From IMG/VR virus record IMGVR_UViG_3300037882_001543, positions 1-45,447 of that record: a stretch of DNA of 45,447 nt, one strand, 5' to 3'. Source of the stretch: a virus. A program made the position numbers and the translations under genes. This document shows, in pieces, positions 1-45,447 of this stretch (the first letter of the stretch is position 1; the number at the start of each line of letters is the position of its first letter). The notes beneath the pieces are model-generated. The model was not told the DNA's origin and ran no database searches. It worked only from the letters and a program-made list of their open reading frames with translations.

Positions 1-99
1 ACCGCTTTCGGGGTTTTCACAGCGACGGCACAAATCAATCAGTGAACTTCAGTGAGATTATTGATGTCACGACGGCGACGATTGGGACCGGGCGGCCTC
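1..99. repeat. Left copy of a 99-bp terminal overlap
   Basis: These 99 bases are identical to the last 99 bases of the window (45349-45447). The repeat lies inside a coding sequence, and the reading frame continues correctly across the join. The simplest explanation is the end overlap of a circular assembly (99 is a common assembler k-mer) rather than a packaged direct terminal repeat. The unique circular length is therefore 45,348 bp. Confidence 0.95.
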
Positions 100-179
100 G
101 TCCTGACTTACGCTTCGGTACCACAAGATCCACACCCCCAAGTAATTCGCCAGCAACCAATAGGCCCGCACGACCATAA
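1..179 (+). CDS. 3' end of the 1,235-aa exported FN3/jelly-roll protein that starts at 41820
   Basis: Codons begin at base 3 in the frame carried over from 41820-45447. The frame stays open to TAA at 177-179, whose last A is the first base of the ATG of the next gene (TAATG overlap). The tail encoded here is rich in Pro, Thr, Arg and Ser (about the last 30 residues) and looks disordered. No start of its own is seen. That the carried-over frame ends exactly at a coupled start codon is good evidence that the molecule is circular and the join correct. See the entry at 41820 for the domains. Confidence 0.9.
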   Translation, partial: RFRGFHSDGTNQSVNFSEIIDVTTATIGTGRPRPDLRFGTTRSTPPSNSPATNRPARP

Positions 180-745
180 TGGCTAATACTGCTGTCTCTA
201 TCTGTTCAAATGCCCTCGTGAAATTAGGCGACGACCCCATTACCGCCCTGACTGATAATACAGTAAGAGCAAGGCACTGTAATCGTTTGTACACGCCTAC
301 CCGTCAAGCGGTCCTACGCGATGCGGTCTGGACTGATTCTCGTAAACGAGTCCGTCTTGCTCAGCTCACTGAAGAGCCTATATGGGAATACGCCTATGCG
401 TATGCCCTACCCGCCGACTACATGCGCATGGTTAAGACAAGCCTTGATGAATATAAAACCCCCTATCAAGTCGAAGGCAGAACGCTATTAACCGACGCGG
501 CTGAAGTTAACATTCTCTACATCTATGACAATGAGGATGTGGCGAGTTATGACCCAGGACACGTAGACGCGCTCACGGCCCGCCTTGCCTATGAACTTGC
601 GGAAGCTATTACGGGCAAGAAATCAAGTGGCGAGAAAGCGGCGGCTGAGTATGAAGTTAAAAAGCGTGACGCCAAGGCCGTTGATGGGCAGGAAGATGCG
701 CAGGAAATTTACACCGATACCACGCTGACAAACGTACGTTTCTAA
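179..745 (+). CDS. Tail tubular protein A (T7 gp11-like)
   Basis: A 188-residue protein of the size and style of podovirus tail tubular protein A, which joins the portal to the tail nozzle. The N-terminus (ANTAVSICSNALVKLGDDPI) and the following RLYTPTRQAVLRDAVWTDSRKR stretch are typical of the gp11/gatekeeper family: a helical N-terminal region with Leu-Gly and an aromatic/basic helix that docks under the portal. The C-terminal part is charged and helical. It starts with ATG overlapping the stop of the exported protein and is followed after one base by the tail tubular protein B gene, the standard podoviral order. The family call is by pattern recognition. Confidence 0.85.
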   Translation: MANTAVSICSNALVKLGDDPITALTDNTVRARHCNRLYTPTRQAVLRDAVWTDSRKRVRLAQLTEEPIWEYAYAYALPADYMRMVKTSLDEYKTPYQVEGRTLLTDAAEVNILYIYDNEDVASYDPGHVDALTARLAYELAEAITGKKSSGEKAAAEYEVKKRDAKAVDGQEDAQEIYTDTTLTNVRF

Positions 746-746
746 G

Positions 747-2924
747 ATGCCCCATTATCCTATCCAAACGAATCTAACTGCCGGTGAATTAAGTCCACGC
801 ATGGCCTTACGTGTGGACTTTTCTAAGTATGCTAATGGTGTGGAGACGCTTGAGAATTATGTTGTCTTGCCTCAAGGGGGTGTTACGAGAGCCCCCGGGA
901 CACGGTTTGTGGCTGAAGTGAAGGACTCAAGTAAATCAACTCGCCTCATTCCTTTCGAGTTCTCCACGACACAAGCCTACATGCTTGAGTTTGGCGATCT
1001 CTATATCCGTGTCTATCGAGATGGGGGACGCGTTGGGAGCGCTATTACGGGGGCCGTCAATAACGGCGGAGGTTTAATTCGCATTACCTCTACAGCACAT
1101 GGTTTAGGGACTGGCGATCCTATTTATGTCTCTGGTGTTGGGGGTGTGCCGAATGCCACAGGTCAATGGGATGTGTCGATTATTAACGCCAATACGGTCG
1201 ACCTCATTGGATCGACATGGGGTGGTGCGTATACGTCTGGGGGGACATGGGTGACGGAAATCCCCACCACATACCCAGAAGCCGATCTTTTTGATCTGAA
1301 GTACGTGCAATCAGCGGATACCCTGTACCTCACCCACCCCAATTATCCCCCCTCGAAACTCCAACGATCTACACATACAAGCTGGGCATTCAGCTCCGTG
1401 ACGTTCCTTGATGGGCCGTGGTTTGATGAGAATTTATTGCTCCCGAATAGTACACGAAGCACGATTACGCTTACGCCATCCGCCGCAACGGGGGCGATTA
1501 CCCTCACAGCCAGTGCCCCCCTTTTCACAGCCGCCCATATCGGTCGGTTCATTCGTCTCCTTGAAGGATCAACGTGGGGCTATGGGGTGGTAACGGGCTT
1601 TACGAGTAGCACGGTTGTCAATTTCACCGTCACGAATACCCTCACCAACGTCAACGCAAAATCAACGTGGCGCTTTAATGCCTGGTATACGAGTAATTAT
1701 CCTGGGGCGATTTGTTTCTTTGAGGAGAGATTAGCCTTCGCAGGCTCACCCGTTCAACCACAGGCGGTCTGGCTTTCCGTAACGGGCGATTACGAGGACA
1801 TGACACCGGGGGCGAATGATGATGATGCATTAACATACGTTCTCGCCTCAAGGAAGGTCAATGCAATTATATGGCTTGCTGATTCGGTGGGCTTATTGAT
1901 TGGTACAGTCGGGGGCGAGTTTGCCATGTTTGGGGGCAATGATTCGCCACTTACCCCCACGAATGTTACCGTAAGGAAACAATCTACGCGGGGGTCACTT
2001 GGCGTCTCACCAGTTGAGGTGGGGAGTTCGCTCTTATTCGTTCAAAGGGCTGGTCGGAAGATACGAGAATTGAACTTTAACGCCGAGGCAGGCGCGTATA
2101 AATCCCCCGATTTAACACTACTCGCTGAGCACATCACAGCCAATTTCATTGTGGAGATGTCCTACCAGCAAGAACCCGATTCAATCGTTTGGTGTGTGAT
2201 TGATAGCGGGGATCTCGTCGCATTTACCTATAACCCAGAACAGGAAGTGCTCGCCTTTGGCCAGCGAACGACAGACGGCGAGTTTGAGTCCGTCGCAACT
2301 ATTCCCCACCCAGATGCCGCCGGCGATCAGACGTGGGTGATTGTCAACCGCCGTATCCAAGCGCAGGATCATCGCTATATTGAATACATGGACCCGACGT
2401 TACTGGTTGATAGTGGGTTGAATTATAGTGGCGTATCTGTCTCGTCTATTGCAGGCCTTGACCATCTCGAAGGTAAGGCAATGGATATTGTTGCGATGAA
2501 TTTGAACGATTCCTACATCGTCTATCCACAAGCTACCGTTGCAGGTGGGGAGGTGACGTTGGTTGGGCCTGAGGTGACATCAGCTCAAGTTGGCCTCCAT
2601 TACACGCCGCAATTCGTCGCTCTACGTCCTGAAGTGAAGATGCACAATGGGGGTACGTCCCAAGGCCGTAAGAAGCGTTGGGTTGAGGTCTTTGTGCGTT
2701 TGTATCAATCTTTAGGCTTAACGATTAATGATGATGAAATGCCCTTTAGAATGGCCAATGATTCAATGGACACTTCGCCCCCTTTGTTCACAGGAGATAA
2801 GCGTGTCACGGTGGCGGGCGGGTGGAATCGGGAGGGGCAATTGACGATCACACAAAACCAGCCGCTTCCTTCTACGATATTAGGGTACTTTGGTACGCTC
2901 GATGTCGGGGAGGATAGTGAGTAA
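747..2924 (+). CDS. Tail tubular protein B / nozzle protein (T7 gp12-like)
   Basis: A 725-residue beta-rich protein. The opening TNLTAGELSPRMALRVDFSKY, followed by ENYVVLPQGGVTRAPGTRFV, is the signature of the large podovirus tail-tube/stabilisation protein family that forms the hexameric nozzle. The middle contains runs of alternating hydrophobic and Thr/Ser/Gly residues. Length is close to T7 gp12 (about 790). It follows the gp11-like gene by one base, as expected for translational coupling. It should form the tail tip through which internal proteins and DNA leave the capsid. Confidence 0.88.
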   Translation: MPHYPIQTNLTAGELSPRMALRVDFSKYANGVETLENYVVLPQGGVTRAPGTRFVAEVKDSSKSTRLIPFEFSTTQAYMLEFGDLYIRVYRDGGRVGSAITGAVNNGGGLIRITSTAHGLGTGDPIYVSGVGGVPNATGQWDVSIINANTVDLIGSTWGGAYTSGGTWVTEIPTTYPEADLFDLKYVQSADTLYLTHPNYPPSKLQRSTHTSWAFSSVTFLDGPWFDENLLLPNSTRSTITLTPSAATGAITLTASAPLFTAAHIGRFIRLLEGSTWGYGVVTGFTSSTVVNFTVTNTLTNVNAKSTWRFNAWYTSNYPGAICFFEERLAFAGSPVQPQAVWLSVTGDYEDMTPGANDDDALTYVLASRKVNAIIWLADSVGLLIGTVGGEFAMFGGNDSPLTPTNVTVRKQSTRGSLGVSPVEVGSSLLFVQRAGRKIRELNFNAEAGAYKSPDLTLLAEHITANFIVEMSYQQEPDSIVWCVIDSGDLVAFTYNPEQEVLAFGQRTTDGEFESVATIPHPDAAGDQTWVIVNRRIQAQDHRYIEYMDPTLLVDSGLNYSGVSVSSIAGLDHLEGKAMDIVAMNLNDSYIVYPQATVAGGEVTLVGPEVTSAQVGLHYTPQFVALRPEVKMHNGGTSQGRKKRWVEVFVRLYQSLGLTINDDEMPFRMANDSMDTSPPLFTGDKRVTVAGGWNREGQLTITQNQPLPSTILGYFGTLDVGEDSE

Positions 2925-2928
2925 GTTG

Positions 2929-3285
2929 ATGACAAAGGAATCAGTTCTCGCATTACTGAAAACTCTCGATGTTGTGTTTGATGCTGATGAAATCGAGCAT
3001 TACGTCCAGACGTTGAACATGAATGACGTGTGGGGTTGGGGTGTCTCGTGGTGCGAATACATTCCAGACGACGAATTACCTCGGGTGGGGTATCTGCTCT
3101 CTAATTACGGATGGTGTGGCGCTCTTTACTGGACGAGTGAGCGGCATAATCAAATGCGATCAGAGTTTGAAGATATTAATCGATTTGTAGAATTTGTAAG
3201 GCAAGAAGAACGAGTAAAAATGGAATGGCCGGATTCTTCGCAGCGGGCCTATAAGAAACATTCCTACAATCTAGGTGCAGTCTGA
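2929..3285 (+). CDS. Small tail-region protein of unknown function
   Basis: An acidic protein of 118 residues between the tail nozzle and gp13-like genes, rich in Trp/Tyr (WGWGVSWCEYIPDDE, YGWCGALYW). No family recognised. I chose ATG 2929. An in-frame GTG at 2917 lies only three bases after GGGGAGG and would add four residues (122 aa), overlapping the upstream gene by eight bases. The position suggests an accessory tail or assembly protein. Its stop overlaps the probable CTG start of the next gene, so the two are likely coupled. Confidence 0.7.
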   Translation: MTKESVLALLKTLDVVFDADEIEHYVQTLNMNDVWGWGVSWCEYIPDDELPRVGYLLSNYGWCGALYWTSERHNQMRSEFEDINRFVEFVRQEERVKMEWPDSSQRAYKKHSYNLGAV

Positions 3286-3722
3286 GTACGTACGAGACCC
3301 GACGAACGACACTTGATGATTTACGCCTATTAGTGACCGATACCCCCGAAGCGAACCTTTGGGGCTTCATGCACGAACAACATGTGTCCTACTTACTCAA
3401 CCAAGACAGCTACTCGGCCTTTGTTGATGAGCAGTTAGTGGCATGCGGTGGTGTAGTGAATATCTGGCCGGGGTTAGCGGAAGCCTGGATTGCCGTGACC
3501 CCTCTCGCTCATACGCATACGACATTTCTTCTTCGTACAGCTAAACGATATCTTGATGATCGTATTCAACGCCATAAGCTGAATCGTCTAGAGGCGCATA
3601 TCCGTGAGGACTTTATTCTTGCGAGACGGTTTTGTTATTGGCTGGGGTTTCAATTCAACACCCCCTTGCCCAAGTACGGGCCGAATGGTGAGACGTTCTT
3701 GTTAATGTCGAGGGTTATGTAA
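3282..3722 (+). CDS. Internal virion protein with GNAT-like fold (T7 gp13-like), probable CTG start
   Basis: The frame encodes a protein resembling T7 gp13 and related acetyltransferase-fold internal proteins: a leading STYETRRTTLDDLRLL stretch, a beta segment VACGGVVNIWPG, then a basic helix. A GTG at 3333 gives 129 residues, but the conserved-looking N-terminal 17 residues lie upstream and in frame. The only good start there is CTG at 3282, six bases after AGGTG and overlapping the preceding stop as CTGA. I therefore favour 146 residues. It is probably structural, involved in assembling the ejectosome, rather than an active enzyme. Immediately downstream lies the gp14-like gene (TAATG overlap). 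Confidence 0.72.
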   Translation: MSTYETRRTTLDDLRLLVTDTPEANLWGFMHEQHVSYLLNQDSYSAFVDEQLVACGGVVNIWPGLAEAWIAVTPLAHTHTTFLLRTAKRYLDDRIQRHKLNRLEAHIREDFILARRFCYWLGFQFNTPLPKYGPNGETFLLMSRVM

Positions 3723-4198
3723 TGGCTGCTGCGCTTCCTGTCTTTGCGGGTATGTCTATTCTCGGTACGGCGGCGGGGGCGTATGGAAATATCCAAGCCG
3801 GTAATGCTCAGCGGGATGTCGCCTATCAGAACGCCGACATTGCTGAGCAGAATGCCGCACAAGCAGACATCTCAACCGCCGACGAGTTACGGCAATTATC
3901 CAGGCAAACAGGCATTACTCTAGGTAAGCAGAAGGCAGGGTTTGGGTTTGCGGGTGTTAAACGTACGGGGACGGTACTGGACGTATTGACAGAGACAGCG
4001 AACCTCGCTGACCGTGACGCCTACAGGATTCAGCAACAGGGGTTCTTTGCGAAACGTGGCTTCCTACAACAAGCCTCTAACCTTCGCTATAGCGGTGACG
4101 TAGCGAGAACACAGTCACGCATTACCGCCGGTTCGACGTTATTGACAGGCTTTGGTAATTTGGGCCTCTCTGGTGCGCGTCCCGTACCTACGGGATAA
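3722..4198 (+). CDS. Internal virion protein B (T7 gp14-like)
   Basis: 158 residues. The N-terminus (PVFAGMSILGTAAGAYGNIQAG) is a Gly/Ala hydrophobic segment followed by a Gln/Ala/Asn-rich coiled stretch, the usual layout of gp14-type internal core proteins, which insert into the host outer membrane during ejection. The middle has the RQTGITLGKQKAGFGFAGV motif seen in podoviral internal proteins. It comes directly after the gp13-like gene and before the gp15- and gp16-like genes, the T7 order, except that a minus-strand lipoprotein gene is inserted downstream. Its last 11 bases overlap the end of that lipoprotein gene. Confidence 0.82.
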   Translation: MAAALPVFAGMSILGTAAGAYGNIQAGNAQRDVAYQNADIAEQNAAQADISTADELRQLSRQTGITLGKQKAGFGFAGVKRTGTVLDVLTETANLADRDAYRIQQQGFFAKRGFLQQASNLRYSGDVARTQSRITAGSTLLTGFGNLGLSGARPVPTG

Positions 4199-4478
4199 GG
4201 GGTATTGTAAAGACGACCGGTACACCGGCCATCTCAGCATTCCGTTTAGATTGTGCTATGCACTCAGTAACAGCCCGCTCGACATGCTCTGTAGGTTTTG
4301 GCGTCACGACAGTAGCCATATACTTCGGCGGCGGCTGACGTATGTATGTTATATCGTTCTTCGGCGTAATGCCTTGACAGAGAGTCCGCGCCTTATCTTC
4401 GTCATAGCCCGCCATCCACGCCCGCGCCCCATTACAACCCGTTACCAGCAACACACTAATCAGCAATAAGTATTTCAT
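4188..4478 (-). CDS. Lipoprotein on the opposite strand within the late operon (moron-like)
   Basis: 96 residues starting at ATG 4478, six bases after GGAGGG. It has a lipoprotein signal (MKYLLLISVLLVTGC; lipobox LVTG-C, Cys at residue 15), so it should be acylated and exported. The mature part is polar, has two further Cys, and contains short Pro clusters (RQPPPK, TPKP). Function is not recognised: o-spanin, superinfection exclusion and surface modification are all possible, and the moderate Pro content is only weakly suggestive of an Rz1-type spanin. It is the only minus-strand gene among the virion genes, tail-to-tail with the gp14-like gene and divergent from the gp15-like gene, with its own candidate promoter at 4499-4528. 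Confidence 0.82.
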   Translation of the reverse strand: MKYLLLISVLLVTGCNGARAWMAGYDEDKARTLCQGITPKNDITYIRQPPPKYMATVVTPKPTEHVERAVTECIAQSKRNAEMAGVPVVFTIPLIP

Positions 4479-4492
4479 ATAGCCCTCCATTT

Positions 4493-6160
4493 ATGATTAT
4501 TATACGCGGAAACGAGACACAAAGTCTACCCAATCAAACGGGCCTCCCAAATAGGCAATATGCGGGTGAGGGGAGCGCCTTAAGTGCGGCGGGGCCTGCG
4601 GTTGCGAATACTGCTAATAGGGGCGTGGCGTTAGGTGTTCAATTAAATGATCACTATGCACGACTAGAAGGGGCGCAAAAGGGCAAACAACTCCATAGCG
4701 ATTTGCGGAGTGCCGCGACCAAATTCCTCGATCAATGGGATCATGATTATGTTCAGCAAGGGGCGTCGCCTGACGTGTCCGTTGGTGCTGTGGAAGAGTT
4801 CTTCGCTAATCATGCCGCCGCTGACGCCTATAGTGACGCGACTAGTTCAGACAACCCCTATCTAAAACAATACGCGCAATCGGCCTTTGCGGATATCAAA
4901 GCCGATACCCTCGCCAAAGCTGTTCCTCATGCGCGTACCGGCTACATCGCCTTTGGACGGTCTAACATTGATGTCGAACTTGAAAAGGATAAAATCCAAG
5001 CTCTCCAAGCTGCAGCAGCGGGGCGTATAGAAGACTATAAGCGCATTTCTGACGGCTCTCTTTTGTATATTAACGACTTCAAGGGATCATTCCTCAACGA
5101 CGCTGAGGCCGCAAAAAAGGCACAAGAGTATTCTGAAGACCTTCAAACGCGACTTGCGACACAAACAGTCGCCAAGCATCCGCAGGAGTTTCTTGACGGT
5201 TATTACACCGGTAAGTACGAAAAGATGAAGCCTAAGGAAGCCCTCTCGCTTGTTGGAACGGCGCATAGTGCTCTACATAATCAAGCACAATTCGCGCAAC
5301 ATGCTGAAGTGGTCAAGCGCCAACAGGTTGAGGACTTAGCGAAGTCAACTGAGCAGGATTTCTATAGTCGTTCTGTTGAACGAGATAAGAATGGGCATCC
5401 CATTACATCAACGGAGATTCTTTTAGCTGAAGCTGGGGTAAGCATGGCCCTAGGCGATAAAAAGCCCCAGACGATTAGTTATCTTCAAGCTCGTCTTGCC
5501 CACGAGAAGGCCGGAACGAGTCATTTTGATGCGACCTACTTCAATCGTACGCTTTTACCGAACATCTACAAGGGTAAATACACGACCGAATTAGACGTGT
5601 TAAAAGCTGGAGCTGACTATCTCGATGCCCCCCACATGACACAAGCGATTGAGCAATTCCACACCTATCGTAACCAGGTCACGCATCGAATTACGCAGGA
5701 CTTTGACGCGGGTGAGCGACTTATTACCGGCACCTTTAAGCTACCTCCAGGCGCGTCTATTGACCCCGCTGGCGTGATGGAAGCGGGGAATCACGCCCTT
5801 GACCGTTATAATACGTGGTATACAGCGCAAGTTGCAAATGCCGCAAAACAAGGCCCGAATGCCCTGTCACTCGTCGATATTCAATCCCAGGCCCGCACGA
5901 TTAGAGACGAAGAGTACAGCCACCTCCAGAACAACCTCATTCCTATCCTCCAAGCGACCCGTAGTTCCTTACGGTACAAGACTGCAGAGGAGGTCAAAAA
6001 GGCCCACGAGAAGCGTGAGATTGAAACTCGTGAGGCCAATATGTACCTCCAGCAAATCCAATCCTTTGAGCATCTTCAGGAAATGTCTGCCAATAAAATC
6101 ACCTCATCCAGTAAGAGCGACAAGGGCAATAAAGGCGCCGCACGAATAGGGAAGGACTAA
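4493..6160 (+). CDS. Internal virion protein (T7 gp15-like)
   Basis: 555 residues, mostly helical and charged, with Gln/Ala-rich stretches, placed between the gp14- and gp16-like genes. T7 gp15 (about 750 aa) forms the periplasmic tunnel of the ejectosome; this protein is shorter, and the assignment rests mainly on position and composition. No catalytic motif was seen. The stated ATG lacks a clear Shine-Dalgarno site because the upstream bases are shared with the divergent lipoprotein gene. Its stop overlaps the start of the next gene (TAATG). Confidence 0.7.
   Translation: MIIIRGNETQSLPNQTGLPNRQYAGEGSALSAAGPAVANTANRGVALGVQLNDHYARLEGAQKGKQLHSDLRSAATKFLDQWDHDYVQQGASPDVSVGAVEEFFANHAAADAYSDATSSDNPYLKQYAQSAFADIKADTLAKAVPHARTGYIAFGRSNIDVELEKDKIQALQAAAAGRIEDYKRISDGSLLYINDFKGSFLNDAEAAKKAQEYSEDLQTRLATQTVAKHPQEFLDGYYTGKYEKMKPKEALSLVGTAHSALHNQAQFAQHAEVVKRQQVEDLAKSTEQDFYSRSVERDKNGHPITSTEILLAEAGVSMALGDKKPQTISYLQARLAHEKAGTSHFDATYFNRTLLPNIYKGKYTTELDVLKAGADYLDAPHMTQAIEQFHTYRNQVTHRITQDFDAGERLITGTFKLPPGASIDPAGVMEAGNHALDRYNTWYTAQVANAAKQGPNALSLVDIQSQARTIRDEEYSHLQNNLIPILQATRSSLRYKTAEEVKKAHEKREIETREANMYLQQIQSFEHLQEMSANKITSSSKSDKGNKGAARIGKD
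4499..4528 (-). promoter_or_regulatory. Candidate sigma70-type promoter for the lipoprotein gene
   Basis: On the minus strand a perfect -10 TATAAT (4499-4504) is preceded 18 bases upstream by TAGACT (4523-4528; four of six bases of TTGACA). It lies about 20 bp upstream of the lipoprotein start, inside the first codons of the gp15-like gene. The -10 is convincing; the -35 is weak. Confidence 0.5.
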
Positions 6161-9100
6161 TGCCGAATCTAGACAACCTCATCACAGAATCCCGTCAGCG
6201 GGCTGATGCTATCGATCTCCAGAAACAGATGCTTGGAGCGCCGATGGACGATACGGTCAAATTAGAGGCGACGGTCCCCGCAAAACATAATGAGGATATG
6301 AACGAGGGGGATGCGACCGCAGCAAAGGCGGGCGTTCCAAATCGTCGCTCTGAAGAAGAACTTGCGGCGATGGGCCTTAGTTATGACCAGATTGGTAAAG
6401 AACCGCCACAAGAACACCCCCTTGTTAGTGGCGTCCGTGAGGCCTTCAAGCAAGCTGAGAAGGGTATTGACTTTGGGGCGAAGGTTCTCGGCGATCCCCG
6501 CACTGAGGCGGTTGGCTTAGGCCTGACAACGGGTGGAGTGATGACGGGGCGGCCTGAGTTGGCGCTTCCTGGTCTCGCATTGCTTGGTGCAGTCAGGTTG
6601 TCAAAGGGGGCAAAGGGTGTTGAGGATACGCATGGGTTAATTCGTCAGCGATTCCAAGTAGAGGGGATTGTTGACCGCGCCCTAAACCCTAGCCCCCTCG
6701 CAGAACGTGTTACGAATGTCGTCAATGAGAAGACCGCAGTATTGTCAGATGAAGCGGCAGCAGAGCAAGCAAAAGCCCTTGTCAATAGTGGGGGCGTGTC
6801 GAGAGAGACATTAGCGGCGTATGCTCCTGGTACGTCTCTCATGTCCGCCCCCCACGCCCTTGCCGCACAGGAAATTGTCACAACCGAATCGCGGGCCTTC
6901 ATCGATAATGCTCGCCTCGCCATAGACACTAATAACCCCCAATTAGCTGACCAGGCCCTTGCTCAATATGCTCGCATTCTCGACCCCGCTTCTTCCTATG
7001 CTGGCGCAGTCACCACAACAGCACAAACCTTACGTGTTGCTTCAAGTGAGGACATTAAAGCCCTCAACCTCATCCTTGAGCGTAGTTCTAAAACGACAAA
7101 GGGCATGTCTCCCCTCGAGCAGTTAAAATACATCCTTGCTGATCCCGCCACCGACCCCGCTAGACAGGGTAAGTCGATGACGCAGACCATGCACAACATC
7201 AGGGCACAAGCTCAGGAAGTTGTCGCGACGGGCAATCCCGAAGCCGCGCAAGTATTGATAAACGAAGTCAAGGGGATCGTTGAGGAAGAAGCGCAGTTAA
7301 GTATGTTCGTGACTGAAAAGGAAGTCACACAAGCGCAGAAGGTGATTAAATCAGTCACCGAACTTCACATCAAAGCTGCCAACACCCCCAAAGAAGACGC
7401 CTTCAACCTTAAAGCCACAGGTCCCCACCAACCCCCGCCCCCCAAACAAACCACCTTCCTCCTGAAGCCTATTAAACCAGGCGATCAGCTCACCGACGAT
7501 CAACTGAGGGCGTATAACAAGCAAGTTGCAGAACAAGTTGCAGAAGCTGAGCAAGAGAAATTTCGCCTCACGCGGGATAGCCGTGGAGCGGTAACGAGTA
7601 AGGCGACGCAAACTGACTTCCTCGCACAGGAAGAACGAAACAAGCGAATCACAGACAAGGAACACGCGGCGCAGGCTATACGAGCCTCTACTGGCGAGTC
7701 GGCCTTTGATAAACGTAAACCCTTCAAGCTCACAGCGCCAAAGGGCGGCGTAGGGAAACGCAAGCCCTCACAACTTGATCTGCTCAATTTAATTGCCGCA
7801 GAACCCCAACCAGAACAGCTCGCGATCGAAATGGTAGAAGTGCTTGAGGTGGGGAATAAGGAACTTTCTAAGCAACTCCTCTCCTTCATCACAGGGGCGC
7901 AGAAGGCGATTGCCTCTGGTGATACGAAGAAGGTAGGGGACACGCTTGCCCGTATTCAGAAAGTGTTTGATACGAAACAGCCGAAAGTAGAAGACGCCTT
8001 AAAACAACCTTCTCGCCTCGTCGCACAAGAGAAAAAGGCTATCCAATCCTTCCTCATGAGTGATAAGGCGAAGGGTCTGTCTGACGTGGACCTACTCAAG
8101 GCCCTGTTAGTCGACCCTTCCCTACAACCTGAGGCCCTAATAAACGCCATCAACAACGCCAAGAATCCAACGTGGAGAGACGCATGGCAATACCTCATCA
8201 TTAATAGCATGCTCACCCCCGCAAGTGACTTCATCAACTTCACCGCCACTATCTCTATGCTCCCTGTTCACCTTGCTGCACGGACGGCGGGCGCAAGGGC
8301 GGGGCAAGTTGCACGCTTAATGGGTGGGAAGGCTGGGGTCATCATTGGCGAAGATGAGGCCATGATACACGGCCTGTATGCGATGTTCTGGGATAGTGTC
8401 GAGTTGAGTGGACGTGTACTCAAGACGAATCACGCTGAAATTGGTCCCGCCGCCATACGAGAGACACAACTAGGGCAGAATCCTCTAAGCGCAGAGGCCG
8501 TTTTCGGCTACTCACCCACAGCCCGCAAACTTGCAGGCATTACCTCTGCTACTGATGCTGCTAGTTCGTCTATGTTATCGAGAGCGGGTATGGTGAGCAG
8601 AGCAATTGACTTCGTCGGTGTGACTACTGGCCTACCTGGCCGCTTAATGCTCACCGGCGATCAATTCGTCCAAAGCCTCGCAATGGCCGCCGAACAACAC
8701 GCCCTCGTCTACCGTCGCGCCGCTGAGCAAGCAATACGAGAAGGCTTGAGTGAGAAGGAATTTTACAAGGCCTATCGTCCAATTTGGCGAGACGTTAGTA
8801 AAAACCTTCCCGCCGAGATTCGGGAAAAGGGTGAAAAGTTTTCGTTAGACGTGTCGCTTAACACAAAGCTTGGGGCAATTGGTAATAGTATCATGTCTGT
8901 ACGAGAGATAGCCGATAAGCACACGGGCATAGGGGGTACGATCACTATGCCCTTCTTCCGTACACTCGTCAATGGTGCTAAAGCAACATGGGAAATGTCG
9001 CCCCTCGGTCCATCCTCTCAGGCCCTTGGCCTTCTCTCGAAACATTTTAGAGATGATATGTTTGGATCTGATCCCGTCAAGCGTGATATTGCGGTAGGGA

Positions 9101-10113
9101 AGTGGGCCGTGGGGACAATGATAATGTCCTCAATGGTCTGGGCTGCGGTGAATGGACGACTCCGGGGACGAGGCCCCGACAACAAAGAACTCAGACAACA
9201 GACCATAGACGCAAAGGGCTTAACGGATAGCTTTGTCGTGAATGCCGATGACGGGACAAGTATTCAAATTAACCGTATGGGAGTTATCGGTAACCTAGCG
9301 GGAATGGCTGCCGATGCTGCTGAAGTGTGGTTACAAGCTGATGACTTAACGAGAGGCGAGATTGCACAGCTTTTGGTGACGGCCTATTTGGGTAACCTAG
9401 CCTTTGATTTTCTTCAAAACTCCAGCGGCGTATTTCAAGCCCTCTCTAATGGGGTCAAGCGTAAGGCGGATTTAGACCTGCTTGCAAAAAGCCTTGTTAA
9501 CCTTATTCCCCTTGCAGGTACAGGTAGGCAGATTGAGAAGGGTCTTGCGACAGACGAAGACCCCGTATTCATGAAGGAAGCAAGAACGACACTAGAGAAA
9601 ATACTCGCTCGCTTTCCCGGCTATGACACCTTAGCGCGTAAATACGACCTTGAGCCTGTGCCTGTCCTCCGCAATCAATTTGGATACGCCATCAAGCAAC
9701 CCCATAGCGCTTGGGGGACCGAGTGGTTTAATCCTCTATTCGTGAGCAAGCCCTCACAACAGGAAGGCCTCGCGGAACTGGCGGCGATTGAGATTGAGCT
9801 AGGCGTCTCCATTCAACAGCCTTCTAGGAATATTGGCAACTACAACCTGCCCCTTTCTAATGAGGAATACGAGAAATTTCAAATACTCGCCGGGGAGCAA
9901 TGGGAGACAAGGGCCTTGGCTATTCTCCCAATCTTGAGACAGAATGATATTCCTGGTCAAGTGAAGAAAGACCTCATTGAAACACATGTCCGATTAGCGA
10001 GACAGACCGCACAACAGATGCTTCTTGCGGAAGAACCAGATATTGTAAATAGGACAATCCAGCAAAAATTACAACTACTCAGCCCCGATAACTTAGCCGT
10101 TGGAGGAAACTAA
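6160..10113 (+). CDS. Large internal virion / DNA ejection protein (T7 gp16-like)
   Basis: 1,317 residues, the longest gene lying wholly within the window and close to T7 gp16 (1,318 aa). It is helical and Ala/Glu/Lys/Gln-rich with a Pro-rich linker near residues 415-425 (PHQPPPPKQ) and hydrophobic patches in the last third (around residues 680-720 and 950-1060) that could contact the inner membrane. I see no clear lytic transglycosylase (SLT) motif at the N-terminus, unlike T7 gp16, so peptidoglycan digestion may be done by another protein. It lies between the gp15-like gene and the fibre gene, with overlaps at both ends. Confidence 0.8.
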   Translation: MPNLDNLITESRQRADAIDLQKQMLGAPMDDTVKLEATVPAKHNEDMNEGDATAAKAGVPNRRSEEELAAMGLSYDQIGKEPPQEHPLVSGVREAFKQAEKGIDFGAKVLGDPRTEAVGLGLTTGGVMTGRPELALPGLALLGAVRLSKGAKGVEDTHGLIRQRFQVEGIVDRALNPSPLAERVTNVVNEKTAVLSDEAAAEQAKALVNSGGVSRETLAAYAPGTSLMSAPHALAAQEIVTTESRAFIDNARLAIDTNNPQLADQALAQYARILDPASSYAGAVTTTAQTLRVASSEDIKALNLILERSSKTTKGMSPLEQLKYILADPATDPARQGKSMTQTMHNIRAQAQEVVATGNPEAAQVLINEVKGIVEEEAQLSMFVTEKEVTQAQKVIKSVTELHIKAANTPKEDAFNLKATGPHQPPPPKQTTFLLKPIKPGDQLTDDQLRAYNKQVAEQVAEAEQEKFRLTRDSRGAVTSKATQTDFLAQEERNKRITDKEHAAQAIRASTGESAFDKRKPFKLTAPKGGVGKRKPSQLDLLNLIAAEPQPEQLAIEMVEVLEVGNKELSKQLLSFITGAQKAIASGDTKKVGDTLARIQKVFDTKQPKVEDALKQPSRLVAQEKKAIQSFLMSDKAKGLSDVDLLKALLVDPSLQPEALINAINNAKNPTWRDAWQYLIINSMLTPASDFINFTATISMLPVHLAARTAGARAGQVARLMGGKAGVIIGEDEAMIHGLYAMFWDSVELSGRVLKTNHAEIGPAAIRETQLGQNPLSAEAVFGYSPTARKLAGITSATDAASSSMLSRAGMVSRAIDFVGVTTGLPGRLMLTGDQFVQSLAMAAEQHALVYRRAAEQAIREGLSEKEFYKAYRPIWRDVSKNLPAEIREKGEKFSLDVSLNTKLGAIGNSIMSVREIADKHTGIGGTITMPFFRTLVNGAKATWEMSPLGPSSQALGLLSKHFRDDMFGSDPVKRDIAVGKWAVGTMIMSSMVWAAVNGRLRGRGPDNKELRQQTIDAKGLTDSFVVNADDGTSIQINRMGVIGNLAGMAADAAEVWLQADDLTRGEIAQLLVTAYLGNLAFDFLQNSSGVFQALSNGVKRKADLDLLAKSLVNLIPLAGTGRQIEKGLATDEDPVFMKEARTTLEKILARFPGYDTLARKYDLEPVPVLRNQFGYAIKQPHSAWGTEWFNPLFVSKPSQQEGLAELAAIEIELGVSIQQPSRNIGNYNLPLSNEEYEKFQILAGEQWETRALAILPILRQNDIPGQVKKDLIETHVRLARQTAQQMLLAEEPDIVNRTIQQKLQLLSPDNLAVGGN

Positions 10114-11084
10114 TGATATCCACAGCTTATAGCCCAACTTCCTTCAACGGCGATGGCGTCACTACGGCCTTCCCGATTACCTGGGATATCAACGCCTCTA
10201 GTGAGGTTGTCGTCACGGAGGTCATCATTGCGACAGGGGTTGAGACTATCAAGACCCTCACGACTCACTACACCGTCGCAGGGACAGGGCCCTTTACAGT
10301 AACCGCTGTGACCGCCCCCGCTGGTACTGTCAGATGGGTCATTAGTCGCGCTGTCGCCAAGACGCAATTGACTGATTATACGTTATTTGATGCCTTCCCC
10401 GCAGATACGCACGAAGACGCCCTGGATAAGCTCACCTTACTTGCACAGGATAACGCCGGGGGGTTCAATCGCGCCTTACGACAACCGAATGGCGACGCGA
10501 CGGCTATTGACTATCTCCCGTCTAAAATTACCCGCGCCTCTCAATACCTTGGCTTTGATAGTGATGGAGATCCTGTTGCCCTCGCTGCCCCCGCGAATAC
10601 GACTGCCGTTTCCGCCTTCGTTGCGACGTTACTTGATGACACAACGTTACTGGCCTTTGAGCAAACTCTCGGCCTCGTTGCAGCGACCGCCTGGACGCCC
10701 GTATTGACAGCCGCAACCCCCGGGAACTTAGCCATTACCTACAGCACTCAGACGGGCGTTCGGTGGCACTTTGCACGTTTAAATGTCGCCTGGTTCGATA
10801 TCGTCACCAGCTCCTTCACGCACACAACCGCAAGCGGAGATGCGCGTATTACGGGCTTGCCTGGTACGCCCCTCGCAAACATCGGCGGCATGATGCAGCG
10901 TTTTGGCGGGGTGACGAAAGCGAACTATACGCAATACGCCGCTGAGCTAGACATTGCCACCAACATCATCACCGTCACTTGTTCAGGATCCGCTCAAGTC
11001 AACTCCCCCCTCGCCATTACACAAATCCCCTCGGCTGGAAGTGTACGCTTAACGGGGTATGTAATTTACTACTCCGCCTCGTAA
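10113..11084 (+). CDS. Tail fibre protein with T7 gp17-type N-terminal domain
   Basis: 323 residues. Residues 1 to about 130 match the T7 tail-fibre N-terminal domain that attaches to the tail: AYSPTSFNGDGVTTAFPITW, a beta stretch, then AFPADTHEDALDKLTLLAQD. The C-terminal part (WTPVLTAATPG, ITGLPGTP) is a beta-rich fold common at the ends of short phage fibres and tail tips. It is short for a complete receptor-binding fibre, so it may be an adaptor onto which other receptor-binding or depolymerase proteins dock, such as the beta-rich proteins at 12285-16662. Confidence 0.85.
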   Translation: MISTAYSPTSFNGDGVTTAFPITWDINASSEVVVTEVIIATGVETIKTLTTHYTVAGTGPFTVTAVTAPAGTVRWVISRAVAKTQLTDYTLFDAFPADTHEDALDKLTLLAQDNAGGFNRALRQPNGDATAIDYLPSKITRASQYLGFDSDGDPVALAAPANTTAVSAFVATLLDDTTLLAFEQTLGLVAATAWTPVLTAATPGNLAITYSTQTGVRWHFARLNVAWFDIVTSSFTHTTASGDARITGLPGTPLANIGGMMQRFGGVTKANYTQYAAELDIATNIITVTCSGSAQVNSPLAITQIPSAGSVRLTGYVIYYSAS

Positions 11085-11092
11085 GGAGAACC

Positions 11093-11407
11093 ATGCTCTT
11101 ACTCAAAGACGGCGTCCAAATCAACGGGAATAAATACATCAACAAGATCCTTGAAGCGGTTCAAGTCGTGTTCGATTTCCATAGCTGGCCTGTTGTCATT
11201 ACTGCGGGTCGCGATGGACATGAGGGCAAGGTATCTTATCACAACGATAACCGGGCTCTAGATATTCGTTTCTGGGATGTCCCTCCAGAACAACGCAGAC
11301 AGGTTGCCGCCGATATCGCGGCAAAGTTACCCGCCTATTACGATGTTGTGGTTGAGCGGGATCATTATCACATTGAAGCCGACGAGAAAAAGGAAGGCCT
11401 TAAATGA
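11093..11407 (+). CDS. Endolysin, M15 family D-Ala-D-Ala carboxypeptidase-like
   Basis: 104 residues from ATG 11093, preceded by AAGGAG. It carries the zinc peptidase pattern of the M15/VanY-like family: SYHNDNRALDIR supplies His50 and Asp57, ERDHYHIE supplies the catalytic Glu88 and zinc ligand His93. Such enzymes cut peptide cross-links in peptidoglycan. No signal peptide is present, so it would need a holin to reach the wall; a holin candidate is encoded at 16891. Its stop overlaps the start of the following exported protein (ATGA). Confidence 0.88.
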   Translation: MLLLKDGVQINGNKYINKILEAVQVVFDFHSWPVVITAGRDGHEGKVSYHNDNRALDIRFWDVPPEQRRQVAADIAAKLPAYYDVVVERDHYHIEADEKKEGLK

Positions 11408-11745
11408 AATACCTATTACTTCTATTCGTGCTGTTACCAATGCCAGCGCTTGCCGCCACGCTTGAGTGGGACCGTAATACAGAAAGCGACATGAAAGATT
11501 ATCAAGTCTGGGCGTGTTTTACCGCAAACTGCGTGGTCATTAAATCGGCAGCGACGTTGCAGCCGGGAACAGTTCTGCAACCTGCGGTCGGAGTGACCCC
11601 ATCCTACGTCCTGAATATCGTGGGTCTTGAGGGCAATGTTGCCGTCAGTGCCAGGGATCTCTCGCTGAATGAAAGTGCGCTAAGTGTGCCAGCCCCTTTC
11701 GATGCAAAGGGCCCTGGTGCACCAGTAGCCCCTCGTTTTCGCTAA
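11404..11745 (+). CDS. Exported single-domain FN3-like protein
   Basis: 113 residues. A clear Sec signal peptide (MKYLLLLFVLLPMPALA, cleavage about residue 18) precedes one fibronectin-III-like domain: LEWDRNTESDMKDYQVW, two Cys about seven residues apart, and the AVSARDLSLNESALS strand typical of FN3. It resembles the FN3 units of the 1,235-aa exported protein (41820). Placement after the endolysin suggests late expression. Exported phage FN3 proteins are unusual; it could act at the cell surface or periplasm, or be a virion protein that keeps a host-derived signal. Function unknown. Confidence 0.8.
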   Translation: MKYLLLLFVLLPMPALAATLEWDRNTESDMKDYQVWACFTANCVVIKSAATLQPGTVLQPAVGVTPSYVLNIVGLEGNVAVSARDLSLNESALSVPAPFDAKGPGAPVAPRFR

Positions 11746-11805
11746 GCAAGTGTAAGCGTTATTGGACATATCCTGGGAAGTGTTGGAGACGATAAAGGAG
11801 ACATT

Positions 11806-12285
11806 ATGGCGCTGACAACGGCACAACTTCTACTCTTAAAGAATGACATTCTCGCAGACCCGACATTGAACGCCTTTCCGATGGATAGTGACGGGGCCTT
11901 TGCGATTGCCGACCTCTACGCGGTTCAAGCTGCTCCCGATTTCACGGTCTGGAAAACGAACGTCCCAACTAGCGAGTGCAAAAAGGCGATGGTGTGGACG
12001 GAGTTTATCGGACGGTCGGTGGGTGAGCGAGACGCCTGGACGTTCATGCTCTCCAATGGTTTTATCAATCCGTCAGATTCTAACGTGAGACAGGGCATTC
12101 TCGATATTTTCAGTGGGGGGACTGGCGCAGCGAGCCGTACAGCCTTGACCGCACTGGCGAAGCGATTGGCGACACGCAGTGAACAACTCTTTTCAACTGG
12201 AACGGGGTCTAACGCCTCGCCTGCAACGATGGCCGTCGAAGGTCGCTTGTCGTACCAAGATGTGCTGACGGCGAGGGCAAGCTAA
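11806..12285 (+). CDS. Conserved phage protein of unknown function
   Basis: 159 residues, starting after AAAGGAG. The opening ALTTAQLLLLKNDILADPTL is characteristic of a small protein found next to tail genes in many environmental phages. The body is helical (WTEFIGRSVGERDAWTFML) and ends with a Ser/Gly-rich segment and a helix. No enzyme motif. Its stop overlaps the next start. Probably an accessory virion or tail assembly protein. Confidence 0.7.
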   Translation: MALTTAQLLLLKNDILADPTLNAFPMDSDGAFAIADLYAVQAAPDFTVWKTNVPTSECKKAMVWTEFIGRSVGERDAWTFMLSNGFINPSDSNVRQGILDIFSGGTGAASRTALTALAKRLATRSEQLFSTGTGSNASPATMAVEGRLSYQDVLTARAS

Positions 12286-12788
12286 TGGCCACGCAAAACA
12301 TCGCCTACGCCGCAGATGCGACGATCACAATTTCACTGGCGAGTATTGCATCTTCCGCTACGTTCGTCGCTGGCGCGGAATCGGGGGTCATTAACAACAC
12401 GTCGAATAAGTATGTAGATGCCTTAGTCTCAGGGAAAATCACGGTCGGCACCACGCCAACAATTAACACGCAAATCTTCGTGTACATCTTTTCAACAATC
12501 GACGCGACGCCGACCTATCCCGACGTCATGGATGGAACGGATTCCACTGAAACGCTAACAAGCGTTGGCGTTGGTGCTGGATTTTTGCGGATTGGCGCGA
12601 TCCTCACCGTGGACGCGACGACCTCTAACATCGCCTATCCCTTTGCGTTTAGTGTCGCAGATAAATTTGGTGGAGTGCTCCCCCCTTACTGGGGCCTCTT
12701 CGTCGCACATAATACGGGGGTCAACTTGCACGCAACTGGCGGCAACCATGTTGTGAAATATGCTGGAATTACCTACACGGTGGCATAA
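12285..12788 (+). CDS. Beta-rich accessory virion protein
   Basis: 167 residues of alternating Thr/Ser/Ala/Val strands with almost no Lys/Arg, typical of phage decoration or fibre-tip proteins. It contains SGKITVGTTPTINTQIFVYI and ends with GNHVVKYAGITYTVA. No signal peptide. It sits between two other putative fibre accessories in a tightly packed group. The specific role cannot be named. Confidence 0.65.
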   Translation: MATQNIAYAADATITISLASIASSATFVAGAESGVINNTSNKYVDALVSGKITVGTTPTINTQIFVYIFSTIDATPTYPDVMDGTDSTETLTSVGVGAGFLRIGAILTVDATTSNIAYPFAFSVADKFGGVLPPYWGLFVAHNTGVNLHATGGNHVVKYAGITYTVA

Positions 12789-13604
12789 ATGATCCACTCA
12801 CGATACACAGGGCAGACGAAACTGCCTCCAGGAGTGCAGATTAACTGGGGGCATCCAATAGCCAATAAGCTCGTGGGGGCGTGGGTGTTTAACGAAGGCG
12901 CAGGCCGGTCGGTGCAAGACCTCGCCTACAAGCAGGGCGTATCCACATGGAACAGCGCGACATGGGGCGCATCAGCAATGGGAATCGGACTGGCGCTGAA
13001 CGGCTCGCAGGACGTGCTCATTAGTCGTAGGGGGGCGTACGTACCCACCACGACAAGCCGTGCTTCGGTTTTTTGCCTCGTCTCACCCACGTCGTTTACC
13101 ACTGCTTCCGGGCTGGTGTGCCTAGGGCAGGTAACGGACTCTAACTGGAATCAAACATTGTGCCTCAACGTCACGACGGGGGCTGTGGGCTATTCAATCA
13201 ATGGTGGGTTGGCTGACGGGTTTTCGACATTTTCAAGTTTCACTACCACACTCAACGCGCTCAACGCCGTCGCGTATGTCGAACGGTCGGCAACTGACCG
13301 GACGTTTCTGTGCAATGGGAGATTAGAGGTCAATACTACCAATCTTGGCGGGGGAACGACGACGGGCGGTTTAGCAATCGGACGGGGCTACAAAAATTCT
13401 ACGGCTCAAGCCAATGGCTTAGTCGGTCAGATTGGGTGTGTTTATATTTGGGATCGTGCTCTATCCAATACCGAATTACTGATGCTGAATGCTGCGCCCT
13501 ACGCACTGCTTCTTGCCCAACGTCCTCGCGTCACATGCTTCCTCCCGACGGAAGCGGTTGCAACGTCGGTCCTACGACTTATGATGCTAGGGATGGGGAG
13601 ATAA
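12789..13604 (+). CDS. LamG/concanavalin-like jelly-roll virion protein
   Basis: 271 residues. VGAWVFNEGAGRSVQDLA at about residues 31-48 and the GLVGQIGCVYIWDRALSNTEL segment near residue 215 are the start and end hallmarks of LamG/Con-A-like domains, which usually bind carbohydrate. It is likely a receptor- or polysaccharide-binding virion protein. The C-terminus ends in a short hydrophobic tail, LRLMMLGMGR, that recurs in the two tiny ORFs downstream. Confidence 0.78.
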   Translation: MIHSRYTGQTKLPPGVQINWGHPIANKLVGAWVFNEGAGRSVQDLAYKQGVSTWNSATWGASAMGIGLALNGSQDVLISRRGAYVPTTTSRASVFCLVSPTSFTTASGLVCLGQVTDSNWNQTLCLNVTTGAVGYSINGGLADGFSTFSSFTTTLNALNAVAYVERSATDRTFLCNGRLEVNTTNLGGGTTTGGLAIGRGYKNSTAQANGLVGQIGCVYIWDRALSNTELLMLNAAPYALLLAQRPRVTCFLPTEAVATSVLRLMMLGMGR

Positions 13605-14249
13605 ATGCCACAAGCAAACGATAGTGTCACTGTGACGCCAGGGGCCGGGGCGACGATTGCGACGCACCTTGTCGGTAGCAAGGAACACCAAGTCGTGATG
13701 TTGGCAGACGAGGGCGGTTATATCATCGGCACCAAGCCGCGCTACACATTTTTGATTCCTTCCCAAGTCCATGTCGCTGTTGCGAACACCGTTCACGTAG
13801 ATGTGTTCAACGCGGATGCCACGCTCGTGTTCCGTATCCTATCTATATTACAGATTCCCAACATCACGACTGTCGTGACTGGGGTTGTGTTCGATTGGCT
13901 CTTAGAGAGGACGACGGCGGTAGGCACTGGCGGCACCACAATTACAGCATGGCTCCCCGACCTATCGCAGACAGCTCTTGACGCTGACATTACTTGCCGA
14001 GCAAAGCCGACAGGCGGGGCGACAGCGAGCACGGACCTTCGTAACTATTCGCTGAGTTCTGAAGAAACGAACACGGCAACTATTCAAGTCGCAACCCAGG
14101 GGGGCCTTGAACTGGTACCGTCTCCTTTGCGTACTGAAAACGGCGGCTACGGCATTGTCCTACGGCAGAATCAAGGAATTCGTATTGTGCAGGTTACGAA
14201 CTCCGCAGCCGGTAACACGGGTTGGCTTATCATTGGTTCTATGGAGTAA
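13605..14249 (+). CDS. Beta-rich virion protein with PGAGATIAT N-terminal motif
   Basis: 214 residues. The N-terminus (NDSVTVTPGAGATIATHLVG) is shared in pattern with the protein at 14477 (DNVTLDPGAGGATIATDDDG), suggesting a common docking element. The rest is beta-rich, with a C-terminal strand GIRIVQVTNSAAGNTGWLIIGS. No enzymatic motif seen. Likely one of a set of interchangeable decoration or fibre-associated proteins. Confidence 0.65.
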   Translation: MPQANDSVTVTPGAGATIATHLVGSKEHQVVMLADEGGYIIGTKPRYTFLIPSQVHVAVANTVHVDVFNADATLVFRILSILQIPNITTVVTGVVFDWLLERTTAVGTGGTTITAWLPDLSQTALDADITCRAKPTGGATASTDLRNYSLSSEETNTATIQVATQGGLELVPSPLRTENGGYGIVLRQNQGIRIVQVTNSAAGNTGWLIIGSME

Positions 14250-14251
14250 GC

Positions 14252-14332
14252 ATGCTGTTGTTATTTTTTATGAACGAAGCTCCGCCTTCGCAATCAAAGC
14301 AAAGTCTCATGACGATGGGCATGGGGAGGTAA
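14252..14332 (+). CDS. 26-aa hydrophobic small protein ending in LMTMGMGR
   Basis: ATG 14252 begins two bases after the preceding stop. The peptide starts with a hydrophobic run (MLLLFFM), then a polar segment, and ends LMTMGMGR, matching the C-terminal tail of the LamG protein upstream (LMMLGMGR). There is no strong Shine-Dalgarno site, but translational coupling is possible. It may be a real micro-protein or a relic of a duplicated tail. Confidence 0.4.
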   Translation: MLLLFFMNEAPPSQSKQSLMTMGMGR

Positions 14333-14340
14333 GCGAGATC

Positions 14341-14484
14341 ATGATTATGCTAGCGCGTGGTGTAGGCATGGGGGCGACGGCAACAGGCGAATCGGTCGGC
14401 GGGGTGATGCGGTTGATGACGATGGGTATCGGGCGTATGTGGTGGATTCCTTTCCTTTTATTAACAGGAGCATATCATGGCTGA
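14341..14484 (+). CDS. 47-aa small hydrophobic protein with internal LMTMGIGR
   Basis: ATG 14341 lies about a dozen bases after GGGGAGG. The protein contains RLMTMGIGR followed by a hydrophobic stretch (MWWIPFLLLTG) long enough for a short membrane-interacting segment. It ends inside the start of the next gene (overlap 14477-14484). It shares the recurring motif with 12789 and 14252. Confidence 0.45.
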   Translation: MIMLARGVGMGATATGESVGGVMRLMTMGIGRMWWIPFLLLTGAYHG

Positions 14485-15823
14485 CAATGTAACCTTAGAT
14501 CCTGGTGCGGGCGGGGCGACCATTGCCACCGATGATGATGGGGTGGCGCAACATCAATACGTCAAGGTCGAGTTCGGGGCGGATAACACGCAAACGAAAG
14601 TGACAAGTGCGGTTGGCTTGCCGACTGACCCACTTGATCGCGCTGCTCGTGACCTGGGTAAAGTGGATATTGCCATGGGGCAGGTTGCCCATGACGCGGG
14701 GGCTGCGGCTATTGATCCAGTTCTCACTGGTGGATATGCGAGTGCCGCCGCACCTACAAGCGTCTCGTTGGATGGGGATGCCGTCCAGGCATGGTACTTG
14801 AGGAATGGGGCGGCGGCAACCGTCCTGACCGCTGCGGGGGCGTTGATTGGTGGGGATGCCACGAATGGCCTTGATTGCGATATCACGCGCTTGCCTGCCC
14901 TTGTGGCAGGTACGGCGAATATCGGCGACGTGGATGTGCTGACATTACCCAACGTCACGAACGGCGGTACTTTTGCTGTTCAGGAAAGTGGCGCGGCTCT
15001 CACCGCTCTCCAACTCATTGACGACAGTGTGGCGACACTCGGCACAACGACATACACAGAGACCACCACGAAAGGCTTAACAGTTGGTGCCGTTCGTCGA
15101 GATGCTGATACCACACTCGTTGATACAACCAACGAAATCGGCCCGCTCCAGATGGACGCGCTCGGGCGTTTGAAGGTGGAAGCGTTCTCAGGTGAAACCT
15201 TGCCTGTATCATTGTCATCTGTCCCGTCACATGCGGTCACAAACGCCGGGACATTCGCCGTTCAAGTTGACGGGAACGCCCTAACCGCCCTCCAACTCAT
15301 TGATAACCCCGTCATAGTCGATGACGTGGCATTTACGCCCGCAACCTCAAGTGTCATGATGGCCGGGTTTGAAGCTGACGAAGGCTCGACAGATAGTGTC
15401 GATGAAGGGGACGCGGGGGCGGCTAGGATGACCCTAGACCGTAAGCAGATTGTCACCCCCCAACCACATACGACGGGTGGGTGTTCGATCTTTCGCAGCA
15501 TTGACCTTGACGAGACGGAGGAAGAAATCAAAGCCACCGCAGGCCAGATCTACGGCATGTGGGTGACGAACACCCACACGTCAACCCTCTGGCTGAAGTT
15601 TTACAACTTAACAGCGCCAAACACGACCGTAGGCACGTCAACGCCAGTCATTACACTAGGCATCCCAGGCAACTCCAGTGATGATGTCACGGGGTTGTTT
15701 AGCTCCACCATGGGCATCACCTTCGACACCGCGATCTGTGCAGCCGTCACGACGGGCGTAGCTGATAATGACACCGGCGCTCCAGCCGCCAACTCGATCA
15801 TCATTAACGTGTTCTATAAGTAA
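14477..15823 (+). CDS. Repeat-containing beta-structured virion protein
   Basis: 448 residues, start after AACAGGAG. N-terminal PGAGGATIAT element as in the protein at 13605. Two copies of a repeat of the form VTNxGTFAVQxxGxALTALQLIDxxV at about residues 159-185 and 254-280, a unit common in environmental phage tail proteins. The C-terminal about 110 residues (FRSIDLDETEEEIKATAGQI ... NVFYK) form a beta domain whose end resembles that of the exported protein at 41330. No signal peptide. Probably a fibre or whisker. Confidence 0.7.
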   Translation: MADNVTLDPGAGGATIATDDDGVAQHQYVKVEFGADNTQTKVTSAVGLPTDPLDRAARDLGKVDIAMGQVAHDAGAAAIDPVLTGGYASAAAPTSVSLDGDAVQAWYLRNGAAATVLTAAGALIGGDATNGLDCDITRLPALVAGTANIGDVDVLTLPNVTNGGTFAVQESGAALTALQLIDDSVATLGTTTYTETTTKGLTVGAVRRDADTTLVDTTNEIGPLQMDALGRLKVEAFSGETLPVSLSSVPSHAVTNAGTFAVQVDGNALTALQLIDNPVIVDDVAFTPATSSVMMAGFEADEGSTDSVDEGDAGAARMTLDRKQIVTPQPHTTGGCSIFRSIDLDETEEEIKATAGQIYGMWVTNTHTSTLWLKFYNLTAPNTTVGTSTPVITLGIPGNSSDDVTGLFSSTMGITFDTAICAAVTTGVADNDTGAPAANSIIINVFYK

Positions 15824-15830
15824 GGTGATT

Positions 15831-16196
15831 ATGCAAAAAACACCTCCCCTCAAAACAAACATCTACCCGAATCAGAAAAGCGCCACCTTCTGGCAGAGGT
15901 TTAAGGTTGCCTGGCGTGTGTTGTTTTATAAAGAGTTCTTTCCAGCGCCCTATCAATGGTATGAGCACTTATACCCTATTGTCAGTAGCCAGTATTCTCA
16001 CTTCGCCTCGCAAGCTGTTGATAAATCAGAGCGTGAATTTGCCTCTGGTATTGGGACTCAAGACATTCGTAAAAAAGAAGCATTACAATGGATGCGTCAC
16101 TACGCAGAAGCCGCCGGTAAAAGCACCGACATCCCCGCCTGGCAATCTAACTTCCTCATTGAGTGGTGGGTGTTGAGGCGGAAGGGCTTGCTTTAA
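15831..16196 (+). CDS. Conserved hypothetical protein, Trp/Tyr-rich
   Basis: 121 residues from ATG 15831, preceded by AAGGTGA. Basic and aromatic N-terminal half (FWQRFKVAWRVLFYKEFF), then helical (QWMRHYAEAAGKSTD), ending WWVLRRKGLL. It is not beta-rich like its neighbours and is not obviously a membrane protein. Function not recognised. Its stop overlaps the ATG of the next micro-ORF (TAATG). Confidence 0.65.
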   Translation: MQKTPPLKTNIYPNQKSATFWQRFKVAWRVLFYKEFFPAPYQWYEHLYPIVSSQYSHFASQAVDKSEREFASGIGTQDIRKKEALQWMRHYAEAAGKSTDIPAWQSNFLIEWWVLRRKGLL

Positions 16197-16300
16197 TGCT
16201 GCTCTGGATTATGAACCTTGGTTTTGCTGGGAGTAGTGGCGGGGCTGCCACGCCATTCACCACAGGCATGTTTCTCATGATGCGTAGAAGGAGGCGGTAA
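16196..16300 (+). CDS. 34-aa small protein with hydrophobic body and Arg5 tail
   Basis: ATG 16196 overlaps the preceding stop. The peptide has a hydrophobic Met/Gly-rich body (LLWIMNLGFAG, TTGMFLMM) and ends in five arginines encoded by CGTAGAAGGAGGCGG. That codon run also supplies AGAAGGAGG, an excellent ribosome-binding site for the gene at 16303. The coding sequence may therefore be partly shaped by the RBS. A membrane-active micro-protein is possible. Confidence 0.45.
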   Translation: MLLWIMNLGFAGSSGGAATPFTTGMFLMMRRRRR

Positions 16301-16302
16301 TT

Positions 16303-16662
16303 ATGGCAGCGGCAATCAACCTCTCATTCGATAGTAGTAACTTCCACGGCGGGGATAGGCTGAAAATCTATAGCTGGACGTTGACTGATGGCGATCCGAC
16401 AGGAAACGCCCTCACCCATACCTCCCATGCCGATAAAACCATCCAAGTTTATGGGACCTTCGGCGGTGGGACTGTCACTATCCAAGGCGCAAATCATCCC
16501 ACGAGCCAAACGTGGGCGACACTCACAGACCATGCAGATACAAACATCACCTTCACCACCGCAGGGATGAAGTTAATCGCGCAAAACCCCTTCGCCATTC
16601 GTCCAATCCTTACCGGCGGGGCGGGGGTAACCGTTACTGTCATCGTGGTTGTGAAGGAATGA
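16303..16662 (+). CDS. Small beta-sandwich virion protein
   Basis: 119 residues. It contains VYGTFGGGTVTIQGANHP and TFTTAGMKLIAQNPFAIRPILTGG, the signature of a small beta-sandwich domain common next to phage tail/lysis genes. No signal sequence. Strong ribosome-binding site (AAGGAGG) inside the preceding micro-ORF. Its stop overlaps the next ATG (ATGA). Confidence 0.7.
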   Translation: MAAAINLSFDSSNFHGGDRLKIYSWTLTDGDPTGNALTHTSHADKTIQVYGTFGGGTVTIQGANHPTSQTWATLTDHADTNITFTTAGMKLIAQNPFAIRPILTGGAGVTVTVIVVVKE

Positions 16663-16889
16663 CGATGGACCCGTCTAAACTCTGGGATGTCACGATGGGG
16701 GCAATTGGTGGCGCGTTCACCGCCGCCTTAAGTCTGTGGCTTGCCTTAACGGGACGAATTGCTCGCCTTGAAACGGGAGCAAACGCCTGCCTCGTCCATC
16801 AAGGCGTTCAGGAAGAACAACACAAAGCCAACCAAGCCCGCCTTGAGCGTATTGAGGATGGGATTATGCGCTTATTGGAAAGGAAATAA
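16659..16889 (+). CDS. Small membrane protein with one TM and coiled tail (holin/antiholin or i-spanin candidate)
   Basis: 76 residues from ATG 16659. Residues about 12-32 (GAIGGAFTAALSLWLALTG) form one membrane segment, followed by a charged helix with two Cys-free coiled stretches (QEEQHKANQARLERIEDGIM). This layout fits an Rz-like inner-membrane spanin or a small holin partner. It lies directly upstream of the holin candidate, in a typical lysis position. An o-spanin partner is not obvious next to it. Confidence 0.65.
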   Translation: MTMDPSKLWDVTMGAIGGAFTAALSLWLALTGRIARLETGANACLVHQGVQEEQHKANQARLERIEDGIMRLLERK

Positions 16890-16890
16890 C

Positions 16891-17292
16891 ATGTCAAACC
16901 CTATCGTCGATGCTGTCAGTGGCGCATTTAGTGGCATTCTCAAGCCGATTTTAGATAAATGGATACCAGATGCCAAGGATAGACTTGAAGCGGAGCAGGC
17001 AATTTGGAAGGCACAACAGGATGTCACCCTCGCACAGATTGAGGTGAACAAGATTGAGGCGGGGTCACAGTCGGTCTTTGTTGCGGGGTGGCGGCCTGCC
17101 GTTGGATGGGTTTGTGGAGGCTCATTGGCCTATCATTACGTGATTCAGCAATTCCTTGCCTTTATATTAGAGGCATTTGGTAACCACGTCACACTCCCAA
17201 ATCTCGATATCACTGAACTGATGATTATTCTTGGTGGGATGCTTGGTCTTGGGGCTATGCGCTCGTTCGATAAGACGACAGCGGCGAAGTAA
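16891..17292 (+). CDS. Holin of the 3-TM (GTA-type) family
   Basis: 133 residues from ATG 16891 after AAAGGAA. The segment VFVAGWRPAVGWVCGGSLAY at about residues 60-80 is the signature of three-TM holins found in gene transfer agents and many phages. A second hydrophobic segment follows (VIQQFLAFILEAF) and a third (MIILGGMLGLGAM). The N-terminal 55 residues form an amphipathic helix with Lys/Asp/Glu. As the last gene of the late block it would release the M15 endolysin to the wall. Confidence 0.85.
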   Translation: MSNPIVDAVSGAFSGILKPILDKWIPDAKDRLEAEQAIWKAQQDVTLAQIEVNKIEAGSQSVFVAGWRPAVGWVCGGSLAYHYVIQQFLAFILEAFGNHVTLPNLDITELMIILGGMLGLGAMRSFDKTTAAK

Positions 17293-17303
17293 GCAGAAAC
17301 ACA

Positions 17304-17340
17304 AATGCCCTCTCTCCTTGTTAAAGGGAAAGAGGGCATT
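17304..17340. terminator. Bidirectional terminator between late and early transcripts
   Basis: Inverted repeat with arms 17304-17317 and 17326-17340 (AATGCCCTCT pairs perfectly with AGAGGGCATT; four further pairs with one mismatch), loop about eight bases. No long U run follows on either strand. It lies 12 bp after the holin stop and before the convergent minus-strand block, as expected for a terminator used from both sides. Confidence 0.75.
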
Positions 17341-17432
17341 GTTGTGTCTAGACGGGTCTGCGCCCAACAGCTAGGGGGGATGTCGCAGCCCTTTACCCAC
17401 GTCCCCACGGGTGTCTAAACAGCCAGACTCAC

Positions 17433-17454
17433 AGCTAGAGTCGTAGCTAGAGTC
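17433..17454. repeat. Two direct copies of AGCTAGAGTC in the convergent intergenic gap
   Basis: AGCTAGAGTC occurs at 17433-17442 and 17445-17454 (12-bp period), preceded by GACTC that can pair with either GAGTC. The surrounding 17341-17468 stretch holds no gene that I can support. Confidence 0.5.
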
Positions 17455-17468
17455 AGTGCTTCTGTCGT

Positions 17469-18077
17469 CTATCGGCTACAACTCGACCCTCGCGATGTCG
17501 GCGCACCCTCAGCCTCAAGCTCTTCTTGCAATAAGGCTAAGGCCCTCCAGGCGACCTTTGCGCTATGCCGCATGCCGTCTGTGTCTACAGTACCCCGTTC
17601 TAGTAAATGACGCATGAGGGCGTCGGCATGATCGACCGACTTTCCCCGCTCCCAGTGAAGGGGCTGGCCGGGGTGATGTTGGTTGCTCCCAACATTTGAC
17701 ACGCATGCCACTTCAACTATTGCCGCTGGGAAGTAGTCCAATACCCCGCTCGCGATTGGGACCGTCTTGCGTTGGACACTGTCCATAGGCAATAACGTAA
17801 AGCCATCCCCAGTGTGAAACACCCTATCCGTTTGTTCAAGGGCAATGGATTCGGGCGTATCTCCTTCCTGTTCATGGTGGATGAATTGGGGTGCTTGTAC
17901 TTTAGTCAAACACGACGCACTATTATACACCCCTTGGTCACTTTTATCCCATTTGACCAGTACGCCACCCATTTCTGATACTCCCGTTATGGTCCCGATA
18001 GACCCCACAGGCACCGCTGGGGTGTTGTCGTATTCGGTCCTCACGACCCTATCGCCTACCTGTAATGTCTCGGTCAT
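17469..18077 (-). CDS. dATP/dGTP diphosphohydrolase-like protein (DUF5664) with N-terminal SH3-like domain
   Basis: 202 residues from ATG 18077, preceded by AGGGAGG six bases upstream. The N-terminal about 60 residues (VGDRVVRTEYDNTPAV, VGSIGTITGVSEMGGVLVKW) look like a small SH3/KOW-type barrel. The C-terminal domain carries the DUF5664 signature: IASGVLDYFPAAIVEVACVS, SNQHHPGQPLHWERGKS, DHADALMRHLLERG, HSAKVAWRALALLQEELE. This family is annotated as dATP/dGTP diphosphohydrolase-like, acting on dNTP pools; some relatives serve 2-aminoadenine (Z) phages. No PurZ gene is present here, so a Z genome is not implied. The short C-terminus is Arg/Ser-rich. Confidence 0.82.
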   Translation of the reverse strand: MTETLQVGDRVVRTEYDNTPAVPVGSIGTITGVSEMGGVLVKWDKSDQGVYNSASCLTKVQAPQFIHHEQEGDTPESIALEQTDRVFHTGDGFTLLPMDSVQRKTVPIASGVLDYFPAAIVEVACVSNVGSNQHHPGQPLHWERGKSVDHADALMRHLLERGTVDTDGMRHSAKVAWRALALLQEELEAEGAPTSRGSSCSR

Positions 18078-18297
18078 CAAGCCTCCCTGTGTAATCAAGC
18101 ATTTTATCATAGATACAAACATATCTACGCGGCCTGAAGTGAATAGCCGCCTCCCGCTCCATCGATTCTTTCGCAGTCTGACATTCCCATTCTTGGGAGA
18201 AGCCCGCTAAAGTGATCTCCATGTTTTGTGGCGTCCGTGCCCAGTCATTAAACTCTTCAGGATCACGCATCAAGACAAGAACCCATAGCCAAATCAC
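18049..18297 (-). CDS. Small hypothetical early protein
   Basis: 82 residues if started at GTG 18297, which overlaps the TGA of the upstream gene as GTGA. It has a short hydrophobic start (IWLWVLVLM) then a polar, basic body (RPRRYVCIYDKML). The 3' end overlaps the next gene start by 29 bases. A Met at residue 10 is an alternative start. Function unknown. Confidence 0.5.
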   Translation of the reverse strand: MIWLWVLVLMRDPEEFNDWARTPQNMEITLAGFSQEWECQTAKESMEREAAIHFRPRRYVCIYDKMLDYTGRLDDRDITGRR

Positions 18298-18440
18298 ATC
18301 ATCACCACGCCTACGGTTAATACAGCCGCGCCTAGAAAGTAGATCGACTTAGGGTACGCGCCCGCCATCCCAAAGGCACACGCGAGGACGAGATACCAAA
18401 CGAGATTGGCTAGTAGAAGGTTATCGGCTATGGCTTTCAT
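18294..18440 (-). CDS. Small inner-membrane protein (two TM segments)
   Basis: 48 residues from ATG 18440 (GAGG seven bases upstream). Two hydrophobic segments: LLLANLVWYLVLACAFGMAG and IYFLGAAVLTVGVVMM, with a short polar turn. No family recognised. It overlaps both neighbours, consistent with an operon of coupled small early genes. Confidence 0.6.
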   Translation of the reverse strand: MKAIADNLLLANLVWYLVLACAFGMAGAYPKSIYFLGAAVLTVGVVMM

Positions 18441-18681
18441 GCTTGCCCTCATACTTACTCGCTCTCTCAGCCTTCGTCGCCAACTCAAGCAAATGAATCG
18501 TCTCAGTTGACAGCCTATAACAACTAGGGCCTATGATAAGGTCAGCGTTGAGGATGTCCTCAATCGTCGCCACAGCCATTGACGTGACGATATGACCTTT
18601 TCGTATCACCTCAATAATCTCAGGCGTGTTCATTAACGACGGATGCACAAGGTAATGGAGAGGCTTTGAATTCTTTGCCAT
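18421..18681 (-). CDS. Hypothetical early protein
   Basis: 86 residues from ATG 18681 (AAAGGA immediately upstream; an in-frame ATG at 18693 is a weaker alternative). Contains IRKGHIVTSMAVATIEDILNADLIIGPSCYRLS, with a helical Lys/Glu-rich C-terminus. No domain recognised. It lies between the metallophosphoesterase and the small membrane protein. Confidence 0.6.
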   Translation of the reverse strand: MAKNSKPLHYLVHPSLMNTPEIIEVIRKGHIVTSMAVATIEDILNADLIIGPSCYRLSTETIHLLELATKAERASKYEGKHESHSR

Positions 18682-18692
18682 TCGTCCTTTCA

Positions 18693-19478
18693 TTACGCGG
18701 TAAATAAGCGTCCTTCTACAACGCACGTATAATCCACGATCGGCACAGGCTGAAGGTATACGAAGCCATTTGACCGTAAGTAACCCACGCCAAAACCCAA
18801 GGCCCAATCTCTATTCGCTTTGACACGATGCATATAGTCTACCTTCGTGACGTCTCCAAGCCAACCAAAGCAGGCCGCGACATGGGGCGTTCCCTTTGCG
18901 TTACCCTCCACGAGATAGATAATGCGGTGTAAATGATTGATGACGACGTTATCTTGATAGCTGTTCATGGCATCCTTGACTGCTGAGGCCCCCGCCTTCC
19001 CGATGTCGTGCGTGATGTATAACTTACCGGCTGTTGTATGATCCTTATACTGTGTCACCTTCCAACCATTCTCACTTAGGCCTAATAGACCATCGGCGCT
19101 CACGATACCGTCCATCTCGGGGGCTCTCTCTTGGATGTATCTATCAAGGCGGAATTCATGATTGCCCATCAAGAACTCAAGCCAAAACCCTACCCAAGGA
19201 CTCGGTTTAGGGGGAGGTTTCACCCACCCCTCAATACGGCGTAATAGCCGATTCGTGACCTTCACTTCATCAAAGAATGTCTCTCGTCGTTTAGGGTCCT
19301 TATTATGCGTCGAGACCGCGTAGAAGTCAGCGGCATCTCCCCCACAGATGATCTTATTCACGCCTATCTGTAACGCAACCTTCTCCATGAGGTTAATCGC
19401 CCGCTTGTCATGATAGGGGGAGTGCATGTCGGTAATGAACAGGACACGGGCGAGCCATTCATTAATCGCCAACGCCAT
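18693..19478 (-). CDS. Calcineurin-like metallophosphoesterase
   Basis: About 261 residues from ATG 19478. Metallophosphoesterase metal-binding motifs in order: VLFITDMHSPYHD (D-x-H), IICGGDAADF (GD), MGNHE (GNH[E]) and INHLHR (H-x-H-like). It would hydrolyse a phosphodiester or phosphomonoester; phage members include DNA/RNA phosphatases and cyclic nucleotide signal hydrolases, but the substrate cannot be named from motifs. The start is uncertain: the nearest AGG is too close to ATG 19478, TTG 19472 is better spaced, and an upstream ATG (19538) lies in the preceding small gene. Confidence 0.82.
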   Translation of the reverse strand: MALAINEWLARVLFITDMHSPYHDKRAINLMEKVALQIGVNKIICGGDAADFYAVSTHNKDPKRRETFFDEVKVTNRLLRRIEGWVKPPPKPSPWVGFWLEFLMGNHEFRLDRYIQERAPEMDGIVSADGLLGLSENGWKVTQYKDHTTAGKLYITHDIGKAGASAVKDAMNSYQDNVVINHLHRIIYLVEGNAKGTPHVAACFGWLGDVTKVDYMHRVKANRDWALGFGVGYLRSNGFVYLQPVPIVDYTCVVEGRLFTA

Positions 19479-19641
19479 ACCTAATAAGTTCAGTTTGAAT
19501 GTCCTCCAATAGGCAATGACCATCACACTCTGCGTCATCGTAATACACTATTGTGTCCATAACATTCAAAACATGATTGGACCTAGCACACTTGGTTAGC
19601 AACTCACGACACGCTTTTAGTAATAGCAATCGTCTGTCCAT
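19462..19641 (-). CDS. 59-aa small early protein
   Basis: ATG 19641 overlaps the upstream stop (TAATG) and the frame runs 59 codons to TAA at 19462, overlapping the start of the metallophosphoesterase gene. The sequence is helical and polar with four Cys (ACRELLTKCARS, DDAECDGHCLLEDI). This gene fills what would otherwise be a 100-bp gap, and its coupled ends support it. Function unknown. Confidence 0.6.
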   Translation of the reverse strand: MDRRLLLLKACRELLTKCARSNHVLNVMDTIVYYDDAECDGHCLLEDIQTELIRYGVGD

Positions 19642-19886
19642 TAGGCGTTCACCCTATCCACATAATACCTTGACTGCGCCCTATTAATGACTGTATAGGC
19701 CACATCGCCACTCTGCCGTAAGTCACGAAGGATACGGTCAGGTGAACCGGGGGCTACGTGCGTGACTCTATCCGCGACGAAGGTATTCAACTCCCACCCA
19801 TAGAACTCCTTTCCGATACGCATAGAGCAGAAGTCCTTCACCAGTTCACCAATAAGAGAACGTACGCGGTTGAGTTGGGTTGTCAT
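19641..19886 (-). CDS. Small winged-helix-like protein
   Basis: 81 residues from ATG 19886, nine bases after GGAGG. The helical N-terminus and VAPGSPDRILRDLRQSGDVAY followed by a strand (VINRAQSRYYV) suggest a small winged-helix domain, as found in phage proteins that recognise DNA. This is inference from pattern only. Coupled to both neighbours by overlapping stop/start codons. Confidence 0.6.
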   Translation of the reverse strand: MTTQLNRVRSLIGELVKDFCSMRIGKEFYGWELNTFVADRVTHVAPGSPDRILRDLRQSGDVAYTVINRAQSRYYVDRVNA

Positions 19887-20083
19887 TGGCCATTACCTCC
19901 GGCTAGCCCCGTTAAAGCTCGAATTTGTTTCCATAATTCGTATTCAAATTTTCTCTGCTCATCTGGGGTGTCCTCCTTAGTTGGGTATAAGATGGCTTGA
20001 AGATGTTTCGTTTCTTGCTCGCTTAATTCTAACGTGATTATTTGTGGTGGGAGTGGTCTCGGTCTCGTTGTTGTGATTTTCAT
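19883..20083 (-). CDS. Hypothetical small protein
   Basis: 66 residues from ATG 20083, preceded by AAGGAGG. Pro-rich N-terminus (TTRPRPLPPQ), then a Glu/Gln/Lys-rich helix. Located immediately downstream of the polymerase gene and coupled to it (ATGA). It may be a polymerase accessory peptide, but there is no direct evidence. Confidence 0.6.
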   Translation of the reverse strand: MKITTTRPRPLPPQIITLELSEQETKHLQAILYPTKEDTPDEQRKFEYELWKQIRALTGLAGGNGQ

Positions 20084-22752
20084 GCCGCCTTGACCTCCTT
20101 GTTAAATTTATACTGTGACCGATCTTTTGTCTTATCATTTTCTAGTATGAACGGGTTGCCAAACTTCACTATTTTGAACAGCTCGCCACTATGCTCCATC
20201 AACTTCCAGCTCCCCGGAAACGGAACCGCCATACCGTTTATCGTCCTCGGCTGCTCGCATATCTTCCTAACCCCTTCAGCGAGTTCTGCTGTGAATTTGC
20301 TTATAGGGACTTCAAAGAAAAACGAATCGTGTCTGGTATAGAACACCGTCAAGAAAGAGTAGGTTGCGATGGTTTCGATGATGCCTAGGTTCAGGATATC
20401 GACACCCCCCGCTTGCATCTTGTGATTACAAGCTTCTCGTTCGACAGACTGTCCTTGCCCGAAGAAGACACGCAATCTATTGGCCCAAGATCGAACCCGT
20501 TTCTCTCTAGCAAGTTTTTTAATGTTTCGATGGAATTGAGCGACGTTCGGATCCTGCTGGATGACAAGGCGAGACGCCTTTTCCATCGCTGCTTTGGGGA
20601 CCCCAAGTTTCACCGCCTTTCGTATGGCATTAGCTCCAGTGCCCATGTAATATCGTTCGTATCTGACGTTCTTTGATACCGTACGTCGTTTATCTTCCTT
20701 CCCGCCCCAGCCTACTTTCTCACGCCACGCTTCACACTCTGGCGAGGAGTGCGGATTGGCTTGATTGGGGGGGTAGGACCACCCAAACATATCGCAGACG
20801 AGAAGGGTATGGATGTCAAGCTTTTCATTGAACGATTTTTGCAAGTAGGTAGATTTCGCCTCAGCCATGAAAATACGCGGTTCTTGCGCATCATAGTCAG
20901 CTCCAAATAATACATACCCTTCATCGGGTACGTAGATGGGTAGAAAATCATTCGGCACCTTCGCTAAGGCTGGATGGGTTGTACTCCATCGTCCACTCGC
21001 CTGGGCGTCGTGTCTAAATGAGGGATAGACTCGTTCATATCCTCTGATAGGCAAAAGGTCTTGATTAAGGGCTTGTTGGTAAAAGACACACGCCGCACGA
21101 AGCTCAAGTAACGGGCTTGCCCCCTGTTCGATCCGGGATAGGACGTATTCACCGGTGAAGCCATGCTTATCCTCCTGTTCTCGGTTAAAGGGGAGGTATT
21201 TATCGCGTTCGGTGGCTATGGTTTCTTCATCCACGCTTTTAAGATCGACGCCTTCATACGTCTTAAGGTGCCGGGCGAGTTGCCCTTTGGCGCCTGTAGA
21301 CATAATGTTGAGCGGATAGCCCGCGTAAACACTCGACATTGCTTGGAATTCATTAGCCCTGCTGTGATAAGTATCGATGAGTTCGGTAAGCCTCGTTTGG
21401 TCAATTTGTATGCCTTTCACCTCCCGTTCAAGGGTGAGGGGTATTAAAGGAAGTGACTGAGACGTGTAGACTTGGTACGTCAAAGGGTCGGCTTTGAATT
21501 CCCGCATCAAGGCCTCGTAGACCACTAACGTCTCAATCACATCGCCCCAGTTATATAACAGCTCATCTTCCCCAGCTAAGTGCTTAAGCTTGGGGTAGTG
21601 GCCGTAGATAGACGCCAAGAACCCCAGCCCATGCCTCATCTCGCTCCAAAGGACCGAGTGCATATGCATCGTGTCGTCTATGGCTTTATACTTGCTCCAG
21701 TGGACATGAAGATTCTGCGCAATAACGGGTAAGTCCGCCTTTGCATTTTGGAAGACAACTTTGACCAATTTAACAAGGACAGCAAGGCGGCGTATAAATG
21801 CGGACCTAATAGCCGACGTAACTTCCTCATTTCCAACCCACTCAATCTGTACCCCGTCAATAATTCCATCTGCATTTCTCCAGCCTATCCCAATCATGTT
21901 GAGGAACTTCGTCACGGGATTATATTCTGTGTCAATAACTACAAAGGTGGCTTGTTCTGCCCTATCGAATGCAGCGTTGACAGCGCCGATATTACCAGCG
22001 GCAATACATCGTCGAGGAATTTCCTTGGGCCATTCGCCACGTAGATAGCGGCCAATTCTTTTCCAATCGAGTCGTGCGGTAATTCGCTTGGCGGGTGCCT
22101 TGAAGAAATCTCCAATGTCCTCAACTACAAAGACAGGTATTCCCGCATGAACTGCTGACCCATCCAGACCGTCGAGCGTGATAGAGGCTCGTTGGGGTTG
22201 TACATATTGTGGGCCTAGAAACCCCCGCCACTTCTCAATCGGTCCCCCGCCAGTACCATCGGTCTCCTTCGTCGTACGTTTCGATAAGGCTCTGTGCGTT
22301 TTCGATAGAATCGGTTGGGTGTACTCGAACGCCGGACCCCCCATCGTCACCACTAAGCTCGTCGTAGCAGGAATGCTCAGATGTGCCGTGGTACAGTGGC
22401 TCATTGCAGCCTTCAATACGGCGCCTTTTGGGAGGAAGTCTACCCGTTTCCCGTTCACTTGGTAACGGCACTTGATGACGTGGCATAGAGATGTGTCCTT
22501 TTCACCTGTTAAAGGAAGGTAGGTTTCTCGTAGTTGATAGCCGGTCATGCCTATTAAGGGCTGCGGCTCTATTTGCTCGTAGATGGGGTGCTTGGCGTCA
22601 TACCCCGCCATGCGTTTCCCGTGTTCGTCATGCTTACCGGGAGACATGGCTAGTATTGTGAGCCTTGAACCTGGTACAATAATGTCCGGTACGAAGCCCT
22701 TGCCGTCGCCGTACAAAGGACAGCCTAGGCATGTGGGGGGTTTAGCGAGCAC
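20080..22752 (-). CDS. Family A DNA polymerase fused to N-terminal UDG-like domain and 3'-5' exonuclease
   Basis: 890 residues from GTG 22752 (GGAG eight bases upstream). Residues 1 to about 240 resemble uracil-DNA glycosylase family 4/5: CLGCPLYGDGKGFVPD (Cys8, Cys11), LAMSPGKHDEHG, and IKCRYQ (Cys95) with Cys120, a possible Fe-S ligand set; the usual catalytic GEAPG and HP motifs are degenerate. Residues 265-430 are a DnaQ-type exonuclease (VIDTEYN; FQNAKADLP; YNWGD). Residues 430-890 are PolA: SGRWSTTHPALAKVP, motif A FGADYDAQEPRIF, motif B RTVSKNVRYERYYMGTG, motif C RHDSFFFE (Ser in place of the usual Glu after HD). Phage SPO1 polymerase is, to my knowledge, a precedent for an N-terminal UDG-like domain. 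This is the replicative polymerase. Confidence 0.9.
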   Translation of the reverse strand: MLAKPPTCLGCPLYGDGKGFVPDIIVPGSRLTILAMSPGKHDEHGKRMAGYDAKHPIYEQIEPQPLIGMTGYQLRETYLPLTGEKDTSLCHVIKCRYQVNGKRVDFLPKGAVLKAAMSHCTTAHLSIPATTSLVVTMGGPAFEYTQPILSKTHRALSKRTTKETDGTGGGPIEKWRGFLGPQYVQPQRASITLDGLDGSAVHAGIPVFVVEDIGDFFKAPAKRITARLDWKRIGRYLRGEWPKEIPRRCIAAGNIGAVNAAFDRAEQATFVVIDTEYNPVTKFLNMIGIGWRNADGIIDGVQIEWVGNEEVTSAIRSAFIRRLAVLVKLVKVVFQNAKADLPVIAQNLHVHWSKYKAIDDTMHMHSVLWSEMRHGLGFLASIYGHYPKLKHLAGEDELLYNWGDVIETLVVYEALMREFKADPLTYQVYTSQSLPLIPLTLEREVKGIQIDQTRLTELIDTYHSRANEFQAMSSVYAGYPLNIMSTGAKGQLARHLKTYEGVDLKSVDEETIATERDKYLPFNREQEDKHGFTGEYVLSRIEQGASPLLELRAACVFYQQALNQDLLPIRGYERVYPSFRHDAQASGRWSTTHPALAKVPNDFLPIYVPDEGYVLFGADYDAQEPRIFMAEAKSTYLQKSFNEKLDIHTLLVCDMFGWSYPPNQANPHSSPECEAWREKVGWGGKEDKRRTVSKNVRYERYYMGTGANAIRKAVKLGVPKAAMEKASRLVIQQDPNVAQFHRNIKKLAREKRVRSWANRLRVFFGQGQSVEREACNHKMQAGGVDILNLGIIETIATYSFLTVFYTRHDSFFFEVPISKFTAELAEGVRKICEQPRTINGMAVPFPGSWKLMEHSGELFKIVKFGNPFILENDKTKDRSQYKFNKEVKAA

Positions 22753-23169
22753 TTAGAATCTCCATCCAGTTTGTAAGGCAATTAAATCCAGGCCGATATT
22801 CGGCTGTTCCATATGAGCATTTGACAGGTGCAAGTACTCAATTGCCACTCTCGCCTTTCCAATACCTGCCATTAATTTAACGCCTACCTCAAATTGCGTC
22901 TGTTGTGGTAATTCATGAATAGGATTGGCGGCATAGGAAAGCCCCGTAAAGGGCTGGACAGTCAACGTATATTCGTCTACTTGATATTGAAGGCCATAAT
23001 GAACGCCTCCCATGTAGACATTGCTCGTTGCTGCCTTCACATGTGCCCCTAGCCCACGTTCGCAGGTCTGGATTTCAACGATGGGGCTGTCTATATTTGT
23101 CGTATGGTAATGATTCACAGGAACGGTCAGTAAATAGCCAGCGAGTAATAGCGGCTCAAGGCAGAACAT
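22753..23169 (-). CDS. PagL-like lipid A 3-O-deacylase / outer-membrane barrel
   Basis: 138 residues from ATG 23169 (GAGGAG ten bases upstream), with a hydrophobic N-terminus that may be a signal (LEPLLLAGYLLTVPV). The rest is alternating strands (VYMGGVHYGLQYQV, YTLTVQPFTGLSYA, FEVGVKLMAGIGKARVAIEY) ending with an aromatic Phe (TGWRF), as in outer-membrane barrels. The C-terminal YLHLSNAHMEQPNIGLD matches the PagL catalytic segment: His114 and Ser116 equal His126/Ser128 of P. aeruginosa PagL, and Asp128 falls at the spacing of Glu140 (from memory of PagL). PagL removes the 3-O-acyl chain of lipid A. Directly upstream of, and coupled to, the polymerase gene. Confidence 0.8.
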   Translation of the reverse strand: MFCLEPLLLAGYLLTVPVNHYHTTNIDSPIVEIQTCERGLGAHVKAATSNVYMGGVHYGLQYQVDEYTLTVQPFTGLSYAANPIHELPQQTQFEVGVKLMAGIGKARVAIEYLHLSNAHMEQPNIGLDLIALQTGWRF

Positions 23170-23171
23170 GT

Positions 23172-23480
23172 TTACTCTCTCCTCTTGTCCAGGACGGCGA
23201 GTGGGCATTTATGTGTCGAAACTGATTCCGTCAGGCATTCCTTCCTTACTGAGTCCCATTGGCGCAGCGCCCACATCGCCGCTTTCATCTTGGCGAGACA
23301 CTTATCTTTCGTGAGTGCCTTATCGTCACCGTTCAGATATTGTTTGTAGGCTTCCCAGGTTGAGTCATAACAAAACGCGTCCTCCCCGCAGAACCTACCC
23401 GGGCCAGCCAGCCAATCCTCAGCCCCCACCGGCACAGCCAGCGTGAGGAGGAGGCTTGCTAATATAAGCGTGCGTGTCAT
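23172..23480 (-). CDS. Secreted Cys-rich periplasmic protein
   Basis: 102 residues with a clear Sec signal peptide (MTRTLILASLLLTLAVPVGA, cleavage near residue 20). The mature part has five Cys (FCGEDAFCYD, KCLAKM, ECLTES, KCPLAV) likely to form disulfides, in a mostly helical context. Family not recognised. It is followed by the PagL-like gene, so both act in the envelope. Its stop and neighbours' starts are close, consistent with one operon. Confidence 0.72.
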   Translation of the reverse strand: MTRTLILASLLLTLAVPVGAEDWLAGPGRFCGEDAFCYDSTWEAYKQYLNGDDKALTKDKCLAKMKAAMWALRQWDSVRKECLTESVSTHKCPLAVLDKRRE

Positions 23481-23827
23481 GCTGCCCCCGTCATGTCCGT
23501 GACTATGTTGCGCACAATTTTCACGATGCTGTCCTCTAGCGTAAGCTGGCGTAATCGTGGTTGTTCTCCTGCCTCTCGTTCTAAGGTAGCAATGAGGGCT
23601 GCGGCGTTGCCTGTTTCACGACTCACCAGCTCGTCAGAATAGAGCACACCATCCCGTAACTCACGCGCTAGACTTACCATGTCATCCAGCGCCTCAATCA
23701 GGGCTTGGCCGTGGATTAAAAACAAGTTAATCAGTTGTTCCTCAGCCATGACCATTTCATAACTAGCCGGGGAGTCGCTGCGCAGTAATTTATATCTGCG
23801 GAATAGCTCGGTGAGGTTCGGTGTCAT
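23477..23827 (-). CDS. Helical hypothetical protein
   Basis: 116 residues from ATG 23827 after AAAGGAG. Largely helical and acidic (LTELFRRYKLLRSD, ALIATLEREAGEQPRL). No signal peptide or membrane segment. Function unknown; stop overlaps the start of the secreted protein gene. Confidence 0.65.
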   Translation of the reverse strand: MTPNLTELFRRYKLLRSDSPASYEMVMAEEQLINLFLIHGQALIEALDDMVSLARELRDGVLYSDELVSRETGNAAALIATLEREAGEQPRLRQLTLEDSIVKIVRNIVTDMTGAA

Positions 23828-23858
23828 CGTGTTTCTCCTTTATTTAATTGCTCATCCC

Positions 23859-24086
23859 TCATGCTCCTTCCTGCGGCGGCCCGATGGGGCCGGACCATTC
23901 GCCACCCATGCTGGGCAGAAGGCCACCGCCCCTAGTATCGATTGACCACACCTTATCGTACTGGAATAACACAATGCATTTTGTTGAGCGGAAGCGATAC
24001 CAATACCACCCCGGCACAGTCGGCTTGTTAGCGCTCCACACTAGTGTAGGCTCACCCCTATTCGGGATGCACATTATCGTGCTCAT
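23859..24086 (-). CDS. Small Trp-rich phage protein (PGWYWYR motif)
   Basis: About 75 residues from ATG 24086. It contains KPTVPGWYWYRFRS and ends GGEWSGPIGPP, the pattern of small proteins common in phages and prophages whose role is unknown. The start is not certain (ATG 24074 is possible). It overlaps the 3' end of the next small gene. Confidence 0.6.
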   Translation of the reverse strand: MSTIMCIPNRGEPTLVWSANKPTVPGWYWYRFRSTKCIVLFQYDKVWSIDTRGGGLLPSMGGEWSGPIGPPQEGA

Positions 24087-24165
24087 AGTACGGATACCAC
24101 CGCGAATCAATGGGGCGCTCCCAATACGGATACCAGCGGGTTGGTTTTGGTTCTGTTGTATCCAT
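24058..24165 (-). CDS. 35-aa Trp/Tyr/Pro repeat peptide
   Basis: ATG 24165 is correctly spaced after AAAGGA. The peptide holds two copies of an aromatic unit (RWYPYWERP and RWYPYYEHD), an internal duplication. Too short for family assignment. The strong ribosome-binding site and tight fit between neighbours support expression. Confidence 0.55.
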   Translation of the reverse strand: MDTTEPKPTRWYPYWERPIDSRWYPYYEHDNVHPE

Positions 24166-24168
24166 GAT

Positions 24169-24294
24169 TTATCCTTTCTTTTCGATGAGGACCAGCGGCG
24201 AGTGGAACACACGCCCTTGAGAGTCAGTTATTTCCAGTACGTTTTTACCGTCCACAGTCACAACTTCCAGCGAGGCGATGCCAATCAAATTCAT
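24169..24294 (-). CDS. 41-aa hypothetical protein
   Basis: ATG 24294 is preceded by AAGGAGG. The short beta-rich sequence (LEVVTVDGKNVLEITDSQGR) followed by VFHSPLVLIEKKG looks like a small fold of three strands. Function unknown. The stop lies three bases before the next start. Confidence 0.6.
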   Translation of the reverse strand: MNLIGIASLEVVTVDGKNVLEITDSQGRVFHSPLVLIEKKG

Positions 24295-24307
24295 ACACCC
24301 TCCTTGG

Positions 24308-24775
24308 TTATTTCACCAACGCATGCCCGCCCTTAGGCGGAATGCCATCATAGAATGCCGCATTATTCGTATTAGTATTATTCTGAACACCCCCGCTACC
24401 CCTCAAACCTTTCCCAATCATATGCCCAGCCGCGCCAATAGCCGCCGCGTTCAACACCGCCCCGCCCACGCCATTCAGTGTACCGGGTTCAAACGCTTGG
24501 TCCCAGTGATCTGACATCACGCCATTAATCTCACGTTTCATCGTCACGCATTCACTAAACTTCAGCTTGTCGTAGCCCTCGTACATCGTGGCATCTATAC
24601 GCGCCGATGTAGGACATTCCTGATGCAAGACTTCCGTATAGGGTGATGTGATCATGCCAGGGTTGCGCTTGATCTTCGTATTCTTAATGACATCAACCTC
24701 CATATGCCAACTATTCTGCACCGATTGACACCCTACTAAGCCAATTAACATCATGCCAATAATTGCCGCTTTCAT
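24308..24775 (-). CDS. Lipoprotein with glycine-zipper-like segment
   Basis: 155 residues from ATG 24775 after AAGGAGG. Lipoprotein signal with lipobox LVGC (Cys16). The mature part has two further Cys; from about residue 102 (GGAVLNAAAIGAAGHMIGKG) it holds a Gly/Ala-rich segment like glycine zippers of outer-membrane lipoproteins, then an Asn/Thr-rich tail. It probably sits in the outer membrane or periplasm. Possible roles are superinfection exclusion, spanin or surface alteration. Overlaps the small membrane protein gene upstream (GTATAATG). Confidence 0.75.
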   Translation of the reverse strand: MKAAIIGMMLIGLVGCQSVQNSWHMEVDVIKNTKIKRNPGMITSPYTEVLHQECPTSARIDATMYEGYDKLKFSECVTMKREINGVMSDHWDQAFEPGTLNGVGGAVLNAAAIGAAGHMIGKGLRGSGGVQNNTNTNNAAFYDGIPPKGGHALVK

Positions 24776-24906
24776 TATACCTCCTTAGTTGACCATCTCA
24801 CCCACGCCCACACGCCGACAACCAGCACACTCAACCCAAGCCACACCCCTACTAACACAATCTCAGCCCACATGAACGCTGTGATGACTTCTTGAAGCAG
24901 AGTCAT
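24775..24906 (-). CDS. 43-aa single-pass membrane protein
   Basis: ATG 24906 overlaps the upstream stop (ATGA); stop overlaps the lipoprotein start. About 20 hydrophobic residues (IVLVGVWLGLSVLVVGVWAW) flanked by an acidic N-terminus and basic C-terminus (N-out or small anchoring peptide). Its last codons also supply the AAGGAGG ribosome-binding site of the lipoprotein gene. Function unknown. Confidence 0.6.
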   Translation of the reverse strand: MTLLQEVITAFMWAEIVLVGVWLGLSVLVVGVWAWVRWSTKEV

Positions 24907-25034
24907 CGCCGTATATTGGCGCGTGGGAACTTACGGGCCTCACGCGCCGCCATATAATCCACAACCCAATACACCAACCAGGCTACTAATGAAATCGCCA
25001 CCACGATCTTGCCCGCTAATATGTCAATGTCCAT
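24903..25034 (-). CDS. 43-aa single-pass membrane protein
   Basis: ATG 25034 follows GGGAG. Hydrophobic segment ILAGKIVVAISLVAWLVYWV, then a charged basic tail (REARKFPRANIRR). Tandem with the similarly sized membrane gene at 24775; they may form a hetero-pair. Function unknown. Confidence 0.6.
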   Translation of the reverse strand: MDIDILAGKIVVAISLVAWLVYWVVDYMAAREARKFPRANIRR

Positions 25035-25212
25035 TTTTAATCTCCCTCTCAACGATGGCACGCACCCGCGCTATAAGCGAATCGTCAGTCTCAAAATCAT
25101 CTGCCATTACATCAAACCCTACATTTGCCGCATCTCTAGCGCGAGCAATCGTGCGGCGATGTCCGATATGGTACACTGTTCGTACTTGATACGGCCCGAT
25201 ATGATAGAGCAT
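25024..25212 (-). CDS. Small hypothetical protein
   Basis: 62 residues if started at ATG 25212, with a His/Arg-rich N-terminus (VYHIGHRRTIARARDAAN) and an acidic helical C-terminus ending EREIKNGH. No Shine-Dalgarno at this start. A later Met (residue 36) would give 27 residues. The stop overlaps the next start by 11 bases. Confidence 0.45.
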   Translation of the reverse strand: MLYHIGPYQVRTVYHIGHRRTIARARDAANVGFDVMADDFETDDSLIARVRAIVEREIKNGH

Positions 25213-25368
25213 AAAACAAATCGAGGGCGAGACACTGAAGCCCCGCCCCCGTCCTTTGATTATTGTCGTAACAGAGAGACTTTCACTCTCTAATAGGGGT
25301 TCCCCCGTCTGGCCTACGGGATTTAACAGCTTACAGCGGCACCGCAGCCAGCTTGTGACGTTTATTAA
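25213..25368. other. Non-coding gap with a small hairpin
   Basis: A 156-bp gap between minus-strand genes with no gene that I can support. It holds an inverted repeat AGAGAG...CTCTCT near 25272-25290 (loop about seven) and GC-rich blocks around 25235-25253. These could attenuate or process the early transcript, but no U tract makes a terminator certain. Confidence 0.4.
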
Positions 25369-25905
25369 TTACTGCTCAAGCGCCTTAATCGCCCTCACCC
25401 AGTTCTTGGCATCAGGGTACTTGTCAGTCGCTTCTGATTTCGTAATGGTAATCTCAGCGGCGTGTTCGGTGAAGTAGTCAAGTACCTGCTTGACCGTCAT
25501 GCTCTGCCCCGTTCCCTTAGAGGCAATCCCCGCCATCTGTCCAAAGAACTTACTCTCATTGCTCAACTCACCTTTGCTGTTGAGAACTGACGCCGACGCA
25601 ACCCGCTGAAAGAACGTACGCGGGCGTTCAAGGACTGCAAACGGGGCATCCTTACCAGCCCCATCGCGCTTCGAGGTCAATGACAGGCGCAGATTATGAC
25701 GTGTCTTATTGAACCAAGGATTACGTTGCGTTTGTTCTTCATCGAAGTACTCCTTATCGTCCTTTTTGCTCTCATAGGACTCCGCCTGGAAACGATACCG
25801 GCCCGCTTCGATCAGATCCGCTTCCTGTGCTTGCTTGATAAGATCGGCACTGACCTGATCGTTAAAATCCTCGGCTACATTTACTTCGTTTGAATCGTCC
25901 TTCAT
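25369..25905 (-). CDS. Possible ssDNA-binding / recombination accessory protein
   Basis: 178 residues, acidic N-terminus (NVAEDFNDQVSADLIKQAQE), a central region with aromatic and basic residues (YRFQAESYESKK, NPWFNKTRHNLRLSLTSKRD) and a helical C-terminus. The position next to a Walker-type ATPase and a RecB/Cas4-like nuclease is where many phages encode a single-strand binding protein. No OB-fold motif can be confirmed by eye. Stop/start overlap with the upstream gene (ATGA). Confidence 0.5.
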   Translation of the reverse strand: MKDDSNEVNVAEDFNDQVSADLIKQAQEADLIEAGRYRFQAESYESKKDDKEYFDEEQTQRNPWFNKTRHNLRLSLTSKRDGAGKDAPFAVLERPRTFFQRVASASVLNSKGELSNESKFFGQMAGIASKGTGQSMTVKQVLDYFTEHAAEITITKSEATDKYPDAKNWVRAIKALEQ

Positions 25906-26123
25906 AGGGGGTTTAACTCCTTAAAAAGTTGTATTGTTCGCACATCAGGAACATAAATTAATGTTCCATAAGTTGTTTCATCACGAGCGATTTCAAATAC
26001 ACGACAAGCCCATCCGTTTGTGTCTAAATCACGAAGGTTCACGCGGGCGGGACCACGAGCATCTACAATCATATCCAATGTAAGTTGGTTATCGTGCGTC
26101 CCGCCGTATTCCACATACTGCAT
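25902..26123 (-). CDS. Small hypothetical protein of the recombination block
   Basis: 73 residues from ATG 26123 after GGGGTGAAG. A small beta/alpha protein (LTLDMIVDARGPARVNLRDLD, TYGTLIYVPDVRTI). Unknown. It lies between the AAA ATPase and the SSB-like candidate and is coupled to the latter. Confidence 0.6.
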   Translation of the reverse strand: MQYVEYGGTHDNQLTLDMIVDARGPARVNLRDLDTNGWACRVFEIARDETTYGTLIYVPDVRTIQLFKELNPL

Positions 26124-26127
26124 TTCT

Positions 26128-26985
26128 TCACCCCACGTAGATTTTCCCCTCGGTTATTAATGTGTGTTGATTCGCAATGGCGTACACCTCATCGAGGGCC
26201 TTTGATATTTGAGCATCTAGCTTAGTCCAATCTTGCGCCACCTCCCTTGGTAGTTTGAGTTTTTGTGTCACTTCAATCGGCAACTTCATGCCCGCGCCCC
26301 AGACCCAGCCGCCTGGTTGCGTTTGCCAATAATACCTTGTCGCAGCCCCGACACCCTCAATACCACAATTCAGCACAAGCGAGAATTCACCCATGATCTT
26401 ACGGGCTGCTTGTCCAGGAAGGTCAGGGTAGACATGCTTTTTCTTCTTACCCTCGGCACTTTGATCCATGGGATTGTCTTGTTCGGCGCCATCCCAACAG
26501 GTCAAGACCGCATACTCAACGCTACTGGAAAGGATCAGGTCAATGTATTCCCAGAATAACGAATGGGCCTTGCTGTATAGCTTCGGCTCGAATTCTTCGC
26601 CAGTATAGTTACAGCCTCCACATACACTTGCCAGGATGACTTGATAGGCTTTATGTATGCCATCCCCAAAGAACGTCTTCACCGGCCCATGTTTACCTGC
26701 AAGGATGTCAATCGTCGTCTTGCGCATCTCAGCACTGATAGCCCGCCAATCCTGAGGCTTCGTCACGTCAATGTCATCGGGTATTAGGGCAATTAATGGC
26801 TGTCCATCTTGTGTCGTGAATGATAGTGACGAACTGCCCTTCTCTTTAGGAAAGATCTGCCCAATAACAGGACCAGGCCAAGTACGCAAGCTGGTAGACT
26901 TGCCGCTATTAGGTGGGCCATTGAGTAATACTCGCCTGAACTTCTTTCGTAAGGTATCAAGGTCTCGGTTTGAGCTATAAGCCAA
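26128..26985 (-). CDS. AAA/RecA-type ATPase, Sak4-like recombinase candidate
   Basis: 285 residues from TTG 26985 after AAAGGAGC. Walker A GPPNSGKST at about residues 23-31; Walker B candidate TFFGDGIHK near 107; later RKIMGEFSLVLNCG and WVWGAGMK. Phage proteins of this design (AAA_24/Sak4-type) anneal strands or help recombination-dependent replication. The pairing with the nuclease at 26986 and SSB-like gene at 25369 supports recombination. The start codon follows the upstream TAG directly. Confidence 0.75.
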   Translation of the reverse strand: MAYSSNRDLDTLRKKFRRVLLNGPPNSGKSTSLRTWPGPVIGQIFPKEKGSSSLSFTTQDGQPLIALIPDDIDVTKPQDWRAISAEMRKTTIDILAGKHGPVKTFFGDGIHKAYQVILASVCGGCNYTGEEFEPKLYSKAHSLFWEYIDLILSSSVEYAVLTCWDGAEQDNPMDQSAEGKKKKHVYPDLPGQAARKIMGEFSLVLNCGIEGVGAATRYYWQTQPGGWVWGAGMKLPIEVTQKLKLPREVAQDWTKLDAQISKALDEVYAIANQHTLITEGKIYVG

Positions 26986-27861
26986 CTACTTGCTCCTTTC
27001 TATCTTGACATATTGAACACTCATCGCCGCTTCATCTAGTGTGTGAGTAAGGCACGCATCCTCATACTCACAGGGACCCCATTTATCCTCGTGGACAGCA
27101 CTACCACCAATAGCCCGAGGCGATAAGCTCTTTAGGCTGGCCATGTCACCCCATAGAAAGGTGGCGTCCTTCAACCACAGCCCACTATCATAATAAGGCG
27201 AGGCCCCAAATGGCGCACTCAATTTGACATAAGGCGTGATCTTCTTACGATTCCCCGCCAACACAACAAGGACAATGTAGAAGCGTTTTGCGCCTGTCGC
27301 CCATTGATAATGAAACCGCTGCTGTGTCTTAGCGTGCTTATCAATTTCTGCATCAAGCCACTCGGGATCTAATTTGACCTTCAATTTATAATCCACAACA
27401 GCCGGGCCAAGCCCATCAAGAGGATCAGCCAAAACGTCAATTCGGCAATTTCCATGCGCCTCATAAGTTTTCTCGCTTTGTAAGATCCTCCAATCTTTCA
27501 TGGGGTTGTGTGCGTGATAGAGATGAACTGCTTGTTCTAATTTCAACGCGAGCAGGTCATAGAATGGTTCATCTTTTACGTGTACCCTTCTCCCCGCATC
27601 TAGGTACATTGCAAGCTGTTCATTCATCGCCCGTTGTCCGGCTGCGACTATTTCAACAACGGGTAGGGTTTTCACACCCTCAATGAGCATGGCATTGTAG
27701 AGATTCATGGACACGGAAAAGCCAGTCCCTAATACCGCACAAAGTTCGGGGTACAAAATCATGCGAGGTTTCCACCCCGCTCTATTCAAGGCCCATTTGC
27801 GAGGACATTTGGAAAATGTCTCAGTCGCACTGGGGCTAAATACAGGCGTTAATTCCTGCAT
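26986..27861 (-). CDS. PD-(D/E)XK nuclease, RecB/Cas4-like
   Basis: 291 residues, ATG after AAGGAG. N-terminal FSPSATETFSKCPRKWALNR is the typical Cas4/RecB start with a Cys; the catalytic pattern is RIDVLADP (Asp), then about 12 residues on VVDYKLKVK (D-x-K), and a downstream QRFHYQWA helix (Q-x3-Y). A C-terminal CEYEDACL pair with the N-terminal Cys could bind an Fe-S cluster as in Cas4. Likely a 5'-3' exonuclease producing single strands for the recombinase next to it. Confidence 0.82.
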   Translation of the reverse strand: MQELTPVFSPSATETFSKCPRKWALNRAGWKPRMILYPELCAVLGTGFSVSMNLYNAMLIEGVKTLPVVEIVAAGQRAMNEQLAMYLDAGRRVHVKDEPFYDLLALKLEQAVHLYHAHNPMKDWRILQSEKTYEAHGNCRIDVLADPLDGLGPAVVDYKLKVKLDPEWLDAEIDKHAKTQQRFHYQWATGAKRFYIVLVVLAGNRKKITPYVKLSAPFGASPYYDSGLWLKDATFLWGDMASLKSLSPRAIGGSAVHEDKWGPCEYEDACLTHTLDEAAMSVQYVKIERSK

Positions 27862-27914
27862 AAGGCTCCTTATGGAATTGTTTTGTGAGTGGCTAGTATA
27901 CGCGGGGGGTACTC

Positions 27915-28910
27915 ATGCCGGTACCGTATGCGTATAACAGCGCCTCACCATACATGGAGGTCGTGACGTTGGAACCTATCTCTCTCGCAGAGTATCGGGC
28001 GCTTCCGGTTTTGTCTGTTCCATATCTAATTCATCGACTGATACCTGAAAAGTCACGTATAGCACTCGTTGGTCCTGCAAAAACTGGTAAGTCATTTTTC
28101 GCATTTCAACTTGCTCTTGCCGTGGCGCAAGGACTGCCCTTTCTAGGGCGGTCAACATCCAAAGGCCGTGTTTTATATCTACAATTCGATACTCCCGACC
28201 CGATATGGAAAGAGCGCTTAGACGATCTAGTCGTAAATGGGGTCGATTTAAGTGGGGATATTGTGCTAATTCGTCCCGGCACAATGGAGAAACCATTTGA
28301 TCTGATGTCCCTTCAATCTCAGACGATGCTGAATAAGCTCGTGAATAGGGTTGAACCAAAGCTCGTCATTATCGACGTGCTTTCTAAGATACATCATCTC
28401 GATGGCAATACTGAACGGGATATGCGCCGTGTGTGGGATGTTCTCAATAGTATATTCGGGGACATGGCTTTGATGATCGTCCACCATACAACTAAAGGAA
28501 GCGAGACGGCTGGGGTAGCCGATAGGAACGAAAGCCAATATGCCCCACCCCCGCGTCCTTCGAGTGCGGGAAAAGGGAGTGGGTTTATTGGCGGTGAGGT
28601 AGATGCAAATTGGCTTCTCTGGCCGACTGGCGAGAATCAGGCCTTTTATTGGGTCGAGTCAAGGTTTGACGAGGACATTAAACTCCAGGCCATTCGAGAT
28701 AGTGAAACAGGTATGTGGAACTTCCCAGAAGAAGCGACGATTAAAGACGTATCTGAGCAACTTGTAACCTTATGCGCTGAGCACCCAACACTCAGCCATC
28801 ATCACCTTGCCCCAATCGTCAAGCAGCGGTTTGGTCTTTCGAGGGCAAGTTATTATCGTCGCATGGCTGGGCTGAAATGCCGACACTCGCTATCGCCAAA
28901 CGAAAGCTAG
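27915..28910 (+). CDS. RepA-like AAA ATPase (replicative helicase candidate) with C-terminal winged helix
   Basis: 331 residues. Walker A LVGPAKTGKS (residues 51-60), Walker B KLVIIDVLSKI near 148, and LMIVHHTTKG, which match RepA/AAA_25 hexameric helicases of the RSF1010 RepA type. The last 60 residues (VSEQLVTLCAEHP ... GLSRASYYRRMAGL) look like a helix-turn-helix/winged helix. It is the only plus-strand gene in 17.5-30.8 kb, divergent from the nuclease gene and overlapping the sigma-factor gene tail-to-tail for 92 bases. It would unwind DNA at the origin. The start might instead be Met14 (27954). Confidence 0.8.
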   Translation: MPVPYAYNSASPYMEVVTLEPISLAEYRALPVLSVPYLIHRLIPEKSRIALVGPAKTGKSFFAFQLALAVAQGLPFLGRSTSKGRVLYLQFDTPDPIWKERLDDLVVNGVDLSGDIVLIRPGTMEKPFDLMSLQSQTMLNKLVNRVEPKLVIIDVLSKIHHLDGNTERDMRRVWDVLNSIFGDMALMIVHHTTKGSETAGVADRNESQYAPPPRPSSAGKGSGFIGGEVDANWLLWPTGENQAFYWVESRFDEDIKLQAIRDSETGMWNFPEEATIKDVSEQLVTLCAEHPTLSHHHLAPIVKQRFGLSRASYYRRMAGLKCRHSLSPNES

Positions 28911-29409
28911 GGAGGATGCACGTATGGTAGTGTTTCTTCAGTGCCCCGGGAGACCTTTTACAGCCTATGATTCGATGAATCTCTTTAAAGGGCTTACGGG
29001 CGACGATATGGAGACGTAGGATATCTTGATCCTGCACTGACAACTTAGACAACGCCGCCTGGACACCCCGTTCACGCGGCGTTTCTATTTCCTCATTGTG
29101 TAATTCTGGACTACTCAATGATAACTCAAGATCCCCTATCGGGACGGCATTATGGGCTTCTATGTCTCGGTTGTCTGGATTGAGCCAGATGAAGCGCTTG
29201 ATATACCACATAATCTGCTTTCTCATCCACCCATTCGGGGCCTTGTTCATATCCATCCGCTTTAATCCATCTGGTCTTGCCAATAATCTCACCACAACCC
29301 CCTGTAACACATCCGCCGCCATATCCTCATCCTTCACTAATCCTCGTGCAAGGGTAAGCCACGCTTTTTGATGTTTTGTGTATAGCGCCTCAAACTCTCC
29401 TTTAGTCAT
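28819..29409 (-). CDS. RNA polymerase sigma factor (ECF/sigma70-like)
   Basis: 196 residues. Region 2-like helix LARGLVKDEDMAADVLQGVV at about residues 20-40 and region 4-like helix-turn-helix ALSKLSVQDQDILRLHIVA and KPFKEIHRIIGCKRSPGALK around 119-155. It also has a Trp-rich linker (WMRKQIMWYIKRFIW). It should bind host core RNA polymerase and direct it to phage promoters. This offers an explanation for gene timing in a phage with a T7-like virion but no T7-like RNA polymerase. The 3' end overlaps the RepA-like gene by 92 bases on the opposite strand. Confidence 0.78.
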   Translation of the reverse strand: MTKGEFEALYTKHQKAWLTLARGLVKDEDMAADVLQGVVVRLLARPDGLKRMDMNKAPNGWMRKQIMWYIKRFIWLNPDNRDIEAHNAVPIGDLELSLSSPELHNEEIETPRERGVQAALSKLSVQDQDILRLHIVARKPFKEIHRIIGCKRSPGALKKHYHTCILPSFRLAIASVGISAQPCDDNNLPSKDQTAA

Positions 29410-29624
29410 AAAAGACTCTTCCCTTCTGTGGCTTTGCGTACAATAAAGGCCAGGATACGGGGCAAGGCTGCAATCAAATCAAGGTCAGTTAATCTGAGTT
29501 GTAACGAAGTTCGTGCAATGGTATCCGCAAGGATACGCTCATGGGGTTGCATATCGGCGAAACTTTTAGGGGCATTCGTCAGTAACTCTAATTCTTCAAT
29601 CGCCTGCTTGATGTCGGGGTCCAT
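29406..29624 (-). CDS. Small helical hypothetical protein
   Basis: 72 residues with helices DIKQAIEELELLTN and RTSLQLRLTDLDLIAALPRIL. ATG overlaps the upstream stop (GTAATG); stop overlaps the sigma-factor start. It could be an anti-sigma or partner factor by position, but there is no motif to support that. Confidence 0.6.
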   Translation of the reverse strand: MDPDIKQAIEELELLTNAPKSFADMQPHERILADTIARTSLQLRLTDLDLIAALPRILAFIVRKATEGKSLL

Positions 29625-29977
29625 TACTTACCCACCTCTTGTGCCTGGCTGGTTTGTGTCGTGTTTACCCCGACAGGCTCAATCGTGGCAACCCACTTGG
29701 CAATCTTCTGCCTAGACCACTTGGCCCTATCATTCAAACATAGGCCAATCACGTTGTACACGGCATGTTCCCGAACACACCAAGGGCATTCCACGTTTCG
29801 GTTAAGCCAGGGCCAGATCTTTACCACCGCGGGATAAATATACCTACCCATCTCATGGCCAACGGCATCTAATCCCGCCTGTAAACTACAGCTTGCTTTT
29901 GGGTATTTGAGCGGTCCAAATGCGGGGGGCCTCATCATTGCCCCCAATAAAATCGCCTCACTCAATGGTATCATCAT
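29624..29977 (-). CDS. Conserved phage hypothetical protein with CPWC
   Basis: 117 residues from ATG 29977, after GGTGGAG. The N-terminus (MIPLSEAILLGAMMRPPAFG) is a recurrent start of a protein family common in environmental phages. A CPWC motif and another Cys in VIGLCLND suggest a metal or redox site. Role unknown. Confidence 0.65.
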   Translation of the reverse strand: MMIPLSEAILLGAMMRPPAFGPLKYPKASCSLQAGLDAVGHEMGRYIYPAVVKIWPWLNRNVECPWCVREHAVYNVIGLCLNDRAKWSRQKIAKWVATIEPVGVNTTQTSQAQEVGK

Positions 29978-30089
29978 TCTCCACCCCCTTTTCTTTTGCG
30001 GTCGCCTTTTCAATGGGAAAGCTACTCTCGCCCGGTTCAAACACGCGCACTTGGTCGGTTGCGTATGAATAGTCAAAGGTAAGAGTCAT
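29958..30089 (-). CDS. 43-aa acidic protein
   Basis: ATG 30089 overlaps the upstream stop as ATGA. Polar, acidic C-terminus (KGVENDDTIE) after a short beta N-terminus (LTFDYSYATDQVRVF). It overlaps the next gene start (29977) by 20 bases. Its C-terminal codons include the next gene's ribosome-binding site (GGGGGTGGAG). Confidence 0.5.
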   Translation of the reverse strand: MTLTFDYSYATDQVRVFEPGESSFPIEKATAKEKGVENDDTIE

Positions 30090-30325
30090 GATGCCGATAA
30101 CCCCTTTGTCTTGGTCAATTGCTCAACCGCGACGGCTAAGACAACGGCTCTATGCTGAACAGGTTCGCTGCTTTGTGCTCTTGCAAAGACAGTTTCCTTA
30201 TAAGCAGACTCAAGGCCTTTCAGTAGATCATCCACGCCATGTTGTCGAATGAGATCCTTTAATGTTCTCTTGATGGTATATTCCCGAACCTGTTGGTGAA
30301 CTGCGTTGAAGTTTCGGATGTACAT
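30086..30325 (-). CDS. Small helical early protein
   Basis: 79 residues starting MYIRNFNAVHQQVREYTIKR, followed by a helical body (LKDLIRQHGVDDLLKGLESA). The start is two bases after a run of ten G that acts as the ribosome-binding site. The MYIRNFN start recurs in the mini-ORF at 30568-30609. Function unknown. Confidence 0.65.
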   Translation of the reverse strand: MYIRNFNAVHQQVREYTIKRTLKDLIRQHGVDDLLKGLESAYKETVFARAQSSEPVQHRAVVLAVAVEQLTKTKGLSAS

Positions 30326-30327
30326 AG

Positions 30328-30337
30328 CCCCCCCCCC
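30328..30337 (-). repeat. Ten-G homopolymer at a ribosome-binding site
   Basis: Ten consecutive C on the plus strand (G10 in the mRNA) lie two bases before ATG 30325. The tract is the only Shine-Dalgarno-like element for that gene. Length change would alter spacing; the tract is also a place where an assembly may be wrong. Confidence 0.7.
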
Positions 30338-30340
30338 TAT

Positions 30341-30571
30341 TTAATGGAGATTGCGAACAGTCTTATAATAATGTTTCAACGCAACTACGTTTTTGGGGTA
30401 TAACGCCCCCACGCCAGGGTCTTCTTTAAGTATAAACGCAACGATATCTACGAGATGATCGCACGCGGCAGATTTCGCACATAGCCGAAAGAGTGCGCGT
30501 GATGAGAGTTGTACTTTTGGTGGGTTTATAATGCGCTCCTTTAGTCGTTTCTTGGCACCTTTTAGAGTCAT
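30341..30571 (-). CDS. Small basic early protein
   Basis: 76 residues from ATG 30571, six bases after GGAG. Basic N-terminus (LKGAKKRLKERIINPPKVQL), then a helix with two Cys (FRLCAKSAACDHLVDIVAFI). Might bind nucleic acid, but no motif is clear. An earlier in-frame start (30640) would run through the mini-ORF upstream and lacks a ribosome-binding site. Confidence 0.6.
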   Translation of the reverse strand: MTLKGAKKRLKERIINPPKVQLSSRALFRLCAKSAACDHLVDIVAFILKEDPGVGALYPKNVVALKHYYKTVRNLH

Positions 30572-30609
30572 ATAATCTCCAACCGCGTGTTGAAGTTGCG
30601 TATGTACAT
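30568..30609 (-). CDS. 13-codon mini-ORF (MYIRNFNTRLEII), truncated copy of the 30325 gene start
   Basis: ATG 30609 overlaps the upstream stop (TAATG) with AAGGGG in front, and the TGA overlaps the ATG of the next gene (ATGA). The first seven residues equal those of the gene starting at 30325. It acts as a translational bridge between two genes and looks like a duplication remnant. Confidence 0.45.
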   Translation of the reverse strand: MYIRNFNTRLEII

Positions 30610-30812
30610 TATGCCCCTTCCGCTTTATGGATAACAGCAAAACACATCTCGGTTAGTTCATTCCACCATTCATGCGTACAGCTATTCGTCTGTATAGGGC
30701 GGCCCCGGTCCCAGTGTATATGCTGTGGAGCACCATCACGAGCCCTAATTGCATTGAGTTCATATGTCGTTAATTTCAACACGGCTAGTAATTCGCGCTC
30801 TAAAGGGGTCAT
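30609..30812 (-). CDS. First gene of the leftward early operon, hypothetical
   Basis: 67 residues, ATG 30812 with GGAGG five bases upstream. Helical N-terminus (LERELLAVLKLTTYELNAIR), then a Trp/His/Thr-rich segment (HIHWDRGRPIQTN, THEWWNELTEM). As the promoter-proximal gene it is expected to be expressed first after entry. Function unknown; host takeover is a common role for such genes. Confidence 0.65.
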   Translation of the reverse strand: MTPLERELLAVLKLTTYELNAIRARDGAPQHIHWDRGRPIQTNSCTHEWWNELTEMCFAVIHKAEGA

Positions 30813-30930
30813 TGAGCCTCCATAGAAAAAGGATCACAGTGTCTCGCACAAGTCGGGTAGGGTGTCCGCAAACGGTTGATGCCCCCCGCACTCTTACGCC
30901 CATCCGTTTCTAGTGGGCTCTGATGGTGCG

Positions 30931-30958
30931 GTTATATCAGACCTTAAAATAATGTCAA
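30931..30958 (-). promoter_or_regulatory. Leftward early promoter (sigma70 consensus)
   Basis: On the minus strand TTGACA (30953-30958) and TATAAC (30931-30936), spacer 16 bp. This drives the long leftward operon starting at 30812, leaving a leader of about 110 nt; near its 5' end a small GCCCA/TGGGC hairpin (30898-30918) could form. Confidence 0.75.
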
Positions 30959-30971
30959 GGGGTTTTACTAG

Positions 30972-30999
30972 TTGCGTGCGAATTATTTTGTGGTATGAT
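30972..30999 (+). promoter_or_regulatory. Rightward promoter (divergent from the leftward one)
   Basis: TTGCGT (30972-30977) and TATGAT (30994-30999), spacer 16 bp. It lies upstream of the RHH-like gene at 31044. The two promoters are back to back with 13 bp between their -35 elements, so a repressor could control both. Confidence 0.65.
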
Positions 31000-31043
31000 G
31001 CACTATGTAAGGTTTTATCTGACAGCCAAAAAGGACTACTATC

Positions 31044-31238
31044 ATGGCACAAGTAAAAACTCGCCTCAATCAACGTTCAGTGTATTTAGACGAGGACACA
31101 GCCCAACAAGTGCAAGCCTTCATGCACCGATATCCCTATCTATCCTTTAGTATGATAAATAACGCGGCCTTACGGTTGTATTTCCACGAAACTGCTGGGG
31201 GAATAGATGGGAACCTTGAGCCCTTACACAGCCCATAA
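31044..31238 (+). CDS. Ribbon-helix-helix-like small regulator
   Basis: 64 residues after AAAAAGGA. A basic/polar beta start (VKTRLNQRSVYLDEDTAQQV), then two helices (QAFMHRYPYLSFSMINNAAL): the shape of Arc/CopG-type repressors. It sits next to the divergent promoters and is a natural candidate to bind them. The call is inferred from size, secondary-structure pattern and position. Confidence 0.55.
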   Translation: MAQVKTRLNQRSVYLDEDTAQQVQAFMHRYPYLSFSMINNAALRLYFHETAGGIDGNLEPLHSP

Positions 31239-31590
31239 AGTACCAAATGCGTATACCCCGAACATGACACAACCCCCCCTACAGTCCACACAATACGTTC
31301 ACATTACTGGTTCAGTACCCATCACAACGACCGTCCTTATCATGCCGCTCTATGACCTACCCCTTGCCGCCCAATTAATCCCCTGTAAACTCGATACGCT
31401 TAAGTGGCGTCTCGTCCACCATCGAGAAACATTCAAGGCAGTCTACAGGCGTGAGGGAACTGGTCGGCGTGTGCGTTTAATGAGTGCCGCTGAGATATTA
31501 CGCATGCGGGCCTTGATGCTTAAAGGGCCTGGTTTAGAGGACGTGTTGCTTCCGTATAACGCCACCATCGCGAGCGCCATGGGTAAATAA
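31207..31590 (+). CDS. Possible HTH DNA-binding regulator
   Basis: 127 residues from ATG 31207, after GGGGGAA, overlapping the preceding gene by 32 bases. The N-terminal 50 residues are Thr/Pro-rich. The rest (LPLAAQLIPCKLDTLKWRLV, REGTGRRVRLMSAAEILRMR) resembles an excisionase/MerR-style helix-turn-helix with a basic wing. A shorter product from Met at 31342 is possible. Confidence 0.5.
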   Translation: MGTLSPYTAHKVPNAYTPNMTQPPLQSTQYVHITGSVPITTTVLIMPLYDLPLAAQLIPCKLDTLKWRLVHHRETFKAVYRREGTGRRVRLMSAAEILRMRALMLKGPGLEDVLLPYNATIASAMGK

Positions 31591-31592
31591 AC

Positions 31593-31826
31593 ATGCTCCG
31601 TATACCCGCCTCTGTGACCTTACCCTTCGGTTACCGAGTCACGGTTAAACAATCCTCGACTATCCCACACGATTGCGATGGTACATGGGACTCTGACACG
31701 CGCACGATTACCATTCGTAAGTCATTGCCTCTTAAGAGACGTGTCTATATCCTTGGGCATGAACTCGGCCATGCGTGGCTTGACTGGCAGCATGAGTATT
31801 TAGACCGTGATGAGGCGAAGCCATGA
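31593..31826 (+). CDS. ImmA/IrrE-like small zinc metallopeptidase
   Basis: 77 residues with HELGHAWLDWQHEYLD (HExxH zinc site at residues 56-60) after a strand-rich N-terminus (GYRVTVKQSSTI, TRTITIRKSLPL). ImmA/IrrE proteins cut repressors (ICEBs1 ImmR, DdrO). A Cro/CI-type HTH protein is encoded nearby on the opposite strand (32022), so repressor cleavage is plausible. Shorter than full ImmA proteins; overlaps the next gene (ATGA). Confidence 0.72.
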   Translation: MLRIPASVTLPFGYRVTVKQSSTIPHDCDGTWDSDTRTITIRKSLPLKRRVYILGHELGHAWLDWQHEYLDRDEAKP

Positions 31827-32020
31827 CGATACGCGAACTCATTCAGCAACTCCACACCTACCCACTTGATGCGACGATAGAAGTCAATGACCCAGAAGGG
31901 ACCATGAATTATCCGCACGTGGGGTTGGATTATAGCTCTGACACCCATACCCTAGAGATCTTCGGGTATTTTGGCAATGAGGCCAAGCCTAGGGTATGTT
32001 ACGAGTGGAAAAGCTATTGA
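31823..32020 (+). CDS. Conserved small phage protein
   Basis: 65 residues: TIRELIQQLHTYPLDATIEVND is a pattern found in small phage proteins, followed by beta strands (HTLEIFGYFGN). Overlaps the ImmA-like gene and ends one base before the convergent HTH gene. Function unknown. Confidence 0.65.
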   Translation: MTIRELIQQLHTYPLDATIEVNDPEGTMNYPHVGLDYSSDTHTLEIFGYFGNEAKPRVCYEWKSY

Positions 32021-32021
32021 A

Positions 32022-32228
32022 TTAGAGACCCCCCATATTCCAGGTACAGGGCCATTTTGCTTGGGAGGCAAGTATAAGGACCAGCAGCTTGGATGCAGTT
32101 TGAGGGATTGGATGCAAGCCCATTTCCCATCTTGTGATGGTGTTACGATCTACCCCTAATAGATCGCCTAGGCCTGTTTGTGTCAGACCTAGGCGTTTTC
32201 GTATGTGTTTAAGTTGGGTAGGCGTCAT
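32022..32228 (-). CDS. Cro/CI-type HTH transcription regulator
   Basis: 68 residues from ATG 32228. LKHIRKRLGLTQTGLGDLLG and VDRNTITRWEMGLHPIP form a classic HTH_3 domain (helix, GLTQ turn, recognition helix with R-x-T-I-x-R-W-E). No dimerisation domain beyond about 15 residues, so it resembles Cro or an antitoxin more than a full CI. Probably controls the divergent or leftward promoters nearby. Coupled (ATGA) to the zinc-finger gene. Confidence 0.85.
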   Translation of the reverse strand: MTPTQLKHIRKRLGLTQTGLGDLLGVDRNTITRWEMGLHPIPQTASKLLVLILASQAKWPCTWNMGGL

Positions 32229-32395
32229 ATCACTTTCAACACTTGCTCTAATTGATCGGAACACCCAATACAATACTGCGGCCCGAATCGATCTGAGAAA
32301 ATAAAGCTCATCCCCGCACACCCAAGGCATTGCTCGGCATCATCTAATACCCGCCATGTTTCCTTGTCGAGTTTGTATGTATCGTACGTATTCAT
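32225..32395 (-). CDS. 56-aa zinc-ribbon-like protein
   Basis: ATG 32395 follows GGGGGGATA. Two CxxC pairs (CLGCAG and CIGCSD) about 18 residues apart suggest one zinc-binding ribbon. Possibly a DNA- or protein-binding accessory of the HTH regulator. Stop overlaps the regulator start. Confidence 0.6.
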   Translation of the reverse strand: MNTYDTYKLDKETWRVLDDAEQCLGCAGMSFIFSDRFGPQYCIGCSDQLEQVLKVI

Positions 32396-32396
32396 A

Positions 32397-32744
32397 TTAT
32401 CCCCCCTCAGCTTTAACGATTGCGCGTCTGACTGCTTGCGTGGCTACATCATTATCATCGGGTGCAAGACATGATTCGATTCTCTTTAACGCTTCTAACA
32501 TCTCAGGCGCGGCGGCGATTAGGCGGGCGGCGGTCTTTTGTTCATCTAAGGGTATAGCGGTTGAGAAACGTACTCGTGCGAAGCATGGTTTATAATCTCC
32601 ATCTCCGTCTAAGGACATGCCCTTGACATTAGCAGTGAGAGGCCAATCCTTCCCATATGTTTTGCCTGTCATGGGATCTTTTCCATCACATGGATCATAG
32701 TCTGCCGTCCACGGTCCCGGTGTCTGTGTGGTCTGTGTGGGCAT
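32397..32744 (-). CDS. Conserved phage protein with TPGPW...LIAAAPEMLEAL motif
   Basis: 115 residues from ATG 32744, correctly spaced after GGAGG. Begins PTQTTQTPGPWTADYDPCDG and has KTAARLIAAAPEMLEALKRI, a signature shared by many phage proteins of unknown role. The annotation rests on that signature. The start at 32777 is not preferred. Confidence 0.75.
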   Translation of the reverse strand: MPTQTTQTPGPWTADYDPCDGKDPMTGKTYGKDWPLTANVKGMSLDGDGDYKPCFARVRFSTAIPLDEQKTAARLIAAAPEMLEALKRIESCLAPDDNDVATQAVRRAIVKAEGG

Positions 32745-32777
32745 GGTGTCCTCCTGGTTAGGTGTTATCTCAATCAT

Positions 32778-32936
32778 CTAACCTAAATCGATATTTCTAA
32801 AGGCGCAGTAATTAAGTGTCTCCACAATGTATCGGGCGAAATTTGCCTCTACCTTCGTTATTTCTGCTACCGGCTCATTCTTACCTAAGCGCATAATCTC
32901 CCAACAATCGGCCTGCTCAATCAATATATATCGCAT
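32778..32936 (-). CDS. 52-aa small hypothetical protein
   Basis: ATG 32936 preceded by GGGAGG. Beta-alpha small protein (YILIEQADCWEIMRLG; VEANFARYIVETLNYC). Unknown. It belongs to the leftward operon from the promoter at 33199-33228. Confidence 0.6.
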   Translation of the reverse strand: MRYILIEQADCWEIMRLGKNEPVAEITKVEANFARYIVETLNYCAFRNIDLG

Positions 32937-32962
32937 TCTGCCTCCCTTATGTGTGGTTATAA

Positions 32963-33160
32963 TTAATGAGTTATTATGCCAAGGTAAGCCGCGACAGCTT
33001 GTTGTCGTGTGGGCCAACACTGATACGAACAACCCGAAGTATCATAGGGGCCAACTCCCCATTGCATACCGTTAACGAGAATCATATATGCATGATCGAT
33101 TGTTTCGACTACTTCAGCGTGTTGCGTAATATAATAATCTTTGTTCGTGACTTGTTTCAT
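32963..33160 (-). CDS. 65-aa small hypothetical protein, promoter-proximal
   Basis: ATG 33160 after AAGGGGGC. Aromatic-rich (NKDYYITQHAEVVETIDHAY, QWGVGPYDTSGCSYQCWP) with a C-terminal helix (TRQQAVAAYLGII). First gene after the palindrome-bearing promoter, so it should be under that control. Confidence 0.6.
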   Translation of the reverse strand: MKQVTNKDYYITQHAEVVETIDHAYMILVNGMQWGVGPYDTSGCSYQCWPTRQQAVAAYLGIITH

Positions 33161-33198
33161 ATTGCCCCCTTGGTTAAGTGTTTAACTCTCATGATTAA

Positions 33199-33228
33199 AT
33201 AGTACGCTACATAGCGTCGCATTGTCAA
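33199..33228 (-). promoter_or_regulatory. Leftward promoter with palindromic operator
   Basis: On the minus strand TTGACA (33223-33228), spacer 18, TACTAT (33199-33204). A perfect palindrome ACGCTA-CA-TAGCGT (33204-33217) fills the spacer, where a bound repressor would block RNA polymerase. The HTH regulator or RHH-like protein is the natural candidate. Single copy seen. Confidence 0.72.
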
Positions 33229-33271
33229 GCTTTATTTTCACATTTTATTAATTTATTTTCTCTCTATCTAA

Positions 33272-33448
33272 ATGTCCAAAACTATCTCATTCGATGATTG
33301 CTTTGTTGTGGTCTTTGAGCCTGTTGACGCGTGCCGATTACATAAGGACTTAATAACCCTTGCAAGTAATAGGCCATTACCCACTAACCTGGAACACATG
33401 AGAGACCTATTAAATGACTACACCGGCCTTGACGATCGGGCGCATTAG
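33272..33448 (+). CDS. 58-aa hypothetical protein upstream of the small terminase
   Basis: ATG 33272 with an intact frame to TAG. Sequence is mixed (FVVVFEPVDACRLHKDLITL; NLEHMRDLLNDYTGLDD), resembling a small folded protein with C-terminal helix. No Shine-Dalgarno upstream, so it may be weakly expressed or start elsewhere. Faces right towards the terminase genes. Confidence 0.4.
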   Translation: MSKTISFDDCFVVVFEPVDACRLHKDLITLASNRPLPTNLEHMRDLLNDYTGLDDRAH

Positions 33449-33555
33449 TGGTCAAAATACCTTAGGCTACCATCCACGTCGATTGTTATTAATTGATCCT
33501 AGGGCAACTGTGCGCGTCATTTTTTCACCTTCATAGCTAAAAGGATACTATTTGT
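33449..33555. other. Short gap before the small terminase candidate
   Basis: 107 bp between the 58-aa reading frame and 33556. It holds no gene that I can support. A GATCCTAGGGC stretch and an AT-rich tail precede AAAAGGAT, the ribosome-binding site for the next gene. Confidence 0.4.
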
Positions 33556-34035
33556 ATGAGTGATGAGTTAAACAAGGGAATCGCTAAACGTGGTCAGAAG
33601 CATAGTGAGCTTCCACTAACCACAGCCTCATTGAGACAAGAACTATTAGAAGCTGCTGGATTTGATCGTGATGCTCAGATAGAAATCATGTGTGAGGTTG
33701 TGGAAGGTGCGAGAGAAGCCATGAAGGCCGATAAGGAAACACCTGGATTCTTCATGGGTAAACTTGAGAGTGTCCATAGACAACCAGATCATGGTGCAAG
33801 AGCAAAGGCTAGAGACCAGCTTGTTGATATCATCGGCGCCAGTGGGAAGGCTGCTAGTATACAACATGACAAAGGACCTAGACCAGAGATACCATTGCCA
33901 CCCTGGATGTTGAACATGACATTCAATGGTACTCAGGCACCTAGTATGATACTTGAGGGCGCGCCTATAGGGGACACTGATACACCCAAGCTAGACTCTA
34001 TCATAACAAATGATGAGGATATCAGTCATTTGTAA
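33556..34035 (+). CDS. Putative small terminase subunit
   Basis: 159 residues from ATG 33556 (AAAGGA about 11 bases upstream). Helical N-terminal half (TASLRQELLEAAGFDRDAQI, CEVVEGAREAMKADK) and a Pro/Asp-rich C-terminal tail, a layout common among small terminases. The assignment relies on location before the large terminase, with about 680 bp of repeats between. The protein might instead be an early DNA-binding factor. Confidence 0.5.
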   Translation: MSDELNKGIAKRGQKHSELPLTTASLRQELLEAAGFDRDAQIEIMCEVVEGAREAMKADKETPGFFMGKLESVHRQPDHGARAKARDQLVDIIGASGKAASIQHDKGPRPEIPLPPWMLNMTFNGTQAPSMILEGAPIGDTDTPKLDSIITNDEDISHL

Positions 34036-34123
34036 TGACTGTATCTAAATGGATACACCTATTGACTACTAATGAGAGCTAGAGCCTGTAGCAAGTGCCT
34101 TATAACCTACTGATATCATTGAT

Positions 34124-34294
34124 GTCTCAGCGTGAGACGGACTGTGAGACGTGTCTGTTTCCTTATATATCAATAGGTTAGCCTATACACGTCTCACATC
34201 TCATGCCGTGAGACGCCTTGAGACGCCTCGTGAGACGCCTTGTGTTTCCTTATATATCATATAGTTAAGCCCATTTTATGGCAATCCGTCTCAC
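34124..34294. repeat. Iteron-like cluster of TGAGAC/GTCTCA sites
   Basis: TGAGAC occurs at 34133, 34145, 34209, 34219 and 34231 on the plus strand and as GTCTCA at 34124, 34191 and 34288 (eight copies within 171 bp; seven of the eight extend to TGAGACG or CGTCTCA). 34124-34138 forms a perfect inverted repeat with a 3-bp centre. The last three direct copies are 10-12 bp apart, one helical turn. Confidence 0.85.
34157..34259. repeat. Two copies of GTTTCCTTATATATCA (34157-34172, 34244-34259)
   Basis: A perfect 16-bp direct repeat, each copy directly downstream of TGAGACG sites and followed by an ATAG, 87 bp apart. AT-rich and easily melted; probably an unwinding element or regulatory site. Confidence 0.85.
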
Positions 34295-34312
34295 TTTTCC
34301 CCCAGAGAGGGG

Positions 34313-34321
34313 TGTGGATAA
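34313..34321 (-). promoter_or_regulatory. DnaA box TTATCCACA
   Basis: TGTGGATAA on the plus strand, perfect match to the DnaA consensus, 19 bp beyond the last TGAGAC-type site. It would let host DnaA load at this region. Confidence 0.6.
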
Positions 34322-34578
34322 GTGGGGGATTATGTGTATGATAAACCATACACTATGCATCTCGATTATCGTCAACTCTCTCAATATATAACTCATTGAT
34401 AAGATTGAATAGACCTTGATGAGTTTACATACTAGTTATTATCAGACATCACCATTTCGCCCATAAATTCGATAAAAAGACCCCCCACCCCATAATTGTA
34501 GCAAGTCTAGTCCGTACATGGGAACTCATTTCGACGCCGTATCTATTTTTGACGAGTTTGAAAAGTTGTTACCTTTCC

Positions 34579-34606
34579 GTGACATACTGTACCGAAGGCG
34601 TATAAT
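34579..34606 (+). promoter_or_regulatory. Sigma70-type promoter for the terminase/structural genes
   Basis: GTGACA (34579-34584), spacer 16, TATAAT (34601-34606). Predicted start about 34613, giving a leader of about 100 nt before the large terminase gene. It appears readable by the host sigma70. Confidence 0.65.
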
Positions 34607-34667
34607 AGCGGTCCTCCAAGCAATCTTGTCAAGCTCGCCCACCTTGCCTTGTAATGTCTCTCTATAG

Positions 34668-34690
34668 CCCCCTAGTAACGTACTGGGGGG
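34668..34690 (+). promoter_or_regulatory. Stem-loop in the large terminase leader
   Basis: CCCCCTAGTA, loop ACG, TACTGGGGGG: ten base pairs including one U-G. It lies 24 bases before the ATG of a gene with no Shine-Dalgarno sequence, and is not followed by a clear U tract. It may stop readthrough or control translation of the terminase gene. Confidence 0.5.
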
Positions 34691-34714
34691 TCCCGCCTTT
34701 CCTTTCAACACCTT

Positions 34715-36097
34715 ATGGCCATTGAGTTCTTCTATAAGCCTAGAGCCTACCAGCAGCCCCTTATTCAATATATGTTCAGCGGGGGCATGAAAAGGAAAAG
34801 GGCAGTCGTCGTATGGCATAGGCGAGCGGGTAAGGATATCACCATGTGGAATATCCTCATCACTGCCGCCATCTATGACCGCATAGGGACGTACTTCTAC
34901 TTCTTCCCTACGTATGGACAAGGGAAGAAGATCATTTGGGACGGTAAGGACTTTGATGGTCGTAAGTTCCTTGACTATGTCCCGGCTGAGTTAATAGCGA
35001 AGGGGCGCGATGGAAAGCCCCTCATTAATGAAACGGAAATGCAGATTGAGCTTGTCAATGGCTCAATCATTCAAATCATCGGTACTGATCGCATTGACTC
35101 TATCGTAGGTACGAATCCAGTCGGTTGCCTATTCAGCGAGTACTCCATCCAAAAACCAATGGCCTGGAAGCTCATCCAGCCCATCCTCATGGAAAACGGC
35201 GGCTGGGCTGCCTTCGTCTACACCCCCCGCGGCCATAATCACGGCTATACTCTCTACCAAGCAGCCCAAACCGAACCAGGCTGGTTTCATCAAGTCCTTA
35301 CTGCTGACGATACCAAGCGAGAAGATGGCACACCTGTCATGCCCCTTAGCGAAATTGACTCGCTTCGAAGGCAAGGCACTGACGAGGACTTGATACAGCA
35401 AGAATACTACTGTGCCTTCAGTGGAGCGACCCAAGGCGCTTATTACGGCAACTTGATGAAGCTCGTACAGGCTGAGGGGCGTATCAAGCGCATCCCTTGG
35501 GAACCGAAGTTTCCCGTTGAAACGTGGTGGGATCTTGGACGAAATGACGCGAATGTGATCTGGTTCGTTCAGAAAATAGATCGAGAAGTAAACGCTATAG
35601 ATTGTTATGCGAACAGCCAACAAGGATTAGGGCACTATGTCAAATATGTCAGAGATAAGGATTATACATATTCTCGGCACGTTCTCCCTCACGACATCAA
35701 TGTCACTGAGTATAGCTCCAATGTTAAACGTATCGACGTGGCAAGGAGTCTTGGTCTTAAGCATATTGATGTTGCCCCTAAGTTACACATTAGCGAAGGT
35801 ATTGAAGCTGTACGAATGCTCTTACCCCGATGTTCCTTCGATCAAGGCAAATGTGAAAAAGGTATCCTAGCTCTCCAAGAATACCATAAGGAATGGGATG
35901 ATGAGAAGTACTCCTTCAGCGATACCCCCGTGCACGATTGGGCCTCGAACTATGCCGATGCTTTTCGTACCGGCGCAATCGTAGACCGCCCTACCGCCAA
36001 GTCCCACGCGCAACAATTCGCCGATTCGTCCTTCAGTGTCTTCTCCCCTAACCAGCAAGAGAGTGCGGAGTCTCAGTATTCAGTCTTTGGAGCGTAA
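34715..36097 (+). CDS. terL: Terminase large subunit
   Basis: 460 residues. N-terminal ATPase with deviant Walker A WHRRAGKD (residues 34-41), motif FFPTYGQGKKIIW, and a Walker-B-like GCLFSEYS near 138. C-terminal RNase-H-like nuclease: WWDLGRNDANVIWF (first Asp near 272) and HDWASNYADAFR (around 416). Pumps DNA into the procapsid using ATP and cuts it. Standard order relative to portal and scaffold. The ATG lacks a Shine-Dalgarno sequence, unusual for a key gene. Confidence 0.92.
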   Translation: MAIEFFYKPRAYQQPLIQYMFSGGMKRKRAVVVWHRRAGKDITMWNILITAAIYDRIGTYFYFFPTYGQGKKIIWDGKDFDGRKFLDYVPAELIAKGRDGKPLINETEMQIELVNGSIIQIIGTDRIDSIVGTNPVGCLFSEYSIQKPMAWKLIQPILMENGGWAAFVYTPRGHNHGYTLYQAAQTEPGWFHQVLTADDTKREDGTPVMPLSEIDSLRRQGTDEDLIQQEYYCAFSGATQGAYYGNLMKLVQAEGRIKRIPWEPKFPVETWWDLGRNDANVIWFVQKIDREVNAIDCYANSQQGLGHYVKYVRDKDYTYSRHVLPHDINVTEYSSNVKRIDVARSLGLKHIDVAPKLHISEGIEAVRMLLPRCSFDQGKCEKGILALQEYHKEWDDEKYSFSDTPVHDWASNYADAFRTGAIVDRPTAKSHAQQFADSSFSVFSPNQQESAESQYSVFGA

Positions 36098-36098
36098 T

Positions 36099-36578
36099 AT
36101 GGCGGTCCCATCTAATCCTATCGTTCGCGGTTTAACGGCAGTCGCCACAATGGGCGCGTCTGAAGTTGTACGGGCTGGTATTGGCGCTGGGAAGGCGCTT
36201 ATCCAAGGTGGGAATGTAGTGAAGGGCGTGAAAAACGCCATGTCTACGAAAGGGCATATTGACCGCCTCACCGTTAGCAAAGATGTCATTGGCGGTGGGA
36301 CATTGAGGGGTGTTGGCACTCCGGCGACGAATGCGCTCCAAGGGGGTTTAGCCGAAGAAGCACAAAATAGATTCATGCCCCAAATGCCGAAAGCCCCCGA
36401 CACAATGGCGAATCTTGCCTCAATGCCCGATTCCTCGTCACTAACCATGTCTCCCGCTTCCTCTATCCGTAACCGACGTAATTTTTCCACGCTGCTTACG
36501 AGTCCCGCTGGGGTTGGTAATTCGGCTGTGGAGAAAAAAACACTTCTAGGCGGAACAAGCGGGGTGCTTGGACGATAA
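36099..36578 (+). CDS. Small virion/tail assembly protein (gp6.7/gp7.3-like)
   Basis: 159 residues from ATG 36099, GGAG seven bases upstream. Gly/Ala-rich N-terminus, a flexible Met/Pro/Ser stretch, and a C-terminal RNRRNFSTLLTSPAGVGN ... KKTLLGG pattern seen in small tail assembly proteins near the portal of podoviruses. Role inferred from this pattern and location. Coupled to the portal gene (TAATG). Confidence 0.6.
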   Translation: MAVPSNPIVRGLTAVATMGASEVVRAGIGAGKALIQGGNVVKGVKNAMSTKGHIDRLTVSKDVIGGGTLRGVGTPATNALQGGLAEEAQNRFMPQMPKAPDTMANLASMPDSSSLTMSPASSIRNRRNFSTLLTSPAGVGNSAVEKKTLLGGTSGVLGR

Positions 36579-38239
36579 TGCCCTCTAAAGCTGAACAACT
36601 CATCAAGCGTTACGATACGCTCAAGACCGCCCAAGCAAACTGGCGTACGACTTGGCAAGAACTTGCCGACTACATCCTACCAAGTCGAAAGAATATCCTG
36701 TCCAAACGTACGCCAGGGGTTAAGCAAACAGAGAAATTATTCGATAGTACCGCACCCGATAGTGCCGTCAAGTTGGCGTCATTCATCGCGGGCTCGCTCT
36801 CGAATATGTCGATTCAGTGGTTCTCGTTGAAGATGCGCTCTGAGGATCTAAACGATGACAAGGATGTAGCGGAATGGTTGGATCAGTGCTCAAGGATTAT
36901 CTATCGCTCACTTAAACAGTCTAACTTCAACACCGAATCTCAAGAACTTTATCTAGACTTAGCCGTATTTGCTCTAGGTGCTTTACTCGTCGACGAGAAG
37001 GAAGACGGCGGGTATCTATTTAGAGCGGAAGCGATTGGCTCATATGTCATCGTCGAGAACGCTGAGGGGATGGTTGATACTATCTTTCGGCGCGTCGAGA
37101 TGCCTTTATGTGCTGCGGCGTATAAATGGGGCAAGGAGAACCTCAGCGAGAAGTCGCAGGAGAAGCTATTAAAGAACCCCGACGAGATGCTTGAGATCAT
37201 TCACGCCGTCATGCCGCGCCATACCGCGCCGAATGGGCGGATGAAACAAAACAAGCCCTTTGCGTCATATTACATCGAATACGAGAAGAAGAAAATCATT
37301 GATGAAGGTGGCTATGATGAAATGCCCTTCATGGTTGTTAGGTGGAGTAAGTCAGCGGGTGAAACTGAGGGCAGAGGACCTGGCTTCACTGCGCTCCCTG
37401 ATATTAAAACTCTCAATAAGGCGGATGAACTTACACTTAGGGGATGGGCAAAGATCATCGCCCCGCCGTTGAAGGTACGAGAGGATGGTGTCATTGGACG
37501 AGTCAAGACGCAACCTGAAGCCCTTACGGTTGTCAGAGACATGGACGCTCTCATGCCCATGGAACAAGGGGGAAAGTGGGATGTCAACGCTGCCCTTACA
37601 GCAGACCGCCGCAACTCCATTAGACGTTATTTCTACGCTGACCAACTTCAACTTCCCGACAAGACAATCATTACTGCGACAGAAGTAGATCGGCGTATTG
37701 AACTGATGCAGCAAATTCTCGGCCCTACCACGGGGCGCTTTGAATATGAGCTATTCAATCCCTTAGTCAGTCGTCTCTTTAAGATCAAGATGCGCCGTAA
37801 GGAACTTCCCCCGGTACCTTCTAAAGTACTCGAATACGCCAAGCAGAATCATGTTGAAATTGACGTAGAGTACGAAGGGCCTTTGTCAAGGGCGCAAAGA
37901 GGCGGCGAATTGATGGCCTTCAATAAACTCTTGGCGGGAGCCATGGGCATCCTCCAAGTCAATCCTCAATCGCGCATCATGGATAACCTTGATGATGATG
38001 CGGCCTATAAATTCCTTGTCGATGTAACGGGTTCGCCTAAGAAACTTAGTCGTCCTGATAAGGATAGAGACGGCATTCGTGAGCAAGCCGCACAAGCCGT
38101 CGAACAAGCCCAAGCTCAGCAAAACGCAAACATGGCCGCCGATACGACACAGAAAGTTGCAAGTGCGAATACTGACTTAACCGCCGCACAACAACCTCAG
38201 GAGGCTAGCCCATTTGGCACGCCCGCGCAAGCAGCCTAA
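36578..38239 (+). CDS. Portal (head-tail connector) protein, T7 gp8-like
   Basis: 553 residues. The opening KAEQLIKRYDTLKTAQANWR followed by TWQELADYILPSRKNILSKR is the hallmark of podoviral head-tail connecting proteins, with FIAGSLSNMSIQWFSLKMRS near 70-90. The C-terminal about 70 residues are Gln/Ala-rich. Forms the dodecameric ring through which DNA enters and leaves. Overlaps the Bbp19-like gene by 26 bases. Confidence 0.9.
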   Translation: MPSKAEQLIKRYDTLKTAQANWRTTWQELADYILPSRKNILSKRTPGVKQTEKLFDSTAPDSAVKLASFIAGSLSNMSIQWFSLKMRSEDLNDDKDVAEWLDQCSRIIYRSLKQSNFNTESQELYLDLAVFALGALLVDEKEDGGYLFRAEAIGSYVIVENAEGMVDTIFRRVEMPLCAAAYKWGKENLSEKSQEKLLKNPDEMLEIIHAVMPRHTAPNGRMKQNKPFASYYIEYEKKKIIDEGGYDEMPFMVVRWSKSAGETEGRGPGFTALPDIKTLNKADELTLRGWAKIIAPPLKVREDGVIGRVKTQPEALTVVRDMDALMPMEQGGKWDVNAALTADRRNSIRRYFYADQLQLPDKTIITATEVDRRIELMQQILGPTTGRFEYELFNPLVSRLFKIKMRRKELPPVPSKVLEYAKQNHVEIDVEYEGPLSRAQRGGELMAFNKLLAGAMGILQVNPQSRIMDNLDDDAAYKFLVDVTGSPKKLSRPDKDRDGIREQAAQAVEQAQAQQNANMAADTTQKVASANTDLTAAQQPQEASPFGTPAQAA

Positions 38240-38477
38240 ATCACTACACGTTCTGGTTCGTGATGCCTTTTCTACGCCACTCGGTAAGTCTGCCCTTGAT
38301 GAACTTATACGAGTCTATGTTCACAATAGGGCCTTCGAGAAAGACCCCTATCGGACCGCGTTCATGGCGGGGCAACGTGACCTCGTTCTCACCCTCGAAC
38401 ATTACACAAACGGCCAATCACTGGAGATAGACGACGATGGCGGAAACGCTGATAACGACACCTTTGACGACATCTAA
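38214..38477 (+). CDS. Bbp19-like small phage protein
   Basis: 87 residues from TTG 38214, GGAGG nine bases upstream. VRDAFSTPLGKSALDELIRV and TAFMAGQRDLVLTLEHYTNG match the pattern of the Bbp19 family (after the Bordetella phage protein), commonly encoded between portal and scaffold genes. Role uncertain, maybe head assembly. Acidic Asp/Asn-rich end; overlaps the scaffold gene. Confidence 0.7.
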   Translation: MARPRKQPKSLHVLVRDAFSTPLGKSALDELIRVYVHNRAFEKDPYRTAFMAGQRDLVLTLEHYTNGQSLEIDDDGGNADNDTFDDI

Positions 38478-39312
38478 CGAGACCCCTAATGCACCGAGCA
38501 TCGAAACCACGACCCTTGAAGCCAATCCGCTCGCTACGCAAGCAGGTGATTGGACGCCCCATATTCCGAAAGGGAGTGAGAAGGTTTTTGAGTCGTATAA
38601 GGGCAAGCCTATAGGTGATGTTCTTAAGTCCTTCGCGGATGCGCAATCTCTCATTGGTGGGTCTATTCGTTTACCTAAGGCCGACGCCTCTCCTGAAGAT
38701 AAGGCAAAGGCCTTTAACGACATTTATAATAAACTCGGCAGGCCTGAATCTCCTGATAAATATGATCTTGGTGAACTGCCCCCCTTGCCTGAACGTGTCA
38801 CGTGGGATGATGCGAAGTTAAATGGCATTAAGTCTGAACTGCACAAGATGGGCCTTACTACGGACCAAGCCAAGGCAGTCTTGAGTTTACACGCGAAGGA
38901 GCTTGGGCAGTTTGTACCTGACAATACCAAAGTCGCTGCTGAGTCAAAAGAGGCATTGTTGAGTCATTACGGTTCTGAGGCAATGTTCAGCCGTAATCTG
39001 AACTTCGCCCAAAAGACCGTCAAGGAATATGGTGATGCTGATTTCGTCAAGTGGCTTGATGAGAGTGGCATGGGCAATAACCCCAACTTTATCAAGTACA
39101 ACGCGAAAATAGGCCGCGAATTGATTGAACACGGCGCGGTTGAACCTGCTGCCTCTACAGATGCCCTTACGGCACAGGACGCCCAAAATCAAGTCAACAG
39201 GATCATGAACGATAAGGATGATTTGTATTGGGCGAAGAAGGGCACGCCGGGTAAGGAAGATCGTACCAAAGAAGTGAACGAATTATACAAGATTATCGCC
39301 GGGGAGATTTGA
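38437..39312 (+). CDS. Capsid scaffolding protein
   Basis: 291 residues, acidic and helical. N-terminal Thr/Pro/Ala-rich region, then IPKGSEKVFESYKGKPIGDV, PESPDKYDLGELPPLPERV, and a long helical C-terminus (LTAQDAQNQVNRIMNDKDDL): the standard podoviral scaffold/assembly protein. Directs coat assembly and leaves the procapsid. Stop overlaps the tiny membrane ORF start (ATGGAG). Confidence 0.82.
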   Translation: MAETLITTPLTTSNETPNAPSIETTTLEANPLATQAGDWTPHIPKGSEKVFESYKGKPIGDVLKSFADAQSLIGGSIRLPKADASPEDKAKAFNDIYNKLGRPESPDKYDLGELPPLPERVTWDDAKLNGIKSELHKMGLTTDQAKAVLSLHAKELGQFVPDNTKVAAESKEALLSHYGSEAMFSRNLNFAQKTVKEYGDADFVKWLDESGMGNNPNFIKYNAKIGRELIEHGAVEPAASTDALTAQDAQNQVNRIMNDKDDLYWAKKGTPGKEDRTKEVNELYKIIAGEI

Positions 39313-39386
39313 TGGAGTACGTTTTGTTGAGTGCCGGGTTTGTGGGTGGGGTACTAGTTGGCGTGCTTATCACGATCTTTGGATGA
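39312..39386 (+). CDS. 24-aa hydrophobic peptide (MEY family, copy 1)
   Basis: ATG 39312 overlaps the scaffold stop (TGATG). Almost entirely hydrophobic (EYVLLSAGFVGGVLVGVLIT), a single membrane segment. Followed at once by a second MEY-initiated peptide. Small size limits certainty, but the tight overlap and the repeat support translation. Confidence 0.5.
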   Translation: MEYVLLSAGFVGGVLVGVLITIFG

Positions 39387-39387
39387 T

Positions 39388-39456
39388 ATGGAATACATTT
39401 TTGTCTTCATCGTCGGGGCCTTGTTTGTTCTGGCCTTTCAAAGGTTCGATAGATAA
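39388..39456 (+). CDS. 22-aa hydrophobic peptide (MEY family, copy 2)
   Basis: ATG 39388 is one base after the stop of copy 1. EYIFVFIVGALFVLAF spans a membrane, with a QRFDR end. Similar start (MEY-[VI]) to copy 1. Possibly a paired pinholin-like or membrane-modulating set, or just tiny coupled ORFs. Confidence 0.5.
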   Translation: MEYIFVFIVGALFVLAFQRFDR

Positions 39457-39465
39457 CGGGTAGCC

Positions 39466-39565
39466 TGCAAAGGTCCGTTTGCATTGTCGTAAGCCGACAT
39501 GTCTTAGCCCTACATTACGGGGAAGGCTTTTCCTCACAGAGGGCAGAAAGCCGATACGTTTCTGC
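39466..39565 (+). promoter_or_regulatory. Leader with hairpins upstream of the capsid gene
   Basis: The 142-bp gap (39457-39598) contains hairpins TGCAAA/TTTGCA (39466-39483) and GCAGAAA/TTTCTGC (39543-39565). They may partially terminate or stabilise transcripts so that capsid mRNA is abundant. No clear promoter seen. GAGGT before 39599 is the capsid ribosome-binding site. Confidence 0.45.
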
Positions 39566-39598
39566 TAGTTTACGTCCCGCCTTTTGAGGTTATAAATC

Positions 39599-40489
39599 AT
39601 GTCAGATACTATTGATGTTTCAAGAGTCCTACAGTTCAAAGGTAACGTCCTCCATCTCTATCAACAGAATCAGGCGAAATTGAAGGGCCTCGTTCGCGAG
39701 GAATCCCTTACCGGTAAAGCGCACTTCTTTGAACGGTTGGGTAGAACCGCAGCCGTCAAGAAAACCACGCGCCACGCCGATACGCCGCTGGTGAACAGTC
39801 AGCATACCAGACGAATGGTTACGACTGTGCCCTACGAGTGGGCGGATTTGGTGGATAAGGAAGATAAGCGACGTATTCTGTTTACGCCTGAGTCTGAGTA
39901 CGCCATTAACGGCGCGTCTGCCATGAAGCGAGCCTATGATACAGAAGTGGTCTTGGCGCTTGATGCTGATGCGAAAAGTGGTGAGGACGGTTCTGGAACT
40001 GTCACCTTCGCAAGTGAAGACCTCCGAGATGAAGACGAGTCGGCGGCGGCTGTCACGACTCCAATTATCATGGAATATAAACTCGCATTCGACCTTGCGG
40101 AAATCCCCGTCGAGGATCGTGTGGTTGTTTCTGGTAGTGCCATGGTTGCCCAATTGCTTGCCGGTTCGACTGCCCCGCTCGCAGCATCCTTCGATTACAA
40201 CAGCGTCAAGGCGCTTGTTGGTGGAACGATGGATCAGTGGCTTGGGTTTAAGTGGGTCTTCATTAACGACAGCGAGATTATTCCGCTGCTTGACTCGAAT
40301 GACAAGTACGCCTACTTCTTCCACAAGAACGCAATGGGCATTGCAGTAAGTGCGGATATGGAAACCCGCGTGTCGGAGCGGGCAGATAAATCATACGCTA
40401 CCCAAGTGTACCTCTGCCAGGAAATGGGCGCAACTCGCATCCAGGCGGGTGTGGCTCGTATGCGCTACAACTCTAACCTCGTAGCGTAA
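39599..40489 (+). CDS. Major capsid protein
   Basis: 296 residues after GAGGT. Sequence VSRVLQFKGNVLHLYQQNQA, KAHFFERLGRTAAVKKTTRH, VPYEWADLVDKEDKRRILF and the C-terminal QEMGATRIQAGVARMRYNSN are typical of the podoviral/HK97-fold capsid family of phages with this gene order. It forms the icosahedral head. Follows the scaffold and precedes a decoration protein. Confidence 0.85.
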   Translation: MSDTIDVSRVLQFKGNVLHLYQQNQAKLKGLVREESLTGKAHFFERLGRTAAVKKTTRHADTPLVNSQHTRRMVTTVPYEWADLVDKEDKRRILFTPESEYAINGASAMKRAYDTEVVLALDADAKSGEDGSGTVTFASEDLRDEDESAAAVTTPIIMEYKLAFDLAEIPVEDRVVVSGSAMVAQLLAGSTAPLAASFDYNSVKALVGGTMDQWLGFKWVFINDSEIIPLLDSNDKYAYFFHKNAMGIAVSADMETRVSERADKSYATQVYLCQEMGATRIQAGVARMRYNSNLVA

Positions 40490-40508
40490 TTTTCAATCAG
40501 TAGAGAAT

Positions 40509-40534
40509 CCGCCTAGGCAATCTCGTCTAGGCGG
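40509..40534 (+). terminator. GC-rich hairpin after the capsid gene
   Basis: CCGCCTAG (40509-40516), ten-base loop, CTAGGCGG (40527-40534), perfect 8-bp stem. No U tract follows, so it may be a partial terminator or RNA-stabilising structure rather than a strong stop. Confidence 0.5.
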
Positions 40535-40570
40535 GCTCCCTCTACGTTCATTCCACAAGGGAGTTTCGTC

Positions 40571-41065
40571 ATGGCTATTTCAGTTCCAGCAAATTCTACC
40601 CAGTACGCTAACTCAATCGCCAAACCGCCGACCGCCAATAAGCCCTCCGATTGGGGCGCGAAGGTGCGGTGTTCGCAATCTACGCTGACCTTTACGGCGG
40701 CAGGCTTTACCTCGGCAGCGGCAGGGGATCTTGCCTTGATCAGAATGCCCGCAGGTCGAGTGCGGATCTTGACTGACTTGAGCCGAATCATCTGCCCCGT
40801 CGGGACAGCAACCTCTGACCTGGACGTGGGCATTGGAACGTATGTTGGCATGGATGGTGTCGCAGTGGCTGCGGCTCCAATCGCCCTTGCCGATTCGCTT
40901 GATGTTGGCGGTGCTGCGATTGACGCGGCCCCCGTCTTGCCGACGAATGGCGAATTGCTGGTGGAGTCCGTCAGTGGCTTCAACATCGTCGCTTCATTCG
41001 ATACAGCCAATTCACCTGCATCTGGTGATTTGATTGTGCGTATTGTGTACATGCAGGGTAACTAA
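40571..41065 (+). CDS. Capsid decoration / head protein candidate
   Basis: 164 residues, beta-rich with little charge (LTFTAAGFTSAAAGDLALIR, LLVESVSGFNIVASFDTANS). Placed after the major capsid gene, as decoration proteins often are. GGGAG lies near the start. No specific motif; the call is from composition and position. Confidence 0.6.
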   Translation: MAISVPANSTQYANSIAKPPTANKPSDWGAKVRCSQSTLTFTAAGFTSAAAGDLALIRMPAGRVRILTDLSRIICPVGTATSDLDVGIGTYVGMDGVAVAAAPIALADSLDVGGAAIDAAPVLPTNGELLVESVSGFNIVASFDTANSPASGDLIVRIVYMQGN

Positions 41066-41071
41066 CCTGAC

Positions 41072-41112
41072 AAAGAGGGGGGCGGGTGTCATAGCCTGCC
41101 CCCTTTCTTTCT
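41072..41112 (+). terminator. Rho-independent terminator
   Basis: GGGGGCGGG (41078-41086) pairs with CCTGCCCCC (41095-41103) through nine pairs (one G-U), loop eight, then TTTCTTTCT. It should end or attenuate the head transcript. Confidence 0.8.
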
Positions 41113-41322
41113 ATGCCTACTCATCTTCCCATTCCAGATAAAGCAGGACGAGGCGATTTAGAACGCCGCTCTACCGAACTCGCTAAGGATATGCTCAAGG
41201 CAAAAGACGGCCATGAGTTTGAATATCTCTCCCGTAAATTAGACAAAGTACGTAAAGACTTCCACGTTCTTTACGGTGTCAAAGATCACCCCGCCATCGC
41301 TCCCCTCCACCCCCACAAGTAG
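41113..41322 (+). CDS. Small charged protein of unknown function
   Basis: 69 residues, helical and charged (DLERRSTELAKDMLKAKDGH, LSRKLDKVRKDFH) with a Pro/His C-terminus. ATG directly after the terminator's T tract, without a Shine-Dalgarno, so expression is uncertain. Role unknown. Confidence 0.5.
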   Translation: MPTHLPIPDKAGRGDLERRSTELAKDMLKAKDGHEFEYLSRKLDKVRKDFHVLYGVKDHPAIAPLHPHK

Positions 41323-41329
41323 GGCCATT

Positions 41330-41809
41330 ATGAAAACACTTCATGTACTTATTTTCTCGTGTGCCTTTGCGATTGCGGGGGTGGGGTATGCACTTGCTAA
41401 TACCCTCACCGTCAACCATTGGCTTGATACGGCAGGTAATTTACTCGTCTCACTAGGGACGTGTATTTCTGGTGAGAGTAATTGTGTCTTGGACTCTCCC
41501 GATAGCTACATCATGACGCGTAATGTGATGTTGTCGAGTGGGCAGAAGACCGCCGATGCACAGATCCTCGCTGCCGCTGGTTATGTCTCGCACATGATTT
41601 GTTATGGGACCGATGCTGCGTCGGTGGCTGGCACGATCATCCTATACGACAGCTTGACTGAAACGAGTACGGCTGTTTTTACCTTTACCGTCGGCGCACT
41701 TGACTACCATGTTCCCATCACCTTTCCAATTAATACCAATTTTGCGACGGGCATCTACCTCGGCTATACGACGACAACCGACGTGAACTGTACCGTGTTC
41801 TATAAATAA
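41330..41809 (+). CDS. Exported beta-rich protein with signal peptide
   Basis: 159 residues from ATG 41330 (AGG upstream). Signal peptide of about 23 residues (MKTLHVLIFSCAFAIAGVGY, then ALA-NT). The mature part is beta-rich; the C-terminal TNFATGIYLGYTTTTDVN ... VFYK resembles the end of the virion protein at 14477. Three Cys. An exported relative of a virion domain is unusual. Lies upstream of the giant exported protein. Confidence 0.72.
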   Translation: MKTLHVLIFSCAFAIAGVGYALANTLTVNHWLDTAGNLLVSLGTCISGESNCVLDSPDSYIMTRNVMLSSGQKTADAQILAAAGYVSHMICYGTDAASVAGTIILYDSLTETSTAVFTFTVGALDYHVPITFPINTNFATGIYLGYTTTTDVNCTVFYK

Positions 41810-41819
41810 GGGGCAGCCA

Positions 41820-44800
41820 TTGAAACACCTCGTTGTCACATTGTTTCTGCTTATACTGTTCGTGCTGCCAGCCCAGGCCTATCTCTATACGGAAGAATGG
41901 GTGACGCGACCGACTTCCGGCTGGGCATATGCGGTAGGGCGCAGCGGTGTCCAACCATCAGTTGAGACTCCCCCGCTGCAAGGCGTGTCTCCATCGGCGG
42001 GCGGTGCGCTGAAATTCACGTTCCCGGCGGGAACCTACTCTAGCAGCATTGGCGGTGGGGTGGCTTCCTTCGAGGCGGTACCGAGCATTACGGATATGTA
42101 CGTCGGCTACTGGCTGAAGTGGAGTAGCCCTACGAATTTTAACGCCATCGGATCAAAGATATTTTACCAGTACGGCAATCCGACATATCTTAATCGTCGT
42201 CCATATATGACCCTTCGTGTCGGACAAAATCAGAACAGACTATGCTGCGAGGTGGATATTGGCCTTGGTACGGGGGGTTTGAATACCGGCCAATTCCCGC
42301 ATACCGTGACAGCCAATAAAGCCGCGATACAGCTTAACGCCGGACAATGGTATTGGGTTGAAACGCGAACGAAAGCCAATACGCCGGGAGAAGTAAACGG
42401 CATCCTAGAAGTGTGGATCAACGATGTATTAACACACCAGTATACCAATGTGCGGTGGTTCGATCATCCCTCGATACAAGGCGTCTGGGTGATTGCGAAC
42501 CTTGATCCTGTCTGGGGCGGGGGAGGCGGGACCATCTCACAAACACAATATATGTGGTATGACCACATGGTAATTTCCACGGCACGCATTGGTTCGCCGG
42601 GCGGTGTTGTGCCCCCACCAGTCGATACCGTGGCCCCCTCGATTCCAACGAATCTCGCAATCAATGGCAACGTACTAACCTGGACTGCCTCAACTGACGG
42701 CGGAAGTCCAGCTAGCGGCGTGGCGAACTACACCGTGTTTCGTTGTGGCCCAACAGCTTGCACACCGGCAATTGCCATTGCGAACCCTACCGCTACCAGT
42801 TACACCGACACGTCACAAATAGTCGGGCAGTCTTACGCCTATACAGTGCGTGCGAATGATGTTGCAGGCAATTCAAGTAACCAGACAGCACAAGTAACAC
42901 TCGCCGCTGCTTCATCTACAACCAGAACAACTCTCTTCTCAGATAACTTCACGCGGGCGAATGGCGGACCTGGTTCTAACTATAATAGCAACTATACGAG
43001 TACGGCAACAGTCGCGACGGCGATTGTCTCGAATCAGCTTCGTGCATCGGCGCTCAATGTCGCGGATCCAAAGTCCGTTGCGACCGTCAACAGCGTGTCC
43101 TTAGCCAATGACCAGTGGTGTTCTTTTACACTTGGCGCGTTTGATGGGGTACAGGATAATGAATTTGGGTGTGTGGTGCGCGCGGCGGCCCCCGGGAATA
43201 GTCAGTGGTACTGGTGCTATGCGCGCAAGACTGACGGGAATGCGCCCGCGAGAAACTCCGCCATTGTCTACCATAACACTGGTGGCGCGGGGAACGCCAA
43301 TCTTGCCAGCGATTTCACAACTATTTGGCAGCCGGGGGATAAGGGTATTTGCGAGGCGCAAGGCACGACGCTGACATTAAAGCGCGTTGCCGCCGGAACC
43401 ACCACAGAAATCACCCTCCTCACGACGACCGATTCCGCCTACACGGGTGGTCGGTGCGGGTTGCTGTTTTGGATGAGCAATACAAGTGGGAACCTTGCGA
43501 ATGCGTCCGTGTCAAATTTTGCCTGCGGTGAGTACGCTTCTGCGGCGGCTACTTCTGTCACTGTTGACCAGGTAAGTACATCGGCTGCTGGGAACACGAC
43601 CAACGCTATCACCTGGAATCATACGGTGGGGTCTGGTTCGAATCGAGAGCTGCTGATCTTTGCCCACGCCAGGGATACGACGGTTTCAGGAGATACGCTC
43701 GTCAGTAGCATTACTGTAGATGGGGCACCAGCGACCATCATTCGACAAGACCTTAATAGTGCGGCGGGTGTTGGCATACGAACAGCCGCAGCCCGACTCG
43801 ACAACCCAGGAACCGGCAGCAAGTCTATTACGATCACATGGGCAGGGGCGTCTGCTCAGTATGCGGTCGGTGAGGCTGTGAGTTTCTTCGGCGTGGATCA
43901 AACGACTCCTGTTGAAGCTGATGCAGGTGCGACAGGATTAGGAACAGCTATCTCAAATAACATCACTACCGTCACAGATAACGCCTTGATTGTCGATGCC
44001 GTGACGGGGAGAGGGGCGGCATTCACTGTAGGCGGCAGCCAGACACAGCAAGTGAACCGTCAGACAACCGGCACTGTGGATATTGTCGGCGTATCTACGC
44101 TCTTGAAAGTGACGGCGGGTGTTCAAGCAATGGCCTGGACTCATGATGTCGCGCAAGAGTGGGCACATAGTATTGTGGCGCTGAAGCCCGCAACCGTTAT
44201 ACCTGTAGTGGCTCCGACGTTCACAGGCTTGACCGTCTCAGCAGCAGGTATCAGCCCGCAAACATTAACTGTTGTTCATGGGCCTACTACTGCGACACAG
44301 ATTAGGGTGAATATCGGTAATAATCTTCAATCTATATCAAATCTAATCTACCCGATTAGTTCATTTCCTGGCGGAGTATGGACGGCACCAGGGAATACAT
44401 TTCCAGCGGGCGCTACATTTGCGTGTGTGTCGCCTATTGATGCTGCGGGCGTAGAGAACACGTCAGCCGTTCGATGTTTGAGCCTTGTAGGAATTGCGCC
44501 GGGAGCACGAACTACAGCCGCGATTCTGAGTAATCCATTACCGACAACGACACTTCCAGCCGGAACAACCGATGCAACAGGCACGTTCGATATGGATGTT
44601 GAGTCTCCGTGCTTATGGGATACCACGGACATAGGCTATCTTGAGATGAATACTGCCAACATCGTTACTGTTGTTGGGTTACGCGGGTCTGTACCGTTCA
44701 CTGGGTTGACAAACGGGAATTCTACGACACGCTACGCGGCATGTAATTACACCGATAGCGAGTCACAGATTTCTTATCCAAATACTGCGGCTGACAATCT

Positions 44801-45447
44801 CGCAATCACACTTACGGTTGCCGCTGCTCCTGGTGATGTTACGCGCCCGAGTGACGTAACAGATGTCGCGTGTTCAACTCAGGGAGAGTGTACGTGGACA
44901 GCCGCAACAGACGATACAGCCGTGCGGGGGTATCAAGTATATGCGTCACTCGATGCGTGTGTAACGATAGCATTAATTAGTAACCCCACGACGAATAGTA
45001 CAACAATCGCCCCGTTGAGTCAGAATCAGGCGTACTGTATCCGCGTAAAAGCAGAGGATACCAGTGGGAATCTCAGTCTCAACTATAGCGCAGACGCCTC
45101 CTTTGTCGTCCCACCCGTCTTAGACGTACTCCCGCCAAGTGACATGGAGGGGATTCGTGTGTGCGCTGGGGGTATTTTTACTAACTCCGTGCTTATTTGT
45201 TACGACCCTCCGACTGACAATATCGGCGTGCAATCAACCACACTCCAATCATGTCAAGGTGCCGGGTGCGTGAACTTTACCAACGCCGTGACGACCAATA
45301 GCGGAACGCAGACGGTTTTGAGTGCGGATCTCATCGCGAATACCGTTAACCGCTTTCGGGGTTTTCACAGCGACGGCACAAATCAATCAGTGAACTTCAG
45401 TGAGATTATTGATGTCACGACGGCGACGATTGGGACCGGGCGGCCTC
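41820..45447 (+). CDS. Giant exported multi-domain FN3 / jelly-roll protein (continues at 1-179)
   Basis: TTG start at 41820 after AAGGGG; open to the window end and on to 179, 1,235 residues in all. Signal peptide MKHLVVTLFLLILFVLPAQA (1-20). Residues about 22-260: lectin/polysaccharide-lyase-like jelly roll (YVGYWLKWSS, YWVETRTKAN). 265-362: FN3 (APSIPTNLAINGNVLTWTAS). 370-572: DNFTRANGGPGSNY-type jelly roll. 578-790: beta domain with INHV-like strands. 790-1195: FN3-like repeats (SQNQAYCIRVKAEDTSGNLS) with paired Cys. C-terminus Pro/Arg/Ser-rich. It may bind or degrade surface polysaccharide. A signal peptide on a tail-locus protein is puzzling. Confidence 0.8.
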   Translation, partial: MKHLVVTLFLLILFVLPAQAYLYTEEWVTRPTSGWAYAVGRSGVQPSVETPPLQGVSPSAGGALKFTFPAGTYSSSIGGGVASFEAVPSITDMYVGYWLKWSSPTNFNAIGSKIFYQYGNPTYLNRRPYMTLRVGQNQNRLCCEVDIGLGTGGLNTGQFPHTVTANKAAIQLNAGQWYWVETRTKANTPGEVNGILEVWINDVLTHQYTNVRWFDHPSIQGVWVIANLDPVWGGGGGTISQTQYMWYDHMVISTARIGSPGGVVPPPVDTVAPSIPTNLAINGNVLTWTASTDGGSPASGVANYTVFRCGPTACTPAIAIANPTATSYTDTSQIVGQSYAYTVRANDVAGNSSNQTAQVTLAAASSTTRTTLFSDNFTRANGGPGSNYNSNYTSTATVATAIVSNQLRASALNVADPKSVATVNSVSLANDQWCSFTLGAFDGVQDNEFGCVVRAAAPGNSQWYWCYARKTDGNAPARNSAIVYHNTGGAGNANLASDFTTIWQPGDKGICEAQGTTLTLKRVAAGTTTEITLLTTTDSAYTGGRCGLLFWMSNTSGNLANASVSNFACGEYASAAATSVTVDQVSTSAAGNTTNAITWNHTVGSGSNRELLIFAHARDTTVSGDTLVSSITVDGAPATIIRQDLNSAAGVGIRTAAARLDNPGTGSKSITITWAGASAQYAVGEAVSFFGVDQTTPVEADAGATGLGTAISNNITTVTDNALIVDAVTGRGAAFTVGGSQTQQVNRQTTGTVDIVGVSTLLKVTAGVQAMAWTHDVAQEWAHSIVALKPATVIPVVAPTFTGLTVSAAGISPQTLTVVHGPTTATQIRVNIGNNLQSISNLIYPISSFPGGVWTAPGNTFPAGATFACVSPIDAAGVENTSAVRCLSLVGIAPGARTTAAILSNPLPTTTLPAGTTDATGTFDMDVESPCLWDTTDIGYLEMNTANIVTVVGLRGSVPFTGLTNGNSTTRYAACNYTDSESQISYPNTAADNLAITLTVAAAPGDVTRPSDVTDVACSTQGECTWTAATDDTAVRGYQVYASLDACVTIALISNPTTNSTTIAPLSQNQAYCIRVKAEDTSGNLSLNYSADASFVVPPVLDVLPPSDMEGIRVCAGGIFTNSVLICYDPPTDNIGVQSTTLQSCQGAGCVNFTNAVTTNSGTQTVLSADLIANTVNRFRGFHSDGTNQSVNFSEIIDVTTATIGTGRP
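45349..45447. repeat. Right copy of the 99-bp terminal overlap
   Basis: Identical to 1-99; see the left copy. It is the overlap from circular closure, not a second functional element. Confidence 0.95.

Follow-up and report, generated by a model that had tools for sequence, protein, structure and literature searches.

A Phage-Encoded, Predicted PagL-Like Outer-Membrane Barrel Protein without a Recognisable Cleavable Signal Peptide, Placed by the Replication Genes of a Podovirus-Type Contig

Results

A PagL-Like Gene Directly Upstream of a DNA Polymerase Gene

The window analysed in this study, a virus contig of 45,447 nucleotides, has the marks of a podovirus, encoding tail tubular proteins, a T7-like tail-fibre N-terminus, an internal virion protein, a head-tail adaptor and a terminase. 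A gene for a predicted PagL-like outer-membrane β-barrel hydrolase lies on its minus strand at positions 22753..23169, the coordinates of the initial annotation. The gene reads from an ATG (23169-23167) to a TAA (22755-22753), encodes 138 amino acids and, as read in its start region, has a Shine-Dalgarno sequence (AGGAGAG) shortly 5' of the ATG.

The neighbouring gene downstream (20080..22752, minus strand) encodes a DNA polymerase A, as identified by Pfam (DNA_pol_A and DNA_pol_A_exo1) and PHROGs (phrog_17, DNA polymerase). Its GTG start codon at 22752 lies immediately 3' of the pagL TAA, and its Shine-Dalgarno sequence (GGAG) is located inside the pagL codons for the final G-W-R-F, 7 nt 5' of the GTG, in agreement with the coupling of the two genes described earlier. 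The polymerase has a long region N-terminal to the 3'-5' exonuclease domain, with CLGCPLYGDG as the first residues; by eye, this region resembles an iron-sulphur or uracil-glycosylase-like domain, and Pfam gave the exonuclease and PolA domains only.

Upstream, the stop codon of a 102-aa gene (23172..23480, minus strand) lies 2 nt ahead of the pagL ATG. Its product, with several cysteines and a clear, normal-looking signal peptide (MTRTLILASLLLTLAVPVGA), is of the secreted or periplasmic type, and no family above noise was found for it in Pfam or PHROGs. The minus-strand replication/recombination region in which pagL and the polymerase gene lie also contains, farther upstream, genes for a Sak4-like recombinase (26128-26985) and a PD-(D/E)XK nuclease (26986-27861), both assigned by Pfam/PHROG matches.

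Assignment to the PagL Family and Predicted Fold

In Pfam, the 138-aa protein scored 35.5 bits for the PagL family (PF09411), above the cut-off of 23 (E = 1.3e-8). Each of the 26 viral relatives that were aligned matched the same family at E ≤ 0.01. The profile match covers residues 54-137 only, comprising the catalytic hairpin (β7-β8) and strands 4-6. AlphaFold2 predicted an eight-stranded barrel (pLDDT 93.5, pTM 0.85) with strands at residues 7-16, 28-34, 39-47, 51-64, 67-80, 91-103, 106-116 and 127-137. The best PDB match of this model in Foldseek was PagL (2erv; TM 0.66), with nearly equal scores for OmpX, Ail and NspA. Since the similarity to these proteins is almost as strong as that to PagL, catalysis is not provable from the fold alone.

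A profile built from the phage relatives gave PagL 2erv as its sole strong match in the PDB (E = 8e-14), and a phmmer search of the PDB with the single window protein gave chance ABC-transporter matches only. The window protein had no match in PHROGs at E ≤ 0.01, the only one seen being phrog_15758 at E = 0.19, and matched no curated NCBIfam model at E ≤ 0.1. The hydrophobic alternation of its strands exceeded that of 97% of within-strand shuffles, with 2.8% reaching the observed amphipathicity, which fits a membrane barrel. The protein ends in GWRF138, so that the C-terminal aromatic residue used in BAM recognition, noted in the initial annotation, is present. The PagL assignment rests on fold, profile and residues together, and these bear out the earlier proposal of a phage-encoded, PagL-like outer-membrane enzyme.

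Catalytic Residues and the Acid Position

In a profile alignment to 2erv, on whose sequence the PagL numbering was checked, His114, Ser116 and Asp128 fell in the columns of PagL His126, Ser128 and Glu140 with the same spacing. The segment H114-L-S116-N-A-H-M-E-Q-P-N-I-G-L-D128 (22786..22830, minus strand), which had been recognised by inspection before, is thus confirmed by the alignment, with the acidic residue 14 positions after the His as for PagL Glu140. The H-x-S-N-A-x4-P-N-x-G active-site block is identical in PagL and the window protein; among the phage relatives, H, S, PN and G are invariant and D is nearly so. Judged by strand parity in the predicted model, the three catalytic residues, which lie where strands 7 and 8 end, share the same hydrophobic, outward, lipid-facing side, and to that extent their expected meeting on the barrel is partly supported.

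That Asp stands where Glu is usual had been regarded as a notable feature. We found that Asp is the commonest residue at this position in the phage homologues found and is widespread in bacteria. The H-x-S-N-A-x4-P-N-x-G pattern, searched as DNA, occurred in at least 119 stretches of IMG/VR; among the matches listed, most were Pseudomonas-type PagL proteins with Glu, apparently host genes in prophage records, and diverse phage proteins had Asp or, rarely, Asn. A direct peptide-pattern search of IMG/VR gave nothing. Patterns requiring Asp matched 27 and 19 viral stretches. The pattern with Asp had at least 119 matches in GTDB genomes; among those listed, most fell within open frames for PagL-like proteins in Bordetella, Achromobacter, Ralstonia, Pseudoalteromonas, Idiomarina, Bacteroidota, Omnitrophota and other groups, and a few (L239 and L147, for example) seem to be chance matches.

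One bacterial locus (L269) holds both published primers for Bordetella bronchiseptica pagL (PMC5107901) and reads HFSNAGIKEPNPGLD, that is, with Asp at the acid position. B. bronchiseptica pagL removed the 3-hydroxy-dodecanoyl (3-OH-C12) chain from meningococcal lipid A, as determined by mass spectrometry (PMC5107901), indicating that Asp at this position is compatible with 3-O-deacylase activity. On the basis of the viral and bacterial pattern matches and of this enzyme, the idea that Asp is a rare catalytic variant was rejected. Three PagL homologues of the genus Bordetella (L278, L279 and L281) have Asn at the acid position (HFSNASIKRPNPGLN), as do the phage loci L026, L027 and L112.

A Podovirus Subfamily Mostly beside Replication Genes

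The window protein belongs to a short-form subfamily found on seven contigs including the window, the six relatives showing 35-49% identity to it. The catalytic-block residues H, S, N, A, P, N, G and D do not vary among the seven members at 32-49% identity. The subfamily is under purifying selection, which is clear in two close pairs (dN/dS 0.23 and 0.03); a more distant pair gave 0.15 with saturated dS.

In four T7-like contigs, the gene order is DNA ligase, pagL, a small gene and PolA, with a T7-like helicase-primase upstream in the three whose contig covers that part. BLAST detected no similarity between the window PolA and the PolA of these four contigs. That pagL again stands ahead of a dissimilar polymerase in the window suggests that co-expression of pagL and replication genes is either favoured or an ancestral state. 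Two members (L063 and L079) have a TGATG overlap and a GGAGG before the following gene, matching the pagL/PolA arrangement in the window.

Two other members, L122 and L127, differ from the rest in having pagL beside tail genes, near a lysozyme-like gene in L122. The PagL-like barrel gene of L127 (9920-10399, plus strand) has tail-type genes on one side and the gene for a pectate-lyase-like tailspike on the other, and its product is a candidate virion-associated LPS deacylase. The window and T7-like members end in WRF, and the L127 homologue is without a C-terminal aromatic residue.

The N-Terminus of the Subfamily

A signal peptide, outside the definition of the catalytic domain, is usual in PagL proteins and would be expected of an enzyme inserted through Sec and BAM. 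The window protein, however, has no Lys or Arg in residues 1-15 and no A-x-A-type cleavage site, as a cleavable Sec signal peptide would have. Its hydrophobic, uncharged N-terminal segment (codons 7-16; 23122..23151, minus strand) is instead predicted to be strand 1, which closes the barrel and occupies the usual place of the signal peptide. This strand is hydrophobic throughout, without the in/out alternation of the other strands. Similarly, Lys and Arg were absent from the first 15 residues in all six subfamily N-termini examined. The N-terminus is strongly hydrophobic in six of the seven, with a 12-residue hydropathy of 2.1-2.3, and in these six the first strand is hydrophobic along its whole length. 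The L127 homologue, in which the hydrophobic N-terminus is absent, starts MDWNPHAYMGYVDTF after a clear Shine-Dalgarno sequence, and its model, predicted independently from subfamily sequences alone, has eight strands from residue 6 (pLDDT 84.4).

In L079 and L085, an in-frame stop codon lies directly 5' of the Shine-Dalgarno sequence, so that no signal peptide can be encoded upstream. The possibility that a signal peptide is hidden by a wrong start was rejected, as the longest frame in the window adds 13 residues with no typical signal and the stop in L079 and L085 excludes an extension. We also considered a seven-stranded barrel formed after cleavage of residues 1-22. This is disfavoured, as the catalytic His would lie about 92 residues from the N-terminus, compared with about 106 in mature L049, a canonical phage PagL protein used for comparison of mature length, and as an odd strand number matches no PagL.

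By comparison, the N-terminal sequence was long enough to be judged in 40 of the other viral homologues; 39 of these have a hydrophobic signal-like segment, and 38 of the 40 have Lys or Arg just before it; the exception without such a segment, L025, is truncated by the locus end. A profile of the subfamily N-terminus found nothing in 399 Pseudomonadota genomes, a weak search run with no positive control. Taken together, these data and models suggest that the subfamily seems to be without a recognisable cleavable signal peptide, its translation beginning at the first barrel strand. This apparent absence, which the initial annotation had overlooked, is the remarkable feature of the protein, rather than the Asp.

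Other PagL-Like Proteins in Phages

Other PagL-like proteins were found on about 40 viral contigs, some of them matching phrog_15758, in mixed neighbourhoods of terminase, tail or lysis-type genes; those of L016, L035 and L036 are near terminase. In L260 (7611-8539, plus strand), the homologue overlaps the last part of a gene that matches M15 peptidases (endolysin-like) weakly, below the Pfam cut-off, an arrangement that suggests a lysis-cassette role in that phage. On the 113-kb viral contig L257 (9608-11276, plus strand), the homologue precedes genes for a collagen-repeat tail-like protein and a phage peptide deformylase, and in L251 a subtilase-family protease gene (4562-5293, plus strand) lies near the phage PagL homologue. 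No relative was found in cultured phages by tblastn, a query with L124 giving matches of E ≥ 1 only, and a sequence search of about 50,000 annotated phage genomes with six queries found no phage lipid A deacylase.

Discussion

The data presented above suggest that the window gene probably encodes an outer-membrane PagL-type esterase that is made with the replication genes and remodels lipid A during infection. The putative enzyme would be an eight-stranded outer-membrane barrel with a lipid-facing Ser-His-Asp triad, and would most likely act on lipid A of the outer-leaflet LPS, cutting off its 3-O-linked primary acyl chain or an ester much like it. It would be made together with the phage DNA-replication proteins, and the host surface would then be remodelled during phage replication. 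The initial annotation expected it to be made early, which is plausible in view of the replication operon in the window and the ligase-polymerase site in the four T7-like contigs, but a position of this kind would usually mean the middle class rather than the immediate-early one. Its purpose, as proposed in the initial annotation, may be the blocking of rival phages, relief of envelope stress or preparation for lysis. The most plausible purpose would be a weaker re-adsorption by sibling or rival phages, with modified LPS being shed as vesicles. In Salmonella, PagL activity raised vesicle release about 4-fold (PMC4958258), which offers a plausible route to the shedding or masking of receptors.

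Delivery to the membrane is the weakest step of this explanation. Since the first strand is hydrophobic and non-alternating, it might also act as an export signal that stays uncleaved, and our guess is that this uncharged segment does so. More broadly, we tentatively suggest that the deacylases of the subfamily may be made without a cleavable signal, either with the first strand as an uncleaved export signal or with a phage route, through the virion or lysis, that bypasses Sec; either route, if true, would be an unusual one for an outer-membrane barrel in bacteria. A rival reading, in which the barrel stays unexported during infection, travels with the virion (inside it or on its surface) or leaves the cell at lysis, and inserts from outside to act on LPS at entry or exit, appears unlikely. 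It would accord with translation starting at strand 1, with the stop codons of L079 and L085 that leave no place for an upstream signal peptide, and with the L127 homologue, which lacks both the hydrophobic N-terminus and the terminal aromatic residue and whose gene is flanked by tail-type genes and one for a tailspike-like protein. However, the gene is in a replication cluster, not a virion cluster, in the window and the four T7-like contigs, the strongly hydrophobic N-terminus of six of the seven members would be needless in a cytoplasmic protein, and the C-terminal WRF of the window and T7-like members is of the kind seen in outer-membrane proteins.

Deacylation of LPS could also weaken the outer membrane and ease the opening of the cell, beside or replacing spanins. 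We regard such a lysis function as doubtful for the window subfamily, whose replication operon is the wrong time class; the overlap with the M15-like gene in L260, the terminase neighbours in L016, L035 and L036 and the lysozyme-like gene in L122 point towards it, but the M15 match is under the Pfam cut-off and the neighbours of the other homologues are mixed. A PagL-fold hydrolase acting on another substrate, for example a phospholipid of the outer leaflet or an O-acyl group of LPS, would be consistent with a PagL profile match confined to residues 54-137 and with the different loops, but is improbable given that the active-site block is the same in PagL and the window protein. Outer-membrane barrels without catalytic residues are found in many phages, and a catalytically dead barrel might act as a structural plug or receptor mask; this seems very unlikely here, as a catalytic block invariant in seven of seven members at such low identity is hard to explain well except by selection on the active site.

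We therefore prefer the hypothesis of an active PagL-type esterase. Phages modify O-antigen and carry outer-membrane barrels. About 40 uncultivated phages appear to carry a gene for a PagL-type lipid A deacylase, and our search of the open literature found no description of a phage-encoded PagL or lipid A deacylase. New here is a small podovirus PagL subfamily that has no recognisable cleavable signal peptide and is placed by replication genes in the window and the four T7-like contigs. If true, lipid A editing with the replication genes would be a means of remodelling the host outer membrane in lytic infection, and a barrel without a signal peptide raises the question of how such proteins get to the outer membrane.

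In comparison with known systems, the window protein shares with Pseudomonas aeruginosa PagL (2erv) the eight-stranded barrel, the H-x-S-N-A-x4-P-N-x-G-x-acid block with identical spacing, the lipid-side location of the catalytic residues and an acid borne by the C-terminal strand. Unlike PagL, it has Asp at the position of Glu140, its strands 2-3 and its loops are shorter, it shows no signal peptide that can be recognised, and its gene lies in a phage replication operon; its structural sequence identity to PagL is about 12%. B. bronchiseptica PagL, a proven enzyme, has Asp at the same position but is the product of a cellular gene with an open frame of about 190 aa, and homologues of the genus Bordetella, unlike the window protein, have ordinary signal-peptide-like N-termini. 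The other phage PagL-like proteins belong to the same family and likewise have Asp (sometimes Asn) at the acid position, whereas they carry a cationic, hydrophobic signal-like N-terminus ahead of strand 1 and lie in different neighbourhoods. OmpX, Ail and NspA resemble the window protein in their eight-stranded fold and similar Foldseek scores, but are unmatched by the profile of PagL relatives that finds 2erv and are not known to have an H-x-S ... D catalytic motif.
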